DNA from: Paracoccaceae bacterium
GTDB lineage: Bacteria > Pseudomonadota > Alphaproteobacteria > Rhodobacterales > Rhodobacteraceae
DNA length: 64,000 nucleotides
Reading direction: 5' to 3'
Assembly: GCA_024642725.1 (NCBI GenBank)
Contig: JAHEAO010000003.1
Location: forward strand, 38,969 to 102,968
Part shown: positions 1 to 64,000 of the stretch, piece after piece
How positions within the stretch are numbered: the stretch's first letter is position 1
Layout of the letters: the number at the start of each line of letters is the position of its first letter
Made by a program: the position numbers and the translations under genes
Notes under the pieces: model-generated
Databases searched by the model: none
What the model saw: the letters and a program-made list of their open reading frames with translations, nothing else
What the model was told of the DNA's origin: nothing

Positions 1-178
1 CCTGCACAAAAGCCCGGATGGCAAGTGGGATCGGCACGAAGAAAAGCAGGTTGACTCGTCCGCCGGCGCGGCTGCGCCGCTTGCCCTGCCATTGGTTGGC
101 CGGCGGCGGCATATCACGGCGAGGCAGGTCCAGCCTCTCGTTGCCGGGACTGAATTTGCCGCCATAGCGCTCCGCCAT
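1..178 (-). CDS. hypothetical protein, partial (runs off left edge)
   Basis: Minus-strand reading MAERYGGKFSPGNERLDLPRRDMPPPANQWQGKRRSRAGGRVNLLFFVPIPLAIRAFVQ..., open to the window edge. Confidence 0.6.
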   Translation of the reverse strand, partial: MAERYGGKFSPGNERLDLPRRDMPPPANQWQGKRRSRAGGRVNLLFFVPIPLAIRAFVQ

Positions 179-282
179 CACACGCCCCCGGAAGCGGCGA
201 CATACATGATCAGCCCTAACAGAAGTATATAGGCAACTTTCTGCAGCCCGGTCTCAGTCACCAGCGCCCCCGCCTCGAACAT
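178..282 (-). CDS. putative 34-aa single-pass membrane microprotein
   Basis: MFEAGALVTETGLQKVAYILLLGLIMYVAASGGV*; stop overlaps the next start as TGATG. Confidence 0.4.
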   Translation of the reverse strand: MFEAGALVTETGLQKVAYILLLGLIMYVAASGGV

Positions 283-432
283 TACTACCACCCAGACCCA
301 TATAGTCGAAGGGACCCCGCCTTACCAGAGTCGAGATGGCATCAAACGGGCTGCGGGCTGGTGCTGCTTGCGCATCTTCCGTTCGAAAATATCCCCGCCG
401 GAGGCTCTGCCCCTGCCGCCACAGCACGCCTG

Positions 433-1212
433 TTACTTGCGGCGGCGCACCGGTTTCTTCTTGACCTCGGCATGGCCCTCGCTCGACAGGCCCAGCTGGT
501 CCCGCACAACCCGTGGCTTGACCTCTTCGACCTCTCCGGCCTTAAGCTCGCGGAGCATGAATGGGCCATAGCTGACCCGGATCAGCCTGTTCACTACCAG
601 TCCGACATGCTCCATCGCCCGACGAATTTCCCGGTTCTTGCCCTCGCGGATGCCGATCGTGAGCCAGGCATTTGCGCCTTGTTGCCGGTCGATGGTGACG
701 CTCATCGGCTGAAACCGCTCGCCCTCGATCGTGACGCCCTTGCGCAACGGCTCCAGCATCGCATCCGCAGGAGTCCCTTTGACCCGGACCCGGTATTTCC
801 GCACCCAGCCGGTCGACGGTAATTCCAGCCGGCGCTTTACCGCACCGTCATTGGTCAGCAAGAGCAAGCCTTCGGAATTGATGTCCAGCCGTCCGACGCT
901 CATCACCCTTGGCATTCCCTCGGGCAGCATGTCGAACACGGTTTGGCGTCCGCGTTCATCCTTCGCTGTCGTCACCAGGCCCGCAGGTTTGTGATACAGC
1001 CACAGTCGCGGAGGCTCTGGTTCCGCCAGCGCCTTGCCATCGACGGTGATTCTGTCTTTGCCTGTCACATTCAGCGCCGGGCTGTCGATCTTTTTGCCGT
1101 TGACGGTGACCCGCCCGGCCTCGATCATCCGCTCTGCCTCGCGGCGCGATGCGACACCGGCCCGCGCCAGCACCTTGGCGATCCGGTCGCCCTCTGGGGT
1201 CTTCTGTTCCAT
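433..1212 (-). CDS. rluB: pseudouridine synthase, RluB/RsuA family
   Basis: S4-like N-terminus ([21 protein letters not shown]), [17 protein letters not shown] and [16 protein letters not shown] motifs. Confidence 0.88.
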
Positions 1213-1287
1213 AGCCACCGATTAGCGAAGGTCGCAGGAAAGGGAAAGCGCCTTGGCAAGCCGGTCTGGGCAGTGCATGACGTTTTT

Positions 1288-1737
1288 ATGAGTTTCACAA
1301 GCCATATGCAGGCCGCACTAGCCCAGGCGCGCGCCGCCGCCGACCGTGGTGAGGTGCCGGTAGGAGCGGTCATCGTCGCCCCAGATGGCCGCATCGTGGC
1401 CGCCGTCGGCAACCGCACTCGAGAGTTGAACGACCCGACAGCGCATGCGGAAATCCTCGCGCTTCGCGCCGCCTGTGCCGCCGCAGGGTCGGAACGGCTT
1501 CCCGGTCATGACCTATACGTAACACTCGAACCTTGCCCGATGTGTGCAAGCGCCATCAGCCAAGCCCGCATCGCGCGGCTCTATTATGGCGCGGCTGACC
1601 CGAAATCGGGCGGCGTCGCACAAGGTCCGCGCATTTTTGACCATCCCCAAAGCCATCATGTTCCGGAAGTCTATGACGGCATTGGCGCGGATCAGGCCGA
1701 GGCCTTGCTGAAAGACTTTTTCCAGCTTCGCCGTTGA
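1288..1737 (+). CDS. tadA: tRNA adenosine(34) deaminase
   Basis: HAEILAL and PCPMCASAI zinc/catalytic motifs; start MSFTSHMQAAL. Confidence 0.9.
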   Translation: MSFTSHMQAALAQARAAADRGEVPVGAVIVAPDGRIVAAVGNRTRELNDPTAHAEILALRAACAAAGSERLPGHDLYVTLEPCPMCASAISQARIARLYYGAADPKSGGVAQGPRIFDHPQSHHVPEVYDGIGADQAEALLKDFFQLRR

Positions 1738-1815
1738 GGGGGACGACAGAACCTTGTGCCAGCGGCGCATACCGCTATCTTTCCGGGAAACACTCTATTT
1801 GACGGGGGACCTGCC

Positions 1816-2778
1816 ATGAGTGGGCTGCTGGCGTTGCTTGATGATGTGGCTGCTATCGCCAAGGTTGCTTCGGCGTCCGTCGACGATATCGCAGGGCAGG
1901 CGATCAAGGCCTCGTCCAAGGCGGCAGGTGCTGTCATCGATGATGCCGCCGTCACACCAAAGTACGTCCACGGCTTTTCCGCCGATCGCGAACTGCCGAT
2001 TGTCTGGGGCATCACCAAAGGCTCGCTCTTCAACAAGCTTGTCATCCTGCTGCCCGCGGCGCTGGTGCTGTCGACCTTCGCGCCCTGGGCGATCTCGCCG
2101 CTTCTGATGCTGGGTGGCGCATATCTCTGTTTTGAGGGCGCGGAAAAGGTGCTTCACACGCTCAATACCGCAGATCACTACGAAGAGGATCTTCTCGCCT
2201 CGAAGCTTTCCGACGCGCACCTTGAAGAAAAAAAGGTCAAAGGCGCGATCAAGACGGATTTCATCCTGTCGGCCGAAATCATGACCATCACCCTTTCTGC
2301 ACTTCCCGAGGGCCTCGCGCTTTGGCAAACGACGTTGGTGCTGGCGCTGGCCGCCGTCATCATCACGGTCGCGGTCTATGGGACGGTCGCGCTGATCGTG
2401 AAAGCCGATGATGTCGGCCTTGCGATGGCGGGCAACGGCAGGCTTGCCGCAACCCGGAAATTGGGAGAAGGCATTGTTCGCGGCATGCCCTATCTGATGA
2501 AACTCCTTGTCATCGTCGGTACTGCCGCAATGATCTGGGTCGGCGGATCGATCATCCTGCATGGCGCGGCCGAACTCGGCTATTCCGGGCCTTACGATTT
2601 CATCCACGACTTCGCCCACGACGCGGGTCTGGCAGTTCCCGCCGCGCCGGGCGCGATCGAATGGCTGACCTCGGCTGGCCTCAGTGGTGTCATCGGTCTG
2701 ATCATCGGCTTCCTGCTCATCCCGTTTGAAAAGTTCCTTTTTGCCCCTATCGCCGGCCTTTTTGCAAAAAAGACCTGA
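1816..2778 (+). CDS. DUF808 / YedI-like inner membrane protein
   Basis: MSGLLALLDDVAAIAKVASASVDDIAGQ N-terminus and several hydrophobic segments. Confidence 0.85.
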   Translation: MSGLLALLDDVAAIAKVASASVDDIAGQAIKASSKAAGAVIDDAAVTPKYVHGFSADRELPIVWGITKGSLFNKLVILLPAALVLSTFAPWAISPLLMLGGAYLCFEGAEKVLHTLNTADHYEEDLLASKLSDAHLEEKKVKGAIKTDFILSAEIMTITLSALPEGLALWQTTLVLALAAVIITVAVYGTVALIVKADDVGLAMAGNGRLAATRKLGEGIVRGMPYLMKLLVIVGTAAMIWVGGSIILHGAAELGYSGPYDFIHDFAHDAGLAVPAAPGAIEWLTSAGLSGVIGLIIGFLLIPFEKFLFAPIAGLFAKKT

Positions 2779-2822
2779 AAGACCGGGTGCTCTGAGCGGC
2801 TTGGGAATTGACTCTACATAAA

Positions 2823-2842
2823 ATATCAATAGTTCATGATAT
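2823..2842. promoter_or_regulatory. putative ArsR operator
   Basis: Inverted repeat ATATCA-N8-TGATAT immediately 5' of the arsR start; TTGACT-like -35 at 2808. Confidence 0.55.
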
Positions 2843-3175
2843 ATGGATAAGAATCGCACCCTCGCCGCTTTCGCCGCGCTCAGCCAACCTACCCGGCTGG
2901 ATGTTTTCCGCTTGTTGATCCGAGCCGGAGAAAACGGCATGGCGGCGGGCGACATCGCGGCCCGGCTCAGTGTGCGCCAGAACACGATGTCTGCCAATCT
3001 TTCGGTGCTGCTTCATGCCGGATTGATCCGAAATCGCCGCGATGGGCGCAGCATCCTTTACTATGCCGATTTGGATGGTCTGCGCGGTCTTCTTTCCTTC
3101 GTCCTGCAGGACTGCTGCGGCGGCAACCCTGCTCTCTGCCAACCCGTGATCGATGAGATCGCCTGCGCCTGCTGA
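2843..3175 (+). CDS. arsR: ArsR-family metalloregulator
   Basis: Winged-HTH ArsR pattern (ALSQPTRLDVFRLL, LSVRQNTMSANLSVLLHAGLI); C-terminal cysteines; followed by arsC and arsH. Confidence 0.85.
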   Translation: MDKNRTLAAFAALSQPTRLDVFRLLIRAGENGMAAGDIAARLSVRQNTMSANLSVLLHAGLIRNRRDGRSILYYADLDGLRGLLSFVLQDCCGGNPALCQPVIDEIACAC

Positions 3176-3183
3176 GGTACGAC

Positions 3184-3699
3184 ATGACCAACGACACTAG
3201 GAATGTGCTCTTTTTGTGTACTGGAAACTCCGCCCGCTCGATCCTTGCCGAAGCCATTATCGACCGTGAAGGAATGGGACGTTTCAAAGGCTATTCCGCA
3301 GGATCCGATCCGAAAGGGCAGGTACACCCCTACGCAATCGACCTGCTGAAACGACTGAATTACGATACCGGCTTTGCCCGTTCGAAGGACTGGTCGGAAT
3401 TTGCAGGACCAGATGCGCGAAAGATGGATTTTGTCATAACTGTTTGCGACAATGCCGCCGCCGAGGTCTGCCCGATCTGGCCCGGCCAGCCGATGTCGGC
3501 ACATTGGGGCCTTCCCGACCCCGCCAAAGCGGATGGCAACGAGGCGCAACGGCGACTGGCCTTCAGCGAGACCTACCGAATGCTCAGAAACCGGATATCG
3601 ATTTTCGTGAACCTGCCGATGGCGTCGCTCGACAAGCTGTCGTTGCAGGAACGACTGGAGGAGATCGGCGAGACCAAGGACACCGCCGAGCCCGCATGA
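3184..3699 (+). CDS. arsC: arsenate reductase, LMW-PTPase (thioredoxin-coupled) type
   Basis: [11 protein letters not shown]-loop and [15 protein letters not shown] with the two further cysteines; HWGLPDPA. Confidence 0.87.
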
Positions 3700-3751
3700 C
3701 CCCGAAAGGACTGCCTGCTCGTGTCCCGGGTGGGCCGAGAAGGAAGACCGA

Positions 3752-4462
3752 GTGACCAACACGCCTGCACTGGACGAAGCCAGTTTTCGACACATTGACA
3801 ACGCCCGTCTCTTTCCAAAGAGCCTTAGCCAGCATGCGCCGCGCATTCTCCTGCTTTACGGCTCGCTTCGCAGCCGGTCCTACAGTCGGTTAATGGCCGA
3901 AGAGGCCGCGCGGGTCCTGCATCGGCTCGGAGCGGATACGCAGACCTTCAACCCCACCGGCCTGCCGTTTCCCGATGATGCCGCGACGGACCATCCAAAA
4001 GTGCAGGAACTGCGCGACCTCGTGAACTGGTCCGAAGGCATGGTCTGGTCGTCGCCTGAACGGCACGGGGCAATGTCAGGGATTATGAAGACCCAAATCG
4101 ACTGGATACCGCTGTCGCTCGGCGGCATACGTCCAACCCAAGGCAAGACCTTGGCGGTGATGCAGGTCTGCGGCGGCTCGCAAAGTTTCAATTCTGTGAA
4201 CCAGCTCAGGATTCTCGGCCGCTGGATGCGACTCCTGACGATTCCGAACCAGTCGTCGGTCGCCAAGGCTTTCCAGCAATTTGACGATGCCGGGCGGATG
4301 AAGCCTGGCCCCTTCTACGACCGGATGGTCGACGTGATGGAGGAACTGGTCAAATTCACCTTGCTGACCCGCGACATCAAGGATCAACTCACCGATCGCT
4401 ACAGCGAACGCAAGCAAGGCCATGCTGACCTGTTGCGGAGGGTCAATCAGCCTTCGGCCTGA
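3752..4462 (+). CDS. arsH: ArsH NADPH-dependent FMN reductase
   Basis: [24 protein letters not shown] and [21 protein letters not shown] motifs. Confidence 0.9.
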
Positions 4463-4577
4463 ACGGTATCCGGCCCGCGAGGTTGGCCGTTAGACCCTCA
4501 GGAATGCATCAAGGAAATCCACCGATCCTTCCCAAGAGCGCTATATAACAGCGGTTAGAACACAGGCTGGGCCCCGG

Positions 4578-5273
4578 TCAGACTTCGATGGCTTTCAGCA
4601 CCTCGGGCTCTATAACCTTCACACCGGGCAGCGCCTCGATCATTTCGTATGCGGACTGCGCCAGAATCGGGAAGGTCTTGTAGTGGCAAGGGATTACTGT
4701 TTGGAAATCAAAGAACTTCCTTGCGGCCCATGCAGCGCCCTTCATATCCATCGTGTAGTGCCCGCCGCTGCACAGAATGCCAATATCGGGGCGGTAGTAC
4801 TCTCCCATCCACTCCATATCCGCCATGATACCGGTATCGCCCGAAACATAGATCATGTGTTTTTCCCCGGCGATCATGAACCCGGCTTCCCCACCAGCAT
4901 AGACGGGTCCATCGCCCCGGAAATCAATACTGGATGAATGCACGGCATGAACCATAGAGACCCTTACTTTTCCTAAAGAAATGGTTCCGCCCTTGCCGAA
5001 GCCGATCGTCTTGACGCCGTCCTCGGCACCCAGAATTTCCGAAAGTTCATGGATGCAGGCGACCGGAATGCCCAACTCCTTCGAAATCGCCGCAGCGTTC
5101 GAGGCGTGGTCGCCATGCCCATGGGTCAGCAGAATATGTGTCGCACCAGAGGTGGCTTCGGCTCTTCGGCCTTGGGGAAAGACCGGGTTGCCTGCCAACC
5201 AAGGGTCGACCAGCAGCACCTGATCCTCGATTTCAATGCGAAAGCCCGAATGTCCAAGCCAGATGATTTTCAC
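4578..5273 (-). CDS. UPF0173 metallo-beta-lactamase-fold metal-dependent hydrolase
   Basis: GTG start, VKIIWLGHSGFRIE; LTHGHGDHASN metal motif. Confidence 0.88.
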   Translation of the reverse strand: MKIIWLGHSGFRIEIEDQVLLVDPWLAGNPVFPQGRRAEATSGATHILLTHGHGDHASNAAAISKELGIPVACIHELSEILGAEDGVKTIGFGKGGTISLGKVRVSMVHAVHSSSIDFRGDGPVYAGGEAGFMIAGEKHMIYVSGDTGIMADMEWMGEYYRPDIGILCSGGHYTMDMKGAAWAARKFFDFQTVIPCHYKTFPILAQSAYEMIEALPGVKVIEPEVLKAIEV

Positions 5274-5380
5274 TTTATCCTCCGTCGCGTATCCCCACCA
5301 ACCCGGTTTTTCAAATGAGTCAGTGAATAACTGGAAATACTGTAGTCTGATCCCCGGCGAGACCAACAGGGGAAATTTGG

Positions 5381-5752
5381 ATGAGCGAATTCTCAGAAAC
5401 CTTTGGCGCAATTTCCGATGTGGTCCGGACCTATGTCGAGGGCATGGTCCACGGGGATTCCGCCAAGCTCCAAGCGGTTTTTCACGAAAAGGCCTGCGTT
5501 ATCGGTCACTGGGACGGGGCTTTGGGCTGGGCGACTCTCGCGGAGTTTTGCGATGAGGTTTGCGGGGATGCCGCACGACCGGGCGAGGACTGCTATTGGA
5601 AGATCAATGCAATAAGCACAGATGGCGACACTGCGGTCGTTCGAGTCGAAAACGACTGGGCCGGAATTCGCTTCGACGACACGCTGACGCTTTTATTGCA
5701 CGAGGGCCGCTGGTTCATCGTATCCAAGCTTTACTACGCGCGTCCGGCTTGA
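5381..5752 (+). CDS. NTF2-like / SnoaL-fold (putative lumazine-binding family) protein
   Basis: VVRTYVEGMVHGDSAKLQAVFHEKACVIGHWDG pattern. Confidence 0.7.
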   Translation: MSEFSETFGAISDVVRTYVEGMVHGDSAKLQAVFHEKACVIGHWDGALGWATLAEFCDEVCGDAARPGEDCYWKINAISTDGDTAVVRVENDWAGIRFDDTLTLLLHEGRWFIVSKLYYARPA

Positions 5753-5842
5753 GCGACTGAACCAGGCGACCAACCAGGCAACCGCTTGCGGGTCGACGGA
5801 CAGGGCGCTAAATGCTTGCCGACACACTAACGGAGACGCCCT

Positions 5843-6130
5843 ATGTCCATCGACACGGAAACTGCCCGCCGCGTGGCCAAGCTGGCCCGGATCAGGGTCG
5901 AGGAAGAGAACCTGCCGGTATTGGCGCAGGAGTTCAACAATATCCTTGGCTTCATTGAGCAGTTGAACGAAGTCGACGTCGAAGGCGTGGCGCCGATGAC
6001 GTCGGTGACGCCGATGCGTCTCAAGCGGCGTGAGGATGTCGTCACGGACGGAGATATGCAGGAGAAGATCCTGTCGAATGCACCCGATGCGCGAGAAGGC
6101 TTCTTCGCAGTTCCGAAGGTCGTAGAATAA
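5843..6130 (+). CDS. gatC: Asp-tRNA(Asn)/Glu-tRNA(Gln) amidotransferase subunit C
   Basis: [38 protein letters not shown]; precedes gatA. Confidence 0.95.
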
Positions 6131-7617
6131 TGGCAGGTCTCAACACACTGACAATCGCGGAAGCGCGAGACAAGTTGCGCAGCGGCGAAACCACTTCTGT
6201 TGAGTTGACGGAATCCTGTTTGAATGCGGTTGAGGCATCCAAAGCTCTCAACGCCTTCGTTCACGATACACCAGAGATCGCACTGGCTCAGGCCAAGGCC
6301 GCCGATGATCGCATCGCCAAGGGGGACGCACCCGATATGTGCGGTATCCCCTTGGGAATAAAGGATTTGTTCTGTACAAAGGGTGTCCCGTCTCAGGCAG
6401 GTTCTGCAATTCTGAAAGGGTTCAAGCCAGAGTATGAATCCACCGTTACGCAGAATCTCTTTGATGCTGGCGCGGTCATGCTGGGCAAATTGAACATGGA
6501 TGAATTCGCCATGGGTTCCAGCAACGAGACTTCGACATATGGAAATGTCGTGAATCCCTGGCGACGCGGGAATGACGACACGGCATTGACCCCCGGCGGT
6601 TCTTCTGGCGGCTCCGCCAGTGCCGTCGCCGCAGATCTCTGCCTTGCCGCGACCGGCACAGATACGGGCGGCTCGATCAGACAGCCTGCGGCGTTCACCG
6701 GCACCGTCGGTATCAAGCCGACCTACGGGCGCTGCTCGCGCTGGGGGATCGTCGCCTTCGCCTCGTCGCTGGATCAAGCCGGCCCCATGACCAAGACGGT
6801 GCGCGACGCCGCGATCATGCTCGAAGCGATGTGCAGCCATGATCCCAAGGATTCGACCAGCACGGACCTGCCGGTGCCGAATTTCGAGGCTGCGCTCACG
6901 GGTGACATTCGCGGCAAGAAGATCGGAATTCCCAAAGAATACCGGATGGACGGGATGCCCTCCGAAATTGAACAACTCTGGTCGGACGGGACCGCGATGA
7001 TGAAGGATGCCGGTGCCGAGATCGTGGACATCTCGTTGCCTCATACCAAATACGCGCTTCCGGCCTATTACGTGATCGCCCCGGCCGAAGCTTCGTCCAA
7101 CCTGGCTCGTTACGACGGTGTTCGATACGGCCACCGCGCCAAGTTGGCGCAGGGGGACGGTATCACCGAAATGTATGAAAAGACCCGCGCCGAAGGTTTC
7201 GGCCATGAAGTGCAGCGGCGCGTAATGATTGGCACCTATGTTTTGTCGGCAGGATTTTACGACGCCTATTATAATCGGGCGCGCCGGGTTCGATCGCTGA
7301 TAAAGCGGGATTTCGAACTCGCATTTGCGGATGGTATTGACGCCATCCTGACGCCTGCAACGCCATCTGCCGCCTTCGGCCTGGGCGAAATGGCGGATGC
7401 TGACCCGGTGCAGATGTACCTGAATGATGTGTTCACTGTGACCGTGAACCTGGCGGGTCTTCCGGGTATATCGGTCCCTGCGGGAACAGATAAGAATGGG
7501 CTGCCTCTTGGCTTGCAACTGATTGGCCGCCCGTGGGCAGAGGATGATCTTCTCAACCATGCCTATGTCTTGGAGCGCGCTGCCGGCTTCGTTTCCAAAC
7601 CTTCAAAATGGTGGTAG
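6130..7617 (+). CDS. gatA: Asp-tRNA(Asn)/Glu-tRNA(Gln) amidotransferase subunit A
   Basis: Amidase signature [15 protein letters not shown]...[11 protein letters not shown]. Confidence 0.97.
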
Positions 7618-7652
7618 GACCTCTGGAAACGGGGAAATCAAAGGTACGATAA

Positions 7653-8282
7653 ATGCGAATTGTGTTCGCCATACTGTCGTTGGGAAGCCTTGTGGCTTGC
7701 GCAGGACAGCCCGTTCCGGACTCGGGCGCTGGTGTCGGATTCAACGACTATTCCAGCTATCAGACAGACCGCATGCGTCGGGATGAGGATCTCGCAGGGG
7801 CGATTAGTTCAAGCGCGATCTCGAACGAAACCATATCGTCAGGAGCCACCCGTCCGACCGCAGCAAGCGGCCCCGTCGAACTGAACAACCCCGGCATCTC
7901 GGATGAACAGGATTTTTCGGCGGTGTCGTCGCGAGAGACGATCGAGAGTGACCGGCAGCGGATAGAGGCCAATCGCCAAGCCTATACGGTCGTTCAACCC
8001 ACCGAACTTCCGAAGCGGACCGGATCGTCAGGGCCGTCTGTCGTCGAATATGCGCTATCAACCCAAAACCGGGTCGGAGAGCCGGTCTATTCTCGTTCGA
8101 CTATCATGGGACAGTCGCGTTTCAACAAGAACTGCTCAAAATATGCATCCTCCGACCAAGCCCAAGAAGCATTCCTGAAGTCCGGCGGGCCCAAGAAAGA
8201 CAGCATGGGTCTTGATCCTGACGGCGACGGCTTTGCCTGCTATTGGGATCCGACTCCCTTCCGGCGAGCGGTCTCGAACTAG
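7653..8282 (+). CDS. lipoprotein with C-terminal excalibur-like calcium-binding motif
   Basis: Lipobox LVAC; C-terminal GLDPDGDGFACYWDP. Confidence 0.7.
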   Translation: MRIVFAILSLGSLVACAGQPVPDSGAGVGFNDYSSYQTDRMRRDEDLAGAISSSAISNETISSGATRPTAASGPVELNNPGISDEQDFSAVSSRETIESDRQRIEANRQAYTVVQPTELPKRTGSSGPSVVEYALSTQNRVGEPVYSRSTIMGQSRFNKNCSKYASSDQAQEAFLKSGGPKKDSMGLDPDGDGFACYWDPTPFRRAVSN

Positions 8283-8283
8283 G

Positions 8284-8961
8284 GTGCAGATTGTCGACCA
8301 CCCGTCACCGAATTTCGGAGAAAGGCGGAACGACGCGAAGCCTGAACTGATCGTGATTCACTACACAGCGATGGCGACCACTCAACTGGCAGCGGACAGG
8401 CTGTGTGACCCCGCAACGGAAGTCTCGGCCCATTATCTCATTGCGGAAGACGGCAAGATATTGCGCCTTATCGCAGAAGATTGCCGGGCCTGGCACGCCG
8501 GGGCAGGAGAGTGGGGCGGCAAATGCGATATCAATTCTCGTTCGATCGGCATCGAACTCGCTAACGACGGGTTCAGCCCCTTTGCCAATCGGCAGATCGA
8601 CGCACTGGAAAGCCTGTTGGCCGGGGTGATGGCGCGATGGCGCATTCCCATGCAGGGCGTTATTGCCCATTCCGACATGGCGCCGCAGCGCAAGACTGAT
8701 CCGGGTCCGAGATTTGACTGGCGCCGCCTTGCGCTGTCCGGACTCGCGGTCTGGCCGGATCATTCAGGCGCATCGGAGACTGACTTCATGTCTGCGGCAC
8801 GGTGCTTTGGCTATCCAGACGGGCCGACAGAGGATGTGTTGCGGGCCTTCCGGCTACGGTTCCGTCCTTGGGCTACCGGTCCGCTCGACGCGACGGACAG
8901 AGCCATGATCGCGGACCTAGCTGCGCGCTACCCCGTTGACCCGGCGCCTGCCAGCGCCTAG
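8284..8961 (+). CDS. N-acetylmuramoyl-L-alanine amidase (AmpD-like)
   Basis: GTG start; ELIVIHYTAM, SAHYLIAEDGKI, GVIAHSDMAPQRKTDPGP motifs. Confidence 0.85.
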   Translation: MQIVDHPSPNFGERRNDAKPELIVIHYTAMATTQLAADRLCDPATEVSAHYLIAEDGKILRLIAEDCRAWHAGAGEWGGKCDINSRSIGIELANDGFSPFANRQIDALESLLAGVMARWRIPMQGVIAHSDMAPQRKTDPGPRFDWRRLALSGLAVWPDHSGASETDFMSAARCFGYPDGPTEDVLRAFRLRFRPWATGPLDATDRAMIADLAARYPVDPAPASA

Positions 8962-8970
8962 ATCATCTGT

Positions 8971-9365
8971 CGCGCGGATGGCTGGATGATCACGGGCGGC
9001 AACGTCCGAGGAAAGTCCGGACTCCATGAAGCAAGGGTGCCGGGTAACGCCCGGCCGGGGAAACCCGAGGGAAAGCGCCACAGAAAACAGACTACCGGTC
9101 TTCGGTCCGGAAAAGGTGAAAAGGTGCGGTAAGAGCGCACCGCGGACTTGGCAACAAGGACGGCATGGCAAGCCCCACCCGGAGCAATGCCGAATAGGGA
9201 CCTCGCGCGGGGCTGGTCGGGCAACCGATACCGCCCGCAGGGACGCTTCAGCCCAGAGGTCCGGGTTGGCAGCTTGACGCCAGTGGGTAACCGCTGGCGC
9301 AGAGGAATGATCATCCAGAGAGGGCGACCTCTCGGACAGAATCCGGCTTACAGGCCATCCGCGCG
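8971..9365 (+). ncRNA. rnpB: RNase P RNA, bacterial type A
   Basis: GAGGAAAGTCCGGACTCCA, AGAGGAATGATCATCC and ACAGAATCCGGCTTAC signatures; terminal helix CGCGCGGATGGC/GCCATCCGCGCG. Confidence 0.93.
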
Positions 9366-9498
9366 TATACACGGGGCGATCACCGGCAAATGTCTTGCTA
9401 CTCACCCGAATTGCTGTTGACTCGGCCCCGGGGACCAGTAAAAGGCGGGCTTCAAGGATTTCACGGGCAGAGTTTTGTCCGGCTGCAGGAGAAGACAA

Positions 9499-9666
9499 AT
9501 GGCGAAACCGACGACGATCAAGATCCGTCTGAACTCGACCGCGGATACGGGCCATTTCTACGTGACGAAGAAAAACGCCCGCACGATGACCGAAAAGATG
9601 GTCGTGAAGAAATACGACCCGGTCGTCCGCAAGCATGTCGAATACAAGGAAGGCAAGATCAAGTAG
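9499..9666 (+). CDS. rpmG: 50S ribosomal protein L33
   Basis: 55-aa [55 protein letters not shown]. Confidence 0.96.
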
Positions 9667-9689
9667 ATCGCTGCCAGATCGAATTGAAC

Positions 9690-9724
9690 AAAGCCGCCCA
9701 GATTTCCGGGCGGCTTTTTCTTTT
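9690..9724 (+). terminator. rho-independent terminator of rpmG
   Basis: AAAGCCGCCCAGATTTCCGGGCGGCTTTTTCTTTT. Confidence 0.9.
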
Positions 9725-9847
9725 GTCTTGTCTGAATGCCAGCGTGCGTGCGCAACCAAGGCCTACTTTTGACCGTATTCCTGTCAAAGGATCGACTATC
9801 CGTCCTGCTATTGGCCGCTGGAAAACTCAAAACAAAGGGTGACCAAT

Positions 9848-10036
9848 ATGAGAGCTTTTCCGATTGTGTTGATTCTTGGTTTGGCCTTGTCTGCATGCGC
9901 CACCGTGTCCGAGCGAACAGCGCGGTCAAGCGGCGTCGGATTTGCCACTTCCGCCAGTTCGACGTCAACGGCACCGGTCGCCGAAGGTGACTACAGGGCC
10001 GCGCTCTATCAGGACATTGCAGAAGGCACGCAATAA
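9848..10036 (+). CDS. small lipoprotein
   Basis: MRAFPIVLILGLALSACATVSERTARSSG... lipobox LSAC. Confidence 0.65.
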   Translation: MRAFPIVLILGLALSACATVSERTARSSGVGFATSASSTSTAPVAEGDYRAALYQDIAEGTQ

Positions 10037-10037
10037 C

Positions 10038-10065
10038 AAAAAGGCCGGTCCAAAGACCGGCCCAA
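10038..10065 (-). terminator. terminator between convergent genes (for the YccA-like gene)
   Basis: Minus strand GGGCCGGTCTTTGGACCGGCCTTTTTGTT. Confidence 0.75.
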
Positions 10066-10086
10066 GCATTGGATCTGTCGCTCTGG

Positions 10087-10824
10087 TTATTCCCGGTTGC
10101 CCAGGAACTGCAGCAGGAACATGAACAGGTTGATGAAGTCGAGATAGAGGTTCAGAGCGCCCATGATCGCCGACTTGCCCAGCCATTCACTATCCATGGC
10201 GTGCGCATGCTGAAGATAGTCGGTCTTGATCTTCTGTGTGTCATAGGCCGTGAGGCCTGCAAAGATCAGAACGCCGATGATCGAGATTGCGAACATGATG
10301 GCAGGCGAACCCAAGAAGATGTTCACGATAGAGGCGACGATCAGGCCGATCAGCCCCATGATCAGGAACGACCCCCAACCCGAAATATCCTTTTTGGTGG
10401 TATAGCCCCAAAGCGATAGCCCGGCGAAAGAGATTGCCGTTATCAGGAATGTCTGGGTGATCGATATCCCGGTGAATGCTGCGAAGATCCAGCTTATCGA
10501 CAAGCCCATGACGGCTGCGAAAGCATAGAAGAAAAGCTGTGCACCTGCAGCGGACAGGCGATTGATCATCGCTCCGAAGGCGAAGACCATGATCAGCGGC
10601 GCAAACATGATCACCCAGCCAAAAAGGTTCGGCCGCAAGGTCATCGGATCGCGAAAGATCGAAAGCAACGCATCGTTGGACCCTACGGCCCAAGCGGCAA
10701 GCGCTGTCACCAAGAGTCCCACGGACATCGTGCCGTAGACCTTGTTCATATGGGCCCGGAGACCCTCGTCGATTTGGGCCGTCCGTACGCCGGCACCGGC
10801 GCGGGCGGTTTGATAGTCAGCCAT
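10087..10824 (-). CDS. Bax inhibitor-1 / YccA family membrane protein
   Basis: Seven hydrophobic segments; HMNKVYGTMSVGLLVTALAAWAVG; LTAYDTQKIK. Confidence 0.9.
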   Translation of the reverse strand: MADYQTARAGAGVRTAQIDEGLRAHMNKVYGTMSVGLLVTALAAWAVGSNDALLSIFRDPMTLRPNLFGWVIMFAPLIMVFAFGAMINRLSAAGAQLFFYAFAAVMGLSISWIFAAFTGISITQTFLITAISFAGLSLWGYTTKKDISGWGSFLIMGLIGLIVASIVNIFLGSPAIMFAISIIGVLIFAGLTAYDTQKIKTDYLQHAHAMDSEWLGKSAIMGALNLYLDFINLFMFLLQFLGNRE

Positions 10825-10954
10825 TCAACTGCCTCCTAAATATCTGTCAACAGGCGGACCGCTGTGCGGCTCACCTTCATGCAGAGATATTGGCAGGGCT
10901 CACCGATATTTCAAGAAATTCCGCCTTTATTTTTGCAGTTTTAGCTGTTCCGGG

Positions 10955-11176
10955 TTAGCTGCGCCAATCGGTCGGGACATTCCAGAACGGGCGGCGAGAT
11001 TCCGCATCCGCTTGTTTGCGGGTCAGGCCGAGATCGCGAAGAGCGCTGTCATCAAGGTTTCTCAAGGCGTCGCGCTGCTTTTTTATCGCGAAAACAAGGG
11101 GAAGAAGCGATGCGAGCGATGTCCGAGTCGGGCGCGAGGCGTGGCTGATCTGTGGGTTTGCGGTGAAAGTCATCAT
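10955..11176 (-). CDS. DUF1127 domain protein
   Basis: RDALRNLDDSALRDLGLTRKQADAESRRPFW. Confidence 0.85.
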   Translation of the reverse strand: MMTFTANPQISHASRPTRTSLASLLPLVFAIKKQRDALRNLDDSALRDLGLTRKQADAESRRPFWNVPTDWRS

Positions 11177-11265
11177 CTTTACTCCTTCTAAATCTGTGAT
11201 CGATTCGGCTAGTCAGATCATTTTTCTTGATCTTATTGCCAGCTTCTGATTGATTGGTAAAATGA

Positions 11266-12171
11266 ATGATTGACATGGATTTCATTAGAAAGCGTGATAT
11301 GCCCCGAAACCTTGACATGACGGCGCTCCGATCTTTCGTCGCCGTTGCCGATGCGGGAGGGGTAACGCGCGCCTCCGGCTTTCTGAACCTGACACAATCC
11401 GCCGTATCGATGCAGCTCAAAAGGCTCGAGGGGTCTCTGGGACTGGAACTGATGGATCGATCCGGTCGGACAATCGCGCTGACAGCGTCCGGTGAACAAT
11501 TGCTGGGGTATGCGCGCCGAATGCTCAGCCTCAATGATGAGGTCTATGCCCGACTGACCCATCAGGATTTCGAAGGCGAAATTGTCTTGGGGGTGCCGCA
11601 TGACATCGTCTATCCCGCCATTCCGCAGGTTCTGCAGAGATTTCATGCCGAATATCCGCGTGTCAAAGTCCAGCTTCTGTCATCCTTTACGCGCTCGTTG
11701 AAAGAGCAGTTCGTACGCGGTGAATGCGACATGATCCTGACGACGGAAGACACTGTCGATGCAGGGGGAGAAACCTTGACGACGCTCCCGCTCGTTTGGA
11801 TCGGGGCGCCAGGAGGGCAAATCTGGAAACAACGCCCGCTCAGATTAGCGTTTGAGCACCGATGCATCTTCCGATCGGGCGTTCAGGCCGCTCTCGACAA
11901 GGCCGGTATTCCTTGGGAGATGGCCATCGAATCTGAGCAAAGCCGCACAATCGAGGCAAGCGTCAGTGCCGATCTGGCCGTTCACGCGATGATTGAAGGG
12001 ACAACACCGCCCTATGTGGAGATCATTCAACATGGCGGTGCCTTGCCGACGCTGGCCAAGGTCAAGATAAATTTCTACTGCGGGGACGCGACCAAGAGTC
12101 CGGTGATCCGGGATCTGGCGGCGCTGGTGCGTCAGTCCTTCGGGGTCAAGCAGGTTCATGCGGTGGCGTAA
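11266..12171 (+). CDS. LysR-family transcriptional regulator
   Basis: N-terminal LysR HTH NLDMTALRSFVAVADAGGVTRASGFLNLTQSAVSMQLKRLE. Confidence 0.92.
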   Translation: MIDMDFIRKRDMPRNLDMTALRSFVAVADAGGVTRASGFLNLTQSAVSMQLKRLEGSLGLELMDRSGRTIALTASGEQLLGYARRMLSLNDEVYARLTHQDFEGEIVLGVPHDIVYPAIPQVLQRFHAEYPRVKVQLLSSFTRSLKEQFVRGECDMILTTEDTVDAGGETLTTLPLVWIGAPGGQIWKQRPLRLAFEHRCIFRSGVQAALDKAGIPWEMAIESEQSRTIEASVSADLAVHAMIEGTTPPYVEIIQHGGALPTLAKVKINFYCGDATKSPVIRDLAALVRQSFGVKQVHAVA

Positions 12172-13120
12172 TCACCACCTTTCCCGTTGAAGCGCGACTG
12201 CGCAAAAGGTCAAGCCCGGCCGCCGCCTGATCAAGAGGCAGAACATGGCTGATATGTGGGCGCAACCGGCCTTCGCCATACCACTGGAAAAGTTGCGCGA
12301 GGCTTTCCGTTAATATTTGCGGCCTGAAGCGTAAATAGCCGCCCCAATAGAAGCCAATGACACTGATATTCTTGACCAACAGAATGTTGGCCGGGATTTG
12401 CGGCACCTCGCCGCTGGCAAAGCCAATCGTGAGAATCCGGGCTTCCGGGTTGCAGGCCCGCATGGCCGCCGTGAACTGATCGCCGCCGACCGGGTCATAG
12501 ACGACATCGGCCCCGCCCAAAGCCTTGATGCTCTCACGGATGTCCATGTTGTCACTATCGATCAGATGGTCAGCCCCAGCGCCCGCGGCCACTTCCAGTT
12601 TCTTTGCACCGCGTGCAACGGCAACCACTTTTGCACCCAAGAGCTTGCCTATTTCGATTGCGGTCAGCCCAACACCACCAGCCGCACCCAGCACCACGAG
12701 CGTTTCGCCCGGCCGCAATCCTGCCCGGTAATGCAAGGCTAGGTGGCTGGTGCCGTAAGCGACCTGAAATGCTGCGGCATCGGTGAAAGTCATTTCATCG
12801 GGCAGCCGAACACAGCGATCCGCAGGAAAGCACGCAAATTCCGCCAGACCGCCGCTTCCGGCGAAGACGGCGATACGGTCGCCTAAGGCGAAGGATCTTA
12901 CCTCGGTCCCGACCTTGTCAACGACGCCGGCGGCCTCCATGCCCAAAGTAAAAGGCACGGCCGGGGTGTCCTGATAGGAACCGTCGATCATCAGAAGGTC
13001 TGCAAAATTCAGGCCGCAAGCCCGGACCCGAAGCCGCAATTCAGTCTCGGAGGGTTCCGGGATCAAGATGTCTTCGACACTGGGGGCCCGTCCCGACGTC
13101 GTGACGCGAAATGCTTTCAT
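12146..13120 (-). CDS. NADPH:quinone oxidoreductase / zinc-type dehydrogenase-like protein
   Basis: MDR fold: GMEAAGVVDKVG, VLGAAGGVGLTAIEIGKLLGAKVVAVA; 26-bp convergent overlap with the LysR gene. Confidence 0.88.
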   Translation of the reverse strand: MKAFRVTTSGRAPSVEDILIPEPSETELRLRVRACGLNFADLLMIDGSYQDTPAVPFTLGMEAAGVVDKVGTEVRSFALGDRIAVFAGSGGLAEFACFPADRCVRLPDEMTFTDAAAFQVAYGTSHLALHYRAGLRPGETLVVLGAAGGVGLTAIEIGKLLGAKVVAVARGAKKLEVAAGAGADHLIDSDNMDIRESIKALGGADVVYDPVGGDQFTAAMRACNPEARILTIGFASGEVPQIPANILLVKNISVIGFYWGGYLRFRPQILTESLAQLFQWYGEGRLRPHISHVLPLDQAAAGLDLLRSRASTGKVVITPPHEPA

Positions 13121-13424
13121 ATTGCCTCCGATGCACGCAAGACCGTCCTACTCAATGCCCGAGTGAATAGCCATATAGCTCAACGAGATTACAACCATAA
13201 GGCGAATCGAATTGGGATGAGAGGCCGTTGTCTGCTCATTTTCAAATTGCGATTTTCCAGTCGCCACGTGCCTCGGCTGGAGCGGTGTTAGCATCTGTGA
13301 ACGCCCGGTTTTCAGCATGAAGCACTCAAGCTATTGAAAAGGCTTCAAGATCGATCGGCGACAACTGGCCTATCCAAAAAGACAGGTTGAGATATGCCGT
13401 TCAAAGGCAGAGACAATATGCACG

Positions 13425-13436
13425 TTAAACGTTTAA
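13425..13436. promoter_or_regulatory. 12-bp perfect palindrome, candidate operator for the XRE gene
   Basis: TTAAACGTTTAA adjoining the AGGAGG ribosome-binding site. Confidence 0.4.
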
Positions 13437-13447
13437 GGAGGTATCCC

Positions 13448-13822
13448 ATGAAACATCCTGTGGATGTGCACGTCGGCAAGAGAATTCGGCACCGCCGCTG
13501 GATGGTTGGGATGACGCAACAGCAGTTGGCTGAGAAAGTCGGAATCAAGTTCCAACAGATTCAAAAGTATGAAACCGGGATGAATCGCGTCAGCGCGTCG
13601 CGGTTGTGGGACATCGCCGAAGCAGTTGATGTTCCAATCAGTTTCTTCTTTGAAGGGTTGGATGCAGATGCTCACGCTGCCCCCGGTTCGTCGTCGATGA
13701 TCCCGGGTGACATCATGGCAGACAAGGAAGCGCTGGAACTGGTGCGGTCATACTATTCGATCCCGGAAAACCAACGCCGGCGCCTTTTCGAACTGGCTCG
13801 CGTTCTGTCTGACGTAGCCTGA
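13448..13822 (+). CDS. XRE-family helix-turn-helix regulator
   Basis: RIRHRRWMVGMTQQQLAEKVGIKFQQIQKYETGMNRVSASRLWDIAEAVDVPISFFFEG; AGGAGG upstream. Confidence 0.92.
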   Translation: MKHPVDVHVGKRIRHRRWMVGMTQQQLAEKVGIKFQQIQKYETGMNRVSASRLWDIAEAVDVPISFFFEGLDADAHAAPGSSSMIPGDIMADKEALELVRSYYSIPENQRRRLFELARVLSDVA

Positions 13823-13860
13823 AATCATCTGGCCTCTGGCCCTCGGCCCGGCTAGACCCC

Positions 13861-13877
13861 TTGCAACGTAGTTGCAA
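13861..13877. promoter_or_regulatory. perfect 7-bp inverted repeat, candidate operator
   Basis: TTGCAAC-GTA-GTTGCAA, 15 bp before the downstream ATG. Confidence 0.35.
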
Positions 13878-13892
13878 TGTCAAGGGCGCCAG

Positions 13893-14705
13893 ATGACCGA
13901 TCTTCCTCAATCCGAGCGTGAAGCCCTGATACGGGCCGCTCACGCTGCTGCGGATGCAGCCAGTGCCGTTACGCTAAGGTATTTTCGGGGGTCAGATCTT
14001 AACCTCCAGAACAAGGCCGACGGGCATTTCGATCCCGTGACCCGCGCGGATCGGGAAGCCGAAGCCGCGATCCGTTCGGTTCTCCAGCAAGTGCGCCCCG
14101 CCGACGCAATCCTCGGCGAAGAGCTGGGGCTACTGGACGGGCAGAGCGGCTTGACCTGGGTTCTGGACCCCATTGATGGCACTCGTGGTTTTATCAGCGG
14201 CACTCCGACTTGGGGCACGCTCATTTCGGTCCGCAACGACAAGGGTCCGATACTTGGGGTCATCGACCAACCCTATACGGGCGAACGCTTCATTGGCGGG
14301 TTTGGTGCCGCGGAGCTTCATCGCTTTGGTGAGGTATCCCAGATATCAGTTCGCCCGGCTCCAAATCTGTCCGGATCGATCCTGTTCACCACTTTTCCAG
14401 AAGTCGGATCGACCGAGGAGGGGGCCGCTTTTCGCGCCTTGGCAGCGAAGGTCCAGCTGACACGATACGGCATGGATTGTTATGCATATGCCCTTCTGGC
14501 GGCCGGAACCGTTGACCTCGTGGTAGAGGCGGGGTTGCAGGCTTACGACGTGCAGGCCCCAATTGCGGTGATCCAGGCCGCCGGCGGCATAGTTACCAAC
14601 TGGCGTGGTGGCCCTGCGCATGATGGCGGGCGGATTCTGGCGGCGGCGAGCGCCGAACTGCATGAAGCTGCCCTTGAGGTTCTGCAGGCCGCTCCGGAGC
14701 CATAG
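13893..14705 (+). CDS. hisN: inositol monophosphatase family protein (histidinol-phosphatase HisN-like)
   Basis: GEELG and WVLDPIDGTRGFISGTPTWGTLIS motifs; DVQAPIAVIQAAGG. Confidence 0.83.
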   Translation: MTDLPQSEREALIRAAHAAADAASAVTLRYFRGSDLNLQNKADGHFDPVTRADREAEAAIRSVLQQVRPADAILGEELGLLDGQSGLTWVLDPIDGTRGFISGTPTWGTLISVRNDKGPILGVIDQPYTGERFIGGFGAAELHRFGEVSQISVRPAPNLSGSILFTTFPEVGSTEEGAAFRALAAKVQLTRYGMDCYAYALLAAGTVDLVVEAGLQAYDVQAPIAVIQAAGGIVTNWRGGPAHDGGRILAAASAELHEAALEVLQAAPEP

Positions 14706-14829
14706 GACTTGCCGCAATGCGCCGCATGGCGGTATGCTGCTGATGTAGCGCTGAGTCCTTTGCCCCTTCTGTCAGCGCAGGAGCACACTTCATCCGAATG
14801 GGGCCGACACGAAGTGTAAAGGCTCATCG

Positions 14830-16167
14830 ATGAAGACTGAGAAACTTATCCGGAATGCTGACTGCATTCTGACGATGAATGATGATCGTACAGAACTGGC
14901 TGGCGCTGACATCCGCCTGAAGAATGGTGTCATCGCCGAAGTCGGACATGCCCTAAGTTCAACGGGCGAAACGATTGATGCGCGGGGTTGTGTTGTGACT
15001 CCGGGTTTGGTCAATACTCATCATCACCTTTACCAGACCCTGACGCGTGCTGTCCCCGGCGGGCAGGACGCGCTGCTTTTCGGATGGCTCAAGACGCTTT
15101 ACCCGATCTGGTCGCGGTTTGGTCCTGACGAAATGCGGGTTTCCGCTCTTGTTGGATTGGCAGAGCTTGCGCTTTCTGGGTGCACGCTCAGTTCCGACCA
15201 CCTCTACCTCTACCCCAACGGTGCAAGGCTCGAGGACACGATCGACGCTGCCCGTGAGATTGGACTCAGGTTCCATGCGACTCGCGGCGCGATGTCGATT
15301 GGTGAAAGTTCCGGTGGATTGCCGCCCGACAGTTTGGTCGAATCGGAATCGACGATACTTGACGACTGCATCCGAGTCATCGACGCCCATCACGACCCTG
15401 AGGTAGGGTCAATGCTGCGCGTTGGAGTTGCACCTTGTTCACCATTCTCGGTCAGCAGGGAATTGATGCGCGATGCCGCACTTCTGGCCCGCGACAAGGG
15501 CGTCATGATGCACACACATCTGGCAGAGAATGACGAAGACATAGCCTATTCAATGGCGCAGTTTGGCTGCCGACCGGGGCAATATGCAGAAGATCTGGGG
15601 TGGACCGGTGACGATGTGTGGCACGCGCATTGCGTCAAGCTCGATAGCTCGGAAATTGATCTTTTCGCCCGGTCCCGGACGGGTGTTGCCCATTGTCCAT
15701 GTTCGAATTGTCGCCTTGGCTCGGGGATTGCTCCGGTCAGGGCAATGCGAGACAGGGGCGTCAATGTGGGGCTCGGTGTTGATGGGTCAGCCTCGAACGA
15801 CAGCGGTAATATCGTCTCTGAGGCACGTCAGGCGATGTTGCTCCAACGCGTTGCCGCAGGAGCCAACAAGATGAGCGCGCGCGAGGCGCTCGAAATCGCG
15901 ACCCGGGGAGGCGCAGAGGTGCTAGGTCGCCATGATTGTGGGCGGATAAGCGTCGGCAAGCGGGCCGACATAGCTATTTGGGACGTTTCGGGAGTTTGTA
16001 CAGCGGGCAGTTGGGATCCTGCAGCAATCCTGCTTGCAGGTCCGACACAGGTGCGCGACCTCTTTGTGGAAGGCAGGCAAGTCGTTCGCGATGGACTGAT
16101 CACGACGATCGACCTTCCCAGGGTCATCGAGACCCAGAACCTGCTCGCGAAGGCTCTCCGGGCATGA
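14830..16167 (+). CDS. 8-oxoguanine deaminase (amidohydrolase)
   Basis: VVTPGLVNTHHHLYQTLTRAVPG...LFGWLKTLYPIW; HTHLAEN; GLGVDGSASND. Confidence 0.88.
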   Translation: MKTEKLIRNADCILTMNDDRTELAGADIRLKNGVIAEVGHALSSTGETIDARGCVVTPGLVNTHHHLYQTLTRAVPGGQDALLFGWLKTLYPIWSRFGPDEMRVSALVGLAELALSGCTLSSDHLYLYPNGARLEDTIDAAREIGLRFHATRGAMSIGESSGGLPPDSLVESESTILDDCIRVIDAHHDPEVGSMLRVGVAPCSPFSVSRELMRDAALLARDKGVMMHTHLAENDEDIAYSMAQFGCRPGQYAEDLGWTGDDVWHAHCVKLDSSEIDLFARSRTGVAHCPCSNCRLGSGIAPVRAMRDRGVNVGLGVDGSASNDSGNIVSEARQAMLLQRVAAGANKMSAREALEIATRGGAEVLGRHDCGRISVGKRADIAIWDVSGVCTAGSWDPAAILLAGPTQVRDLFVEGRQVVRDGLITTIDLPRVIETQNLLAKALRA

Positions 16168-16655
16168 GATTGGTGGGAATGTTCGGAATTGCCGGCGTCG
16201 GCGTGCTGGCGCTCTTGGCTGGATGTGCGTCAGAGATGGCCGCCCCCATGCCGGGGAAGCCGCGCTCAGCCGAAAGCGCCCCCGCAGATGCGGACGCGGC
16301 CAAGCTCTTGAATGCAGAGCGTTCTCGAGCCGGGCTTTCGTTGGTAAGCCGCTCTGACAGGTTGGTTGCGGCCGCCATTACACATGCGCAGGATATGTCG
16401 GCGGCGGGCAATTTCTCGCATGTCGGGACCGGTGGCTTTTCGGTTGGCGACAGGGTTAAGGCGCAGGGTTACAGCTATTGTCTCGTTGCCGAGAACATTG
16501 CCCAAGGGCAGACTAATGCGGCAGAGGCGATCGACAGTTGGATGAAGTCTGCAGGCCACCGAAATAACATCCTGAATCCGGCTACGCGCGAATTCGGAAT
16601 GGCCTCGGCGCCCGGTTCGTACTGGGTGCTTGTGCTGGCGCAACCCGGCTGCTAG
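16164..16655 (+). CDS. CAP/SCP-domain lipoprotein
   Basis: Lipobox LLAGC; CAP motifs LLNAERSRAGL, HAQDMSAAGNFSHVG, SWMKSAGHRNNILNP; ATGA overlap with the previous gene. Confidence 0.85.
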   Translation: MRLVGMFGIAGVGVLALLAGCASEMAAPMPGKPRSAESAPADADAAKLLNAERSRAGLSLVSRSDRLVAAAITHAQDMSAAGNFSHVGTGGFSVGDRVKAQGYSYCLVAENIAQGQTNAAEAIDSWMKSAGHRNNILNPATREFGMASAPGSYWVLVLAQPGC

Positions 16656-17944
16656 CGCGTCGGCTTGCCGTCTATCCAGACTGCGTTTATGGCGCGGTCG
16701 TCACCCATCATTATGGTAGGGAACAAAGATTCCCAAAAGTCATTTGCTTGGGCGGCGCGCTGTTCCGTTGCCTTGGTCGCGGCGAGATCGAGTACGACAA
16801 GATCCGCCTCCAAGCCCTTGGATAGGTTTCCAACTTTGTCATCCATCCGCATGGACTGAGCTGATCCGACTGTCGCCAACCAAAACAGTTGGGCGGGATG
16901 CAGCGGATTTCCTCGCAACTGGCCGATCTCATAGGCTGCGGCCATCGTGCGTAGCATTGAAAATGACGATCCCCCGCCAGTGTCTGTCGCCAACCCAATT
17001 CTGTGCCCGGCGGCCTTCAGGCCACCCATGTCGAATAGCCCCGAGCCGATGAACGTATTCGATGTCGGGCAATGGATAAGCGCCGCATCCACCTCCTTGA
17101 TCCGCGCTTTTTCGCGGTCGGTCAGGTAGATGGCGTGGCCGTACATTCCACCTGAGCCAAGCAGCCCATGGCTTTCATAGGTATCAAGATAGTCGCGTGC
17201 CTGCGGAAAGAGATCAGCAACCCATGCAACCTCATCGGTCTGCTCGGACAGGTGGGTTTGCATAAGGCAGTTGGGATGCTCGGCCCAAAGCGCGCCCATT
17301 GCCGCCAGTTGTTCTGGCGTGGATGTTGGTGAAAATCGCGGCGTGATCGCATATGACAACCGGTCCACGCCATGCCACTTGGCCAATAGTTTCTTGGACT
17401 GGTCGTAAGATGTCTGGGGGGTGTCGCGTAACCCTTCGGGTGCATTCCTGTCCATGCAGGTCTTGCCGGCGACTGCACGCAACTTGCGCCTTTGCGCCTC
17501 GGAAAAGAAGGCATCCACACTCTCGGGATGTATGGTGCAGTAGCTGGCCACGGTTGTCGTGCCGTTCGCAAGCGTGAGGTCAAGATACAGCCGCGCAATT
17601 TCGGCGGCGTAGTCAGGATCGTTAAAACGCAACTCTTCAGGAAAGGTATAGCTGTTCAGCCAGTCGATGAGCCGTTTTCCCCAGCTGGCAATAATCGCTG
17701 TCTGCGGAAAATGGACGTGCGAGTCGATGAACCCGGCGGTGATCAGCGCATCGCCGTAATCCGTGACCGCCGCTTTGGGATGTCTGGCGCGTAGTACATC
17801 GGCCGGGCCCGTATCCGCGATCCGGCCATCGGCCACCAACACCGCGCCCCGCCGTTCATGCCGTGCAGAATCTTCAATTGGCAAATGGAACGGATCACCG
17901 GTGAAAGCGAGCGTCTGACCAAGCAGAAGCGACTGTTCTGACAT
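16652..17944 (-). CDS. guaD: guanine deaminase
   Basis: ITAGFIDSHVHFPQTAIIASWGKRLIDWLNSYTFPEE; QTHLSEQ; IHCPTSNTFIGSGLF. Confidence 0.92.
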   Translation of the reverse strand: MSEQSLLLGQTLAFTGDPFHLPIEDSARHERRGAVLVADGRIADTGPADVLRARHPKAAVTDYGDALITAGFIDSHVHFPQTAIIASWGKRLIDWLNSYTFPEELRFNDPDYAAEIARLYLDLTLANGTTTVASYCTIHPESVDAFFSEAQRRKLRAVAGKTCMDRNAPEGLRDTPQTSYDQSKKLLAKWHGVDRLSYAITPRFSPTSTPEQLAAMGALWAEHPNCLMQTHLSEQTDEVAWVADLFPQARDYLDTYESHGLLGSGGMYGHAIYLTDREKARIKEVDAALIHCPTSNTFIGSGLFDMGGLKAAGHRIGLATDTGGGSSFSMLRTMAAAYEIGQLRGNPLHPAQLFWLATVGSAQSMRMDDKVGNLSKGLEADLVVLDLAATKATEQRAAQANDFWESLFPTIMMGDDRAINAVWIDGKPTR

Positions 17945-18063
17945 TTGAATTTCCTTTGTTCCAGCGAAGGATGTTAAACGTCCGAGACGCTTGCGTAAAT
18001 CGGTCATTGCCTCTGTTTTTCAGAAGGTGTTTTGCCTATTGTGATCAAAAATAGGGGCCGTTG

Positions 18064-19446
18064 ATGGTTGATCAGGCGGAAGTCGAAACCGATCGTGACG
18101 AGGACGCCTACGTCCTCGACAAGCGCCATGTGGCGGCCATCCTTGATGCCGTGGAGGCCGAGGATGCTCCTCGCCTGACGGAATTGATGGAACCGCTGCA
18201 TGCAGCGGACATCGCCGACCTTCTTGAGCAGATTGACGGTGACGAACGACGCGCTCTCGTGCAGCTTTACGGCAAAGAGTTCGACGGTGAGATTCTCTCT
18301 GAACTCGATGAAAGCATTCGTGACGAAGTTATTGGTTACCTTCGCCACGAAGTCTTGGTCGAAGCCGTCCGGGAACTGGAATCCGACGATGTCGTCGACA
18401 TTCTCGAAGACCTCGACGAGCCCCAGCAGGAGGCAATCCTTGGCGCGCTTGAAGATGCCGACCGGGTCGCCGTGGAACAGGCGATGTCATATCCGGAGTA
18501 TTCCGCCGGACGCTTGATGCAGCGCGAAGTCGTGATGGGGCCTGAGCATTGGACCGTCGGCGAAGCCATCGACTATCTGCGGTCCGCAAAGGAACTTCCC
18601 GACCAATTCTACCACATGATCCTTGTCAATCCACGGCTGGAACCGGTCGCTTACGTGACTTTGGGTCGGCTGTTGTCGTCAAAGCGCGGAACAAAACTCC
18701 TCGACATCGTGGAAGACAGCTTTCGGACCTTTGAAGTGGATGAAGAGGAGGGAGATGTCGCCTATGCCTTCAACCAATACCATCTGATTTCAGCACCTGT
18801 CGTGGACAGCACCGGTCGTCTTGTCGGAGCGATCACCATAGACGATGCCATGGCGGTGCTCGACGAAGAGCACGAAGAAGATATCCTCCGCTTGGCAGGT
18901 GTGGGCGACGGGAGCCTTTCGGACAAAGTAATCGAGACGACCAAGCAGAGGCTTCCCTGGCTGGCCGTAAACCTTGTCACAGCCATCCTCGCTTCTATGG
19001 TTATCGCGCAATTTGAATCGACCATTGCAAAATTGGTCTCTTTGGCGGTCCTGATGCCGATCGTCGCTTCGATGGGCGGTAACGCGGGAACCCAAGCTCT
19101 GACAGTTGCCGTCCGCGCCATCGCGACCCGCGACCTGACTGGTTCGAACGTTTGGCGTGTGATCAGACGCGAAGCCATGGTCGGGCTGGTGAATGGCGTC
19201 ATATTTGCCATTGTCATGGGGGCGGTCGGGTTTTTCTGGTTCGGCTCACCGATGCTGGGCATGGTGATTGCCCTGGCCATGGTTATTAACCTCATGGTGG
19301 CAGGGCTCGCAGGAATTGGCATTCCTGTCGTTCTTGAGCGTCTTGGTGTCGATCCTGCGCTCGCCTCGGGGGCATTCGTAACCACGGTGACGGATGTCGT
19401 GGGGTTCTTTGCTTTCCTCGGACTCGCGGCCCTGGTTCTGATCTGA
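18064..19446 (+). CDS. mgtE: magnesium transporter MgtE
   Basis: MgtE N-domain and CBS pair; C-terminal PIVASMGGNAGTQALTVAVRAIA signature. Confidence 0.95.
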   Translation: MVDQAEVETDRDEDAYVLDKRHVAAILDAVEAEDAPRLTELMEPLHAADIADLLEQIDGDERRALVQLYGKEFDGEILSELDESIRDEVIGYLRHEVLVEAVRELESDDVVDILEDLDEPQQEAILGALEDADRVAVEQAMSYPEYSAGRLMQREVVMGPEHWTVGEAIDYLRSAKELPDQFYHMILVNPRLEPVAYVTLGRLLSSKRGTKLLDIVEDSFRTFEVDEEEGDVAYAFNQYHLISAPVVDSTGRLVGAITIDDAMAVLDEEHEEDILRLAGVGDGSLSDKVIETTKQRLPWLAVNLVTAILASMVIAQFESTIAKLVSLAVLMPIVASMGGNAGTQALTVAVRAIATRDLTGSNVWRVIRREAMVGLVNGVIFAIVMGAVGFFWFGSPMLGMVIALAMVINLMVAGLAGIGIPVVLERLGVDPALASGAFVTTVTDVVGFFAFLGLAALVLI

Positions 19447-19461
19447 ACGGAGCAATCCCAA

Positions 19462-20022
19462 ATGCAGGACATCGCAACCAAGAAAGCGGATGCGCGCAAG
19501 ACGGCTTTCGCGCGGCGCGCTGCGGCACATACCGAACAAGCCAATCAGGCGGGAAATCGGCACCTGCTGGATTTTCTGACCAGGTTTCGTGGCGAGGAAA
19601 TGTCTGGCTACATGGCGATCCGTACAGAGATAGACCCACTTGCTGCGATGTCTGAAATGGCGAAATACGGGCCGGTTGGGGTTCCTGTGATCATCGGCCC
19701 AGGCCTTCCGCTGGAGTTTCACCGCTGGGAGCCAGACATTGCGATGATTGCCGGTCCGTTCGGGGCCCGGGTGCCGATCAATGCCGAAGCCGTTGTGCCC
19801 AAGGTCATCGTGATGCCGCTTGCGGCCTTTGACAGGTCAGGGAGTCGTCTTGGTTATGGCGGGGGCTTCTATGACAGGACGCTGGAACTTTTGCGGCAGT
19901 CAGGGCCGGTTATGGCTATTGGTTTTGCCTACTCAGCGCAAGAATTCGAGCAACTGCCAGTCGAGCCGACCGATCAAAAACTGGATGCGGTCGTAACGGA
20001 ATCCGGGGTCATCACTATCTGA
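19462..20022 (+). CDS. 5-formyltetrahydrofolate cyclo-ligase
   Basis: VPLAAFDRSGSRLGYGGGFYDRTL-type motif (here VMPLAAFDRSGSRLGYGGGFYDRTL). Confidence 0.92.
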   Translation: MQDIATKKADARKTAFARRAAAHTEQANQAGNRHLLDFLTRFRGEEMSGYMAIRTEIDPLAAMSEMAKYGPVGVPVIIGPGLPLEFHRWEPDIAMIAGPFGARVPINAEAVVPKVIVMPLAAFDRSGSRLGYGGGFYDRTLELLRQSGPVMAIGFAYSAQEFEQLPVEPTDQKLDAVVTESGVITI

Positions 20023-20072
20023 TGGATCAAGTCGCGCTTGCCCTTCCGCAATCCGCACCATAGCACAATGGC

Positions 20073-20885
20073 ATGAGAATTCTGTTTCTTGGTGATGTTA
20101 TGGGGCGGTCCGGACGGACCGCAATCGCGGAGAATCTGCCGCGGCTGCGCGATGCTTGGCGGCTCGATTTCGTAGTGGTCAACAGCGAAAATGCAAGCAA
20201 CGGCGTGGGTCTGACCGGCGCACATGCAAAATTGTTGCTGGACGCCGGCGCCGACTGTCTCACGCTCGGAGACCATTCTTTCGACCAGAAAGACATGATG
20301 CAGTTCATCGAAATCGAGCCGCGGGTCCTGCGACCGATAAACTACGCCAAATCCGCTCCCGGCAAAGGTTTCCGGGTTTTCGAAGCAGCGGGGGGACGTA
20401 AGATTCTCGTTGCGCAGGTGCTGGGGCAAGTGTTCATGAAGCGCCCATTCGACGATCCGTTTTCGGCAATCGACTCGGTTCTCAGGGCTCATCCGATGGG
20501 CGGGCTGGTGAACGCCAGCCTGGTCGATATGCATTGCGAGGCGACATCCGAAAAGATGGCCATGGGCCACTGGTGTGACGGGCGTGCCAGCGTCGTGGTC
20601 GGTACCCATACCCATGTTCCGACTGCTGATGCCATGATCTTGACCGGCGGAACGGCCTATCAGTCCGATGCCGGGATGTGTGGTGACTACAATTCGGTCA
20701 TCGGCATGGATAAGGCCGAGCCTCTGCGCCGGTTCATCACCGGGATGGGCAAAGAGCGGTTCACCCCGGCCAGCGGTGAGGCCACCTTGTCGGGCCTATA
20801 CGTTGAAACGGACGACAGGACCGGCAAGGCCACGCGTATTTCCATGGTGCGCGAGGGCGGGCTTCTTCAGGCTTCCAATCCATGA
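20073..20885 (+). CDS. TIGR00282 / YmdB-type metallophosphoesterase
   Basis: MRILFLGDVMGRSGRTAI, NSENASNGVGLT, GDHSFDQKD, GTHTHVPTAD. Confidence 0.93.
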   Translation: MRILFLGDVMGRSGRTAIAENLPRLRDAWRLDFVVVNSENASNGVGLTGAHAKLLLDAGADCLTLGDHSFDQKDMMQFIEIEPRVLRPINYAKSAPGKGFRVFEAAGGRKILVAQVLGQVFMKRPFDDPFSAIDSVLRAHPMGGLVNASLVDMHCEATSEKMAMGHWCDGRASVVVGTHTHVPTADAMILTGGTAYQSDAGMCGDYNSVIGMDKAEPLRRFITGMGKERFTPASGEATLSGLYVETDDRTGKATRISMVREGGLLQASNP

Positions 20886-21829
20886 ATCATCGCTGGGGGC
20901 TGGTCGGCTTTCTGATCTTGCTTGGTGCCGCTTGGGGTGCGACCCAGCCGATGACCAAAATTGCCGTTTCGGAAGGCTACCGGCATTTCGGGCTGATATT
21001 CTGGCAATTCGTCATTGGCGCACTGCTGTTGGCGCTTATCAATATGTTGCGCCGCAGACCACTTCCGCTCGGCGTACCACAACTCAGGCTTTACCTCATC
21101 ATCGCTCTGGTCGGTACAATCCTGCCAAATGCCGCATCCTATGAGGCTGCGCGATTCCTGCCGTCGGGAATAATGTCGATCGTAATATCGACGGTACCGA
21201 TGTTCGTCTTCCCAATCGCCCTGCTGATGGGCACGGATCACGTCAGCTGGCAGCGGTTCGCGGGGCTGTTTGTCGGCTTCGTCGGCGTCGGTCTGTTGGT
21301 CGTGCCCCAAGCAAGCCTGCCGGACAAAGCGATGACCGCATATATCCCGCTCGCCCTTTCAGCGGCTGTGTTTTACGGGCTCGAAGGTAATATCGTTGCA
21401 AAATGGGGGACTTATGGATGCGGCGGCATTCAGGTCCTCTTGGGTGCCTCAATCGTCGGAGCACTTCTTACCGGTCCTCTCGCGGTGCTGACCGGGACGT
21501 GGATTCCTCCGCATACGAGCCTGACCTTGCCGGATCTTGCGCTTATTCTGTCTTCAGCGATCCATGCATTCGCCTATGCGGGCTATGTTTGGCTTGTCGG
21601 CAGGGCGGGCAGCGTCTTTGCTGCGCAGGTTTCATACCTTGTCACGGCATTCGGAATGTTCTGGGCTATGCTGGTCCTATCCGAGAGCTATTCGAATTGG
21701 GTTTGGCTGGCGCTCGGGGTCATTTTTGCGGGCCTCTTCCTTGTGCAGCCCAAAGCCACAACCGCGCTTGCAGGGTCTACGCCGCTGCCCCATGATGCAG
21801 TGCCGAAACCAGAACACGGATCGACATGA
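20882..21829 (+). CDS. EamA/DMT-family transporter
   Basis: Ten hydrophobic segments, EamA repeats; ATGA overlap with upstream gene. Confidence 0.87.
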   Translation: MNHRWGLVGFLILLGAAWGATQPMTKIAVSEGYRHFGLIFWQFVIGALLLALINMLRRRPLPLGVPQLRLYLIIALVGTILPNAASYEAARFLPSGIMSIVISTVPMFVFPIALLMGTDHVSWQRFAGLFVGFVGVGLLVVPQASLPDKAMTAYIPLALSAAVFYGLEGNIVAKWGTYGCGGIQVLLGASIVGALLTGPLAVLTGTWIPPHTSLTLPDLALILSSAIHAFAYAGYVWLVGRAGSVFAAQVSYLVTAFGMFWAMLVLSESYSNWVWLALGVIFAGLFLVQPKATTALAGSTPLPHDAVPKPEHGST

Positions 21830-23604
21830 TAGAGCTTGGACTTTCGGATACAGCGATGGCCTTCATGGGGCTTGCGCTCATCGTCGGTATGTTTGTCCTG
21901 TTCGTGACAGAGCGATACCCGGCAGAGGTGATTGCGATTGCGGGCGCAGCTTTGATGCTGGTTCTCAACATGTTGCCCTATGACGCTGCACTAACGGTTC
22001 TTTCAAACCCCGCTCCCTGGACGATAACTGCCATGTTTCTGGTGATGGGCGGGCTGGTCAGGACCGGGGCACTGGAATGGCTGACACAGCAGGCCGAAGC
22101 ACAGGCATCACGACGTCCACGGGCGACGCTGGTGATCTTGCTTGGTTGCGTCGCCCTTGGTTCCGCCTTCATGAACAACACGCCCGTCGTCGTGGTCATG
22201 ATTCCGGTCTTTGTGCAGGTCGCGCGAAAACTGGGAGTGTCTCCATCCAAGCTATTGATACCACTGTCATATTTTGCAATTTTGGGCGGCACACTGACCC
22301 TCATTGGCACCTCGACTAATCTTCTGGTCGACGGTGTCGCCAGGTCCAAAGGGCTGGCCCCATTCAGCATTTTCGAAATCACCGGCCTCGGCATGGTTCA
22401 GGTCGTGATCGGGATGGCCTATATCGGACTGATCGGGCGACGGTTGCTGCCAGACCGCCAGTCAATGGGTGTGCTTCTGAGCGATCGGCGCAAGATGAAA
22501 TATTTTACCGAGGTCGCCGTGCCGGTCGATTCCTCGCTGATAGGCCGTAACGTAAACGAGATCGAACTGTTCAAGCGAGAGGGTGTCCGACTCATCGACG
22601 TGCTCCGCGGTGATGCTTCGCTGCGGCGGGATCTGACCGGCGTCGAACTCGCTGCCGGTGACAGGGTGGTACTTCGGACGGAAATGGCAGAACTTCTTGG
22701 CCTCCAGCAGAACAAGGACGTCCGCATGGTGGACGAACTGAGTTCCGTCCAGACCGCGACGGTCGAAGTGCTGATCACACCGGGTTGCAAGATGGTCGGT
22801 CGCTCACTTGGGTCAATGCGACTGCGCCGCCGCTATGGCGTTTACCCGCTGGCCGTCCATCGACGAAACCAGAATATCGGCAGACAGCTTGATGATCTTG
22901 TCGTGAGGGTCGGTGATACCTTGCTCCTCGAGGGTGCACCGGAAGATATTGAACGCCTCGCTTCTGATATGGAACTCGTCGATATCTCGCATCCGACGGT
23001 CAAGCCGTTTCGCCGCAGTCAGGCCCCGATCGCCATCGGCGTTCTGGTCGGCGTCGTCGTATTGTCCGCGCTGGGTGTGGCTCCGATCCTTGCCCTGTCG
23101 GTTGTCGGGGTCGCGATCATCCTGCTGGCAAGATGCATTGACGCCGACGAGGCGTTTTCATTCGTCGAAGGCCGGCTTCTGGCCTTGATCTTTGCAATGC
23201 TTGCCGTGGGCGTTGGGCTGGAACACGTTGGCACGGTTACCCTGATCGTTAGTGCCGTTGAACCCTTTCTGAAGGGGCTGCCCGCTTTTGCGGTGATCCT
23301 CGTGATCTACCTTCTGGCATCAACACTGACAGAGTTGGTGTCCAACAATGCCGTTGGTGTCATTTTTGCTCCGATTGCAATCGAGCTGGGGTACGCGCTC
23401 GGCCTTGACCCCCGGCCATTGGTGGTCGCCGTCATGTTTGCCGCATCTGCCGCATTCTCCACCCCGATCGGGTATCAGACCAACATGCTCGTCTATGGCC
23501 CGGGCGGTTATAAATTCACCGACTACATGAAAGTCGGTATTCCTCTGAACATCATGCTTGGGGTTGCCGCCAGCCTGCTGATTCCTTTCATCTGGCCAGT
23601 CTAG
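21826..23604 (+). CDS. SLC13-family permease with TrkA-C (RCK_C) domains
   Basis: SAFMNNTPVVVVMIPVF, GGTLTLIGTSTNLLVDG; two central RCK_C-like segments; ELVSNNAVGVIFAPIAI. Confidence 0.9.
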   Translation: MIELGLSDTAMAFMGLALIVGMFVLFVTERYPAEVIAIAGAALMLVLNMLPYDAALTVLSNPAPWTITAMFLVMGGLVRTGALEWLTQQAEAQASRRPRATLVILLGCVALGSAFMNNTPVVVVMIPVFVQVARKLGVSPSKLLIPLSYFAILGGTLTLIGTSTNLLVDGVARSKGLAPFSIFEITGLGMVQVVIGMAYIGLIGRRLLPDRQSMGVLLSDRRKMKYFTEVAVPVDSSLIGRNVNEIELFKREGVRLIDVLRGDASLRRDLTGVELAAGDRVVLRTEMAELLGLQQNKDVRMVDELSSVQTATVEVLITPGCKMVGRSLGSMRLRRRYGVYPLAVHRRNQNIGRQLDDLVVRVGDTLLLEGAPEDIERLASDMELVDISHPTVKPFRRSQAPIAIGVLVGVVVLSALGVAPILALSVVGVAIILLARCIDADEAFSFVEGRLLALIFAMLAVGVGLEHVGTVTLIVSAVEPFLKGLPAFAVILVIYLLASTLTELVSNNAVGVIFAPIAIELGYALGLDPRPLVVAVMFAASAAFSTPIGYQTNMLVYGPGGYKFTDYMKVGIPLNIMLGVAASLLIPFIWPV

Positions 23605-23607
23605 AAA

Positions 23608-23934
23608 ATGCGGTTTGCCCTTGTTCTTCTTCTGTTTGCCTCTGCCTGCGCACCTGTCGCCGGGCTAGGCGGCCCCGTTGGGCGGGCAAAGCCAAACCGC
23701 GCGATCCTTTATCCGGTTGGTCTGAACCTTCTTATGTCAGACGGAACCTTGTGCGCCGGTCATCGTCCCGGGAACGCCAAAGGCTGGAGCGGCCAATTGT
23801 CGGGTTGTCCGCACCCCCTGTCGTATCAGGTCTCAGGATCCGATCCGACAATCCCTCGCCTCGAGTTGCATCGCGGTGAAGCCGGGCAGGGTGCGGCTGT
23901 CAGCGTTGACGGGGTGTCTTTCTCGGCTCCCTGA
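23608..23934 (+). CDS. small lipoprotein, unknown function
   Basis: MRFALVLLLFASACAPVAG lipobox; 4 nt after the SLC13 gene. Confidence 0.65.
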   Translation: MRFALVLLLFASACAPVAGLGGPVGRAKPNRAILYPVGLNLLMSDGTLCAGHRPGNAKGWSGQLSGCPHPLSYQVSGSDPTIPRLELHRGEAGQGAAVSVDGVSFSAP

Positions 23935-23952
23935 CCCGATTGGAAATCGCGG

Positions 23953-25734
23953 TCAGAACGGCCAGAAGACCTGAATCGCCGGTATGGAGACCAGAACCAC
24001 CAACGCCTCTAGCGGCAGGCCCATGCGCCAGTAGTCGCCGAAACTGTATCCGCCGGGGCCAAGGATCAGCGTATTGTTCTTGTGCCCGATTGGGGTCAGG
24101 AACGCGCAGGACGCAGCAACTGCAACCGCCATCAGGAACGGATCCGGTGAGACGCCGAGTTGTGCGGCCATCTGGATGCCAACAGGGGCCGCCACGATCG
24201 TGGTTGCCGTGTTATTGAGCACGTCAGACAGCGTCATCGTCACGACCATTAGAACCGTCAGGATCGCCCAAGGTGGCATGCCGAGGGTAAAATCGACCAA
24301 TGCGCCGGCAATCAGATCCGTGCCGCCAGACGTCTCCAGCGCCCCGCCCAGAGGGATCATGGACCCCAGCAGGACGATGACAGGCCATTCAACATGGCTG
24401 TATATTTCCGAAAGGGGCACGATGCGGGCCAGCGCATAGGCCACGACCACCAAACCAAGCGCAACCGGCAGGTAAATCCAACCCAGGCTTGCGGCGATGA
24501 CCGCGCTGGCAAAGATGCCGATCGCCAGCCAGACTTTCTTGTCCGCGGTCACCGCAAGACCCCGGTCGGCGAGTGGTAGACAACCAAGCCATTCCACAAC
24601 ATCATCGGCCTCATCCTGCGGCGCAAGCAGAAGCAGGATGTCGCCAGCCTTGACGGTGGTCTTGCGGACTTGACGCTGTAACCGTTTGCCTTGCCGGGAA
24701 ATTCCCATCAGCACCGTGCGTCGCCGCCAGGAAAGTCCTATCGCTTGCGCCGTCTTGCCGTTCAGCCGGGAGGCTTCCGTCACCACGCATTCGACAACGC
24801 GCACCCCGTCACCTTCGGCCTGCAGAATGCCCTGTCGTTTCGGGTCTGAAAAATCCAGGGACAACGCCGCGCGAAATTCATCAAGTGCGTCCGGAGGTGC
24901 CTCAAGCACCAGCGCGTCGCCGGCTTCTAGTCTGGTGTTCCGCTGCGTGCCGTACCGACGTTTGCCATCCCGGATCAGGCCCAGTATGGCGACATCATTC
25001 TTCTCTGCTGTCTCAACCAGTTCGTTCAGCCGCTTGCCAATGTGTTTGCTGTTTTGCGGAATCGTTAGCTCGGCGATATACTCACCGACTTCGGTCATGC
25101 CACTGCCTGCAGAATGGTTGGCTTGGTTCGAAGGGATCATACGCCAGCCGACCAGCGCCACGAAAGCCAGCCCGGTTGTCGCGGCCACGATTCCGACCGG
25201 CGCGAAATCAAACATCGAAAAGGAAGTCCCAAGGGATTCCTCGCGTATTGCGGCAATAATGATGTTGGGCGGCGTTCCGATCAGCGTGACCATACCACCA
25301 AGGATGGTCGCGAACGAAAGTGGCATCAGCGACAAGCCCGGGCTACGGCCTGCTTTGTGCGCGGTCTGAATATCGACAGGCATAAGTAAGGCAAGTGCAG
25401 CTACGTTGTTCATGAAAGCGGACAGCACACTGGCAACAGTTCCCATGATGGCGATGTGGCTGGCCAGGCTTCGCCCGCTGTCGACCAATGTGCGGGTTAT
25501 CAGAAAAATCGCACCCGATCGCACCAACCCTCCCGATACGATCAGGACGAGAGCCACGATCAAGGTTGCAGGATGGCCAAAACCGGAAAATGCGTCTTTC
25601 GTGGGTACGACGCCAAGCACGACGGCCGACATAAGCGCGGCAAAAGCCACAAGGTCGTAGCGAAAACGCCCCCAAAGCAGTAGCGCGAAAACGGCCCCAA
25701 AAAGCGAAAACAGGATGATCTGTTCAGTTGTCAT
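23953..25734 (-). CDS. SLC13-family permease with TrkA-C (RCK_C) domains
   Basis: SAFMNNVAALALLMPVDIQ, GGMVTLIGTPPNIIIA, SDVLNNTATTIVAAPVGIQMA. Confidence 0.9.
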   Translation of the reverse strand: MTTEQIILFSLFGAVFALLLWGRFRYDLVAFAALMSAVVLGVVPTKDAFSGFGHPATLIVALVLIVSGGLVRSGAIFLITRTLVDSGRSLASHIAIMGTVASVLSAFMNNVAALALLMPVDIQTAHKAGRSPGLSLMPLSFATILGGMVTLIGTPPNIIIAAIREESLGTSFSMFDFAPVGIVAATTGLAFVALVGWRMIPSNQANHSAGSGMTEVGEYIAELTIPQNSKHIGKRLNELVETAEKNDVAILGLIRDGKRRYGTQRNTRLEAGDALVLEAPPDALDEFRAALSLDFSDPKRQGILQAEGDGVRVVECVVTEASRLNGKTAQAIGLSWRRRTVLMGISRQGKRLQRQVRKTTVKAGDILLLLAPQDEADDVVEWLGCLPLADRGLAVTADKKVWLAIGIFASAVIAASLGWIYLPVALGLVVVAYALARIVPLSEIYSHVEWPVIVLLGSMIPLGGALETSGGTDLIAGALVDFTLGMPPWAILTVLMVVTMTLSDVLNNTATTIVAAPVGIQMAAQLGVSPDPFLMAVAVAASCAFLTPIGHKNNTLILGPGGYSFGDYWRMGLPLEALVVLVSIPAIQVFWPF

Positions 25735-25863
25735 CAACGCTCCCTTGCCATCACTACACCCAAAAGGATTGGTCGAAGGATTGCAACGCCTGCCGGACTT
25801 GCAGGCAGGGGGACGGGTGACATATAGAGGCGCGAAGCCGAAATCAGAGATAGGATCAGGGCT

Positions 25864-26604
25864 ATGGCAGGCCATTCAAAATGGGCGAATATCCAGCACC
25901 GCAAGGGGCGTCAGGACAAACTGCGTTCGAAACTCTTTTCGAAGCTCGCCAAGGAAATCACCGTCGCGGCAAAGATGGGTGATCCGGACCCCGACAAGAA
26001 CCCACGGCTGCGTCTCGCGGTGAAGGAAGCCAAATCGAATTCGGTTCCGAAGGATGTGATTGATCGGGCGATCAAGAAATCACAGGGCGGAGACGCCGAG
26101 AACTACGATGAGATTCGTTACGAAGGTTATGGTCCCAGCGGGATAGCTGTTATCGTAGAGGCAATGACGGACAACCGGAATCGAACCGCGTCGAACGTCC
26201 GGTCGATCTTCACAAAATACGGCGGCAATCTGGGGGAAACCGGTTCGGTCTCTTTCATGTTCGACCGAAAGGGCGAGATCATGTACCCGGCGGACATCGG
26301 TGATGATGACACCGTCATGATGGCCGCGATCGAGGCTGGGGCCGAAGATGTAGAAAGCGACGATGAAGGTCACTGGGTCTACTGTGCCGACACCGACCTG
26401 AACGACGTTGCGACCTCGCTGGAAAAGCAGCTGGGAGAATCCGAGACGACCAAGCTCATCTGGAAGCCGCAAACATCGACCGAGGTCGATCTTGAAACCG
26501 CCCAGAAGGTGATGAAGCTGATCGAAGCTCTCGAAGATGACGATGACGTCCAGAACGTGACAGCAAATATCGACGTTCCCGAAGACGTGGCCGCTCAGCT
26601 TTAA
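25864..26604 (+). CDS. YebC/PmpR-family regulator
   Basis: [39 protein letters not shown]. Confidence 0.97.
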
Positions 26605-26654
26605 GCGGTCTTTCGGGGCTTGTGCCGTCACGGAGTATGGGATCATGTGCCGGA

Positions 26655-27557
26655 ATGACGAACAGCCCTGATCGCCCGGTTGCCGGGGTCTTGTGGATGC
26701 TGGTGACGGGGGCCAATTTTGTCGCCGTCACCGCAATCGTGAAATATGTCGGCAGCAGCCTCCCTGCAGCCGAGGCTGCGTTTCTTCGCTATCTGCTTGG
26801 CTTGGTTTTCCTTGTCCCGATGCTCGGCCCGATGCTGCGCGCCGATTTGTCCCGCCAGTCCTTTTGGCTATTTGGCGCGAGAGGAGTGGTGCATACTCTT
26901 GGTGTTGTGCTCTGGTTCTACGCAATGACACAGATCCCAATATCTGAAGTGACAGCGATGAACTACCTTTCACCGATCTACGTAACCATCGGCGCTGCCC
27001 TCTTTCTAGGTGAACCGCTTGCCCTGCGACGAATGTTGGCTGTTGCCGTGGCTCTGGTCGGCGCGCTCGTGATCCTGCGCCCCGGCATCCGCGAGGTTAC
27101 TTCCGGCCATATCGCAATGCTCGGAACCGCGATTCTATTCGGGGCATCCTATCTGATCGCCAAACTGATGTCGGGCCGTGCCAGTGCGGCGGTCGTTGTC
27201 GGGATGCTCTCGGTGACGGTGTCGATTGGCCTGGCTCCGTTCGCGGCAGCGGTCTGGGTCACGCCGACTCTGTCTCAATTGGGATGGATGTTTCTCGTCG
27301 CTTGCTTTGCGACCGCGGGCCACTTTAGCATGACCTTGGCCTTCGCTGCTGCTCCCGTGACGGTCACGCAGCCGGTGACATTCCTGCAACTTGTCTGGGC
27401 GGTAGCGCTGGGGGCACTTGTTTTCGGCGAACCTGTAGACGCCTGGGTCATACTGGGTGGCCTTATAATACTTGGGTCCGTGATGTTCATTACTTGGCGG
27501 GAGGCCGTACTGAAGCGTCGCGCCATCACCCCTTCCCACATCGCAACCAAGCTCTGA
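26655..27557 (+). CDS. EamA/DMT-family transporter
   Basis: Paired EamA-like TM repeats; FLRYLLGLVFLVPML...PISEVTAMNYLSPIYVTIGAALFLGE. Confidence 0.87.
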   Translation: MTNSPDRPVAGVLWMLVTGANFVAVTAIVKYVGSSLPAAEAAFLRYLLGLVFLVPMLGPMLRADLSRQSFWLFGARGVVHTLGVVLWFYAMTQIPISEVTAMNYLSPIYVTIGAALFLGEPLALRRMLAVAVALVGALVILRPGIREVTSGHIAMLGTAILFGASYLIAKLMSGRASAAVVVGMLSVTVSIGLAPFAAAVWVTPTLSQLGWMFLVACFATAGHFSMTLAFAAAPVTVTQPVTFLQLVWAVALGALVFGEPVDAWVILGGLIILGSVMFITWREAVLKRRAITPSHIATKL

Positions 27558-27623
27558 ATTCGATCATCCAGTCAGTTGGACGTTGCCCCGCAGGCTATTC
27601 CACTACTCCGGAGTCTTGTTCAA

Positions 27624-28652
27624 CTAACTCGTCGAGCGAGGGTCAAGAAGCTTCGCAAGCACTGTATCTTTGGTTACCTGACCAATGACCTTGCCGCCTT
27701 CCACCACTCCTACGGGATTTCCTGTCGCGTGAACTTTTTCCATCACGCTCTGAATCGTCTCATCGGGGCCGACTGTATGTTTGGGTTTGCCTCCGGCCGG
27801 TTCCATGACGTCGCGCGCGCAAAGAACGCCAAGTGGGTTCATATGGGCTACGAAATCCGCAACATAGTCGTTCGCCGGGTTTGAAAAGATGTCCCGGGGC
27901 GTGCCGCATTGCACGATGCGCCCGCCTTCCATGATCGCGATGCGATTTCCCAATTTGAAGGCTTCATCCAGATCGTGACTGACAAAGATGATCGTCCGCT
28001 TGAGCTTTTGCTGAAGGTCGAGAAGCTCATCCTGCAGTCGCGCCCGGATCAACGGGTCCAGCGCCGAGAAGGGCTCATCCATCAAGAGGATCGGAGCGTC
28101 CGTGGCAAAGGCGCGGGCCAGACCAACGCGCTGCTGCATGCCGCCCGACAACTCCCCGACTCTGCGGTCAGCCCAATCTGAAAGACCAACCAAGGCCAAC
28201 TGGTCCCGGACCTTGGCGGCGCGTTCCGACTTTGGCATGCCGCCGAGTTCAAGACCAAGCCCGACGTTCTCCGCGACCGTCCGCCAAGGGAGCAGGCCAA
28301 ACTGCTGGAAAACCATCGCGATATCATTCAGCCGCAACTTGCGCAGCGTGGCTTTGTCGGCATGGGTGACAGAGGTCATTTTGCCGCCTGCCTTGGCCCT
28401 CACTTCGCCCCGGGCAACGGGGTTGAGCCCGTTTACCGCCCGCAAAAGCGTCGACTTGCCAGACCCGGAAAGCCCCATCAACACAAGAATTTCGCCGGAC
28501 CCGACATCCAGCGTGCAGTTGTGGACGCCCAGAACCTGCCCGGTTGCCGACTGAATCTCTCCGCGGCTCTGGCCTTGGTCCATCAGTGGAAGCGCCGCTG
28601 CGGGATGATCGCCAAACACTATCGAAACATTGTCAAACTCGACGGCGTTCAT
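27624..28652 (-). CDS. choV: choline ABC transporter, ATP-binding protein (ProV/OpuAA-like)
   Basis: Walker A GLSGSGKSTLL, LSGGMQQRVGLARA, Walker B ILLMDEPFSALDP; next to choW and choX. Confidence 0.88.
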   Translation of the reverse strand: MNAVEFDNVSIVFGDHPAAALPLMDQGQSRGEIQSATGQVLGVHNCTLDVGSGEILVLMGLSGSGKSTLLRAVNGLNPVARGEVRAKAGGKMTSVTHADKATLRKLRLNDIAMVFQQFGLLPWRTVAENVGLGLELGGMPKSERAAKVRDQLALVGLSDWADRRVGELSGGMQQRVGLARAFATDAPILLMDEPFSALDPLIRARLQDELLDLQQKLKRTIIFVSHDLDEAFKLGNRIAIMEGGRIVQCGTPRDIFSNPANDYVADFVAHMNPLGVLCARDVMEPAGGKPKHTVGPDETIQSVMEKVHATGNPVGVVEGGKVIGQVTKDTVLAKLLDPRSTS

Positions 28653-29485
28653 TCGCGATCCACCCGCAGCATGGTGTCGAGCACGATTGCGACAACAACG
28701 ATCACGAGTCCGGATTCAAACCCCAAGGCGGGGTTCACAGAGTTAAGCGCCCGCACGACCGGAATTCCGAGGCCCGCCGCTCCGACAAGTCCGGCGATGA
28801 CCACCATCGACAACGATAACATGATCGTCTGGTTCAAGCCGGTCATGATCTGAGGAAATGCGGCCGGCAGCTCGACTTTCCAGAGCACTTGACGCGGCGT
28901 CGCGCCGAAGGCTTGCGCGGCTTCGAGCAATGGCTTCGGAGTCTGGGATACCCCTAGTTGGGTCAACCGGATAGCCGCCGGAATCACAAAAATTATTGTG
29001 GCGATAAGCCCCGCCGAAACCCCGATTCCAAAGAGAATAACGGTCGGAATGAGATAGACGAAGGTCGGCAATGTCTGCATCAGGTCCAGTACGGGCCTCA
29101 TCGCTCTGTAAAGTTTCGGTCGATGAGCGGCGGCGATACCGATCGGTACGCCGAGCCCCATGCACACAAGGCAGGATGACAGGACGAGCGTCAGGCTTTC
29201 CGTTGTTTCCCTCCAGTAGCCCTGATTCAGGATGAACAGGAACCCGAGCAAGACGATCAGGCAGGCCTTCCAGTTGCGCTGAATGATCCATGTCAGGCCA
29301 ACGAAGATCGCAATGATCACGAATGCTGGCGGCGCCTGCAAAAGCCACTCGATCCCGGCAAGCAAGCGGTCTTCCATCGCGTCGGAAAGCATGTCGAAGA
29401 ACCATGCGAAATGGTCCTGCAACCAGTCGAAGCCCTGCTTGGCAGTCGCCCCTATGGGAATCTTGGTTTCAGTCAGCCAGTTCAC
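28649..29485 (-). CDS. choW: choline ABC transporter, permease
   Basis: ProW-like membrane protein; EAAQAFGATPRQVLWKVELPAAFPQIMTGLNQ. Confidence 0.88.
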   Translation of the reverse strand: MNWLTETKIPIGATAKQGFDWLQDHFAWFFDMLSDAMEDRLLAGIEWLLQAPPAFVIIAIFVGLTWIIQRNWKACLIVLLGFLFILNQGYWRETTESLTLVLSSCLVCMGLGVPIGIAAAHRPKLYRAMRPVLDLMQTLPTFVYLIPTVILFGIGVSAGLIATIIFVIPAAIRLTQLGVSQTPKPLLEAAQAFGATPRQVLWKVELPAAFPQIMTGLNQTIMLSLSMVVIAGLVGAAGLGIPVVRALNSVNPALGFESGLVIVVVAIVLDTMLRVDRE

Positions 29486-29511
29486 GTGTACCTCTCGTCA
29501 CGCCGGATGTG

Positions 29512-29540
29512 TTTCCCACCCCGGACGCCGGGGTGAGAAA
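29512..29540 (-). other. intercistronic hairpin between choX and choW
   Basis: Minus strand TTTCTCACCCCGGCGTCCGGGGTGGGAAA, near-perfect stem. Confidence 0.7.
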
Positions 29541-29555
29541 CCTGATTGTGCCGAG

Positions 29556-30482
29556 CTACATGCCCAACGCGGCTTTAACGGCGGCCATGGCGTCGCCGCC
29601 GTCCTTTGTCGTAACGCCGGCCAGCCACCCGTCCAGAACGTTTGAATTCGACCCGAGCCATGCAGTCGCGGCGGCAGCGGGATCCTGTCCGTCGTCAAGG
29701 ATTGCGCCCATGATTTCGTTTTCCATGGCAAGGCTGAATTCCAAGTTGCCCAGAAGTTTGCCAACGTTCGGGCAACTATCAGAGAAGCCGGCAGAGGTGT
29801 TCGTATAGACGGTCGCGCCGCCCAGATTGGGGCCGAACCATTCATCCCCGCCTTCCAGGTAAGTCAGTTCGAAATTCGCATTCATCGGATGAGGTTCCCA
29901 GCCAAGGAAGATGACCGGCTCACCGCCGCGATCCGCTTTGGCGACCTGCGCAAGCATGCCTTGCTCCGAACTTTCGACAACTTCGAACCCGGATAGGCCG
30001 AACGCATCCGCGCCGATCATGTCCATGATCAGCCGGTTACCATCATTGCCCGGCTCAATTCCGTAGATTTTGCCTTCCAGTTCGTCCTTGTGAGCGGCGA
30101 TGTCGGCGAAGTTCTTGATCCCCATGTCGGCAGCTGCCTTGTTGCCGGCAAGAGTATATTTCGCGCCCTCAAGATTTGCGCGAACGGTGTCGACCGTACC
30201 CGCATCCCGATAGGGCGCAATGTCCGCCTCCATCGTTGGCATCCAGTTGCCGAGGAAAACGTCAACATCACCTTCGGCCATTGCGGTGTAGGTTACCGGT
30301 ACGGACAGAACCTTGATATCGGTCCCGTATCCCAGCGCTTTCAGAATAACGGTTGTCGCTGCGGTCGTCGCCGTGATGTCGGTCCAGCCGACGTCCGAGA
30401 AGATGACAGTGTCGCAATCCGACAATGCAGGCGACGCGAAGGCCATCAGCGCGAGGGCTGATAGGGTCGATCTGAGTTTCAT
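29556..30482 (-). CDS. choX: choline ABC transporter substrate-binding protein
   Basis: Signal peptide; VIFSDVGWTDITATTAATTVILKALGY; VFLGNWMPTMEAD; PVIFLGWEPHPMN. Confidence 0.9.
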   Translation of the reverse strand: MKLRSTLSALALMAFASPALSDCDTVIFSDVGWTDITATTAATTVILKALGYGTDIKVLSVPVTYTAMAEGDVDVFLGNWMPTMEADIAPYRDAGTVDTVRANLEGAKYTLAGNKAAADMGIKNFADIAAHKDELEGKIYGIEPGNDGNRLIMDMIGADAFGLSGFEVVESSEQGMLAQVAKADRGGEPVIFLGWEPHPMNANFELTYLEGGDEWFGPNLGGATVYTNTSAGFSDSCPNVGKLLGNLEFSLAMENEIMGAILDDGQDPAAAATAWLGSNSNVLDGWLAGVTTKDGGDAMAAVKAALGM

Positions 30483-30503
30483 TTGGCAGGCTCCCTGTTT
30501 TTC

Positions 30504-30519
30504 TTGATTGATCAGTCAA
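30504..30519. promoter_or_regulatory. candidate BetI-like (TetR) operator upstream of choX
   Basis: TTGATTGATCAGTCAA, 16-bp near-palindrome 22 bp before the choX start. Confidence 0.4.
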
Positions 30520-30671
30520 TAAAAATATATTGGCGCCCTCATGTCCAGCAGCATTAACACGCTGCAACTGCGATTCAGGCGCACATGTGGGCAGACTAAC
30601 CTGACAATCCGTTGAAGGCGATGAAATTACCGCCCTTGCGGTGCCCGCCCGCTTCGCTGATATGGAGCGGG

Positions 30672-31328
30672 ATGTTAAGGTTTCGTTCACTTGTTGTTTT
30701 CGTGATGTTGGTGGCTCTGCCTGCCGCGTCACAAGAATTCTCCGGCCCGATGAGGTTTTCGGATGCCGATACGCTGAAAGTCGGGCAGGTGACTGTCAGG
30801 CTGTTTGGCATCGATGCCCCCGAGTCGGACCAGAACTGCGAGCGCTCCAATGGTGAGCATTGGGCCTGCGGCCAATGGGCGACCCATGAAGCCAGAACAC
30901 GGTTCGACGGTCGTACAGCAAGATGCACGGCGCTGGACAGAGACCTCTACGGGCGCGTAGTGGCCAGATGCCATCACGACGGTCAGGATATGAGCGAAGC
31001 GTTGGTCCGCGCCGGCATCGCTATTGCCTTTCGCCGGTACTCCATGGATTACATCGGTGCCGAAAAGGAGGCTGCGATTGCCAGTCGCGGTATATGGGAA
31101 GGCACCCTTCAGACGCCTTCAAGCTTTCGCGCAGCAAAGCAGTATTCACCCGCTGAGCCGCAAGGTGCTTGCAACATCAAGGGCAATGTCTCTAGCTCGG
31201 GGCGCATCTACCACTTGCCCGAGCAGAAGTACTATGGGGAAACTCGGATCACCGAGTCACGCGGGGAACGTTGGTTCTGTTCGGAACAAGAGGCGATTTC
31301 CGCCGGTTGGCGCAGGGCAAAGCAATGA
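30672..31328 (+). CDS. secreted thermonuclease-family (SNase-like) protein
   Basis: Signal peptide; MRFSDADTLKVGQVTVRLFGIDAPE; DRDLYGRVVARC; EKEAAIASRGIWEG. Confidence 0.85.
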   Translation: MLRFRSLVVFVMLVALPAASQEFSGPMRFSDADTLKVGQVTVRLFGIDAPESDQNCERSNGEHWACGQWATHEARTRFDGRTARCTALDRDLYGRVVARCHHDGQDMSEALVRAGIAIAFRRYSMDYIGAEKEAAIASRGIWEGTLQTPSSFRAAKQYSPAEPQGACNIKGNVSSSGRIYHLPEQKYYGETRITESRGERWFCSEQEAISAGWRRAKQ

Positions 31329-31407
31329 ACCCGAGTTTGACCCGGATCAAAGTCGAACCGGGGATTCACACTTAGCGTCGTCGTGATCAATCGTCACGGA
31401 GGACCAG

Positions 31408-31653
31408 ATGAGCCACACGCCACATGAACTCGCCGAAGAATTTCCGAGAGAGGCTGAAAAGATCAGTGCACTGAAACAGACGGACCAGCACTTCGCCAAG
31501 TTGGTGGATGACTATCACGAGGTGAACCGCGCTGTGCACCGTGCCGAAACCAATGTGGAGCCGACAGAAGCCCTGCATGAAGAGGAAATGCGCAAGAAGC
31601 GGATGGTCCTTAAGGATGAAATCTGGAGCATTCTATCCAAAAGCAGCAGTTAG
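31408..31653 (+). CDS. YdcH/DUF465 family protein
   Basis: EEFPREAEKISALKQTDQHFAKLVDDYHEVNRAVHRAE...LKDEIWSIL. Confidence 0.87.
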   Translation: MSHTPHELAEEFPREAEKISALKQTDQHFAKLVDDYHEVNRAVHRAETNVEPTEALHEEEMRKKRMVLKDEIWSILSKSSS

Positions 31654-31679
31654 GCGACAATCCTGACCAACAGATCAGG

Positions 31680-31714
31680 CAACCCCCGAAAACGCTTCGG
31701 GGGTTGAACTTTTT
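31680..31714 (+). terminator. rho-independent terminator
   Basis: CAACCCCCGAAAACGCTTCGGGGGTTGAACTTTTT. Confidence 0.85.
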
Positions 31715-31719
31715 CGTCC

Positions 31720-33120
31720 TCAGGTGATCCGATAGGGCAGGATGCCGCGTTGGTCAGGTTCGACTTTCAACCGGCTTTCCAAGGGTGGTACCGATCTCTG
31801 GTGGCAGGTCTTGCGCTCGCAGATGCGGCAGGAAATGCCAATGGGTTCAAACGCCTTGGGCTTCGTGACATCCATGTCATCCGCATAGACCAACCGGTTT
31901 GCATGCTGAACCTCGCAACCAAGACCAATCGCGTAGCGGCGCACGGGTGCGTGGAAAGAGCCGCCAGGCTTTGAAACATCCTTTGCCAGGCACACATATC
32001 GGACGCCGTCTGGCGTCTCGGCAAGTTGCCGGAGAAATCTGCCCGGCGTTTCGAAGGCCTGATGTACGTTCCAAAGCGGACAAGCTCCGCCGAAGCGCGC
32101 GAATTGCAGCCGGGTCGCCGAATGCCGTTTGGTGATCGTTCCCGCCTGATCGACCCTGACAAAGTAAAACGGTATTCCCTTGGCGCCCGGGCGCTGCAGG
32201 GTGGACAAGCGGTGCGCCACTTGCTCGATCGAAGCACCGAACATCTCGGCCAATCTCTCCAGATCATGCCGCGTAGCATCCGTCGCCTCCTGAAAAGCCC
32301 GATAGGGCAGTAGCGCGGCGCCGGCGAAATAATTTGCTAGGCCGATTTTAGCAATCGCCCGGGCTTCGTCGGTCTGGAATCGGGCCAGGTCCAGCGTGGC
32401 TTCCAGCAAGTCGTTCTGGGTTAGAAGCGCGACCTGATGCAACAACTGAAATCGCCGGGTCGCGCCAACTGCCGACCGGATCAGGCTCAGGCGTTTGCTG
32501 CCTGGATCATAGTTGCGCAAGCTGTCATCGTCAGCCTCGTCGATGGTGATACCCATGCGGTCCAGATACTGCATAGCAGTCGAAACCGGGTCCCGGGGCT
32601 CGCCGCCTTGCACGGAAAATCTCTCTGCGGCGCGGTCCACTGCATCGATGTAGTTGTCGCAATAGTGGAAGAAGTCCCGAACCTCCTCCCAAGGGCTCGG
32701 GCGGATCGAGCTGTCCTCCCGCCCCAAAGCCTCGTCGAGGGAAGCCAGTCGCTCCTGATTCTGGCGATACGCGCGGTGCAATTCTATGAAGGCGCGCGCC
32801 AGAACCGGCGCGTTCGATGCCGCGAGGCGCAGATCGGCAAGCGGCGGGGCCGCATCTGCAAAGACTGGGTCCGCAAGTGCCTCGCGCATGTCAGTCACCA
32901 GCCGCTCAGCGTCGCCGGTCGACAATTCGGCAACGTCAAAGCCGAATTCTTGCGCGAGCGCCAGAACGACCCCGGTCGAAACCGGTCGGTTGTTGTTTTC
33001 CATCTGGTTCAGATAGGGAAGAGAAACGCCCAGCTTCTCGGCAAATGCCTTCTGGGTGAGTCCGATCCGGATTCGGGTCTCACGTAGCTTGGCTCCGGCA
33101 TATAGTTTCTGAGTTGCCAT
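31720..33120 (-). CDS. pccR: ScfR-family (short-chain fatty acyl-CoA) regulator, PccR-like
   Basis: XRE HTH RETRIRIGLTQKAFAEKLGVSLPYLNQMENNNRPVS; IrrE/ImmA-like middle; cysteine-containing C-terminus (CRICERKTCHQR); near pccB. Confidence 0.85.
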   Translation of the reverse strand: MATQKLYAGAKLRETRIRIGLTQKAFAEKLGVSLPYLNQMENNNRPVSTGVVLALAQEFGFDVAELSTGDAERLVTDMREALADPVFADAAPPLADLRLAASNAPVLARAFIELHRAYRQNQERLASLDEALGREDSSIRPSPWEEVRDFFHYCDNYIDAVDRAAERFSVQGGEPRDPVSTAMQYLDRMGITIDEADDDSLRNYDPGSKRLSLIRSAVGATRRFQLLHQVALLTQNDLLEATLDLARFQTDEARAIAKIGLANYFAGAALLPYRAFQEATDATRHDLERLAEMFGASIEQVAHRLSTLQRPGAKGIPFYFVRVDQAGTITKRHSATRLQFARFGGACPLWNVHQAFETPGRFLRQLAETPDGVRYVCLAKDVSKPGGSFHAPVRRYAIGLGCEVQHANRLVYADDMDVTKPKAFEPIGISCRICERKTCHQRSVPPLESRLKVEPDQRGILPYRIT

Positions 33121-33130
33121 CGGGGTCTCT

Positions 33131-33167
33131 TTTGCAGGTTTGCACTAACATGTTCTAGTTTTGCAAA
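33131..33167. promoter_or_regulatory. TTTGCA-type boxes 5' of the ScfR gene
   Basis: TTTGCAGG 33131, TTTGCACT 33139, TTTGCAAA 33160. Confidence 0.6.
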
Positions 33168-33172
33168 CCCGT

Positions 33173-34402
33173 TCAGGCAATGCGTGTCTGCCGTTCCCGC
33201 TTGATAACCCAGAGTGTCGACAGGATCGAAAGAACCGAAACGATCAGCATGATCCAAAGCAATGGGTAGGGTCCGCGACCCGGCACCAGCAACGCACCCG
33301 CTAAAGCGGATAGCAAGGCCCCGCCGCCGATCATGATCGCCCCGCCCAGCCCAGACGCGGTGCCGGCAAGGTGCGGGCGAACCGACAGCATGCCAGATGT
33401 GGCATTCGGGATAACAAGTCCGTTGCCAAGCCCAATGAAAGTCATGAAGCCGAAGAAAGTGTAGACATTGCCTAGTCCGATCAGGAAAAGCATCAGCGAA
33501 ATCAGGACGCCGATACTTGACAGGGATCCGCCCCAGAGCACCATCCTGTTGACGCCGAAGCGAACTGAAAACCTGCCGGAAATGAAGTTCCCAAGCATAT
33601 ATCCGATGGCAGGCGCGCCAAAGAGGAAGCCGAGTGTTGACGGGGGCAGTCCAAAGACGACGCTTCCTACAAATGGGGCGCCACCAAGGTAGGCATAAAA
33701 GGCACCGGAAGACAGTGCCGCGGCCAAGCAGTAACCCCAGAACCGTTGCGACGTTAGCAATTCAGGATAGTCGCGGACCTGATCCTTGAATGAAGTATCT
33801 CGCGGTGGATTCGTCTCACCGAGATCCGACCATATCAACCACATTGTCAGGCTCCCGGCGACCAGCAGAAACCAGAACGTCGCCTGCCAGCCGAAATGTT
33901 CGTCAAGCCATCCCCCCAGTGCCGGGCTGACCATCGGCACCACGGCCATGCCCATCGTTACATAGCCGATCATCGACGCCGCCTGGTCTTGCGGTACCAT
34001 ATCGCGCACGACGGCGCGGCTCAGCACCATTGCAACGACACTGGCCGCCTGACACATGCGAAAGGCCAAAAAAACTTCGGCAGTGGGTGCAAAAATGCAC
34101 CCGACAGTCGCGGCGAGAAACACTGCGACCCCCCACAATAGCACCGGCCGGCGTCCGAACTGGTCAGAAAGCGGGCCAACGAACAGCTGCAATGCGGCGT
34201 TGACACCCAGATATAGGGCGACGGAAAGCTGCATCACGCTGTAGTCGGTGTGAAAATAGTCTGCCATTGCCGGCAAGGACGGCAGAAACATGTTCATTGT
34301 CATGGCCGCCATGCCGGTCATCAGCACAAGCGTCATGATGTGAGGTGGGGTAGAGCGGTCCAGAAACCGGACCTGTGGCATGGAACTCATGTGTTCAGAC
34401 AT
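33173..34402 (-). CDS. MFS transporter, Bcr/CflA-type
   Basis: Twelve hydrophobic segments; MNMFLPSLPAMADYFHTDYSVMQLSVALYLGVNAALQLFVGPLSDQFGRRPVLL. Confidence 0.88.
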   Translation of the reverse strand: MSEHMSSMPQVRFLDRSTPPHIMTLVLMTGMAAMTMNMFLPSLPAMADYFHTDYSVMQLSVALYLGVNAALQLFVGPLSDQFGRRPVLLWGVAVFLAATVGCIFAPTAEVFLAFRMCQAASVVAMVLSRAVVRDMVPQDQAASMIGYVTMGMAVVPMVSPALGGWLDEHFGWQATFWFLLVAGSLTMWLIWSDLGETNPPRDTSFKDQVRDYPELLTSQRFWGYCLAAALSSGAFYAYLGGAPFVGSVVFGLPPSTLGFLFGAPAIGYMLGNFISGRFSVRFGVNRMVLWGGSLSSIGVLISLMLFLIGLGNVYTFFGFMTFIGLGNGLVIPNATSGMLSVRPHLAGTASGLGGAIMIGGGALLSALAGALLVPGRGPYPLLWIMLIVSVLSILSTLWVIKRERQTRIA

Positions 34403-34449
34403 AGACGCATCACATCATCAGTCCAAGACCAAAAGAAGCGGCCTTGATG

Positions 34450-34497
34450 TTTGCAAATTTGCAATTTGCAAATCAATATTGGCGAAGTGTTTGCAAA
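34450..34497. promoter_or_regulatory. cluster of TTTGCAAA boxes in the pccB/MFS divergent promoter
   Basis: TTTGCAAA at 34450-34457, 34465-34472 and 34490-34497, with TTTGCAAT at 34458-34465. Confidence 0.75.
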
Positions 34498-34569
34498 TCT
34501 TCCAGACGACTCTTTCTGTATGAAGCAATACACATTAGTGTCCATCCGAGTCCTATGGGGAAGCGTCAT

Positions 34570-36102
34570 ATGAAAGATATTCTTGAAGAGCTGGAATCGC
34601 GCCGCAACACTGCGCGTCTCGGCGGCGGTGCCAAGCGAGTCGAAGCACAGCACGGCAAAGGCAAGCTTACAGCCCGCGAGCGGATCGAGCTGCTGCTGGA
34701 CGAAGGCAGTTTTGAAGAATTCGACATGTTCGTCGCCCACCGCTGCACCGATTTCGGAATGGAAAAGGATCGACCGGCAGGCGATGGTGTGGTGACCGGC
34801 TGGGGTACGATCAACGGTCGGATGGTTTATGTGTTCAGCCAGGATTTCACCGTCTTTGGCGGATCGCTTTCGGAAACACACGCTCAGAAAATTTGCAAGG
34901 TAATGGATATGGCGGTCCAGAACGGCGCGCCCGTCATCGGCATCAACGATTCCGGCGGGGCGCGGATTCAGGAAGGTGTCGCCTCCCTCGCCGGCTATGC
35001 CGAGGTTTTTCAGCGCAATATCATGGCCTCCGGCGTTGTCCCCCAGATCAGCGTAATCATGGGTCCATGCGCCGGTGGCGCAGTTTATTCGCCTGCGATG
35101 ACCGACTTCATATTCATGGTCAAGGACACGTCCTACATGTTCGTGACCGGGCCGGATGTGGTGAAGACTGTCACGAACGAGGTCGTTACCGCCGAAGAAC
35201 TTGGCGGCGCCTCTACCCACACTCGAAAGTCATCTGTCGCTGATGGCGCTTTTGAAAACGACGTCGAGGCGCTGACGGAAATTCGCCGGCTGGTGGACTT
35301 CCTGCCGCTTAACAACCGCGATAAAGCCCCAGTCCGCCCCTTCTTCGATAGCCCCAGCCGGACTGAGATGAGTCTTGATACGCTGATCCCGGACAACCCG
35401 AACACGCCCTATGACATGAAAGAGCTGATCAACAAGCTGGCGGACGAGGGCGACTTCTACGAGATTCAGGAAGATTTCGCCAAGAACATCTTGACGGGTT
35501 TCATCCGGCTGGAAGGCTCGACCGTCGGTGTGGTCGCAAACCAGCCCATGATCCTTGCAGGCTGTCTGGATATTGACAGCAGCCGCAAGGCGGCGCGCTT
35601 CGTCCGGTTTTGCGATGCTTTCGAAATTCCGGTCCTGACCCTCGTTGACGTCCCGGGCTTCCTACCCGGCACCAGCCAGGAATATGGTGGCGTCATCAAG
35701 CACGGTGCAAAACTGCTCTTCGCCTATGGCGAGGCGACGGTGCCGAAAGTCACGGTGATCACGCGCAAAGCTTACGGTGGCGCTTATGACGTCATGGCTT
35801 CCAAGCATCTGCGCGGCGATTTCAACTACGCTTGGCCGACCGCAGAGATCGCGGTCATGGGGGCCAAGGGTGCGACGGAAATCCTCTATCGTTCGGAACT
35901 TGGGGACAAGGACAAGATTGCTCAACGCACCAGGGACTATGAAGAACGTTTCGCCAATCCCTTCGTTGCTGCCGAAAAAGGTTTCATTGACGAAGTGATC
36001 ATGCCGCATTCCACGCGCAAGCGCATCTGTCGTGCCTTCGCCAGCCTTCGCGGCAAGCAATTGCAGAACCCGTGGAAGAAACACGACAACATTCCGCTTT
36101 GA
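34570..36102 (+). CDS. pccB: propionyl-CoA carboxylase beta subunit
   Basis: Carboxyltransferase motifs: [64 protein letters not shown]. Confidence 0.95.
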
Positions 36103-36109
36103 CGCAGAG

Positions 36110-36457
36110 ATGACGGACGAAGCGCTCATACCGGTTCCCTCCGGCCAGCCCATTTCCTTCCTCGAGGTTGTGACCGACCGGCCGGGGCAGGGGCTGGTCT
36201 ACCGGTTCCGGTTCGTGGCGCCGGAAATTGCTAGGGAAAAGGGGCAGGCGGATTTCGAAATGATCGGACGTGATATGGAATTCCTTTGCGCGACCTACGC
36301 ATTGCCGCGCATCGCATCGGTTGGCCCGGTGCCAAATCAGGTCATCATCTCGCTGTCAGACCGTCCGACGGTCTTCGCAGAGGCCGATACCGAGGCAACG
36401 CAGTTCTTCGAGGCCTACAGCATCGACGGCGATGCCTGCATCTGGGAGCCTTTCTGA
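36110..36457 (+). CDS. DUF6497-like protein of unknown function
   Basis: ORF right after pccB; MTDEALIPVPSGQPISFLEVVTDRPGQGLVYRFRFVAPEI; TGATG overlap with next ORF. Confidence 0.75.
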   Translation: MTDEALIPVPSGQPISFLEVVTDRPGQGLVYRFRFVAPEIAREKGQADFEMIGRDMEFLCATYALPRIASVGPVPNQVIISLSDRPTVFAEADTEATQFFEAYSIDGDACIWEPF

Positions 36458-36816
36458 TGGCGCGCCAAGAGATGATCAAGCACCGGGGGTTCCCCGGTCG
36501 GTTGCCCGGCACTGATTTCCAGTTCACTTTGCGCCGTGCCAATCCGCGCGGCGTGACGCCAATCACGCGTCGTGAACGCCACGCAGACCGCAAGCCCGCC
36601 GACAAACGCGCCGATATTGGTTTCATTCAGGCGCTGTGGGAACAATTCGGTGAAGAGCCTTTCGTTCGTGGCAATCTCGATGCCGGTCGGCTGTCGTGGC
36701 TGTTCGGCCGTGAGGTCGTGCCCGCCGAGGATCCTTTTGACCCCGAAAGCTACGATGCTCTGCTTCGGATTGACCTCGATCGCGCCCGTGCCGCGTACCC
36801 GGAGGTCTTCGAATGA
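36457..36816 (+). CDS. conserved hypothetical protein in the pcc cluster
   Basis: MARQEMIKHRGFPGRLPGTDFQFTLRRANPRGVTPITRRERHADRKPADKRADIGFIQALWEQF...; coupled to previous ORF. Confidence 0.65.
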   Translation: MARQEMIKHRGFPGRLPGTDFQFTLRRANPRGVTPITRRERHADRKPADKRADIGFIQALWEQFGEEPFVRGNLDAGRLSWLFGREVVPAEDPFDPESYDALLRIDLDRARAAYPEVFE

Positions 36817-37177
36817 TGGCATTCGGCATTAATTTGCTTACGTCGCGGCAACTTTGGCAGAAATGCGCCGAAACTGTTTCCCGCAGAACGTGCATATATG
36901 CAGGCGCTGCGACTCATCCCATGGTGAACATTGTGGCGGGCTCCTCCAGCAAGATGCCTTTCACAAATTGTCAAAACCGTTACCCTTCCCCTTCTAAGAG
37001 GTCTGGCCTTTCCCGGGTCAGACCTCGACCCTTTCACGGGCTTTGCCGTTTCAGATCCGTAGCAAATGCGGGATCAGCGGATTGCGGCCAGAACTTAAAA
37101 AAACCCTTTGCGCCCGACGCCAGTAAAGACGAAACTGTGGCCGCAAAACAATTCTGTTTGAGGGAAGGCAGTTCGAC

Positions 37178-37378
37178 ATGTTCAAAAAAACTTGGATCAT
37201 TGCAATCGTCGCTTTGGTTGGCCTTAGCGCCTGCCTTGAAAACGACACGCAACGCGGGCTCGCGGGTGCTGCAGGCGGCGCAATCGTTGCCGATGCACTG
37301 GGCGGCAATGCCGCTGTGGGTGCGGTTGTGGGTGGCGGCGCAGGTGTGTTCTGCGACGATCTCGGCGTCTGCAATTAA
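37178..37378 (+). CDS. small glycine-rich (glycine-zipper-like) lipoprotein
   Basis: MFKKTWIIAIVALVGLSACLENDTQRGLAGAAGGAIVADALGGNAAVGAVVGGGAG. Confidence 0.8.
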   Translation: MFKKTWIIAIVALVGLSACLENDTQRGLAGAAGGAIVADALGGNAAVGAVVGGGAGVFCDDLGVCN

Positions 37379-37422
37379 AGCAGCCGCCGCGCGCGAAATA
37401 GCGCGCAATCAACTTTCATTTC

Positions 37423-37459
37423 GGACCATCGGGGCAGCCGTCCCGGTGGTCTTTTTTGT
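37423..37459 (+). terminator. rho-independent terminator between lipoprotein gene and pccA
   Basis: GGACCATCGGGGCAGCCGTCCCGGTGGTCTTTTTTGT. Confidence 0.85.
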
Positions 37460-37510
37460 TTTGCCGGCTGCCGGACAAAGGCCGGCAGCAATGACCTGAA
37501 GGGACGGGGA

Positions 37511-39511
37511 ATGTTCAAGAAGATCCTGATAGCCAACCGGGGAGAAATCGCCTGCCGCGTGATCAAGACCGCCCGCAAGATGGGGATTGCAACGGTCGCG
37601 ATCTATTCTGATGCCGACCGCAATGCCTTACATGTTAAGATGGCGGATGAAGCAGTAAATATCGGCCCTCCGCCCGCCAACCAGTCCTATATCGTGATCG
37701 ACAAGGTTATGGACGCGATCCGACAAACGGGGGCCGAGGCGGTTCATCCCGGATATGGCTTCTTGTCCGAGAACTCGAAATTCGCCGAGGCGCTGGAGGC
37801 CGAAGGCGTTGCATTCATCGGGCCGCCCAAAGGCGCGATCGAAGCGATGGGCGACAAGATCACCTCCAAGAAAATTGCTCAGGAAGCCAAAGTTTCGACA
37901 GTGCCGGGTTACATGGGGCTAATCGGGGATGCGGACGAGGCCGTGAAAATCTCCAACGAGGTTGGCTACCCCGTGATGATCAAAGCCTCCGCCGGTGGCG
38001 GCGGCAAGGGTATGCGGATCGCATGGAACGATGCAGAGGCGCGCGAGGGTTTCCAGTCTTCCAAGAATGAAGCCGCGTCGAGCTTTGGAGATGATCGAAT
38101 CTTCATCGAAAAGTTTGTCACCCAGCCGCGCCATATCGAAATCCAGGTGTTGGCTGACCAACACGGAAACGCGATCTACCTGGGAGAGCGCGAGTGTTCG
38201 ATCCAGCGCCGCAACCAAAAAGTCATCGAGGAAGCGCCGTCGCCTTTCCTTGACGAAGCGACCCGCAAGGCGATGGGCGAACAGGCCGTCGCATTGGCAC
38301 AGGCTGTCGGTTACACCAGTGCGGGCACAGTGGAATTCATAGTTGATGGCGACCGCAACTTCTATTTCCTCGAGATGAACACTCGGCTTCAAGTCGAACA
38401 TCCGGTCACCGAACTGATTACTGGCGTTGATCTGGTTGAACAAATGATCCGCGTTGCCAAAGGCGAAAAGCTGAAGATCACGCAAAAGGACGTGAAGCTG
38501 AATGGCTGGGCGATAGAATCGCGGCTTTACGCAGAAGATCCATACCGTGGTTTCCTACCTTCAATTGGTCGCTTGTCACGATATCGCCCGCCCATGGAAG
38601 CCGCACATGACAGCCGGGTCGTACGTAACGACACTGGCGTCTATGAGGGGGGCGAGATCAGCATGTATTACGATCCGATGATCGCCAAGCTCTGTACATG
38701 GGGCCCGACGCGCGCGGATGCGATTGAAAATATGCGGGTCGCTCTCGATAGCTTTGAAGTCGAAGGAATTGGCCACAACCTACCTTTCTTGTCAGCGGTG
38801 ATGGATCACCCGCGCTTTATATCCGGAAACATCACGACGGCCTTTATCGCTGAGGAATACCCCGAAGGATTCTTGGGCGTTGAGCTGCCGCAAGACCAGA
38901 TACGTCGCGTCGCCGCTGCAGCCGCCGCAATGTACCGCGTCGCAGAGATCCGTCGAACACGCGTTTCAGGCCGGATGGACAACCACGAACGAAAAGTCGG
39001 CGAGGACTGGGTAGTGCAACTGCAGGGTCAGAGCCTGCCTGTAAGCATCGAGGCTGACAAGCTTGGCGCCACAGTCACATTCGAGGATGGCGGCAAGTTG
39101 CGCGTTGAAAGCGAATGGGTGCCAGGCGACAGCCTCGCCGTTCTGGATGTCGGACAATCGCCGCTCGTTTTAAAAGTCGGCAAGGTTCCGAACGGTTTCA
39201 GGCTGCGCTTGCGGGGGGCGGACATGAACGTCTATGTCCGCACGCCTCGACAGGCCGAACTGGCTGCTCTCATGCCCGAAAAGGTGGCGCCAGATACATC
39301 CAAGCTGCTGCTGTGCCCCATGCCGGGCCTGATCGTAAAAGTGAATGTCGAGGTCGGGCAAGAGGTACAGGAAGGGCAGGCGCTCTGCACAGTCGAAGCC
39401 ATGAAGATGGAAAACATCCTCAGGGCCGAGCGCAAGGGCATAGTGTCAAAGATCAACGCGACCGCAGGCGACAGTCTCGCGGTCGACGAAGTGATCATGG
39501 AATTCGAATGA
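37511..39511 (+). CDS. pccA: propionyl-CoA carboxylase alpha (biotin-containing) subunit
   Basis: MFKKILIANRGEIACRVIKTARKMGI; biotin carboxylase motifs; C-terminal EAMKMENI. Confidence 0.95.
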   Translation: MFKKILIANRGEIACRVIKTARKMGIATVAIYSDADRNALHVKMADEAVNIGPPPANQSYIVIDKVMDAIRQTGAEAVHPGYGFLSENSKFAEALEAEGVAFIGPPKGAIEAMGDKITSKKIAQEAKVSTVPGYMGLIGDADEAVKISNEVGYPVMIKASAGGGGKGMRIAWNDAEAREGFQSSKNEAASSFGDDRIFIEKFVTQPRHIEIQVLADQHGNAIYLGERECSIQRRNQKVIEEAPSPFLDEATRKAMGEQAVALAQAVGYTSAGTVEFIVDGDRNFYFLEMNTRLQVEHPVTELITGVDLVEQMIRVAKGEKLKITQKDVKLNGWAIESRLYAEDPYRGFLPSIGRLSRYRPPMEAAHDSRVVRNDTGVYEGGEISMYYDPMIAKLCTWGPTRADAIENMRVALDSFEVEGIGHNLPFLSAVMDHPRFISGNITTAFIAEEYPEGFLGVELPQDQIRRVAAAAAAMYRVAEIRRTRVSGRMDNHERKVGEDWVVQLQGQSLPVSIEADKLGATVTFEDGGKLRVESEWVPGDSLAVLDVGQSPLVLKVGKVPNGFRLRLRGADMNVYVRTPRQAELAALMPEKVAPDTSKLLLCPMPGLIVKVNVEVGQEVQEGQALCTVEAMKMENILRAERKGIVSKINATAGDSLAVDEVIMEFE

Positions 39512-39524
39512 AATCTCAGCCCGA

Positions 39525-39971
39525 TCAGCGCAACTTCTGTAGCTCTTCCCGGCGCAGTTCCGTCTTGTCGATTGTGCGCGTTATCTCGCGGACATCTCGC
39601 GGCGTCGGTTTGCGCAGCTTCACCGCGCCGTCCTTGTCGATGAACACGATGGAAAAACCGCGCGGCCGCAGTTGCAGGCGGACTTCGGAAGGTTCTAGAG
39701 GATGGGTATCGGTCAGAATGACGACATCGCGTTCTGTCAGTTCAGAGGGCCGTTCGAGAAGCAGCTGCATCTGCCGTTGGAATGCCGGATCACGTTCGGT
39801 GTCGGCAAAAACCACGATAAGCCGGTTCAGCCACAGAAAATCCGACACGGCGAGCCCCGCCGCGTCTTGGATTTCAAGTACCGCGTCGCTCTCGGCAACG
39901 GCCTCGGCATCCTGTGCCAGTGCAGTCCAGCCCGGTAGGGCGAGCAAGCCAACTATCAGAAACCATTTCAT
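39525..39971 (-). CDS. DUF4174-like secreted protein
   Basis: Signal peptide MKWFLIVGLLALPGWTALA; FIDKDGAVKLRKPTPRDVREITRTIDKTELRREEL. Confidence 0.75.
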   Translation of the reverse strand: MKWFLIVGLLALPGWTALAQDAEAVAESDAVLEIQDAAGLAVSDFLWLNRLIVVFADTERDPAFQRQMQLLLERPSELTERDVVILTDTHPLEPSEVRLQLRPRGFSIVFIDKDGAVKLRKPTPRDVREITRTIDKTELRREELQKLR

Positions 39972-40097
39972 ACTTGTCCCCTTTGTTCCCGATATAGGGC
40001 CGGGGGTTCGAAATGCGAAGGGCTGTGACGAAGCCAAGTGCCGCACCGAAGGATTATTCGCGCCGGTTGACCGGCGGATTGCGAAAAGGAATCAGCG

Positions 40098-42230
40098 ATG
40101 ACCGAGAAGAGTGACTGGGAAAAGCTGGCCGCAAAAGAACTGAAGGGCAAATCCCCTGACGATCTGACATGGCTGACACCCGAAGGCATTTCCGTGCAGC
40201 CCGTTTATTCCGCAGAAGATGCGGAGGGGCTGTCTCACATGGGTTCGATGCCGGGTTCCGCGCCGTTTACGCGGGGTCCTCGTGCCACGATGTATACCGG
40301 ACGTCCCTGGACGATCCGTCAATATGCCGGGTTTTCCACTGCGGAAGAATCGAACGCCTTTTATCGCAAGGCGCTTGCTGCGGGCCAGCAGGGCGTGTCG
40401 GTCGCTTTCGATCTGGCCACGCACCGCGGCTACGACAGTGACCATGACAGAGTGATCGGGGACGTCGGAAAAGCAGGGGTGGCCATCGATTCCGTGGAGG
40501 ACATGAAGATCCTGTTCGACGGTATCCCGCTGGGCGAGGTCTCGGTCTCAATGACAATGAACGGCGCGGTGATACCGGTTCTGGCCTCCTTCATCGTTGC
40601 GGGTGAAGAACAGGGCGTCGATCGGGCGGCGCTGTCCGGCACGATCCAGAATGACATCCTGAAAGAATTCATGGTGCGAAACACCTATATCTACCCGCCG
40701 GAGCCGAGCATGAGGATCGTCTCGGATATCATTGAATATACGTCGAATAACATGCCCCGATTCAATTCCATATCGATCTCGGGATATCATATGCAGGAAG
40801 CCGGCGCGAACCTCGTGCAGGAACTTGCCTTCACCCTCGCAGACGGCAAAGAGTACGTCAAAGCGGCAGTGGAACGGGGCATGGATGTCGATGCATTCGC
40901 GGGCCGACTGTCGTTCTTTTTTGCTATCGGCATGAATTTCTTCATGGAAGCGGCGAAACTGCGTGCGGCCCGCTTCCTGTGGCACCGCATCATGACCGAA
41001 TTCAACCCAAAGAAAGCGGGCAGCTTGATGCTGCGGACGCACTGCCAGACATCGGGCGTTTCGCTGCAGGAACAGGATCCCTACAACAACATCGTCCGTA
41101 CCGCCTATGAGGCAATGAGCGCTGTGCTGGGCGGGACCCAATCCCTGCATACCAACTCCTTCGACGAAGCCATTGCTTTGCCTACGGAATTTTCCTCACG
41201 CATTGCCCGGAACACACAGTTGATCCTGCAGAACGAAACGGGCGTCACCCGCGTCGTTGATCCGCTCGCGGGGTCCTACTACGTCGAAAAACTGACGTCG
41301 GATCTGGCGGAAGCGGCGTGGGCGCTCATCGAGGAAGTTGACGAAATGGGCGGCATGACGAAAGCCGTTGCATCTGGCATGCCGAAGTTGCGCATCGAAG
41401 AAGCCGCCGCCCGGCGTCAGGCTGCCGTCGACCGCGGGCAAGAGGTCATCGTTGGCGTCAACAAGTTCCGGCTTCTCAAGGAAGATCCGATTGAAGTTCG
41501 CGAGATCGACAATTCTGCGGTTAGAACGGCGCAGGTGGCGCGGCTGGCAAGAATACGGGAGAGTCGCGATCAGGGGGCCTGTGATAAAGCACTGGGTGCG
41601 CTTGAAAAGGCTGCAATGAGCGGCAAGGGCAACTTGCTTGAACTGGCTGTAGAAGCCGCGCGCGCGCGGGCGACAGTAGGAGAAATCTCAATGGCGATGG
41701 AAAAAGCGTTCGGACGACATCGGGCAGAGGTCAAGACCCTGGCTGGCGTTTACGGCGCGGCCTACGAGGGCGACGAAGGTTTTGCAGAGATTCAGCGCGA
41801 CGTAGAAAAGTTTGCCGAGGAGGAGGGGCGTCGGCCACGGATGCTGGTCGTCAAGATGGGGCAGGACGGCCACGATCGGGGCGCCAAGGTGATCGCGACG
41901 GCGTTTGCCGATATCGGCTTTGACGTTGATGTCGGGCCCTTGTTCCAGACCCCGGAAGAGGCCGCCCAGGACGCCGTTGACAACGATGTCCACATCGTCG
42001 GCATCTCGTCGCAGGCGGCAGGCCACAAGACACTGGCACCCAAGCTGATCGAGGCGCTCAAAGCACAGGGCGCTGGCGACATCATCGTTATCTGCGGTGG
42101 CGTGATTCCGCAGCAGGACTATGATTTCCTATATCAATCGGGCGTAAAGGCCATCTTCGGCCCCGGGACCAACATACCAGTCGCCGCGAAGGACATCCTT
42201 GAACTTGTGCGTGCGGCCCGGACGGGCTGA
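40098..42230 (+). CDS. scpA: methylmalonyl-CoA mutase
   Basis: [32 protein letters not shown]12-binding motif [36 protein letters not shown]. Confidence 0.97.
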
Positions 42231-42322
42231 GTGTCGGGCATGGAGTCTGCGCCTCACTTTGGATTTGATCCTGATCCGTTTCCGACGGAAATTGTGTAAC
42301 CTTTGGACTGCGAAAGACACCG

Positions 42323-42943
42323 ATGCCTGTTCTTCAGCCTGATCACCTTGCGGTCTGCGCGGAAACCCTTGCCGAGGGCGTAACTTATGTCGAAGACCTG
42401 CTGCAGGTGCCGCTTGCGGCCGGTGGCGAACATGTTTTTATGGGTACCCATAACCGCCTCTTGTCACTCGGACCCGGTTTCTACCTCGAAGTCATTGCCA
42501 TCAATCCCGACTCCGCAGACCCGGGCCGCGCGCGCTGGTTCGACATGGACAGGTTTTCAGGCCCGCCTCGCCTGACGAACTGGATATGCCGGACGCAGGA
42601 GCTTGATCTTGCGTTGCAGATGTCGCCCGCCGGGATAGGCGTTCCGATCCCTGCGGCGCGTGGGGATTTGCGCTGGACGATGGTCGTCCCGGAGGACGGC
42701 CAACTGCCCTTTGACGGCGCCTTCCCTGCGCTCATCGAATGGGAGGGAAAGACTCATCCGGCGGACCTGCTGCCCGACAGGGGATACCGGCTGTCTATGT
42801 TGAAGATTGAACATCCGGAGGCTGTAGGTTTGCGGCAAGCCTTGCAACCGATGTTGGAAATGTCTGATATCGAAATTCACGCCGCTGCAGAAAAACGCCT
42901 GATCGCGGCAATCGAAACCCCAACGGGGCTTCGGTATCTGTGA
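42323..42943 (+). CDS. VOC/glyoxalase-like protein
   Basis: DHLAVCAETLAEGVTYVEDLLQVPLAAGGEHVFMGTHNRLLSLGPGFYLEVIAINP. Confidence 0.83.
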   Translation: MPVLQPDHLAVCAETLAEGVTYVEDLLQVPLAAGGEHVFMGTHNRLLSLGPGFYLEVIAINPDSADPGRARWFDMDRFSGPPRLTNWICRTQELDLALQMSPAGIGVPIPAARGDLRWTMVVPEDGQLPFDGAFPALIEWEGKTHPADLLPDRGYRLSMLKIEHPEAVGLRQALQPMLEMSDIEIHAAAEKRLIAAIETPTGLRYL

Positions 42944-43431
42944 TGATGCCAAGGGATGCGACAGCCGCTGATGCGGGCGCAATCGCCGCCTTCTGGAACC
43001 CGCAGATCCGTGCAACCGCGGTCACCTTCAATGCGGTGGAAAAGAGCGTGACAGAGATTGTAACGCTCATTTCTACCAGACAGGAGGCAGGTCAGGCGTT
43101 CATGGTGGTGGAAGTGGAAGGTCAGGTGGCCGGATTTGCCAGCTATTCCCAGTTCCGCGCCGGTGTGGGTTATGCCCGGACGATGGAACACACGATCATC
43201 CTTGCACCGGCCGCGATTGGGCGCGGCTTGGGGCGTTCCCTGATGGCCGCCATCGAAGCCCATGCCCGAGGGCAGGGCGTTCATTCGATGTTCGCAGGGG
43301 TCAGCGGCGAGAACGCGGCGGGCATCGCCTTTCACGCTGCTATTGGCTATGTGCCGGTGGCGGTCTTGCATCAGGTCGGTTTCAAGTTCGGCCGCTGGTT
43401 GGATCTTCACCTGATGCAAAAACTCTTGTGA
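42943..43431 (+). CDS. GNAT N-acetyltransferase
   Basis: Phosphinothricin-acetyltransferase-like; HTIILAPAAIGRGLGRSLMAAIEAHARGQG. Confidence 0.85.
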   Translation: MMPRDATAADAGAIAAFWNPQIRATAVTFNAVEKSVTEIVTLISTRQEAGQAFMVVEVEGQVAGFASYSQFRAGVGYARTMEHTIILAPAAIGRGLGRSLMAAIEAHARGQGVHSMFAGVSGENAAGIAFHAAIGYVPVAVLHQVGFKFGRWLDLHLMQKLL

Positions 43432-43471
43432 TCTGACCTGACAGGCTGCGACGAAACGGCTAAGAGGGCCT

Positions 43472-44152
43472 ATGTCTCTCTGGACCCGCATAGCCGACGC
43501 CCTTTCCGCGCTAACCTCAGGCCAGCCGCTTTCGGCGTTATTCGACAGCTTGCGTACGCCTCCGGAACGATCGGTGGCTTTCGCGATCGCAGTCATTGCG
43601 CTGGGCGCTAAAATGGCAAAGGCTGATGGGCTGGTGACGCGCGACGAAGTCTCTGCCTTTCGCGAGGTTTTTACCATTCCGCCCAATGAAGAGGAAAACG
43701 CCGCGCGGGTCTTCAATCTCGCCCGGCAGGACGTTGCGGGATTCGAAGAATACGCAGTGCGCATCAAGCGAATGTTTGATGGCGTTGACGGGGTTCTCTG
43801 CGACCTGATGGAAGGCCTCTTTCACATCGCGATCGCCGATGGTGATTACCATCCAAACGAGGATGCCTTCCTTATACGAGTGGCTGATATTTTTGGCCTT
43901 CCAGATCGGGAGTTTCGCGCCCTGCGCAGCCGTTTCGTGCCGAATGCGGAAGCCGACCCATACAGCGTCCTAGATGTGCCCCATGACGCAAGCCTTGCGG
44001 AAATTCGCAAGGCATGGCGCAAGCTGGTGCATGACACACATCCCGACAAGATGATAGCTCGCGGCCTGCCGAAGGAGGCGGTGAAACTGGCAGAAAGTCG
44101 TCTGATGGCAATCAATCGAGCTTGGGAAGAGATCAGCAAGGCCAAAGAGTAA
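43472..44152 (+). CDS. TerB + J-domain protein (DjlA-like)
   Basis: TerB-like ALGAKMAKADGLVTRDEVSAFREVF; C-terminal J-domain with HPDK. Confidence 0.88.
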   Translation: MSLWTRIADALSALTSGQPLSALFDSLRTPPERSVAFAIAVIALGAKMAKADGLVTRDEVSAFREVFTIPPNEEENAARVFNLARQDVAGFEEYAVRIKRMFDGVDGVLCDLMEGLFHIAIADGDYHPNEDAFLIRVADIFGLPDREFRALRSRFVPNAEADPYSVLDVPHDASLAEIRKAWRKLVHDTHPDKMIARGLPKEAVKLAESRLMAINRAWEEISKAKE

Positions 44153-45177
44153 TGCGGCTCGCGACTTACAACATTGAATGGTTCGACAATCTCTTTGCCG
44201 ACGACGGGTCGCTTCTGACGGACGATCAGTGGTCCGGGCGTCAGAATGTGACTCGGATTGAACAGCTTACGGCCCTTGGCATCGTCTTTACCGCGCTTGA
44301 CGCAGATGCGGTGATGATCATTGAGGCACCGGACCAGAACGGTCGCAGGTCGACAGTCGCGGCACTCGAGGAATTTGCGAAGGTCTACGGCTTGCGGACC
44401 CGCAAGGCGCTGATGGGTTTTGAAAATGAAACGCAGCAGGAAATAGCGTTGCTCTATGACCCGGATGCGGTCACTGCCCGTCACGATCCGCAAGGCGAGC
44501 CGTCGGGACCGGAAGGGGCACATGGGGCACCGCGCTTCGATACAGCTTTTCGCTGGGACCTGGACATCGACGCCACATCCGAAGTTGTCACTTTTTCCAA
44601 GCCGCCGCTGGAAGTGGCAGCGAGAACGTCGTCTGGCGTCGATCTGCGCCTGATCGGTGTCCACGTCAAATCGAAGGCTCCCTTTGGTGCCCGGGGCAAG
44701 GCCGCAGTGCTGCGTACGTCAATCCAGAACCGTCGCAAGCAGTTGGCGCAGTGCATTTGGCTGCGGGCGAGAGTCGAGGAGCATCTGGCGCGAAACGACC
44801 GGCTTGTTGTCCTCGGTGATCTGAATGATGGCCCGGGTCTTGACGAATATGAAAAGCTCTTCGGCCATTCGGGGGTTGAGATTGTCATGGGCGAAGACGG
44901 TTGCCCCTGTCTGCACGACCCGCACGCCAGAATGGCAGTGACGCAGAGGGTCGGCACGATGCCGGCCACCGCGCGCTTCTTCATGCCAAAGCAGAAACGC
45001 TACCTGCAGGCCCTTCTGGATTATGTGATGATCTCGGACGCCTTGATGGCGAAGCGTCCCGAGTGGCGGATTTGGCATCCTTTCGACGATCCGGTCTGTT
45101 ATGCCACACCGGAACTGAGAGAGGCCTTGCTGACCGCAAGTGATCATTTCCCCGTTTCAGTTGATCTCGAACTCTGA
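44152..45177 (+). CDS. endonuclease/exonuclease/phosphatase family protein
   Basis: MRLATYNIEWFDNLF; LGDLNDGPG; SDHFPV; TAATG overlap with upstream gene. Confidence 0.85.
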   Translation: MRLATYNIEWFDNLFADDGSLLTDDQWSGRQNVTRIEQLTALGIVFTALDADAVMIIEAPDQNGRRSTVAALEEFAKVYGLRTRKALMGFENETQQEIALLYDPDAVTARHDPQGEPSGPEGAHGAPRFDTAFRWDLDIDATSEVVTFSKPPLEVAARTSSGVDLRLIGVHVKSKAPFGARGKAAVLRTSIQNRRKQLAQCIWLRARVEEHLARNDRLVVLGDLNDGPGLDEYEKLFGHSGVEIVMGEDGCPCLHDPHARMAVTQRVGTMPATARFFMPKQKRYLQALLDYVMISDALMAKRPEWRIWHPFDDPVCYATPELREALLTASDHFPVSVDLEL

Positions 45178-45215
45178 CCCCTTCAATGCGGCTCCGGCCT
45201 ACCTATATTGCGGGT

Positions 45216-45518
45216 ATGAAGACGCTCACGATGATCTTAATGGCGACCTCTCTGTCGGTCCTGCCCGCCTTGGCCCAGGACGGCGATGAGGCTGACTCGG
45301 ATCAAATGAGCGAAGGTCTGCAGTTGCTTCAGGACGGCACTCGGATGTTGCTCGAAGGATTGATGCAGGAAATAGGTCCGGCGCTTAAGGACCTTGAAGG
45401 CAAGATCGACGACCTGAATGCCTATTATCCGCCCGAAGTCCTGCCGAACGGCGACATCATTATCCGCCGCAAAGTGCCGCTTGCTGTGCCCGCGCCGGAA
45501 GGCGAAGTTGATCTCTGA
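45216..45518 (+). CDS. small secreted protein, unknown function
   Basis: Signal peptide MKTLTMILMATSLSVLPALAQ; acidic C-terminus. Confidence 0.75.
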   Translation: MKTLTMILMATSLSVLPALAQDGDEADSDQMSEGLQLLQDGTRMLLEGLMQEIGPALKDLEGKIDDLNAYYPPEVLPNGDIIIRRKVPLAVPAPEGEVDL

Positions 45519-45527
45519 AGGCAGGTT

Positions 45528-47126
45528 TCACTGTTCAATCGCTTCTTTTGCAGTGAACGCGTAAGTCGCAGGGATTCGCATCCGCTTGATCACGGTTTCT
45601 GCCCCCAGGGCTGCCGCGAGGGCGCTGAAGCGGGCCTGTGCCACTTCTCCAAACAGATCCTCGCCTCTCGGCGTTAGCGATAGTGTCAGCACCTTCTTGG
45701 TGGATTGCCATTTCAGGCGCGCCATCGAGTCCGGCGATTCCACTGAAAACATGGCTCCAAAGCGCATGGCTTTTCCGGCGACTTCCGCGGAAAGGATATC
45801 GCGTTCTTCGAGAAGTTCGAAAAGTTCGGTAAATCGCGATCCATCCCGGGTGTTCTTGTAGCGGTGCAAGAGCGCCAAACCCAGCCAGATCCGTTCCCTA
45901 TGGGTCAGCCCGCCAAGGTTTGCCCGTGTTGCGTTGTCAAAACAGACCTCTGCGCGATAGTCGGGATGGGCCCGCCACGTGACGTCATGCAGCAGGCAGG
46001 CCGCTTTGACCATGCGCTTGCGGGTGGGCGGGGCGCTGGCAAAAAGCGGTGATATGAATGAATTCAGCGCCCGTCCAAAGCCCGGCATCCGGGCGTCTTT
46101 CGCTTCGGCAAATCGGCAAGCCTCGATCAAGGGGTCGCGCCGACGCAGACGCTCCGGCATCTGCTCATAAAGCATGCCCTCGCGGATTCCGTAGCTCGAG
46201 ACGTCGATTTCTTTGGGAGAGAAGGTCCTTACCAATTGCCGCAAGACTTCCGAAGCGATGGGAACCAGCGACATACGCGCTTCGGATGTTCCGGTCCTTG
46301 CGCGTAAGTCGTTGATATCATTTGCGCCGATCCATTTGACCGTGGCTAGGACACCTTTTGGCGTCATCTTGTATTCGTGCAGGACATGCAGTGGATAACC
46401 GCGCCTCTCCATGTCAAGCCGAGCAATCGCGCGCCAGCTGCCTCCCACCAGATACAGCCGCTTGTTGTCACGTCCGATCTTTTCGACAAGTTCGCCCATG
46501 ATCTCCGCGATATGCGCTCGCAGCGCCTTCTTGCCGCCCTTCACGGCCTGCAACTTGAGTGGACCAAGCGCCGAGGTCACGCGCCGGCCAACTCTGCCGC
46601 CCTTGACCTCGGCCAATTCCATCGATGAACCGCCGATGTCACAAACCAGACCCTCTGCTTCCGGCCAGCCGAGAAGCACGCCTTGCGCTGACAGGCGGGC
46701 TTCTTCCTCGCCATCGATGACCCAAAGCCTCAGGCCAGTTTCTTCAATGACCTGTTTCTGGAAATCCGGTCCGTCGTTGGCATCACGCACCGCGGCGGTC
46801 GCGACTGCAGTGAGCGACGGCAGCCCCATGCCTTCTGCCAGCAACTGAAAGCGCTTCAACGCCGCCAGCGCGCGTTTCTTGCCTTCAGGGTTGAGACAAC
46901 CAGTCACCCCTAAGCCGGCACCCAAACCGCACATGATCTTTTCGTTGTAGAAATATGCTGGGCTTCGCGCCGCGCCGTCAAAGACCACAAGCCGGACGGA
47001 GTTTGAACCGACGTCAACCACACCGACCCTGGACAAGGCCCGCGCCGATGGATCTTCGAAGATTGGCCGACCGAACGGCCCCCAGTCTTCGCCGTGGCTT
47101 TCGCCGCTGCCGTCCATCGCATTCAT
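45528..47126 (-). CDS. ppx: exopolyphosphatase Ppx/GppA family
   Basis: VVDVGSNSVRLVVFDG; DIGGSSMELAEV; next to ppk1. Confidence 0.92.
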   Translation of the reverse strand: MNAMDGSGESHGEDWGPFGRPIFEDPSARALSRVGVVDVGSNSVRLVVFDGAARSPAYFYNEKIMCGLGAGLGVTGCLNPEGKKRALAALKRFQLLAEGMGLPSLTAVATAAVRDANDGPDFQKQVIEETGLRLWVIDGEEEARLSAQGVLLGWPEAEGLVCDIGGSSMELAEVKGGRVGRRVTSALGPLKLQAVKGGKKALRAHIAEIMGELVEKIGRDNKRLYLVGGSWRAIARLDMERRGYPLHVLHEYKMTPKGVLATVKWIGANDINDLRARTGTSEARMSLVPIASEVLRQLVRTFSPKEIDVSSYGIREGMLYEQMPERLRRRDPLIEACRFAEAKDARMPGFGRALNSFISPLFASAPPTRKRMVKAACLLHDVTWRAHPDYRAEVCFDNATRANLGGLTHRERIWLGLALLHRYKNTRDGSRFTELFELLEERDILSAEVAGKAMRFGAMFSVESPDSMARLKWQSTKKVLTLSLTPRGEDLFGEVAQARFSALAAALGAETVIKRMRIPATYAFTAKEAIEQ

Positions 47127-47171
47127 CCCCCGATATCCGCGCCCTGACCCTGCCAAGCGCGGCGGCCCACG

Positions 47172-49346
47172 TCAATCTTTGGAATGGGTGAGTTCCGGCA
47201 CGTCAGCGGCGCCGGCGGAGCCGCGCCCGGACAGCGAAGGATATTCCATGAAGAACCTGTGGCAATTGAATGGGTGGTCGGGATCCGACGGGGCAGGGCG
47301 CTCGAACGTTCCATCAGCATGCAGGACCCAGCTTTGTGCCTCATCGGCGAGGTTGGCGGCCATGATCTGGCTGACAATCTGAGCTTTCACCGTCGGGTTC
47401 TTGATCTGCACAAGCGTTTCCACCCGCCGCACAAGGTTCCGACCCATCCAGTCGGCGGAGGAAATGTACACCTTGGCCTTCTTCGATGGCAGGCCGTGAC
47501 CGTCTCCAAAGCAGACGATCCGGGAATGCTCAAGAAAACGCCCGACGATGGACTTGACGCGGATATTCTCGGACAGACCTTTTATGCCGGGTCGCAGACC
47601 GCAGATGCCGCGTGCGACAATGCTGATCTTTACGCCTTTCTGGCTTGCGCCATACAAGGCGTCGATAACGTCTGCATCGACGATGGAATTCATCTTGGCC
47701 CATATCTCAGCCGGCTTGCCCCGGGCTGCGTATTCCGCCTCACGCTCAATCATTTCTATCAGCGTCGATTTCAGATTCAGCGGCGAGATTGCCAGATTCT
47801 CAAGGCCCTCCGGCTGCGCATAGCCCGATAGATAGTTGAAAACCTTGGTTGCGTCCCGGCCAAGGGCGGCATCACAGGTGAATAGGGACAAGTCGGTGTA
47901 TATCCGGGCGGTAATCGGGTGATAGTTGCCGGTTCCGTAGTGCGTGTAGGTCACCAACTGGCCGTTCTCGCGGCGCACCACTGTCGAAATCTTGGCATGG
48001 GTCTTGTAGTTGATGAATCCATAGACGACATGCGCGCCCGCGCGCTCCAGACGGCGGGACTGACGAATATTCGCGGCCTCATCAAACCGCGCCTTGAGTT
48101 CGACAAGGGCCGTTACAGATTTGCCATTCTCCGCGGCTTCGCAGAGCGCGCTGACGATCGGGCTGTCTCGGGAGGTTCGGTACAGCGTCTGCTTGATGGC
48201 AAGCACATCGGGGTCGTTGGCCGCCTGTTGCATGAATCGAACGACCATGTCGAACGTCTCGTAGGGATGATGCAGCAGCATGTCCTTTTGCCGGATCGCC
48301 GCGAACATGTCGCCTTCGTGGTCCTGCACACGCTCGGGTACGCGTGGCGTAAAGCTGGGCCAAAGAAGGTCCGGCCGGTCATCAAGAACCAACTCCTTGA
48401 GATCGGACATCCCTATCATGCCCTTGACCTCGACAACCTCGTCCTCGCGGACATGAAGTTGGCTCATGATCAGGTTGCGCAACGCTTCGGGCGCATGCGC
48501 CGACAGCTTCATCCGGACAACTTCGCCCCGGCGTCGGCGTTTCAGCGCGACCTCGAATTCACGCACGAGGTCCTCTGCCTCGTCCTCGACTTCCAGATCG
48601 CTGTCGCGAAGCACGCGAAAAGCGCAATTCCCCACCAGTCGATAACCGGGGAAGAGCGCGTCCAGATGCAGAAGCAGTAACTCTTCAAGCGGTAAGAACC
48701 GATGCCGCCCGGCCCGCGACGGCAGAGAAACGAAGCGCTCAATCTGTTGGGGGATCGGCAGCAGCGCCTGCAGCGTGCGCTTGTCGTCCTTGCGTTCCAG
48801 TTGCAGGGCCAGAACGAAACCTGCGTTGGGGATGAAGGGGAAAGGATGTGCCGGGTCGATTGCCAACGGGGACAGAACGGGAAAGACATCATTCAGGAAC
48901 ACGCTTTCCAGATGCCTCGTGTCTGTTTTGGACAGCTTCTGACCGTGGCAGATCACGATGCCCTGAGTGTCCATTTCGCGGCGCAGCTTGTTCCAGGTCG
49001 ACTGTTGCGCATGCATCAGGTCGCGCGCGTTGGTGTTGATCAGGATGAGCTGCTCTGCCGGGGTTCGCCCGTCGGCGGCCGGTGTTGTATTGCCTGCATG
49101 CGCAAGCTCGCGCAAACCGGCAACGCGAACCGTATAGAATTCGTCGAGGTTGGTCGCCGAGATGGAAAGGAACCGAAGCCGCTCAAGCAGGGGCACGCGA
49201 GGGTTTCCGGCCTCTTCGAGGACCCGCCAGTTGAAGGCAAGCCAGCTGAGTTCCCGGTTGAAGAAGCGTCCGGGTCCGAGACGTTCAGCCTCTGGCACGG
49301 TGACGGGTCTAGCCCAGTCTGCTTTCAGGAAATCTGCGTTCGTCAT
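47172..49346 (-). CDS. ppk1: polyphosphate kinase 1
   Basis: [64 protein letters not shown]. Confidence 0.96.
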
Positions 49347-49388
49347 GAAAGAGTTATCTTCTTCTTGTGTTGCAGAATTTTGACAGCA

Positions 49389-50078
49389 TTATGCGGGTCG
49401 TTCGGTGCCAATGTCCAGAATGGCCGCAACCATTGCCCGGGTGATCGGGCGGCGTTGGACAAGCGCTGCCTGATCGAGTCGCCTGACCACGTTCTGCGCC
49501 CCACCAAAGCTGCGTTCCATTCGGGTCACGAGATAGTCGACCACGGGCGGCGCGACCGCCAGTTGCCTGTCCGCGAAAAGCTTCATCAGGACCGCCTTCA
49601 GCAGTTCGTCGTCGGGCAGGGTAAGATGCGCGACATTGGTGCCTTGCATTCGGCTGGCCAGGTCCGGCAGCGAAAGGCTCCAGCGGTTGGGGGGCGTGGT
49701 GCTGGTCAGCAGAAGGGCACCGCCTTCCGCCAGCAGCAGGTTGTGCAGATGAAACAAGGCTTGTTCTTCGGCGATCTCCCCTGCGATCTGGTGCACATCC
49801 TCAACCGCGACACGCGCGCCACCTGCTGTGAGCCCCGCAATGTCCTGCCCGCATAGTCCCTTTGCGGATAGGACGCTGCCGCTGGATTCTGCCGCCCAGA
49901 CATGTGCCAAATGGGTCTTGCCCGACCCCGCCGCGCCAACCAGCGCCAGCTTGCGCTCTGGCCAGCTTTCCCAGCCGTCAATCATGGCGACCGCAAGCGT
50001 GTTGGCCGGCGATACGAAAAAATCATCGCGTCCCAAGGCCGGTCTGGACGGCAGATCGAAGGTAAGTTGTCGTGGCAT
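49389..50078 (-). CDS. hda: Hda-like DnaA regulatory protein
   Basis: DnaA-like AAA+ domain: LVGAAGSGKTHLAHVWA; VAVEDVHQIAG; LPDLASRMQG; LVTRMERSFGGAQNVVRRLD. Confidence 0.87.
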   Translation of the reverse strand: MPRQLTFDLPSRPALGRDDFFVSPANTLAVAMIDGWESWPERKLALVGAAGSGKTHLAHVWAAESSGSVLSAKGLCGQDIAGLTAGGARVAVEDVHQIAGEIAEEQALFHLHNLLLAEGGALLLTSTTPPNRWSLSLPDLASRMQGTNVAHLTLPDDELLKAVLMKLFADRQLAVAPPVVDYLVTRMERSFGGAQNVVRRLDQAALVQRRPITRAMVAAILDIGTERPA

Positions 50079-50079
50079 T

Positions 50080-51147
50080 CTACTTCTCGGTGCGCCCGGC
50101 TTGACCTTTGTAGAGCAGGCTGTCCTGATATTGGGCGATAGCGAACCGAGCGATTACGCCGATTGCGGCGGCCACTGGTACTGCAACCAACATACCCACA
50201 AACCCGAACAAGAGTCCGAACGCCGACAGCGCGAAGATCAGCCAAACCGGATGCAGCCCAACGGAGCTTCCCACCAGCTTCGGAGTCAGAATGTTCCCTT
50301 CGAGAAACTGCCCCAGAAAAAAGACAGCCGCCACAGCACCCAGCCAGAACCATTGACCCCAGAATTGGAACAGTGCAAGCCCCAGTGCGACCGCTCCGCC
50401 GACCAGCGCGCCGACATAGGGGATGAAGGAAATCAGCCCGGCAATAAAACCGACGACTAGGCCGAACTGAAGTCCGACAAGCATCAGCCCTATGGCATAA
50501 TAGCTGCCAAGGATCAGGCAGACCGTTCCCTGTCCGCGTATGAACGAGGCGAGGGTGCGGTCGATTTCCTTGGCAAGGCTTCGAATTGCTGGCGCATGGT
50601 CAAGTGGCAAGAGCTGATCGACTTGTGCCATCATCCGGTCCCAGTCCAGCAAGAGATAGAATGTGATTACCGGCACAAGGACAACCAGAACGACGGTGTT
50701 GACCAGCCCCGCAGCCGATGCCAGCAGCGTGTTGAGAACCTCGACGCCTTTTGATTGCAGGCTTTCTCCAATTGCAATCAAGGATTTCGATATGCGGCTT
50801 TCGCTGTCCAGCAGGTCAGGGAACCGCTCGGTCAGAAAGATGCTGAATTGATGCACGAGTTTTGGTGCAGTTTCAAACAGGCCGATCATCTGCTGCACAA
50901 GCGTCGGCAGCACCAGAAGCGCGGCGAGCAAGAAAATAACCATCGCGCAGATCGTGATCGTGACGGTCGCCATGGCCCGGCTGAAACCCAGTCGCTCCAA
51001 AGCATCGGCGATCGGATCAAGGAAATAGGCGATAGCGCCACCCAGCACGAAAGGCAGCATGACATCTCCCAGAACCCAAAGGGTCAGAAGAAAGACTGCC
51101 GCTGCGATTCCCCAGTATCTGAACTGGTCACGAGCTGGAAGAGCCAT
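50080..51147 (-). CDS. AI-2E/PerM-family transporter
   Basis: LPFVLGGAIAYFLDPIADALERLGFSRAMA; GLISFIPYVGALVGG; EGNILTPKLVGSSVGLHPVWLIFAL. Confidence 0.9.
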   Translation of the reverse strand: MALPARDQFRYWGIAAAVFLLTLWVLGDVMLPFVLGGAIAYFLDPIADALERLGFSRAMATVTITICAMVIFLLAALLVLPTLVQQMIGLFETAPKLVHQFSIFLTERFPDLLDSESRISKSLIAIGESLQSKGVEVLNTLLASAAGLVNTVVLVVLVPVITFYLLLDWDRMMAQVDQLLPLDHAPAIRSLAKEIDRTLASFIRGQGTVCLILGSYYAIGLMLVGLQFGLVVGFIAGLISFIPYVGALVGGAVALGLALFQFWGQWFWLGAVAAVFFLGQFLEGNILTPKLVGSSVGLHPVWLIFALSAFGLLFGFVGMLVAVPVAAAIGVIARFAIAQYQDSLLYKGQAGRTEK

Positions 51148-51224
51148 GCCATCTCCTTTGACTTTGCCTTTTCGCCTGCCGACAGCAAGTTATCAAGGCC
51201 TTCTGTATGGTCGTAGCTGGCAGA

Positions 51225-52151
51225 TCAATCCAGAAACCACGACGGACCGGCATTGCCTCCGCACATAAGAACTCCGATTTTCTCATCCGCAGCCGGTCGA
51301 TACGCACCCGATGTGATGGCCGCCAGTGCCGTGGCGGCGCCCGGCTCTCCGACCAGCCTCACCTTGTCCCAAAGCCGGGATTGGGCGGCGGTCACCTCGG
51401 CATCGCTGACAACAATGGATTGGACATCGGCTTTCGCCAATGCCGCGCGCGGCAGGGAACCGATACTCGCGGCTCCCAAGGCGCTCGCCGAAATGCCGCT
51501 GGGCAGGATCGTCGCGGCCGGGCCATCACGCAGCATCGCCGCATAGGCAGCCGTGCCTTCGGTCTCGACGGCCAGAATCTTGATTCGGTCGCCGTACCAT
51601 GTGGCGATCCCGCCAATCAGGCCGCCACCGCCGACAGAAACAACAAGCGTATCGATATCGGGCAACTGCTGTTCGATTTCGATCCCAAGCGTCCCTTGTC
51701 CGGCCATTGTCAGGGGCGCGTCATAAGGATGGATCGCCAAGGCCCCGGTTTCGGCTGCAAATGCCTCGAAAGCTTCGATAACCTCATCTATCGGCTTGTC
51801 CATCAGGATCACTTCGGCCCCGAAATGTCGCATCCGATCAATCTTGACCTGGCCCGCATAGGCGGGCGCAAACACTTTTGAACGGGTCCCCAGCTGAGTC
51901 GCAGCATAGGCAACTGCCGCCCCATGATTGCCCCCCGATATCGCTACGACACCGGCCGGGCCGGGCGCGCTGGCCAGAATGGAATTGAATGCGCCACGCA
52001 CCTTGAATGAACCGGTATGTTGGGTGTGTTCGAGTTTCAGACCAACAGGTCCGGCGCCAAATGTGCCGGCTTCCACCTCCAGCACGGGCGTTCGTCTCAG
52101 ATGCGGGCGAATCCGCTCATAAGAGGTCTTGATGTCTTCAGGTCCGATCAC
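51225..52151 (-). CDS. threonine/serine dehydratase-like PLP enzyme
   Basis: [23 protein letters not shown]-lysine motif; [24 protein letters not shown]. Confidence 0.9.
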
Positions 52152-52300
52152 TCGCCCAATCCCTTCTTGTACTGCGCCCAGCTATCCCGGTCTGGTCCGG
52201 CTGGTCAAACCCTTCTAGCCAAGTGCAAGCCGGATTGCCTAACTTGGGCCTTTCGCATAGAGCATTTCAGAACTTCTTTGTCCCAGAGGCTATCCATTCC

Positions 52301-53638
52301 ATGCGTCTTTCCCGATACTTCCTGCCCGTCCTCAAGGAAACCCCCGCCGAGGCGCAGATTGTCAGCCACCGGTTGATGCTCCGCGCAGGCATGATCAAGC
52401 AGGCGTCTGCAGGCATATATTCGTGGCTGCCGCTGGGCTACAAAGTGCTGCGGAACATTGAACGGATCGTGCATGAAGAACAGCAGCGCGCAGGGCATAT
52501 CCCGCTTCTGATGCCCACCTTGCAGTCGGCCGATCTCTGGCGCGAAAGTGGGCGCTATGACGATTACGGCGAAGAAATGCTGCGCATCAAGGATCGCCAT
52601 GGTCGTGACATGCTGTATGGCCCGACCAACGAAGAACTTATCACCGATATCTTCCGGTCGCATGTCGGCAGCTACAAGGACTTGCCGCTGACGCTCTATC
52701 ACATCCAGTGGAAATTCCGCGACGAAGTGCGTCCGCGCTTTGGCGTGATGCGTGGCCGCGAGTTCCTGATGAAGGATGGCTACAACTTCGACATCGACTA
52801 TGACAGCGCGATGCACGCCTATAACCGGCACATGGTCAGCTATCTCAGAACCTACGAACGGATGGGCCTTCAGGCGATCCCGATGCGCGCGGACAGCGGT
52901 CCCATCGGCGGCGAGGACACGCATGAATTCTTGGTGCTGGCCGATACCGGCGAAAGTGAAGTGTTTTATGATAGCGCGATTACCGATCTCAAGTTCGGCG
53001 ACCGGAAAGTCGATTATGACAACCGGGACGAATGCGCGGCCATCGTCAAGGAATGGACAGCGCCCTACGCCCGTACCGACGAAACCCATGACGAGGCTAA
53101 GTTCAGCGAAATCCCCGAAGCCCGTCGCAAGTCCTCGCGCGGGATCGAGGTCGGCCAGATCTTCTATTTCGGCACCAAGTATTCCGACCCGATGGGTGCG
53201 ATGGTCACCAATGATCAGGGTCACAAAGTCCCCGTGCACATGGGGAGCCACGGCATCGGTGTCAGCCGCCTTCTCGGCGCGATCATCGAGGCGAGCCACG
53301 ATGACAAGGGCATCATCTGGCCCGAAGGTGTCACGCCGTTCCATGTCGGTATCGTCAATCTCAAGCAAGGCGACCCAGAGGCCGACGTTGCCTGTGAAAA
53401 CATCTACGATGCGCTGAGCGCCAAGGGGCTCGAGCCGCTTTATGATGACCGTGACGAGCGGGCAGGCGCCAAGTTCGCCACGATGGACCTTATCGGCCTT
53501 CCGTGGCGGATCACTGTCGGTCCGCGCGGCCTCAAGAACGGCGTCGTCGAACTGACCGCGCGCCGGACCGGCGAAAGCGAGGAACTGACACCCGAAGTCG
53601 CGGTTTCCCGTGTCGCGGAGATCTACAGCGGGATCTGA
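52301..53638 (+). CDS. proS: prolyl-tRNA synthetase
   Basis: [59 protein letters not shown]. Confidence 0.97.
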
Positions 53639-53639
53639 G

Positions 53640-54362
53640 ATGTCACGTAGAGCACTGATAACATGGGGTGGTTGGGACGGTCACGAACCGCGAAAGGTTG
53701 CAGACCTGTTCAAGGGAATCCTTGAAGAAGACGGGATGCAGGTCGAGGTCCATGACGACCTGAGCTGTCTGGCAGATGCAGATTACCTGCGCGGGCTCGA
53801 CCTGATTGCCCCGGTCTGGACCATGTCCAAGATCGAACCCGATTTTGCGGTCAATGTCTCTGAAGCGGTGGCGCGGGGCACCGGCATTGCCGGATGTCAT
53901 GGCGGCATGTGCGATGCATTTCGCGAAAACGTGCTTTGGCAGTTCATGACGGGGGGCAACTGGGTTGCCCATCCGGGCGGCGACGGCGTTGACTACAGGG
54001 TCATCGTCACCGATCCCGACGATCCTCTGACCGAGGGCATCGGCGATTTTGATGTCAGTTCCGAACAATACTACCTTCATGTCGACCCCACTGTGGAAGT
54101 GCTCGCCACCACCGAATTCCCGAGTGTGCACTGGTATCATTCGTCGAATGGGCGTGTGGACATGCCTGTCGCCTGGACCAAGCGTTGGGGCCTGGGGCGG
54201 GTTTATTACAATTCGCTCGGCCATCAGGCGAATGTCATCAACCATGGCGCTGCGCTTGAAATGATTCGGCGCGGCCTGATTTGGGCCAGCCACGGTCGCC
54301 AGGCGGCTTTGGCCAACGGCGAACGGTTCGAAGATTACGTTGCCGAGGGCAAGCATTACTGA
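53640..54362 (+). CDS. ThuA-domain (trehalose utilisation-like) protein
   Basis: ALITWGGWDGHEPRKVADLFKGILEEDG; GCHGGMCDAFR; WTKRWGLGRVYYNSLGH. Confidence 0.88.
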   Translation: MSRRALITWGGWDGHEPRKVADLFKGILEEDGMQVEVHDDLSCLADADYLRGLDLIAPVWTMSKIEPDFAVNVSEAVARGTGIAGCHGGMCDAFRENVLWQFMTGGNWVAHPGGDGVDYRVIVTDPDDPLTEGIGDFDVSSEQYYLHVDPTVEVLATTEFPSVHWYHSSNGRVDMPVAWTKRWGLGRVYYNSLGHQANVINHGAALEMIRRGLIWASHGRQAALANGERFEDYVAEGKHY

Positions 54363-54462
54363 CGCACGGTTGCGCCTCCTTGGCCGTGACACCTGCCACC
54401 GCCGCCCGCTTGACCCGACGCGCCATTCGTCGCAGTTTCCCGCAACATCGCATGAGGCAGAC

Positions 54463-55749
54463 ATGGCCCGCCGAACGGCCCCCTTTTCCCGGTTTGAATG
54501 GATGATCGCCTGGCGCTACCTGCGTGCGCGCCGCGCCGAAGGCGGCGTCAGCGTGATGACATGGATCTCCTTTCTGGGGATCATGCTGGCGGTTTTCGCC
54601 CTGATTGCCGTGCTTTCCGTGCGTGCAGGCTTTCGTGCCGAATTCGTCGATACGATCCTTGGCGCAAATGCCCACATCTCGCTCTACAACTCCGTCTACC
54701 AAACTGACACGGGCCAGACCACGAACGTGATGCCCGACTATGTCCAGACGGCTGAAAATCTCAGGAACCTTCCCGGCGTGACCCATGTGGCACCGCTTAT
54801 CCGTGGACAGGTCATGGCGAATAACAGGGAAAACACCACCGGCGTGGATGTCTATGGTATCTCGGCCGAAGACATAATGGGTATTCCTCGTGTTGCCCAT
54901 GCCGATCAGTCGCAAGGCGATGTGGCTCAACTGGAGCACGGCATCGCCATCGGATCCGGTGTCGCGCAGGCGCTCGGAGTCGGCATCGGCGACAAGATCA
55001 AGCTGATTTCACCAAACGGCGTAAAAACTGCCTTTGGCACCAGCCCAAGGGTTAACATATACCCTGTCGTCTACATCTTCACTGCTGGACGATACGACAT
55101 TGACCGCACCCGCGTTTACTTGCCATTTGCCGAGGCGCAGATGTTTTTCAACCGCGAAGGCGTCGCCGATGAAATCGAGGTCATGGTCGACGATCCTGAG
55201 CGCATTGACGAACGCAGCGTCGAATTTCTGAACGCAGGCGGCCCGCATACCTTGCTCTGGACTTGGAAGGATCGCTCCGGCAGCTTCCTGCGCGCGCTTC
55301 AGATCGAGGACAACGTCATGTTTGTGATCATGGGCGTTCTGGTCCTGATCGCCGCAATGAACATCATCTCGGGGCTGATCATGCTGGTCAAGAACAAGGG
55401 GCGCGACATCGGGATCCTGCGCACGATGGGCCTGACAGAGGGGTCCGTGCTGCGGGTTTTCTTCATCTGTGGCGCGCTGGTCGGGATTCTTGGCACACTC
55501 TTCGGTGTGATCCTCGGCTGCCTGTTCGCGATCTACATAGACCCGATCTTTTCCTTCGTGAATTACGTCGCAGGCGGCGGCGTCTGGGATCCGTCGATCC
55601 GCGGTATCTATAACCTGCCCGCCAAACTCGTCTGGAGTGACGTGATGTCGGCGGTCATACTCTCGCTGGGCCTGTCGTTTCTGGTGACGATCTTCCCGGC
55701 GCGCCGTGCCGCACGACTGAACCCGGTCGAGGCGCTGCGATATGAGTGA
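54463..55749 (+). CDS. lolC: lipoprotein-releasing ABC transporter permease (LolC/E)
   Basis: [34 protein letters not shown]; FtsX-like C-terminus; ATP-binding partner directly downstream. Confidence 0.92.
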
Positions 55750-56419
55750 CATCGTTCTTGATCTTCAGAACATCGAGAAGGCCTATAACAAAGGGAAACC
55801 TGCAGAAGTGGTGGTGCTCAGAGGTGCCAGCCTTTCGGTCCGGAAGGGCGAAGTCGTAGCGCTCGTGGCTCCATCGGGGGCGGGTAAGTCAACTCTGCTT
55901 CACATCGCCGGTCTACTCGATACTCCCGATGCCGGTGCGATCACGCTTAATGGCACCGCGATGACCGGCCTTTCAGATCGCCAACGCACGCGCGCGAGGC
56001 GTGAGGATATTGGTTTCATTTACCAGTTTCATCATCTCCTGCCTGAATTCACTGCGCTCGAAAACATCGTGCTGCCGCAACTTGCCAACGCCGTCGCAGA
56101 AAAGGACGCTAAGGCGCGAGCGCAAGAACTCTTGCAGAGTGTCGGTATCGGCAGCCGCGCCAGTCACCGCCCGGCAGAACTCTCTGGCGGCGAACAGCAA
56201 CGGGTTGCCTTTTGCCGCGCGCTGGCAAACCGTCCCCGGTTGCTGCTGGCCGATGAACCCACCGGGAATCTTGATCCCGAAACATCTGACCAGGTCTTTG
56301 CGACTTTGATGCAGGTTGTCCGTGATACCGGGCTGTCTGCACTGATTGCCACCCATAACCTTGCTCTCGCCGGCAGGATGGACCGGATCGTAAGGATGGA
56401 CGCCGGTCGTCTGTCCTGA
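55742..56419 (+). CDS. lolD: lipoprotein-releasing ABC transporter ATP-binding protein
   Basis: Walker [45 protein letters not shown]. Confidence 0.94.
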
Positions 56420-56523
56420 CCGTGGAGACTGGCGCTTGGATCGCCGACTTAAATGTCTCAGTTCCGCGACGCTTGCCCTGTTGGGCATGACCGGATACGC
56501 CTTGAGCAATTGAAGGAGACCGC

Positions 56524-57120
56524 ATGTTTACCGGCATCATCACCGATCAGGGCACCATCTTGAAGCTGGACCAGAAAGGCGACCTCAGGGCGCGGATCGG
56601 GACATCCTACGACGTGGCTGGCATCGACATCGGCGCTTCGATCGCCTGCGACGGTGTTTGCCTGACGGTTGTCGCCCTCGGGTACAAACCGCAAAACTGG
56701 TTCGAGGTCGAAATCTCGGCCGAGTCGGTCTCCAAGACCAACCTGGGCACTTGGACCCCGGGCAAGAGCGTCAATCTGGAACGGGCGCTGCGCGTCGGTG
56801 ACGAACTGGGCGGTCATATCGTTTCGGGCCATGTCGACGGTGTCGCGACGGTGACGTCTGTCCACGAGGAGGGCGACAGCACCAGGGTTACGTTCCGCGC
56901 GCCAGACGACTTTGCGCGTTTCATCGCGCCCAAGGGCTCGGTGGCGCTAAACGGCACGTCTCTGACGGTGAACGAGGTCTCGGGAAGGGATTTTGGTGTC
57001 AACCTGATCCCGCATACCAAGCAGGTTACGAACTGGGATAAGGTTGCCGAGGGCGATCGGGTCAATCTGGAAATCGACACACTTGCCCGCTATGTGGCCC
57101 GGCTACAGGACTGGCAATGA
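56524..57120 (+). CDS. ribE: riboflavin synthase alpha chain
   Basis: MFTGIITDQGTI; internal duplication; VSGHVDGVATV. Confidence 0.96.
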   Translation: MFTGIITDQGTILKLDQKGDLRARIGTSYDVAGIDIGASIACDGVCLTVVALGYKPQNWFEVEISAESVSKTNLGTWTPGKSVNLERALRVGDELGGHIVSGHVDGVATVTSVHEEGDSTRVTFRAPDDFARFIAPKGSVALNGTSLTVNEVSGRDFGVNLIPHTKQVTNWDKVAEGDRVNLEIDTLARYVARLQDWQ

Positions 57121-57359
57121 AAAGCAGCGCTACAGCCTTTTACAACGATGTGAGCGTTCAGCCCCGTGTTGACATCCCGCGCGATCCGGATGGGGGAGAG
57201 TGCTGGCGAGAATGCCGGTCCGAGCCAGAGCTAACTCATGGCTGGCGTCCGCTCGCTGGAACCGGGGAGAAAGCGTCAGCTTCCGCGGCGGAAACGTTCG
57301 TAGACGGGTTGAAAGCCGCAGGCGGGCTGCCCCCCTTGCTCGGGGTGGCAGACCAATGA
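57117..57359 (+). other. 80-codon open frame or structured intercistronic RNA; nature unresolved
   Basis: ATGA overlap with ribE at the 5' end and stop overlapping the next ATG at the 3' end; also holds three hairpins. Confidence 0.4.
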
Positions 57360-57931
57360 CACCGGGTCTTGGCCACAACAACGGACCATCTCTCGAACCG
57401 GGCACCACTTGGCGAACCCAGTGCTGGCGGAAGGCGCGCGCCGAACTGTTGCCGCACCTTCCGTTGGAAGTCTTGCGCCTCCGCGTTGCTCGGGCTCGGG
57501 AAATCGGACTGGAATACCGCACCTATGCCTCTTTCCGGGCCTCCACAGGACATGATGTCATCGGGTTCCTGTTCTCCGGCAACGCTCTGAGAGTGCATCT
57601 TCGTCGCCATGCCATGCCAGCCGACCGCACTGAAAAGCTTGCATCAATTGGCAATTGCGACCGGATTGCCATGATTCCTGCCCCGCTATCGCTTGAAGCA
57701 TTCGCGCGGGCTAATCCGGGGGCAGTATTTGAAAGCCTCGCCAGCGCACCCGGACATTTGGCAAGTTGGGCACAAGCGCGCGACAGCATTGGCGCGGTTT
57801 TGTCTGAACGGCGCTTGCCTCGAGATGGCGTTCTGCTGATCGGCGACGCGACGCTTGAACGGAATTGGTCAGAGGCAGGGCGCCTTGCGGGCTACCTCGG
57901 CGCAGATCGTTATTTTGCCGCGGCGGGCTGA
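57356..57931 (+). CDS. GLGHNNGP-motif protein of unknown function in the riboflavin operon
   Basis: MTPGLGHNNGPSLEPGTTWRTQCWRKARAELLPHLPLEVLRLRVARAREIGLEY... Confidence 0.75.
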   Translation: MTPGLGHNNGPSLEPGTTWRTQCWRKARAELLPHLPLEVLRLRVARAREIGLEYRTYASFRASTGHDVIGFLFSGNALRVHLRRHAMPADRTEKLASIGNCDRIAMIPAPLSLEAFARANPGAVFESLASAPGHLASWAQARDSIGAVLSERRLPRDGVLLIGDATLERNWSEAGRLAGYLGADRYFAAAG

Positions 57932-57996
57932 CGGAATCGGGCACTGGTCATCGGCAAGGCCTTGAGGTATCTGCCACCCACGCAAGGATGGAGCCC

Positions 57997-59109
57997 ATGG
58001 CCGATACGTTCGACACCACGTTCAAGGACGCGATTTCTTCTGTCGAAGAGATTCTCGAAGATGCCCGCAACGGACGAATGTTTATTCTAATCGATCACGA
58101 AGATCGGGAGAATGAGGGCGATCTGGTCATCCCGGCGCAGATGGCCACCCCCGAGGCGATCAACTTCATGGCCATGCACGGCCGCGGCCTGATCTGCCTC
58201 GCACTCCCCGGAGAGCGTATTGACGCGCTCGGGTTGCCGCTGATGGCGAGCTACAATTCATCCCGCCACGAAACCGCCTTTACGATTTCCATAGAGGCGC
58301 GCGAAGGCGTTACGACCGGTATCTCCGCCCATGACCGGGCCCGGACGGTGGCTGTGGCAATTGACGCTGGCAAGACCGGAGCGGATATCGCGACGCCTGG
58401 CCATGTCTTCCCGCTGCGCGCGCGCGATGGAGGCGTCTTGGTGCGCGCAGGTCATACCGAAGCCGCGGTGGATGTCGCCCGCCTGGCCGGACTGAACGCG
58501 TCTGGCGTGATCTGCGAGATCATGAACGAAGACGGCACCATGGCGCGGTTGCCTGATCTCGTGGCCTTCGCGCAAAAACATAATCTGAAGATCGGAACGA
58601 TCAGCGATCTGATCGGCTACCGGCGCCGCAATGACAATCTTGTGCGCATCAGCAAAGAGACAACCATCACGTCGGAATTCGGCGGCGAGTGGGCCATGCG
58701 GATCTATACCGATGAAACCCATGGCGACGAACACATCGTGCTGATCCGCGGAGACGTCGGCGGGACCGAACCGGTCCTCGTCAGGATGCATGCGCTCGAT
58801 CCAATGCTCGACATCGTCGGCACCGGAAGCGCGGGTCGCACCGGCGAGTTCGGTGACGCAATGCGTCTTATCGCGGCCGAGGGGCGCGGCGTGCTCGTGC
58901 TGCTTCGCGACACGACGTTGAAGCTGGTGACCGAAGGCTCAGCATCTCCGCAGACAATCCGGCAATACGGTTTGGGAGCGCAGATCCTGTCTTCGCTCGG
59001 CTTATCGAAACTGATCCTGCTGACGAACTCGCCAAAGCCCAAAGTCGTTGGCCTCGAAGCTTATGGCTTGTCGATTGAAGACGTCCGCAAGATACCTGCC
59101 GGGGGATAA
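57997..59109 (+). CDS. ribBX: 3,4-dihydroxy-2-butanone 4-phosphate synthase fused to a degenerate GTP cyclohydrolase II-like domain (RibBX type)
   Basis: RibB motifs DHEDRENEGDLVIPA and HVFPLRARDGGVLVRAGHTEAAVD; C-terminal half lacks GCHII Cys and EGRG motifs. Confidence 0.88.
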   Translation: MADTFDTTFKDAISSVEEILEDARNGRMFILIDHEDRENEGDLVIPAQMATPEAINFMAMHGRGLICLALPGERIDALGLPLMASYNSSRHETAFTISIEAREGVTTGISAHDRARTVAVAIDAGKTGADIATPGHVFPLRARDGGVLVRAGHTEAAVDVARLAGLNASGVICEIMNEDGTMARLPDLVAFAQKHNLKIGTISDLIGYRRRNDNLVRISKETTITSEFGGEWAMRIYTDETHGDEHIVLIRGDVGGTEPVLVRMHALDPMLDIVGTGSAGRTGEFGDAMRLIAAEGRGVLVLLRDTTLKLVTEGSASPQTIRQYGLGAQILSSLGLSKLILLTNSPKPKVVGLEAYGLSIEDVRKIPAGG

Positions 59110-59112
59110 GAA

Positions 59113-59658
59113 TTGGCTGGAACTGAAACACATTACATCCTGCCGCTGCCCGAGTTTTCTGAGCCGGTGAAGGTGCTGATCGTTGTCGCGCCATACTATA
59201 AGGACATTGCCGACAACCTTGTTGCCGGTGCCAAGGCCGTGCTTGAGGCCGCAGGGGCGACTTACGATCTGGTCGAAATGCCCGGCGCGCTAGAAGTTCC
59301 CACGGCGATACGAATTGCCGACCGGCAGTCCCATTTTGACGGCTATGTCGCGCTTGGTTGCATCATTCGCGGTGAAACCACGCATTACGATACCGTCTGC
59401 AACGATTCCTCCCGCGCGCTGCAACTGCTGGGACTGGACGGATGTTGCATCGGAAACGGAATCCTTACGGTCGAAAATCGGACACAGGCGGAAGTGCGCG
59501 CTGACCCGGCACGAATGAACAAGGGGGGCGGTGCTGCGGCCGCTGCACTGCACTTGATCGCACTGACCCGCAAATGGGGGCGGTCGGACAAAGCTGTTGG
59601 CTTTCACTCCGACAGTATCCTGATCGCCGAAAGCAAGAAGGGCAGCAAAATCACATGA
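59113..59658 (+). CDS. ribH: 6,7-dimethyl-8-ribityllumazine synthase
   Basis: TTG start; VEMPGALEVPTAI; ALGCIIRGETTHYD; NGILTVEN. Confidence 0.96.
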   Translation: MAGTETHYILPLPEFSEPVKVLIVVAPYYKDIADNLVAGAKAVLEAAGATYDLVEMPGALEVPTAIRIADRQSHFDGYVALGCIIRGETTHYDTVCNDSSRALQLLGLDGCCIGNGILTVENRTQAEVRADPARMNKGGGAAAAALHLIALTRKWGRSDKAVGFHSDSILIAESKKGSKIT

Positions 59659-60119
59659 CCAAGGCGGCGAACAAGCGGCAGATGAACTCCGCGGCCCGGC
59701 TTTATGCGGTGCAGGCGCTTTTCCAGATGGAAAGCTCCGGCCAGACCGTCGAAGCGATTGGTCGCGAATTCGAAGATCATCGGTTCGGCGCGACTTACGA
59801 GGGCGACGAGATGGCAGAGGGCAATCTTGATCTCTTTCGCTTGATCCTCGAGAACGCGGTGAACTGGCAGGCCAAGATCGACCAGATGACCGACAGGGCG
59901 CTGGTTGCCAAATGGCCGATCGCACGGATCGACCCGACGCTGAGGGCACTCTTTCGCGCCGCAGGTGCCGAATTGACAGTGGGGGAGACTCCGCCGAAAG
60001 TCGTGATCAACGAATTCGTCGATGTCGCAAAGGCCTTCTTTCCTGACGGCAGGGAAGCCCGCTTTGTCAACGCCGTGCTGGATCACATGGCCCGCGAGGC
60101 CCGGCCAGAAGCGTTCTGA
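59655..60119 (+). CDS. nusB: transcription antitermination factor NusB
   Basis: ARLYAVQALFQMESSG; PPKVVINEFVDVAKAFFPDGREARFVNAVLD; ATGA overlap with ribH. Confidence 0.95.
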   Translation: MTKAANKRQMNSAARLYAVQALFQMESSGQTVEAIGREFEDHRFGATYEGDEMAEGNLDLFRLILENAVNWQAKIDQMTDRALVAKWPIARIDPTLRALFRAAGAELTVGETPPKVVINEFVDVAKAFFPDGREARFVNAVLDHMAREARPEAF

Positions 60120-60200
60120 AGGCGCCGGCGGGGGGCGAGAAATTCTATTGGGATCACAGAGTCAGCCTTCGGCACTGGCAACGTGGCAAGCCAAGAACGA

Positions 60201-60434
60201 ATGATGAAGATCAGCGTCAAGTCAGCCAAGGTCAAGTTTGGCCGGATGCTGGTACATATCCGCCGTTCGGTGCCACCAGGCCTGCGGCTTTTACTGGGCA
60301 TCCTCCTGATTTTGGGCGGCCTCGTTGGGTTCTTGCCGGTCGTCGGCTTCTGGATGATTCCGCTTGGGATTGCCGTTGCAGCGCTGGATATCAAGCCGCT
60401 CTACCGCTGGATACGAGGGAAGACTGGGCGCTGA
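60201..60434 (+). CDS. small membrane protein, unknown function
   Basis: Hydrophobic GLRLLLGILLILGGLVGFLPVVGFWMIPLGIAVAALDI. Confidence 0.7.
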   Translation: MMKISVKSAKVKFGRMLVHIRRSVPPGLRLLLGILLILGGLVGFLPVVGFWMIPLGIAVAALDIKPLYRWIRGKTGR

Positions 60435-60538
60435 CCCGAAGGGACTTCCGGTTGCGAGGCGCGCGGCGGGACTGCGACGAGAAGACATCTGGAACACGCC
60501 ACGACTGTCGCTATCATCGGAGCATCAGCCTAGGAGTC

Positions 60539-60847
60539 ATGGCTATGCCAAAACTTGTCAGCACCTACATCAAACAAGTTCTGATCGGATTCGCGCTTTC
60601 TGCGATCTTTGTCGCTTTGTTGCTCTGGCAGAACGTTGCAAATCTCGGGCATCTGGTTACGACATCCGATATTGGCTGGCTCGCCGTATTAATGCTCTTC
60701 ATGTTCAACGGGCTGGTATTTGCCGGTGTTCAGTTCGCCATCACAATCATGCATATGGCCGAGGATGAGACGCCAAGGGGCGGCGGGCGTCGTGACCCGG
60801 TACTGACAGAACTTGTCCCCATGCCCGTCCGCCCGAAGTCCCGCTAG
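60539..60847 (+). CDS. small two-TM membrane protein, unknown function
   Basis: MAMPKLVSTYIKQVLIGFALSAIFVALLLWQNVANLGHLV... Confidence 0.75.
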   Translation: MAMPKLVSTYIKQVLIGFALSAIFVALLLWQNVANLGHLVTTSDIGWLAVLMLFMFNGLVFAGVQFAITIMHMAEDETPRGGGRRDPVLTELVPMPVRPKSR

Positions 60848-61551
60848 GCAAACCGGAAATCCGCCCAGATCGGAAGGTGATCAGAGGCCTGGCGGGAAAG
60901 CCGCGTCTCGGTGACGCCCGCGTCCATGAGTTCAAGACTCCTGCTCGCGGCAACGCGGTCAAGCGATGCCATAGGGCGTGCGGCATGATACGATCGGCCC
61001 GGTGCATGGACGGCATAGTCAGTTTGCAACGCCTCCAATCCCCGGTCATTTGACCACTCATTGAAATCGCCAAGGATCAGAGTCGGCATCGCTTGGCGCT
61101 GTTCGATCTGTTCCGCTATGGTTGCAAGCTGCATCCTTCGCATCTTGCGGGTCAGGCCGAGATGCGCCGCGACGATCCGTATCGGACCGTTCAAGAGTGC
61201 AAGCTCTGCAAGAATCGCGCCGCGTGGCTCAAGGCCGGGCAGATCGAGCCGCAATACCTTGGTCGCAACGGTGCCTTTACGCAGAAGGACGGCATTGCCA
61301 TGCCAGCCAAGGCTGACGTCGGAGACCGCGGCCTCCAACGGCTCAAGATCGGTGCGGCGTTCAATCTCCAACCGGTCGAGCGTTGTTGGTCGCGCACCAA
61401 GGCGACGGTCGACTTCTTGCAACGCGACAATATCTGCCTCAAGCGCGCCGATGACATCCAATGTGCGGGTTGGATCGCGCCTGCGATCCAACCCGACGCA
61501 CTTGCGGATATTGTATGACGCAACCCGAACCGGCTTCGGTGACTTTTCCAT
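60844..61551 (-). CDS. endonuclease/exonuclease/phosphatase family protein
   Basis: VASYNIRKCVGLDRRRDP; DIVALQEVDRR; LGDFNEW; SDHLPIWADF. Confidence 0.88.
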   Translation of the reverse strand: MEKSPKPVRVASYNIRKCVGLDRRRDPTRTLDVIGALEADIVALQEVDRRLGARPTTLDRLEIERRTDLEPLEAAVSDVSLGWHGNAVLLRKGTVATKVLRLDLPGLEPRGAILAELALLNGPIRIVAAHLGLTRKMRRMQLATIAEQIEQRQAMPTLILGDFNEWSNDRGLEALQTDYAVHAPGRSYHAARPMASLDRVAASRSLELMDAGVTETRLSRQASDHLPIWADFRFA

Positions 61552-61628
61552 GTTTAGATATATGGGGGACTTCGCCGCAAATGTAAGCAGGCCTTGCAGC
61601 CCAACCCAACCTGGCCTTAGAAAAAGTT

Positions 61629-62273
61629 GTGAAGCAGACACAGCAACCCGCCGTCGTACGTGTGATCTGGGCCATACTCTTGGTTGCTGGGCTGTGGGCG
61701 CTTTTTCTGGGCCGGTGGTCCGTCGGTTTCGTGGCTATTGCGACTTTCGTCGTCACCTTGCTGCCGGGTCCGTTGTTTGACCGGCTGGACATCAAGTTGC
61801 CAACGAATTTCTTGGCCGCGATTGCTGTTTTCGCCTTCGCAACGCTGTTCCTCGGTGAAGTTTTGGATTTCTACGAACGGTTCTGGTGGTGGGACATCGC
61901 GCTCCACGGTGGCTCGGCGATCAGCTTTGGCCTTGTTGGTTTCCTGTTTGTTTTCTTCATGTTCGAAGGGAACAGGTTTGCTGCCCCGCCGATTGCTGTG
62001 GCTTTCGTTGCCTTCTGTTTCGCGGTCACGATCGGATGCGCATGGGAAATCTTCGAATTTGGGATGGATCAAATATTTGGCCTGAACATGCAGAAGACCG
62101 GACTCGTCGACACGATGTGGGATCTGATCGTGGATATGATCGGTGCCGCGATCGGCGCCACTGCGGGCTTCTTCTTTCTCAAGGGCCGGGAACTGGGCGG
62201 CTTGTCCCGAGTCATCGACGAATTCGTGTCAATGAACCGCAAGTTCTACCGTAAGCTGCGTAAACGGGGCTGA
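61629..62273 (+). CDS. YjdF/DUF2238-like membrane protein
   Basis: GTG start; WWWDIALHGGSAISFGLVGFLFVF; WEIFEFGMDQIFGLNMQ; DTMWDLIVDMIGAAIGA. Confidence 0.78.
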   Translation: MKQTQQPAVVRVIWAILLVAGLWALFLGRWSVGFVAIATFVVTLLPGPLFDRLDIKLPTNFLAAIAVFAFATLFLGEVLDFYERFWWWDIALHGGSAISFGLVGFLFVFFMFEGNRFAAPPIAVAFVAFCFAVTIGCAWEIFEFGMDQIFGLNMQKTGLVDTMWDLIVDMIGAAIGATAGFFFLKGRELGGLSRVIDEFVSMNRKFYRKLRKRG

Positions 62274-62279
62274 GGGGGA

Positions 62280-62446
62280 GGTGGCGGGACCACCACAGCC
62301 GTAGGGGTACGTAAATTCCCGAGGACCTGCACATACAGGTGGGCGCCAGGTAAGTGGACCAGGGTCCAAACAGAGCCAGCTCCCTCGGATTTATTTAAGG
62401 CCACCGGAATTGGACCCCATCACGAGAAAGGCAGAACCCGCCACTA
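62280..62446 (+). ncRNA. candidate unannotated structured RNA / 5' leader
   Basis: Gene-free segment with GTGGCGGG/CCCGCCAC closing pair, GGGTCCAA/TTGGACCC, ACCTG-CACATA-CAGGT and TGGACC-AG-GGTCCA. Confidence 0.35.
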
Positions 62447-62619
62447 AGCAACATAGGCTTGTGCCGACCTTGCTACAAGAGGACAACTTGGTCGAGACCG
62501 ACCGCATCCGCCAGACAAATTGAATGCTCCGATGGAGAGGCGGAAGCGATATTTTTTGCATTGAAGCCTCGGACCGGGCTTCAAAGAAGAGGTCGGGGCT
62601 TTCTCGGCCCTTGCCAAAT

Positions 62620-62634
62620 GTTCACCTATTGTTC
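62620..62634 (+). promoter_or_regulatory. LexA (SOS) box, alphaproteobacterial type
   Basis: GTTCACCTATTGTTC = GTTC-N7-GTTC, ending 11 bp before the mmcB ATG. Confidence 0.8.
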
Positions 62635-62645
62635 ATGCTGTTGGG

Positions 62646-63122
62646 ATGAAGGATGAAGACTTCATCGCAGCGGCAAAACCGGGCCAGCTTCTGGCCCGTG
62701 GAGTCTGTCGGCATCTCTTGTCGCACAATTTCGCCGCGATCGAAGAATTTGTTCCTGATCGCGGTCTGAGAGTGGACGTGATTGGCCTCGGACCCAAGGG
62801 CGAGATTTGGATCGTGGAATGCAAGTCCAGCCGGGTCGACTTTCAGTCTGACAACAAGTGGCAGGGCTATCTGCACTGGTGCGACCGCTATTTCTGGGCT
62901 GTTGACGAGGACTTCCCAGCCGAGCTTCTACCCGACGAAACTGGGTTGATCATCGCCGACAGCTATGACGCAGAGATTGTCCGAATGGGGCCGGAGATAC
63001 ATCTGGCGCCGGCCCGGCGCAAGGTTCTGACCCAGAAATTCGCACGTCATGCAGCGACGCGGTTGCACGCGTTGCGTCATCCCGGTGTCAGCGCGACTTG
63101 GGGTCCTTCTTCGGAGCCATAG
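62646..63122 (+). CDS. mmcB: MmcB-family DNA repair protein
   Basis: Nuclease-like core RVDVIGLGPKGEIWIVECKSSRVDFQSDNKWQGYLHWCDRYFWAV; LexA box upstream. Confidence 0.87.
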   Translation: MKDEDFIAAAKPGQLLARGVCRHLLSHNFAAIEEFVPDRGLRVDVIGLGPKGEIWIVECKSSRVDFQSDNKWQGYLHWCDRYFWAVDEDFPAELLPDETGLIIADSYDAEIVRMGPEIHLAPARRKVLTQKFARHAATRLHALRHPGVSATWGPSSEP

Positions 63123-63297
63123 CACGCGCGCGGCCAGCCGCTGCTTTGATTTCCTCAGCGATTTCCTCGGCTTCCTCGGGATCAAAATCCAGAGGTAGAT
63201 CTATGCCCTCACCCTCGACATAGATGCGCACCATGCCCAGGCTCGTCGGCCCTATCTGCAAATTTGCGCTGATGTCGCTATCTTTGTTGATGCCCAT
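63088..63297 (-). CDS. DUF6324-like small protein
   Basis: MGINKDSDISANLQIGPTSLGMVRIYVEGEGIDLPLDFDPEEAEEIAEEIKAAAGRARAMAPKKDPKSR. Confidence 0.75.
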   Translation of the reverse strand: MGINKDSDISANLQIGPTSLGMVRIYVEGEGIDLPLDFDPEEAEEIAEEIKAAAGRARAMAPKKDPKSR

Positions 63298-63390
63298 GTT
63301 CGTGCTCCCTTCGGACGGGCGGGAGGTATCGCTTTGTACCGCAACAGACAAGAGCTTGATTGCCGATGGCGTTTTCCGCAAGTTCTGGCC

Positions 63391-63879
63391 ATGAACAAAG
63401 GGGACCTTGTCTTCCGCGGTTTGCAGCAGGGCGATCTTGGCTGGCTGGTGCAGATGCACGGCGGACTTTACGCCCGTGACGAAGGTTTCGATATCACCTT
63501 CGAGGCGCTTGTCGCACAGATTCTTGCCGATTTCGTGCGCCACCACGATCCGGCATTCGAACGCGGCTGGATCGTGGAACGAAATGGACAGCGATTGGGT
63601 TCGATCTTCTGCACGCGTGAGGATGGGACCGTGGCGCGTCTGCGACTGTTTCTCCTGTTGCCCGAAACGCGGGGCTTTGGGTTTGGAAGAAGCATGTTGC
63701 TACATTGCATGGATTTTGCCCGGTCCAAGGGATATCGTCGCATGGTGCTCTGGACCCACAAGAGCCATGAGGCAGCGTGTGCTCTCTATCGTAAAACCGG
63801 TTTCCGACTGATGGATGAGGCAGAAGGGCGCGAGTTCGGCGTGGATGTGGTCAGTCAAAACTGGGAAATCCACCTGTAA
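63391..63879 (+). CDS. GNAT N-acetyltransferase
   Basis: LRLFLLLPETRGFGFGRSMLLHCMDFARSKGYRRMVLWTHKSHEAACALYRKTGF. Confidence 0.88.
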   Translation: MNKGDLVFRGLQQGDLGWLVQMHGGLYARDEGFDITFEALVAQILADFVRHHDPAFERGWIVERNGQRLGSIFCTREDGTVARLRLFLLLPETRGFGFGRSMLLHCMDFARSKGYRRMVLWTHKSHEAACALYRKTGFRLMDEAEGREFGVDVVSQNWEIHL

Positions 63880-63922
63880 GTCCCTTGCAATCGCCGCCCT
63901 CTATGGGTAAATCGCCCCTCGT

Positions 63923-63999
63923 GCCGCCTTAGCTCAGTTGGTTAGAGCGCTGGATTGTGGATCCAGAGGTCTCCTGTTCAAGCCAGGAAGGCGGTACCA
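63923..63999 (+). tRNA. tRNA-His(GTG), CCA encoded
   Basis: Full cloverleaf GCCGCCTTAGCTCAGTTGGTTAGAGCGCTGGATTGTGGATCCAGAGGTCTCCTGTTCAAGCCAGGAAGGCGGTACCA. Confidence 0.95.
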
Positions 64000-64000
64000 C

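Follow-up and report, generated by a model that had tools for sequence, protein, structure and literature searches.

The window, a 64,000-nt stretch of DNA from a Paracoccaceae bacterium, holds between the stop at 62273 and mmcB at 62646 a gap of about 370 bp (62274-62645) in which, as an earlier note on this DNA had remarked, there is no convincing ORF. The element at 62281-62444 within this gap is an ordinary 6S RNA, which adds one member to a well-known family. We are highly confident that it represents the sole ssrS (6S RNA) gene, located on the - strand, equipped with its own promoter, divergent from mmcB and forming the canonical 6S rod. This assignment is based on family membership, as seen by profile and by homology, together with the conserved structure, the strand, a conserved promoter motif and the single copy. 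The parts of the gene are collected in Table 1, in which the ends of the transcript are predictions from the position of the promoter and from the closing stem. A search of the - strand turned up no intrinsic terminator at the 3' end, which leaves this end unaccounted for. On the other side of the gap, an ORF of 214 aa (61629-62273, + strand), named yjdF in the earlier note, is convergent with the 6S gene and lies beside it in a few relatives only; searches of Pfam (E up to 0.001) and NCBIfam (E up to 1) returned nothing for it.

Table 1. Predicted features of the 6S RNA gene and its divergent neighbour (positions in the window)
Feature	Position	Strand	Remarks
6S RNA gene (ssrS)	62281..62444	-	~164-nt predicted transcript running from near 62444 (5') to near 62281 (3')
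6S core	62283-62440	-	RF00013 45.0 bits; R1 160.2 bits
Closing stem, 5' strand GTGGCGGG	62437..62444	-	pairs with 62281-62288 (CCCGCCAC)
Closing stem, 3' strand CCCGCCAC	62281..62288	-	part of helix 1, alignment A2
Closing stem, 5' arm, continued	62406..62434	-	CUGCC/GGUGG; CGU/ACG; AUUCC/GGAAU; helices in A2 and A3
Central bubble, 5' side, including likely product-RNA template GGUGGCCUUAA	62385..62405	-	conserved block in A3
Small hairpin ACCUG-UAUGUG-CAGGU, 3' strand of central bubble	62325..62340	-	99.2% paired in A3
Apical arm: GGG-A-GCUGG / CCUGGC-G-CCC and terminal stem-loop UUUGGACCCUGGUCCA	62341..62384	-	helices 4 and 5 in A3
-35 element, core TTG (in CTTGTA)	62476..62478	-	family promoter motif
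-10 element TATGTT	62450..62455	-	family promoter motif; a few bases ahead of predicted start near 62444
mmcB, conserved divergent neighbour, outside the RNA gene	62646..63122	+	PF06319, E 1.9e-46

In a permissive Rfam scan of the region, the sole serious match was to RF00013 (6S RNA), at 62440-62283 on the - strand, covering model positions 1-187 of 187 with 45.0 bits (E=2.7e-7) and thereby falling 1.4 bits short of the gathering score of 46.4. At the default Rfam threshold, the whole window lists RNase P RNA and one tRNA and not the 6S RNA; the RNase P RNA is of class A (RF00010, 8974-9366, + strand, 287.2 bits). Such a sub-threshold score is usual for the group, since the RF00013 model found a 6S match in 52 of 61 genomes, the source genome included, and above the gathering score in 23 of them. 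Routine annotation relying on this cutoff thus leaves many 6S genes of the group unmarked. Using a family covariance model (R1), built from 36 same-family sequences with the window's own among them, the locus reached 160.2 bits and was again the single place in the source genome. Moreover, the window 6S aligns over its full length with same-family homologues that do exceed the gathering score (G003, G011, G012, G013, G017, G024, G025, G031 and G036). RF00013 had been named for checking in the earlier note, and on that note's own terms this confident match to a known family refutes the reading as a novel RNA. The other candidate named there, alpha_tmRNA (RF01849), gave no match at the locus by covariance model or ARAGORN, and tmRNA and the other Rfam families were ruled out as identity, having no match in the Rfam scans.

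The score slightly under the gathering value could also be taken as a sign of a decayed or non-functional 6S copy, but we consider this very improbable: the locus is the sole Rfam 6S match in a genome that is 98.95% complete, its 160 bits rank high among the relatives scored with R1, and it has kept its promoter motif and almost all of its helices. Among the relatives, one same-family genome (G015, 98% complete) was negative with both the Rfam 6S model and R1. Another one (G009, 82% complete) carries two different 6S-like loci on contigs C260 and C266 (L040, L041), which represent either a true second copy or a mixed assembly.

The conserved structure of the 6S RNA was assessed with a list of 40 base pairs, hand-written from the window sequence, the Rfam structure and the RNAalifold consensus, and counted on two MAFFT sequence alignments, A2 (36 sequences) and A3 (75 distinct sequences from mmcB loci). 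In A2, 90.6% of the cells are paired and 15 of the pairs have changed on both sides, while none of 500 shuffles matched the observed percentage, the double changes or the covariation score, and slid registers drop pairing to 32-51%. The corresponding values in A3 are 88.5% and 14 pairs, and the covariation surpasses that of every one of 500 shuffles here too. As the structure was partly derived from the counted sequences, the percentage paired is favoured, and the changes on both sides carry more weight as evidence. The mmcB loci behind A3 were picked without reference to 6S; the 6S sequences in them were found by a model built from the first alignment, so that A2 and A3 are not wholly independent. 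The closing stem, the large central bubble and the apical arm of the 6S RNA are kept by covariation. Helix 1, which includes the base of the closing stem, is paired in 85.7% of the cells in A2, with six pairs changed on both sides. In A3 the closing stem is partly misaligned, and a slip of one base makes it appear broken; a check on the unaligned sequences gave helices of 5-13 pairs versus mostly 4-7 with the 5' side shuffled. In the apical arm, helix 4 is paired in all cells of A3 (100%) and helix 5 in 79.1%, with five pairs changed on both sides. The bubble hairpin ACCUG/CAGGU is nearly invariant in A3, hence it offers no covariation test. It shares bases with the Rfam pairing GGCC/AGGU, and both are nearly always possible; competition between overlapping pairings is known from the refolding of 6S RNAs.

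All the repeats on which the earlier note had built its competing helices are present: GTGGCGGG at 62281 and CCCGCCAC at 62437, GGTCCA at 62363 with TGGACC at 62355 and 62411, ACCTG-CACATA-CAGGT at 62325-62340 and GGTGG-CGGGA-CCACC at 62280-62294. Three of the proposed pairings turn out to be parts of the 6S RNA: GTGGCGGG/CCCGCCAC forms the base of the closing stem, GGTCCA pairs with the TGGACC at 62355 in the apical stem-loop, and ACCTG/CAGGT makes up the small hairpin within the 3' strand of the central bubble. The remaining two find no support across relatives: GGGTCCAA/TTGGACCC is paired in 55.8% of the cells compared to 56.5% in shuffles, and GGTGG/CCACC in 74.1% compared to 80.2%. With neither excess pairing nor covariation over shuffles, both alternative helices were rejected as biological pairings.

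The direction of the gene follows from the conserved G-U pairs, which break on the + strand and therefore indicate that the RNA is read from the - strand. GCUGG/CCUGGC is paired in 100% of the cells on the - strand versus 59-63% on the + strand, and CUGCC/GGUGG in 88-92% versus 62-63% (91.7% versus 63.2% in A3). This is in line with a motif, TTG-N20-TAnnT, found upstream on the - strand in 104 of 111 6S loci with a gap of always 20 nt, compared to 3 of 111 on the downstream side and 1.3 expected in shuffles. The motif is a family-specific pattern that was picked after inspecting the sequences and tested against these two controls, so its weight rests on the controls and the single fixed spacing rather than on the count. 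An earlier, overly strict promoter pattern occurred in 13 of 111 loci versus 9 in the control, and a generic sigma-70 scan detected no promoter. Given the positions of the -35 and -10 elements, transcription is predicted to start where GTGGCGGG begins.

These data also bear on the proposal that the + strand encodes a new ncRNA, or a switching leader, controlling mmcB via two mutually exclusive foldings. The earlier note was right that the gap encodes an ncRNA, with almost exact coordinates, and missed its strand and its membership in a known family, 6S. The + strand also shows inverted repeats and folds a little better than its shuffles do (z=-1.68; 17 of 200 shuffles fold equally well), whereas the - strand is unremarkable (z=-0.31). 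However, folding energy by itself is weak evidence on either strand, and the signal comes from homology and covariation. A + strand RNA would break the conserved G-U pairs, its alternative helices show no more pairing than shuffles do, the conserved promoter is oriented for the - strand, and mmcB lies 0.1-2.8 kb away in relatives, an ill fit for a leader. Since the 6S RNA points away from mmcB and the spacing varies, it is not a leader of this gene. The alternative pairings behind the proposed switch are not conserved across relatives, and we regard a + strand ncRNA or switch as next to impossible. The identification as 6S RNA clears away this false lead and puts a global transcription regulator on the map of the source genome.

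The arrangement of the two genes is conserved among the relatives found by the mmcB protein, which are Rhodobacteraceae and similar. In 77 of 80 such loci (L070-L149), mmcB has a 6S match upstream of it, encoded on the other strand, and the remaining three showed no significant 6S match within the DNA examined around them. Conversely, among 35 same-family loci picked by 6S alone, mmcB occurs within ~3 kb in 25, always divergent. As mmcB is a DNA repair gene, one might speculate that the divergent placement reflects shared control from one intergenic region, e.g. under stress, which we judge to be unlikely; the spacing varies, at times leaving room for other genes between the two, and this suggests that the gene order was simply inherited.

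6S RNA acts as a mimic of an open promoter: it binds the primary sigma-RNA polymerase holoenzyme and comes off again once a product RNA has been copied from it (PMC8414754; PMC11077062). By analogy, the ~164-nt RNA, folded into a canonical rod of closing stem, central bubble and apical arm, would bind the housekeeping sigma-RNA polymerase holoenzyme, and its build-up would repress housekeeping transcription. On recovery, the polymerase would use the bubble's 5' side to make a short product RNA in the + direction from ~62396-62397, and this synthesis would refold the 6S RNA and release the polymerase. From its known counterparts, we infer that the window 6S binds the polymerase, is controlled by growth phase and serves in making product RNA. 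In A3, GGTGGCC and TTAA show little or no variation at the expected place of the template, and judged by the motif described in PMC8414754, the GGTGGCC-TTAA block is the likely product-RNA template, with a predicted start at 62396 or 62397.

Compared to the alphaproteobacterial 6S RNAs of RF00013, the window 6S has the full-length profile match, the closing stem, the central bubble with its 3'-strand hairpin and the apical arm in common, and it is also alike in its single copy and own promoter. In contrast, its core is 158 nt long, compared to 187 positions in the model, and its apical end is shorter. Its score falls under the gathering value, by 1.4 bits, and those of most same-family relatives fall under it too. 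Another close known system is the 6S RNA of Rhodobacter sphaeroides; the mmcB relatives of the source genome belong to the same broad group (Rhodobacteraceae). Work by Elkina et al. from 2017 on this 6S RNA (doi 10.1080/15476286.2017.1342933), cited in PMC8414754, reportedly deals, to go by its title, with product RNAs and a high-salt phenotype upon deletion.
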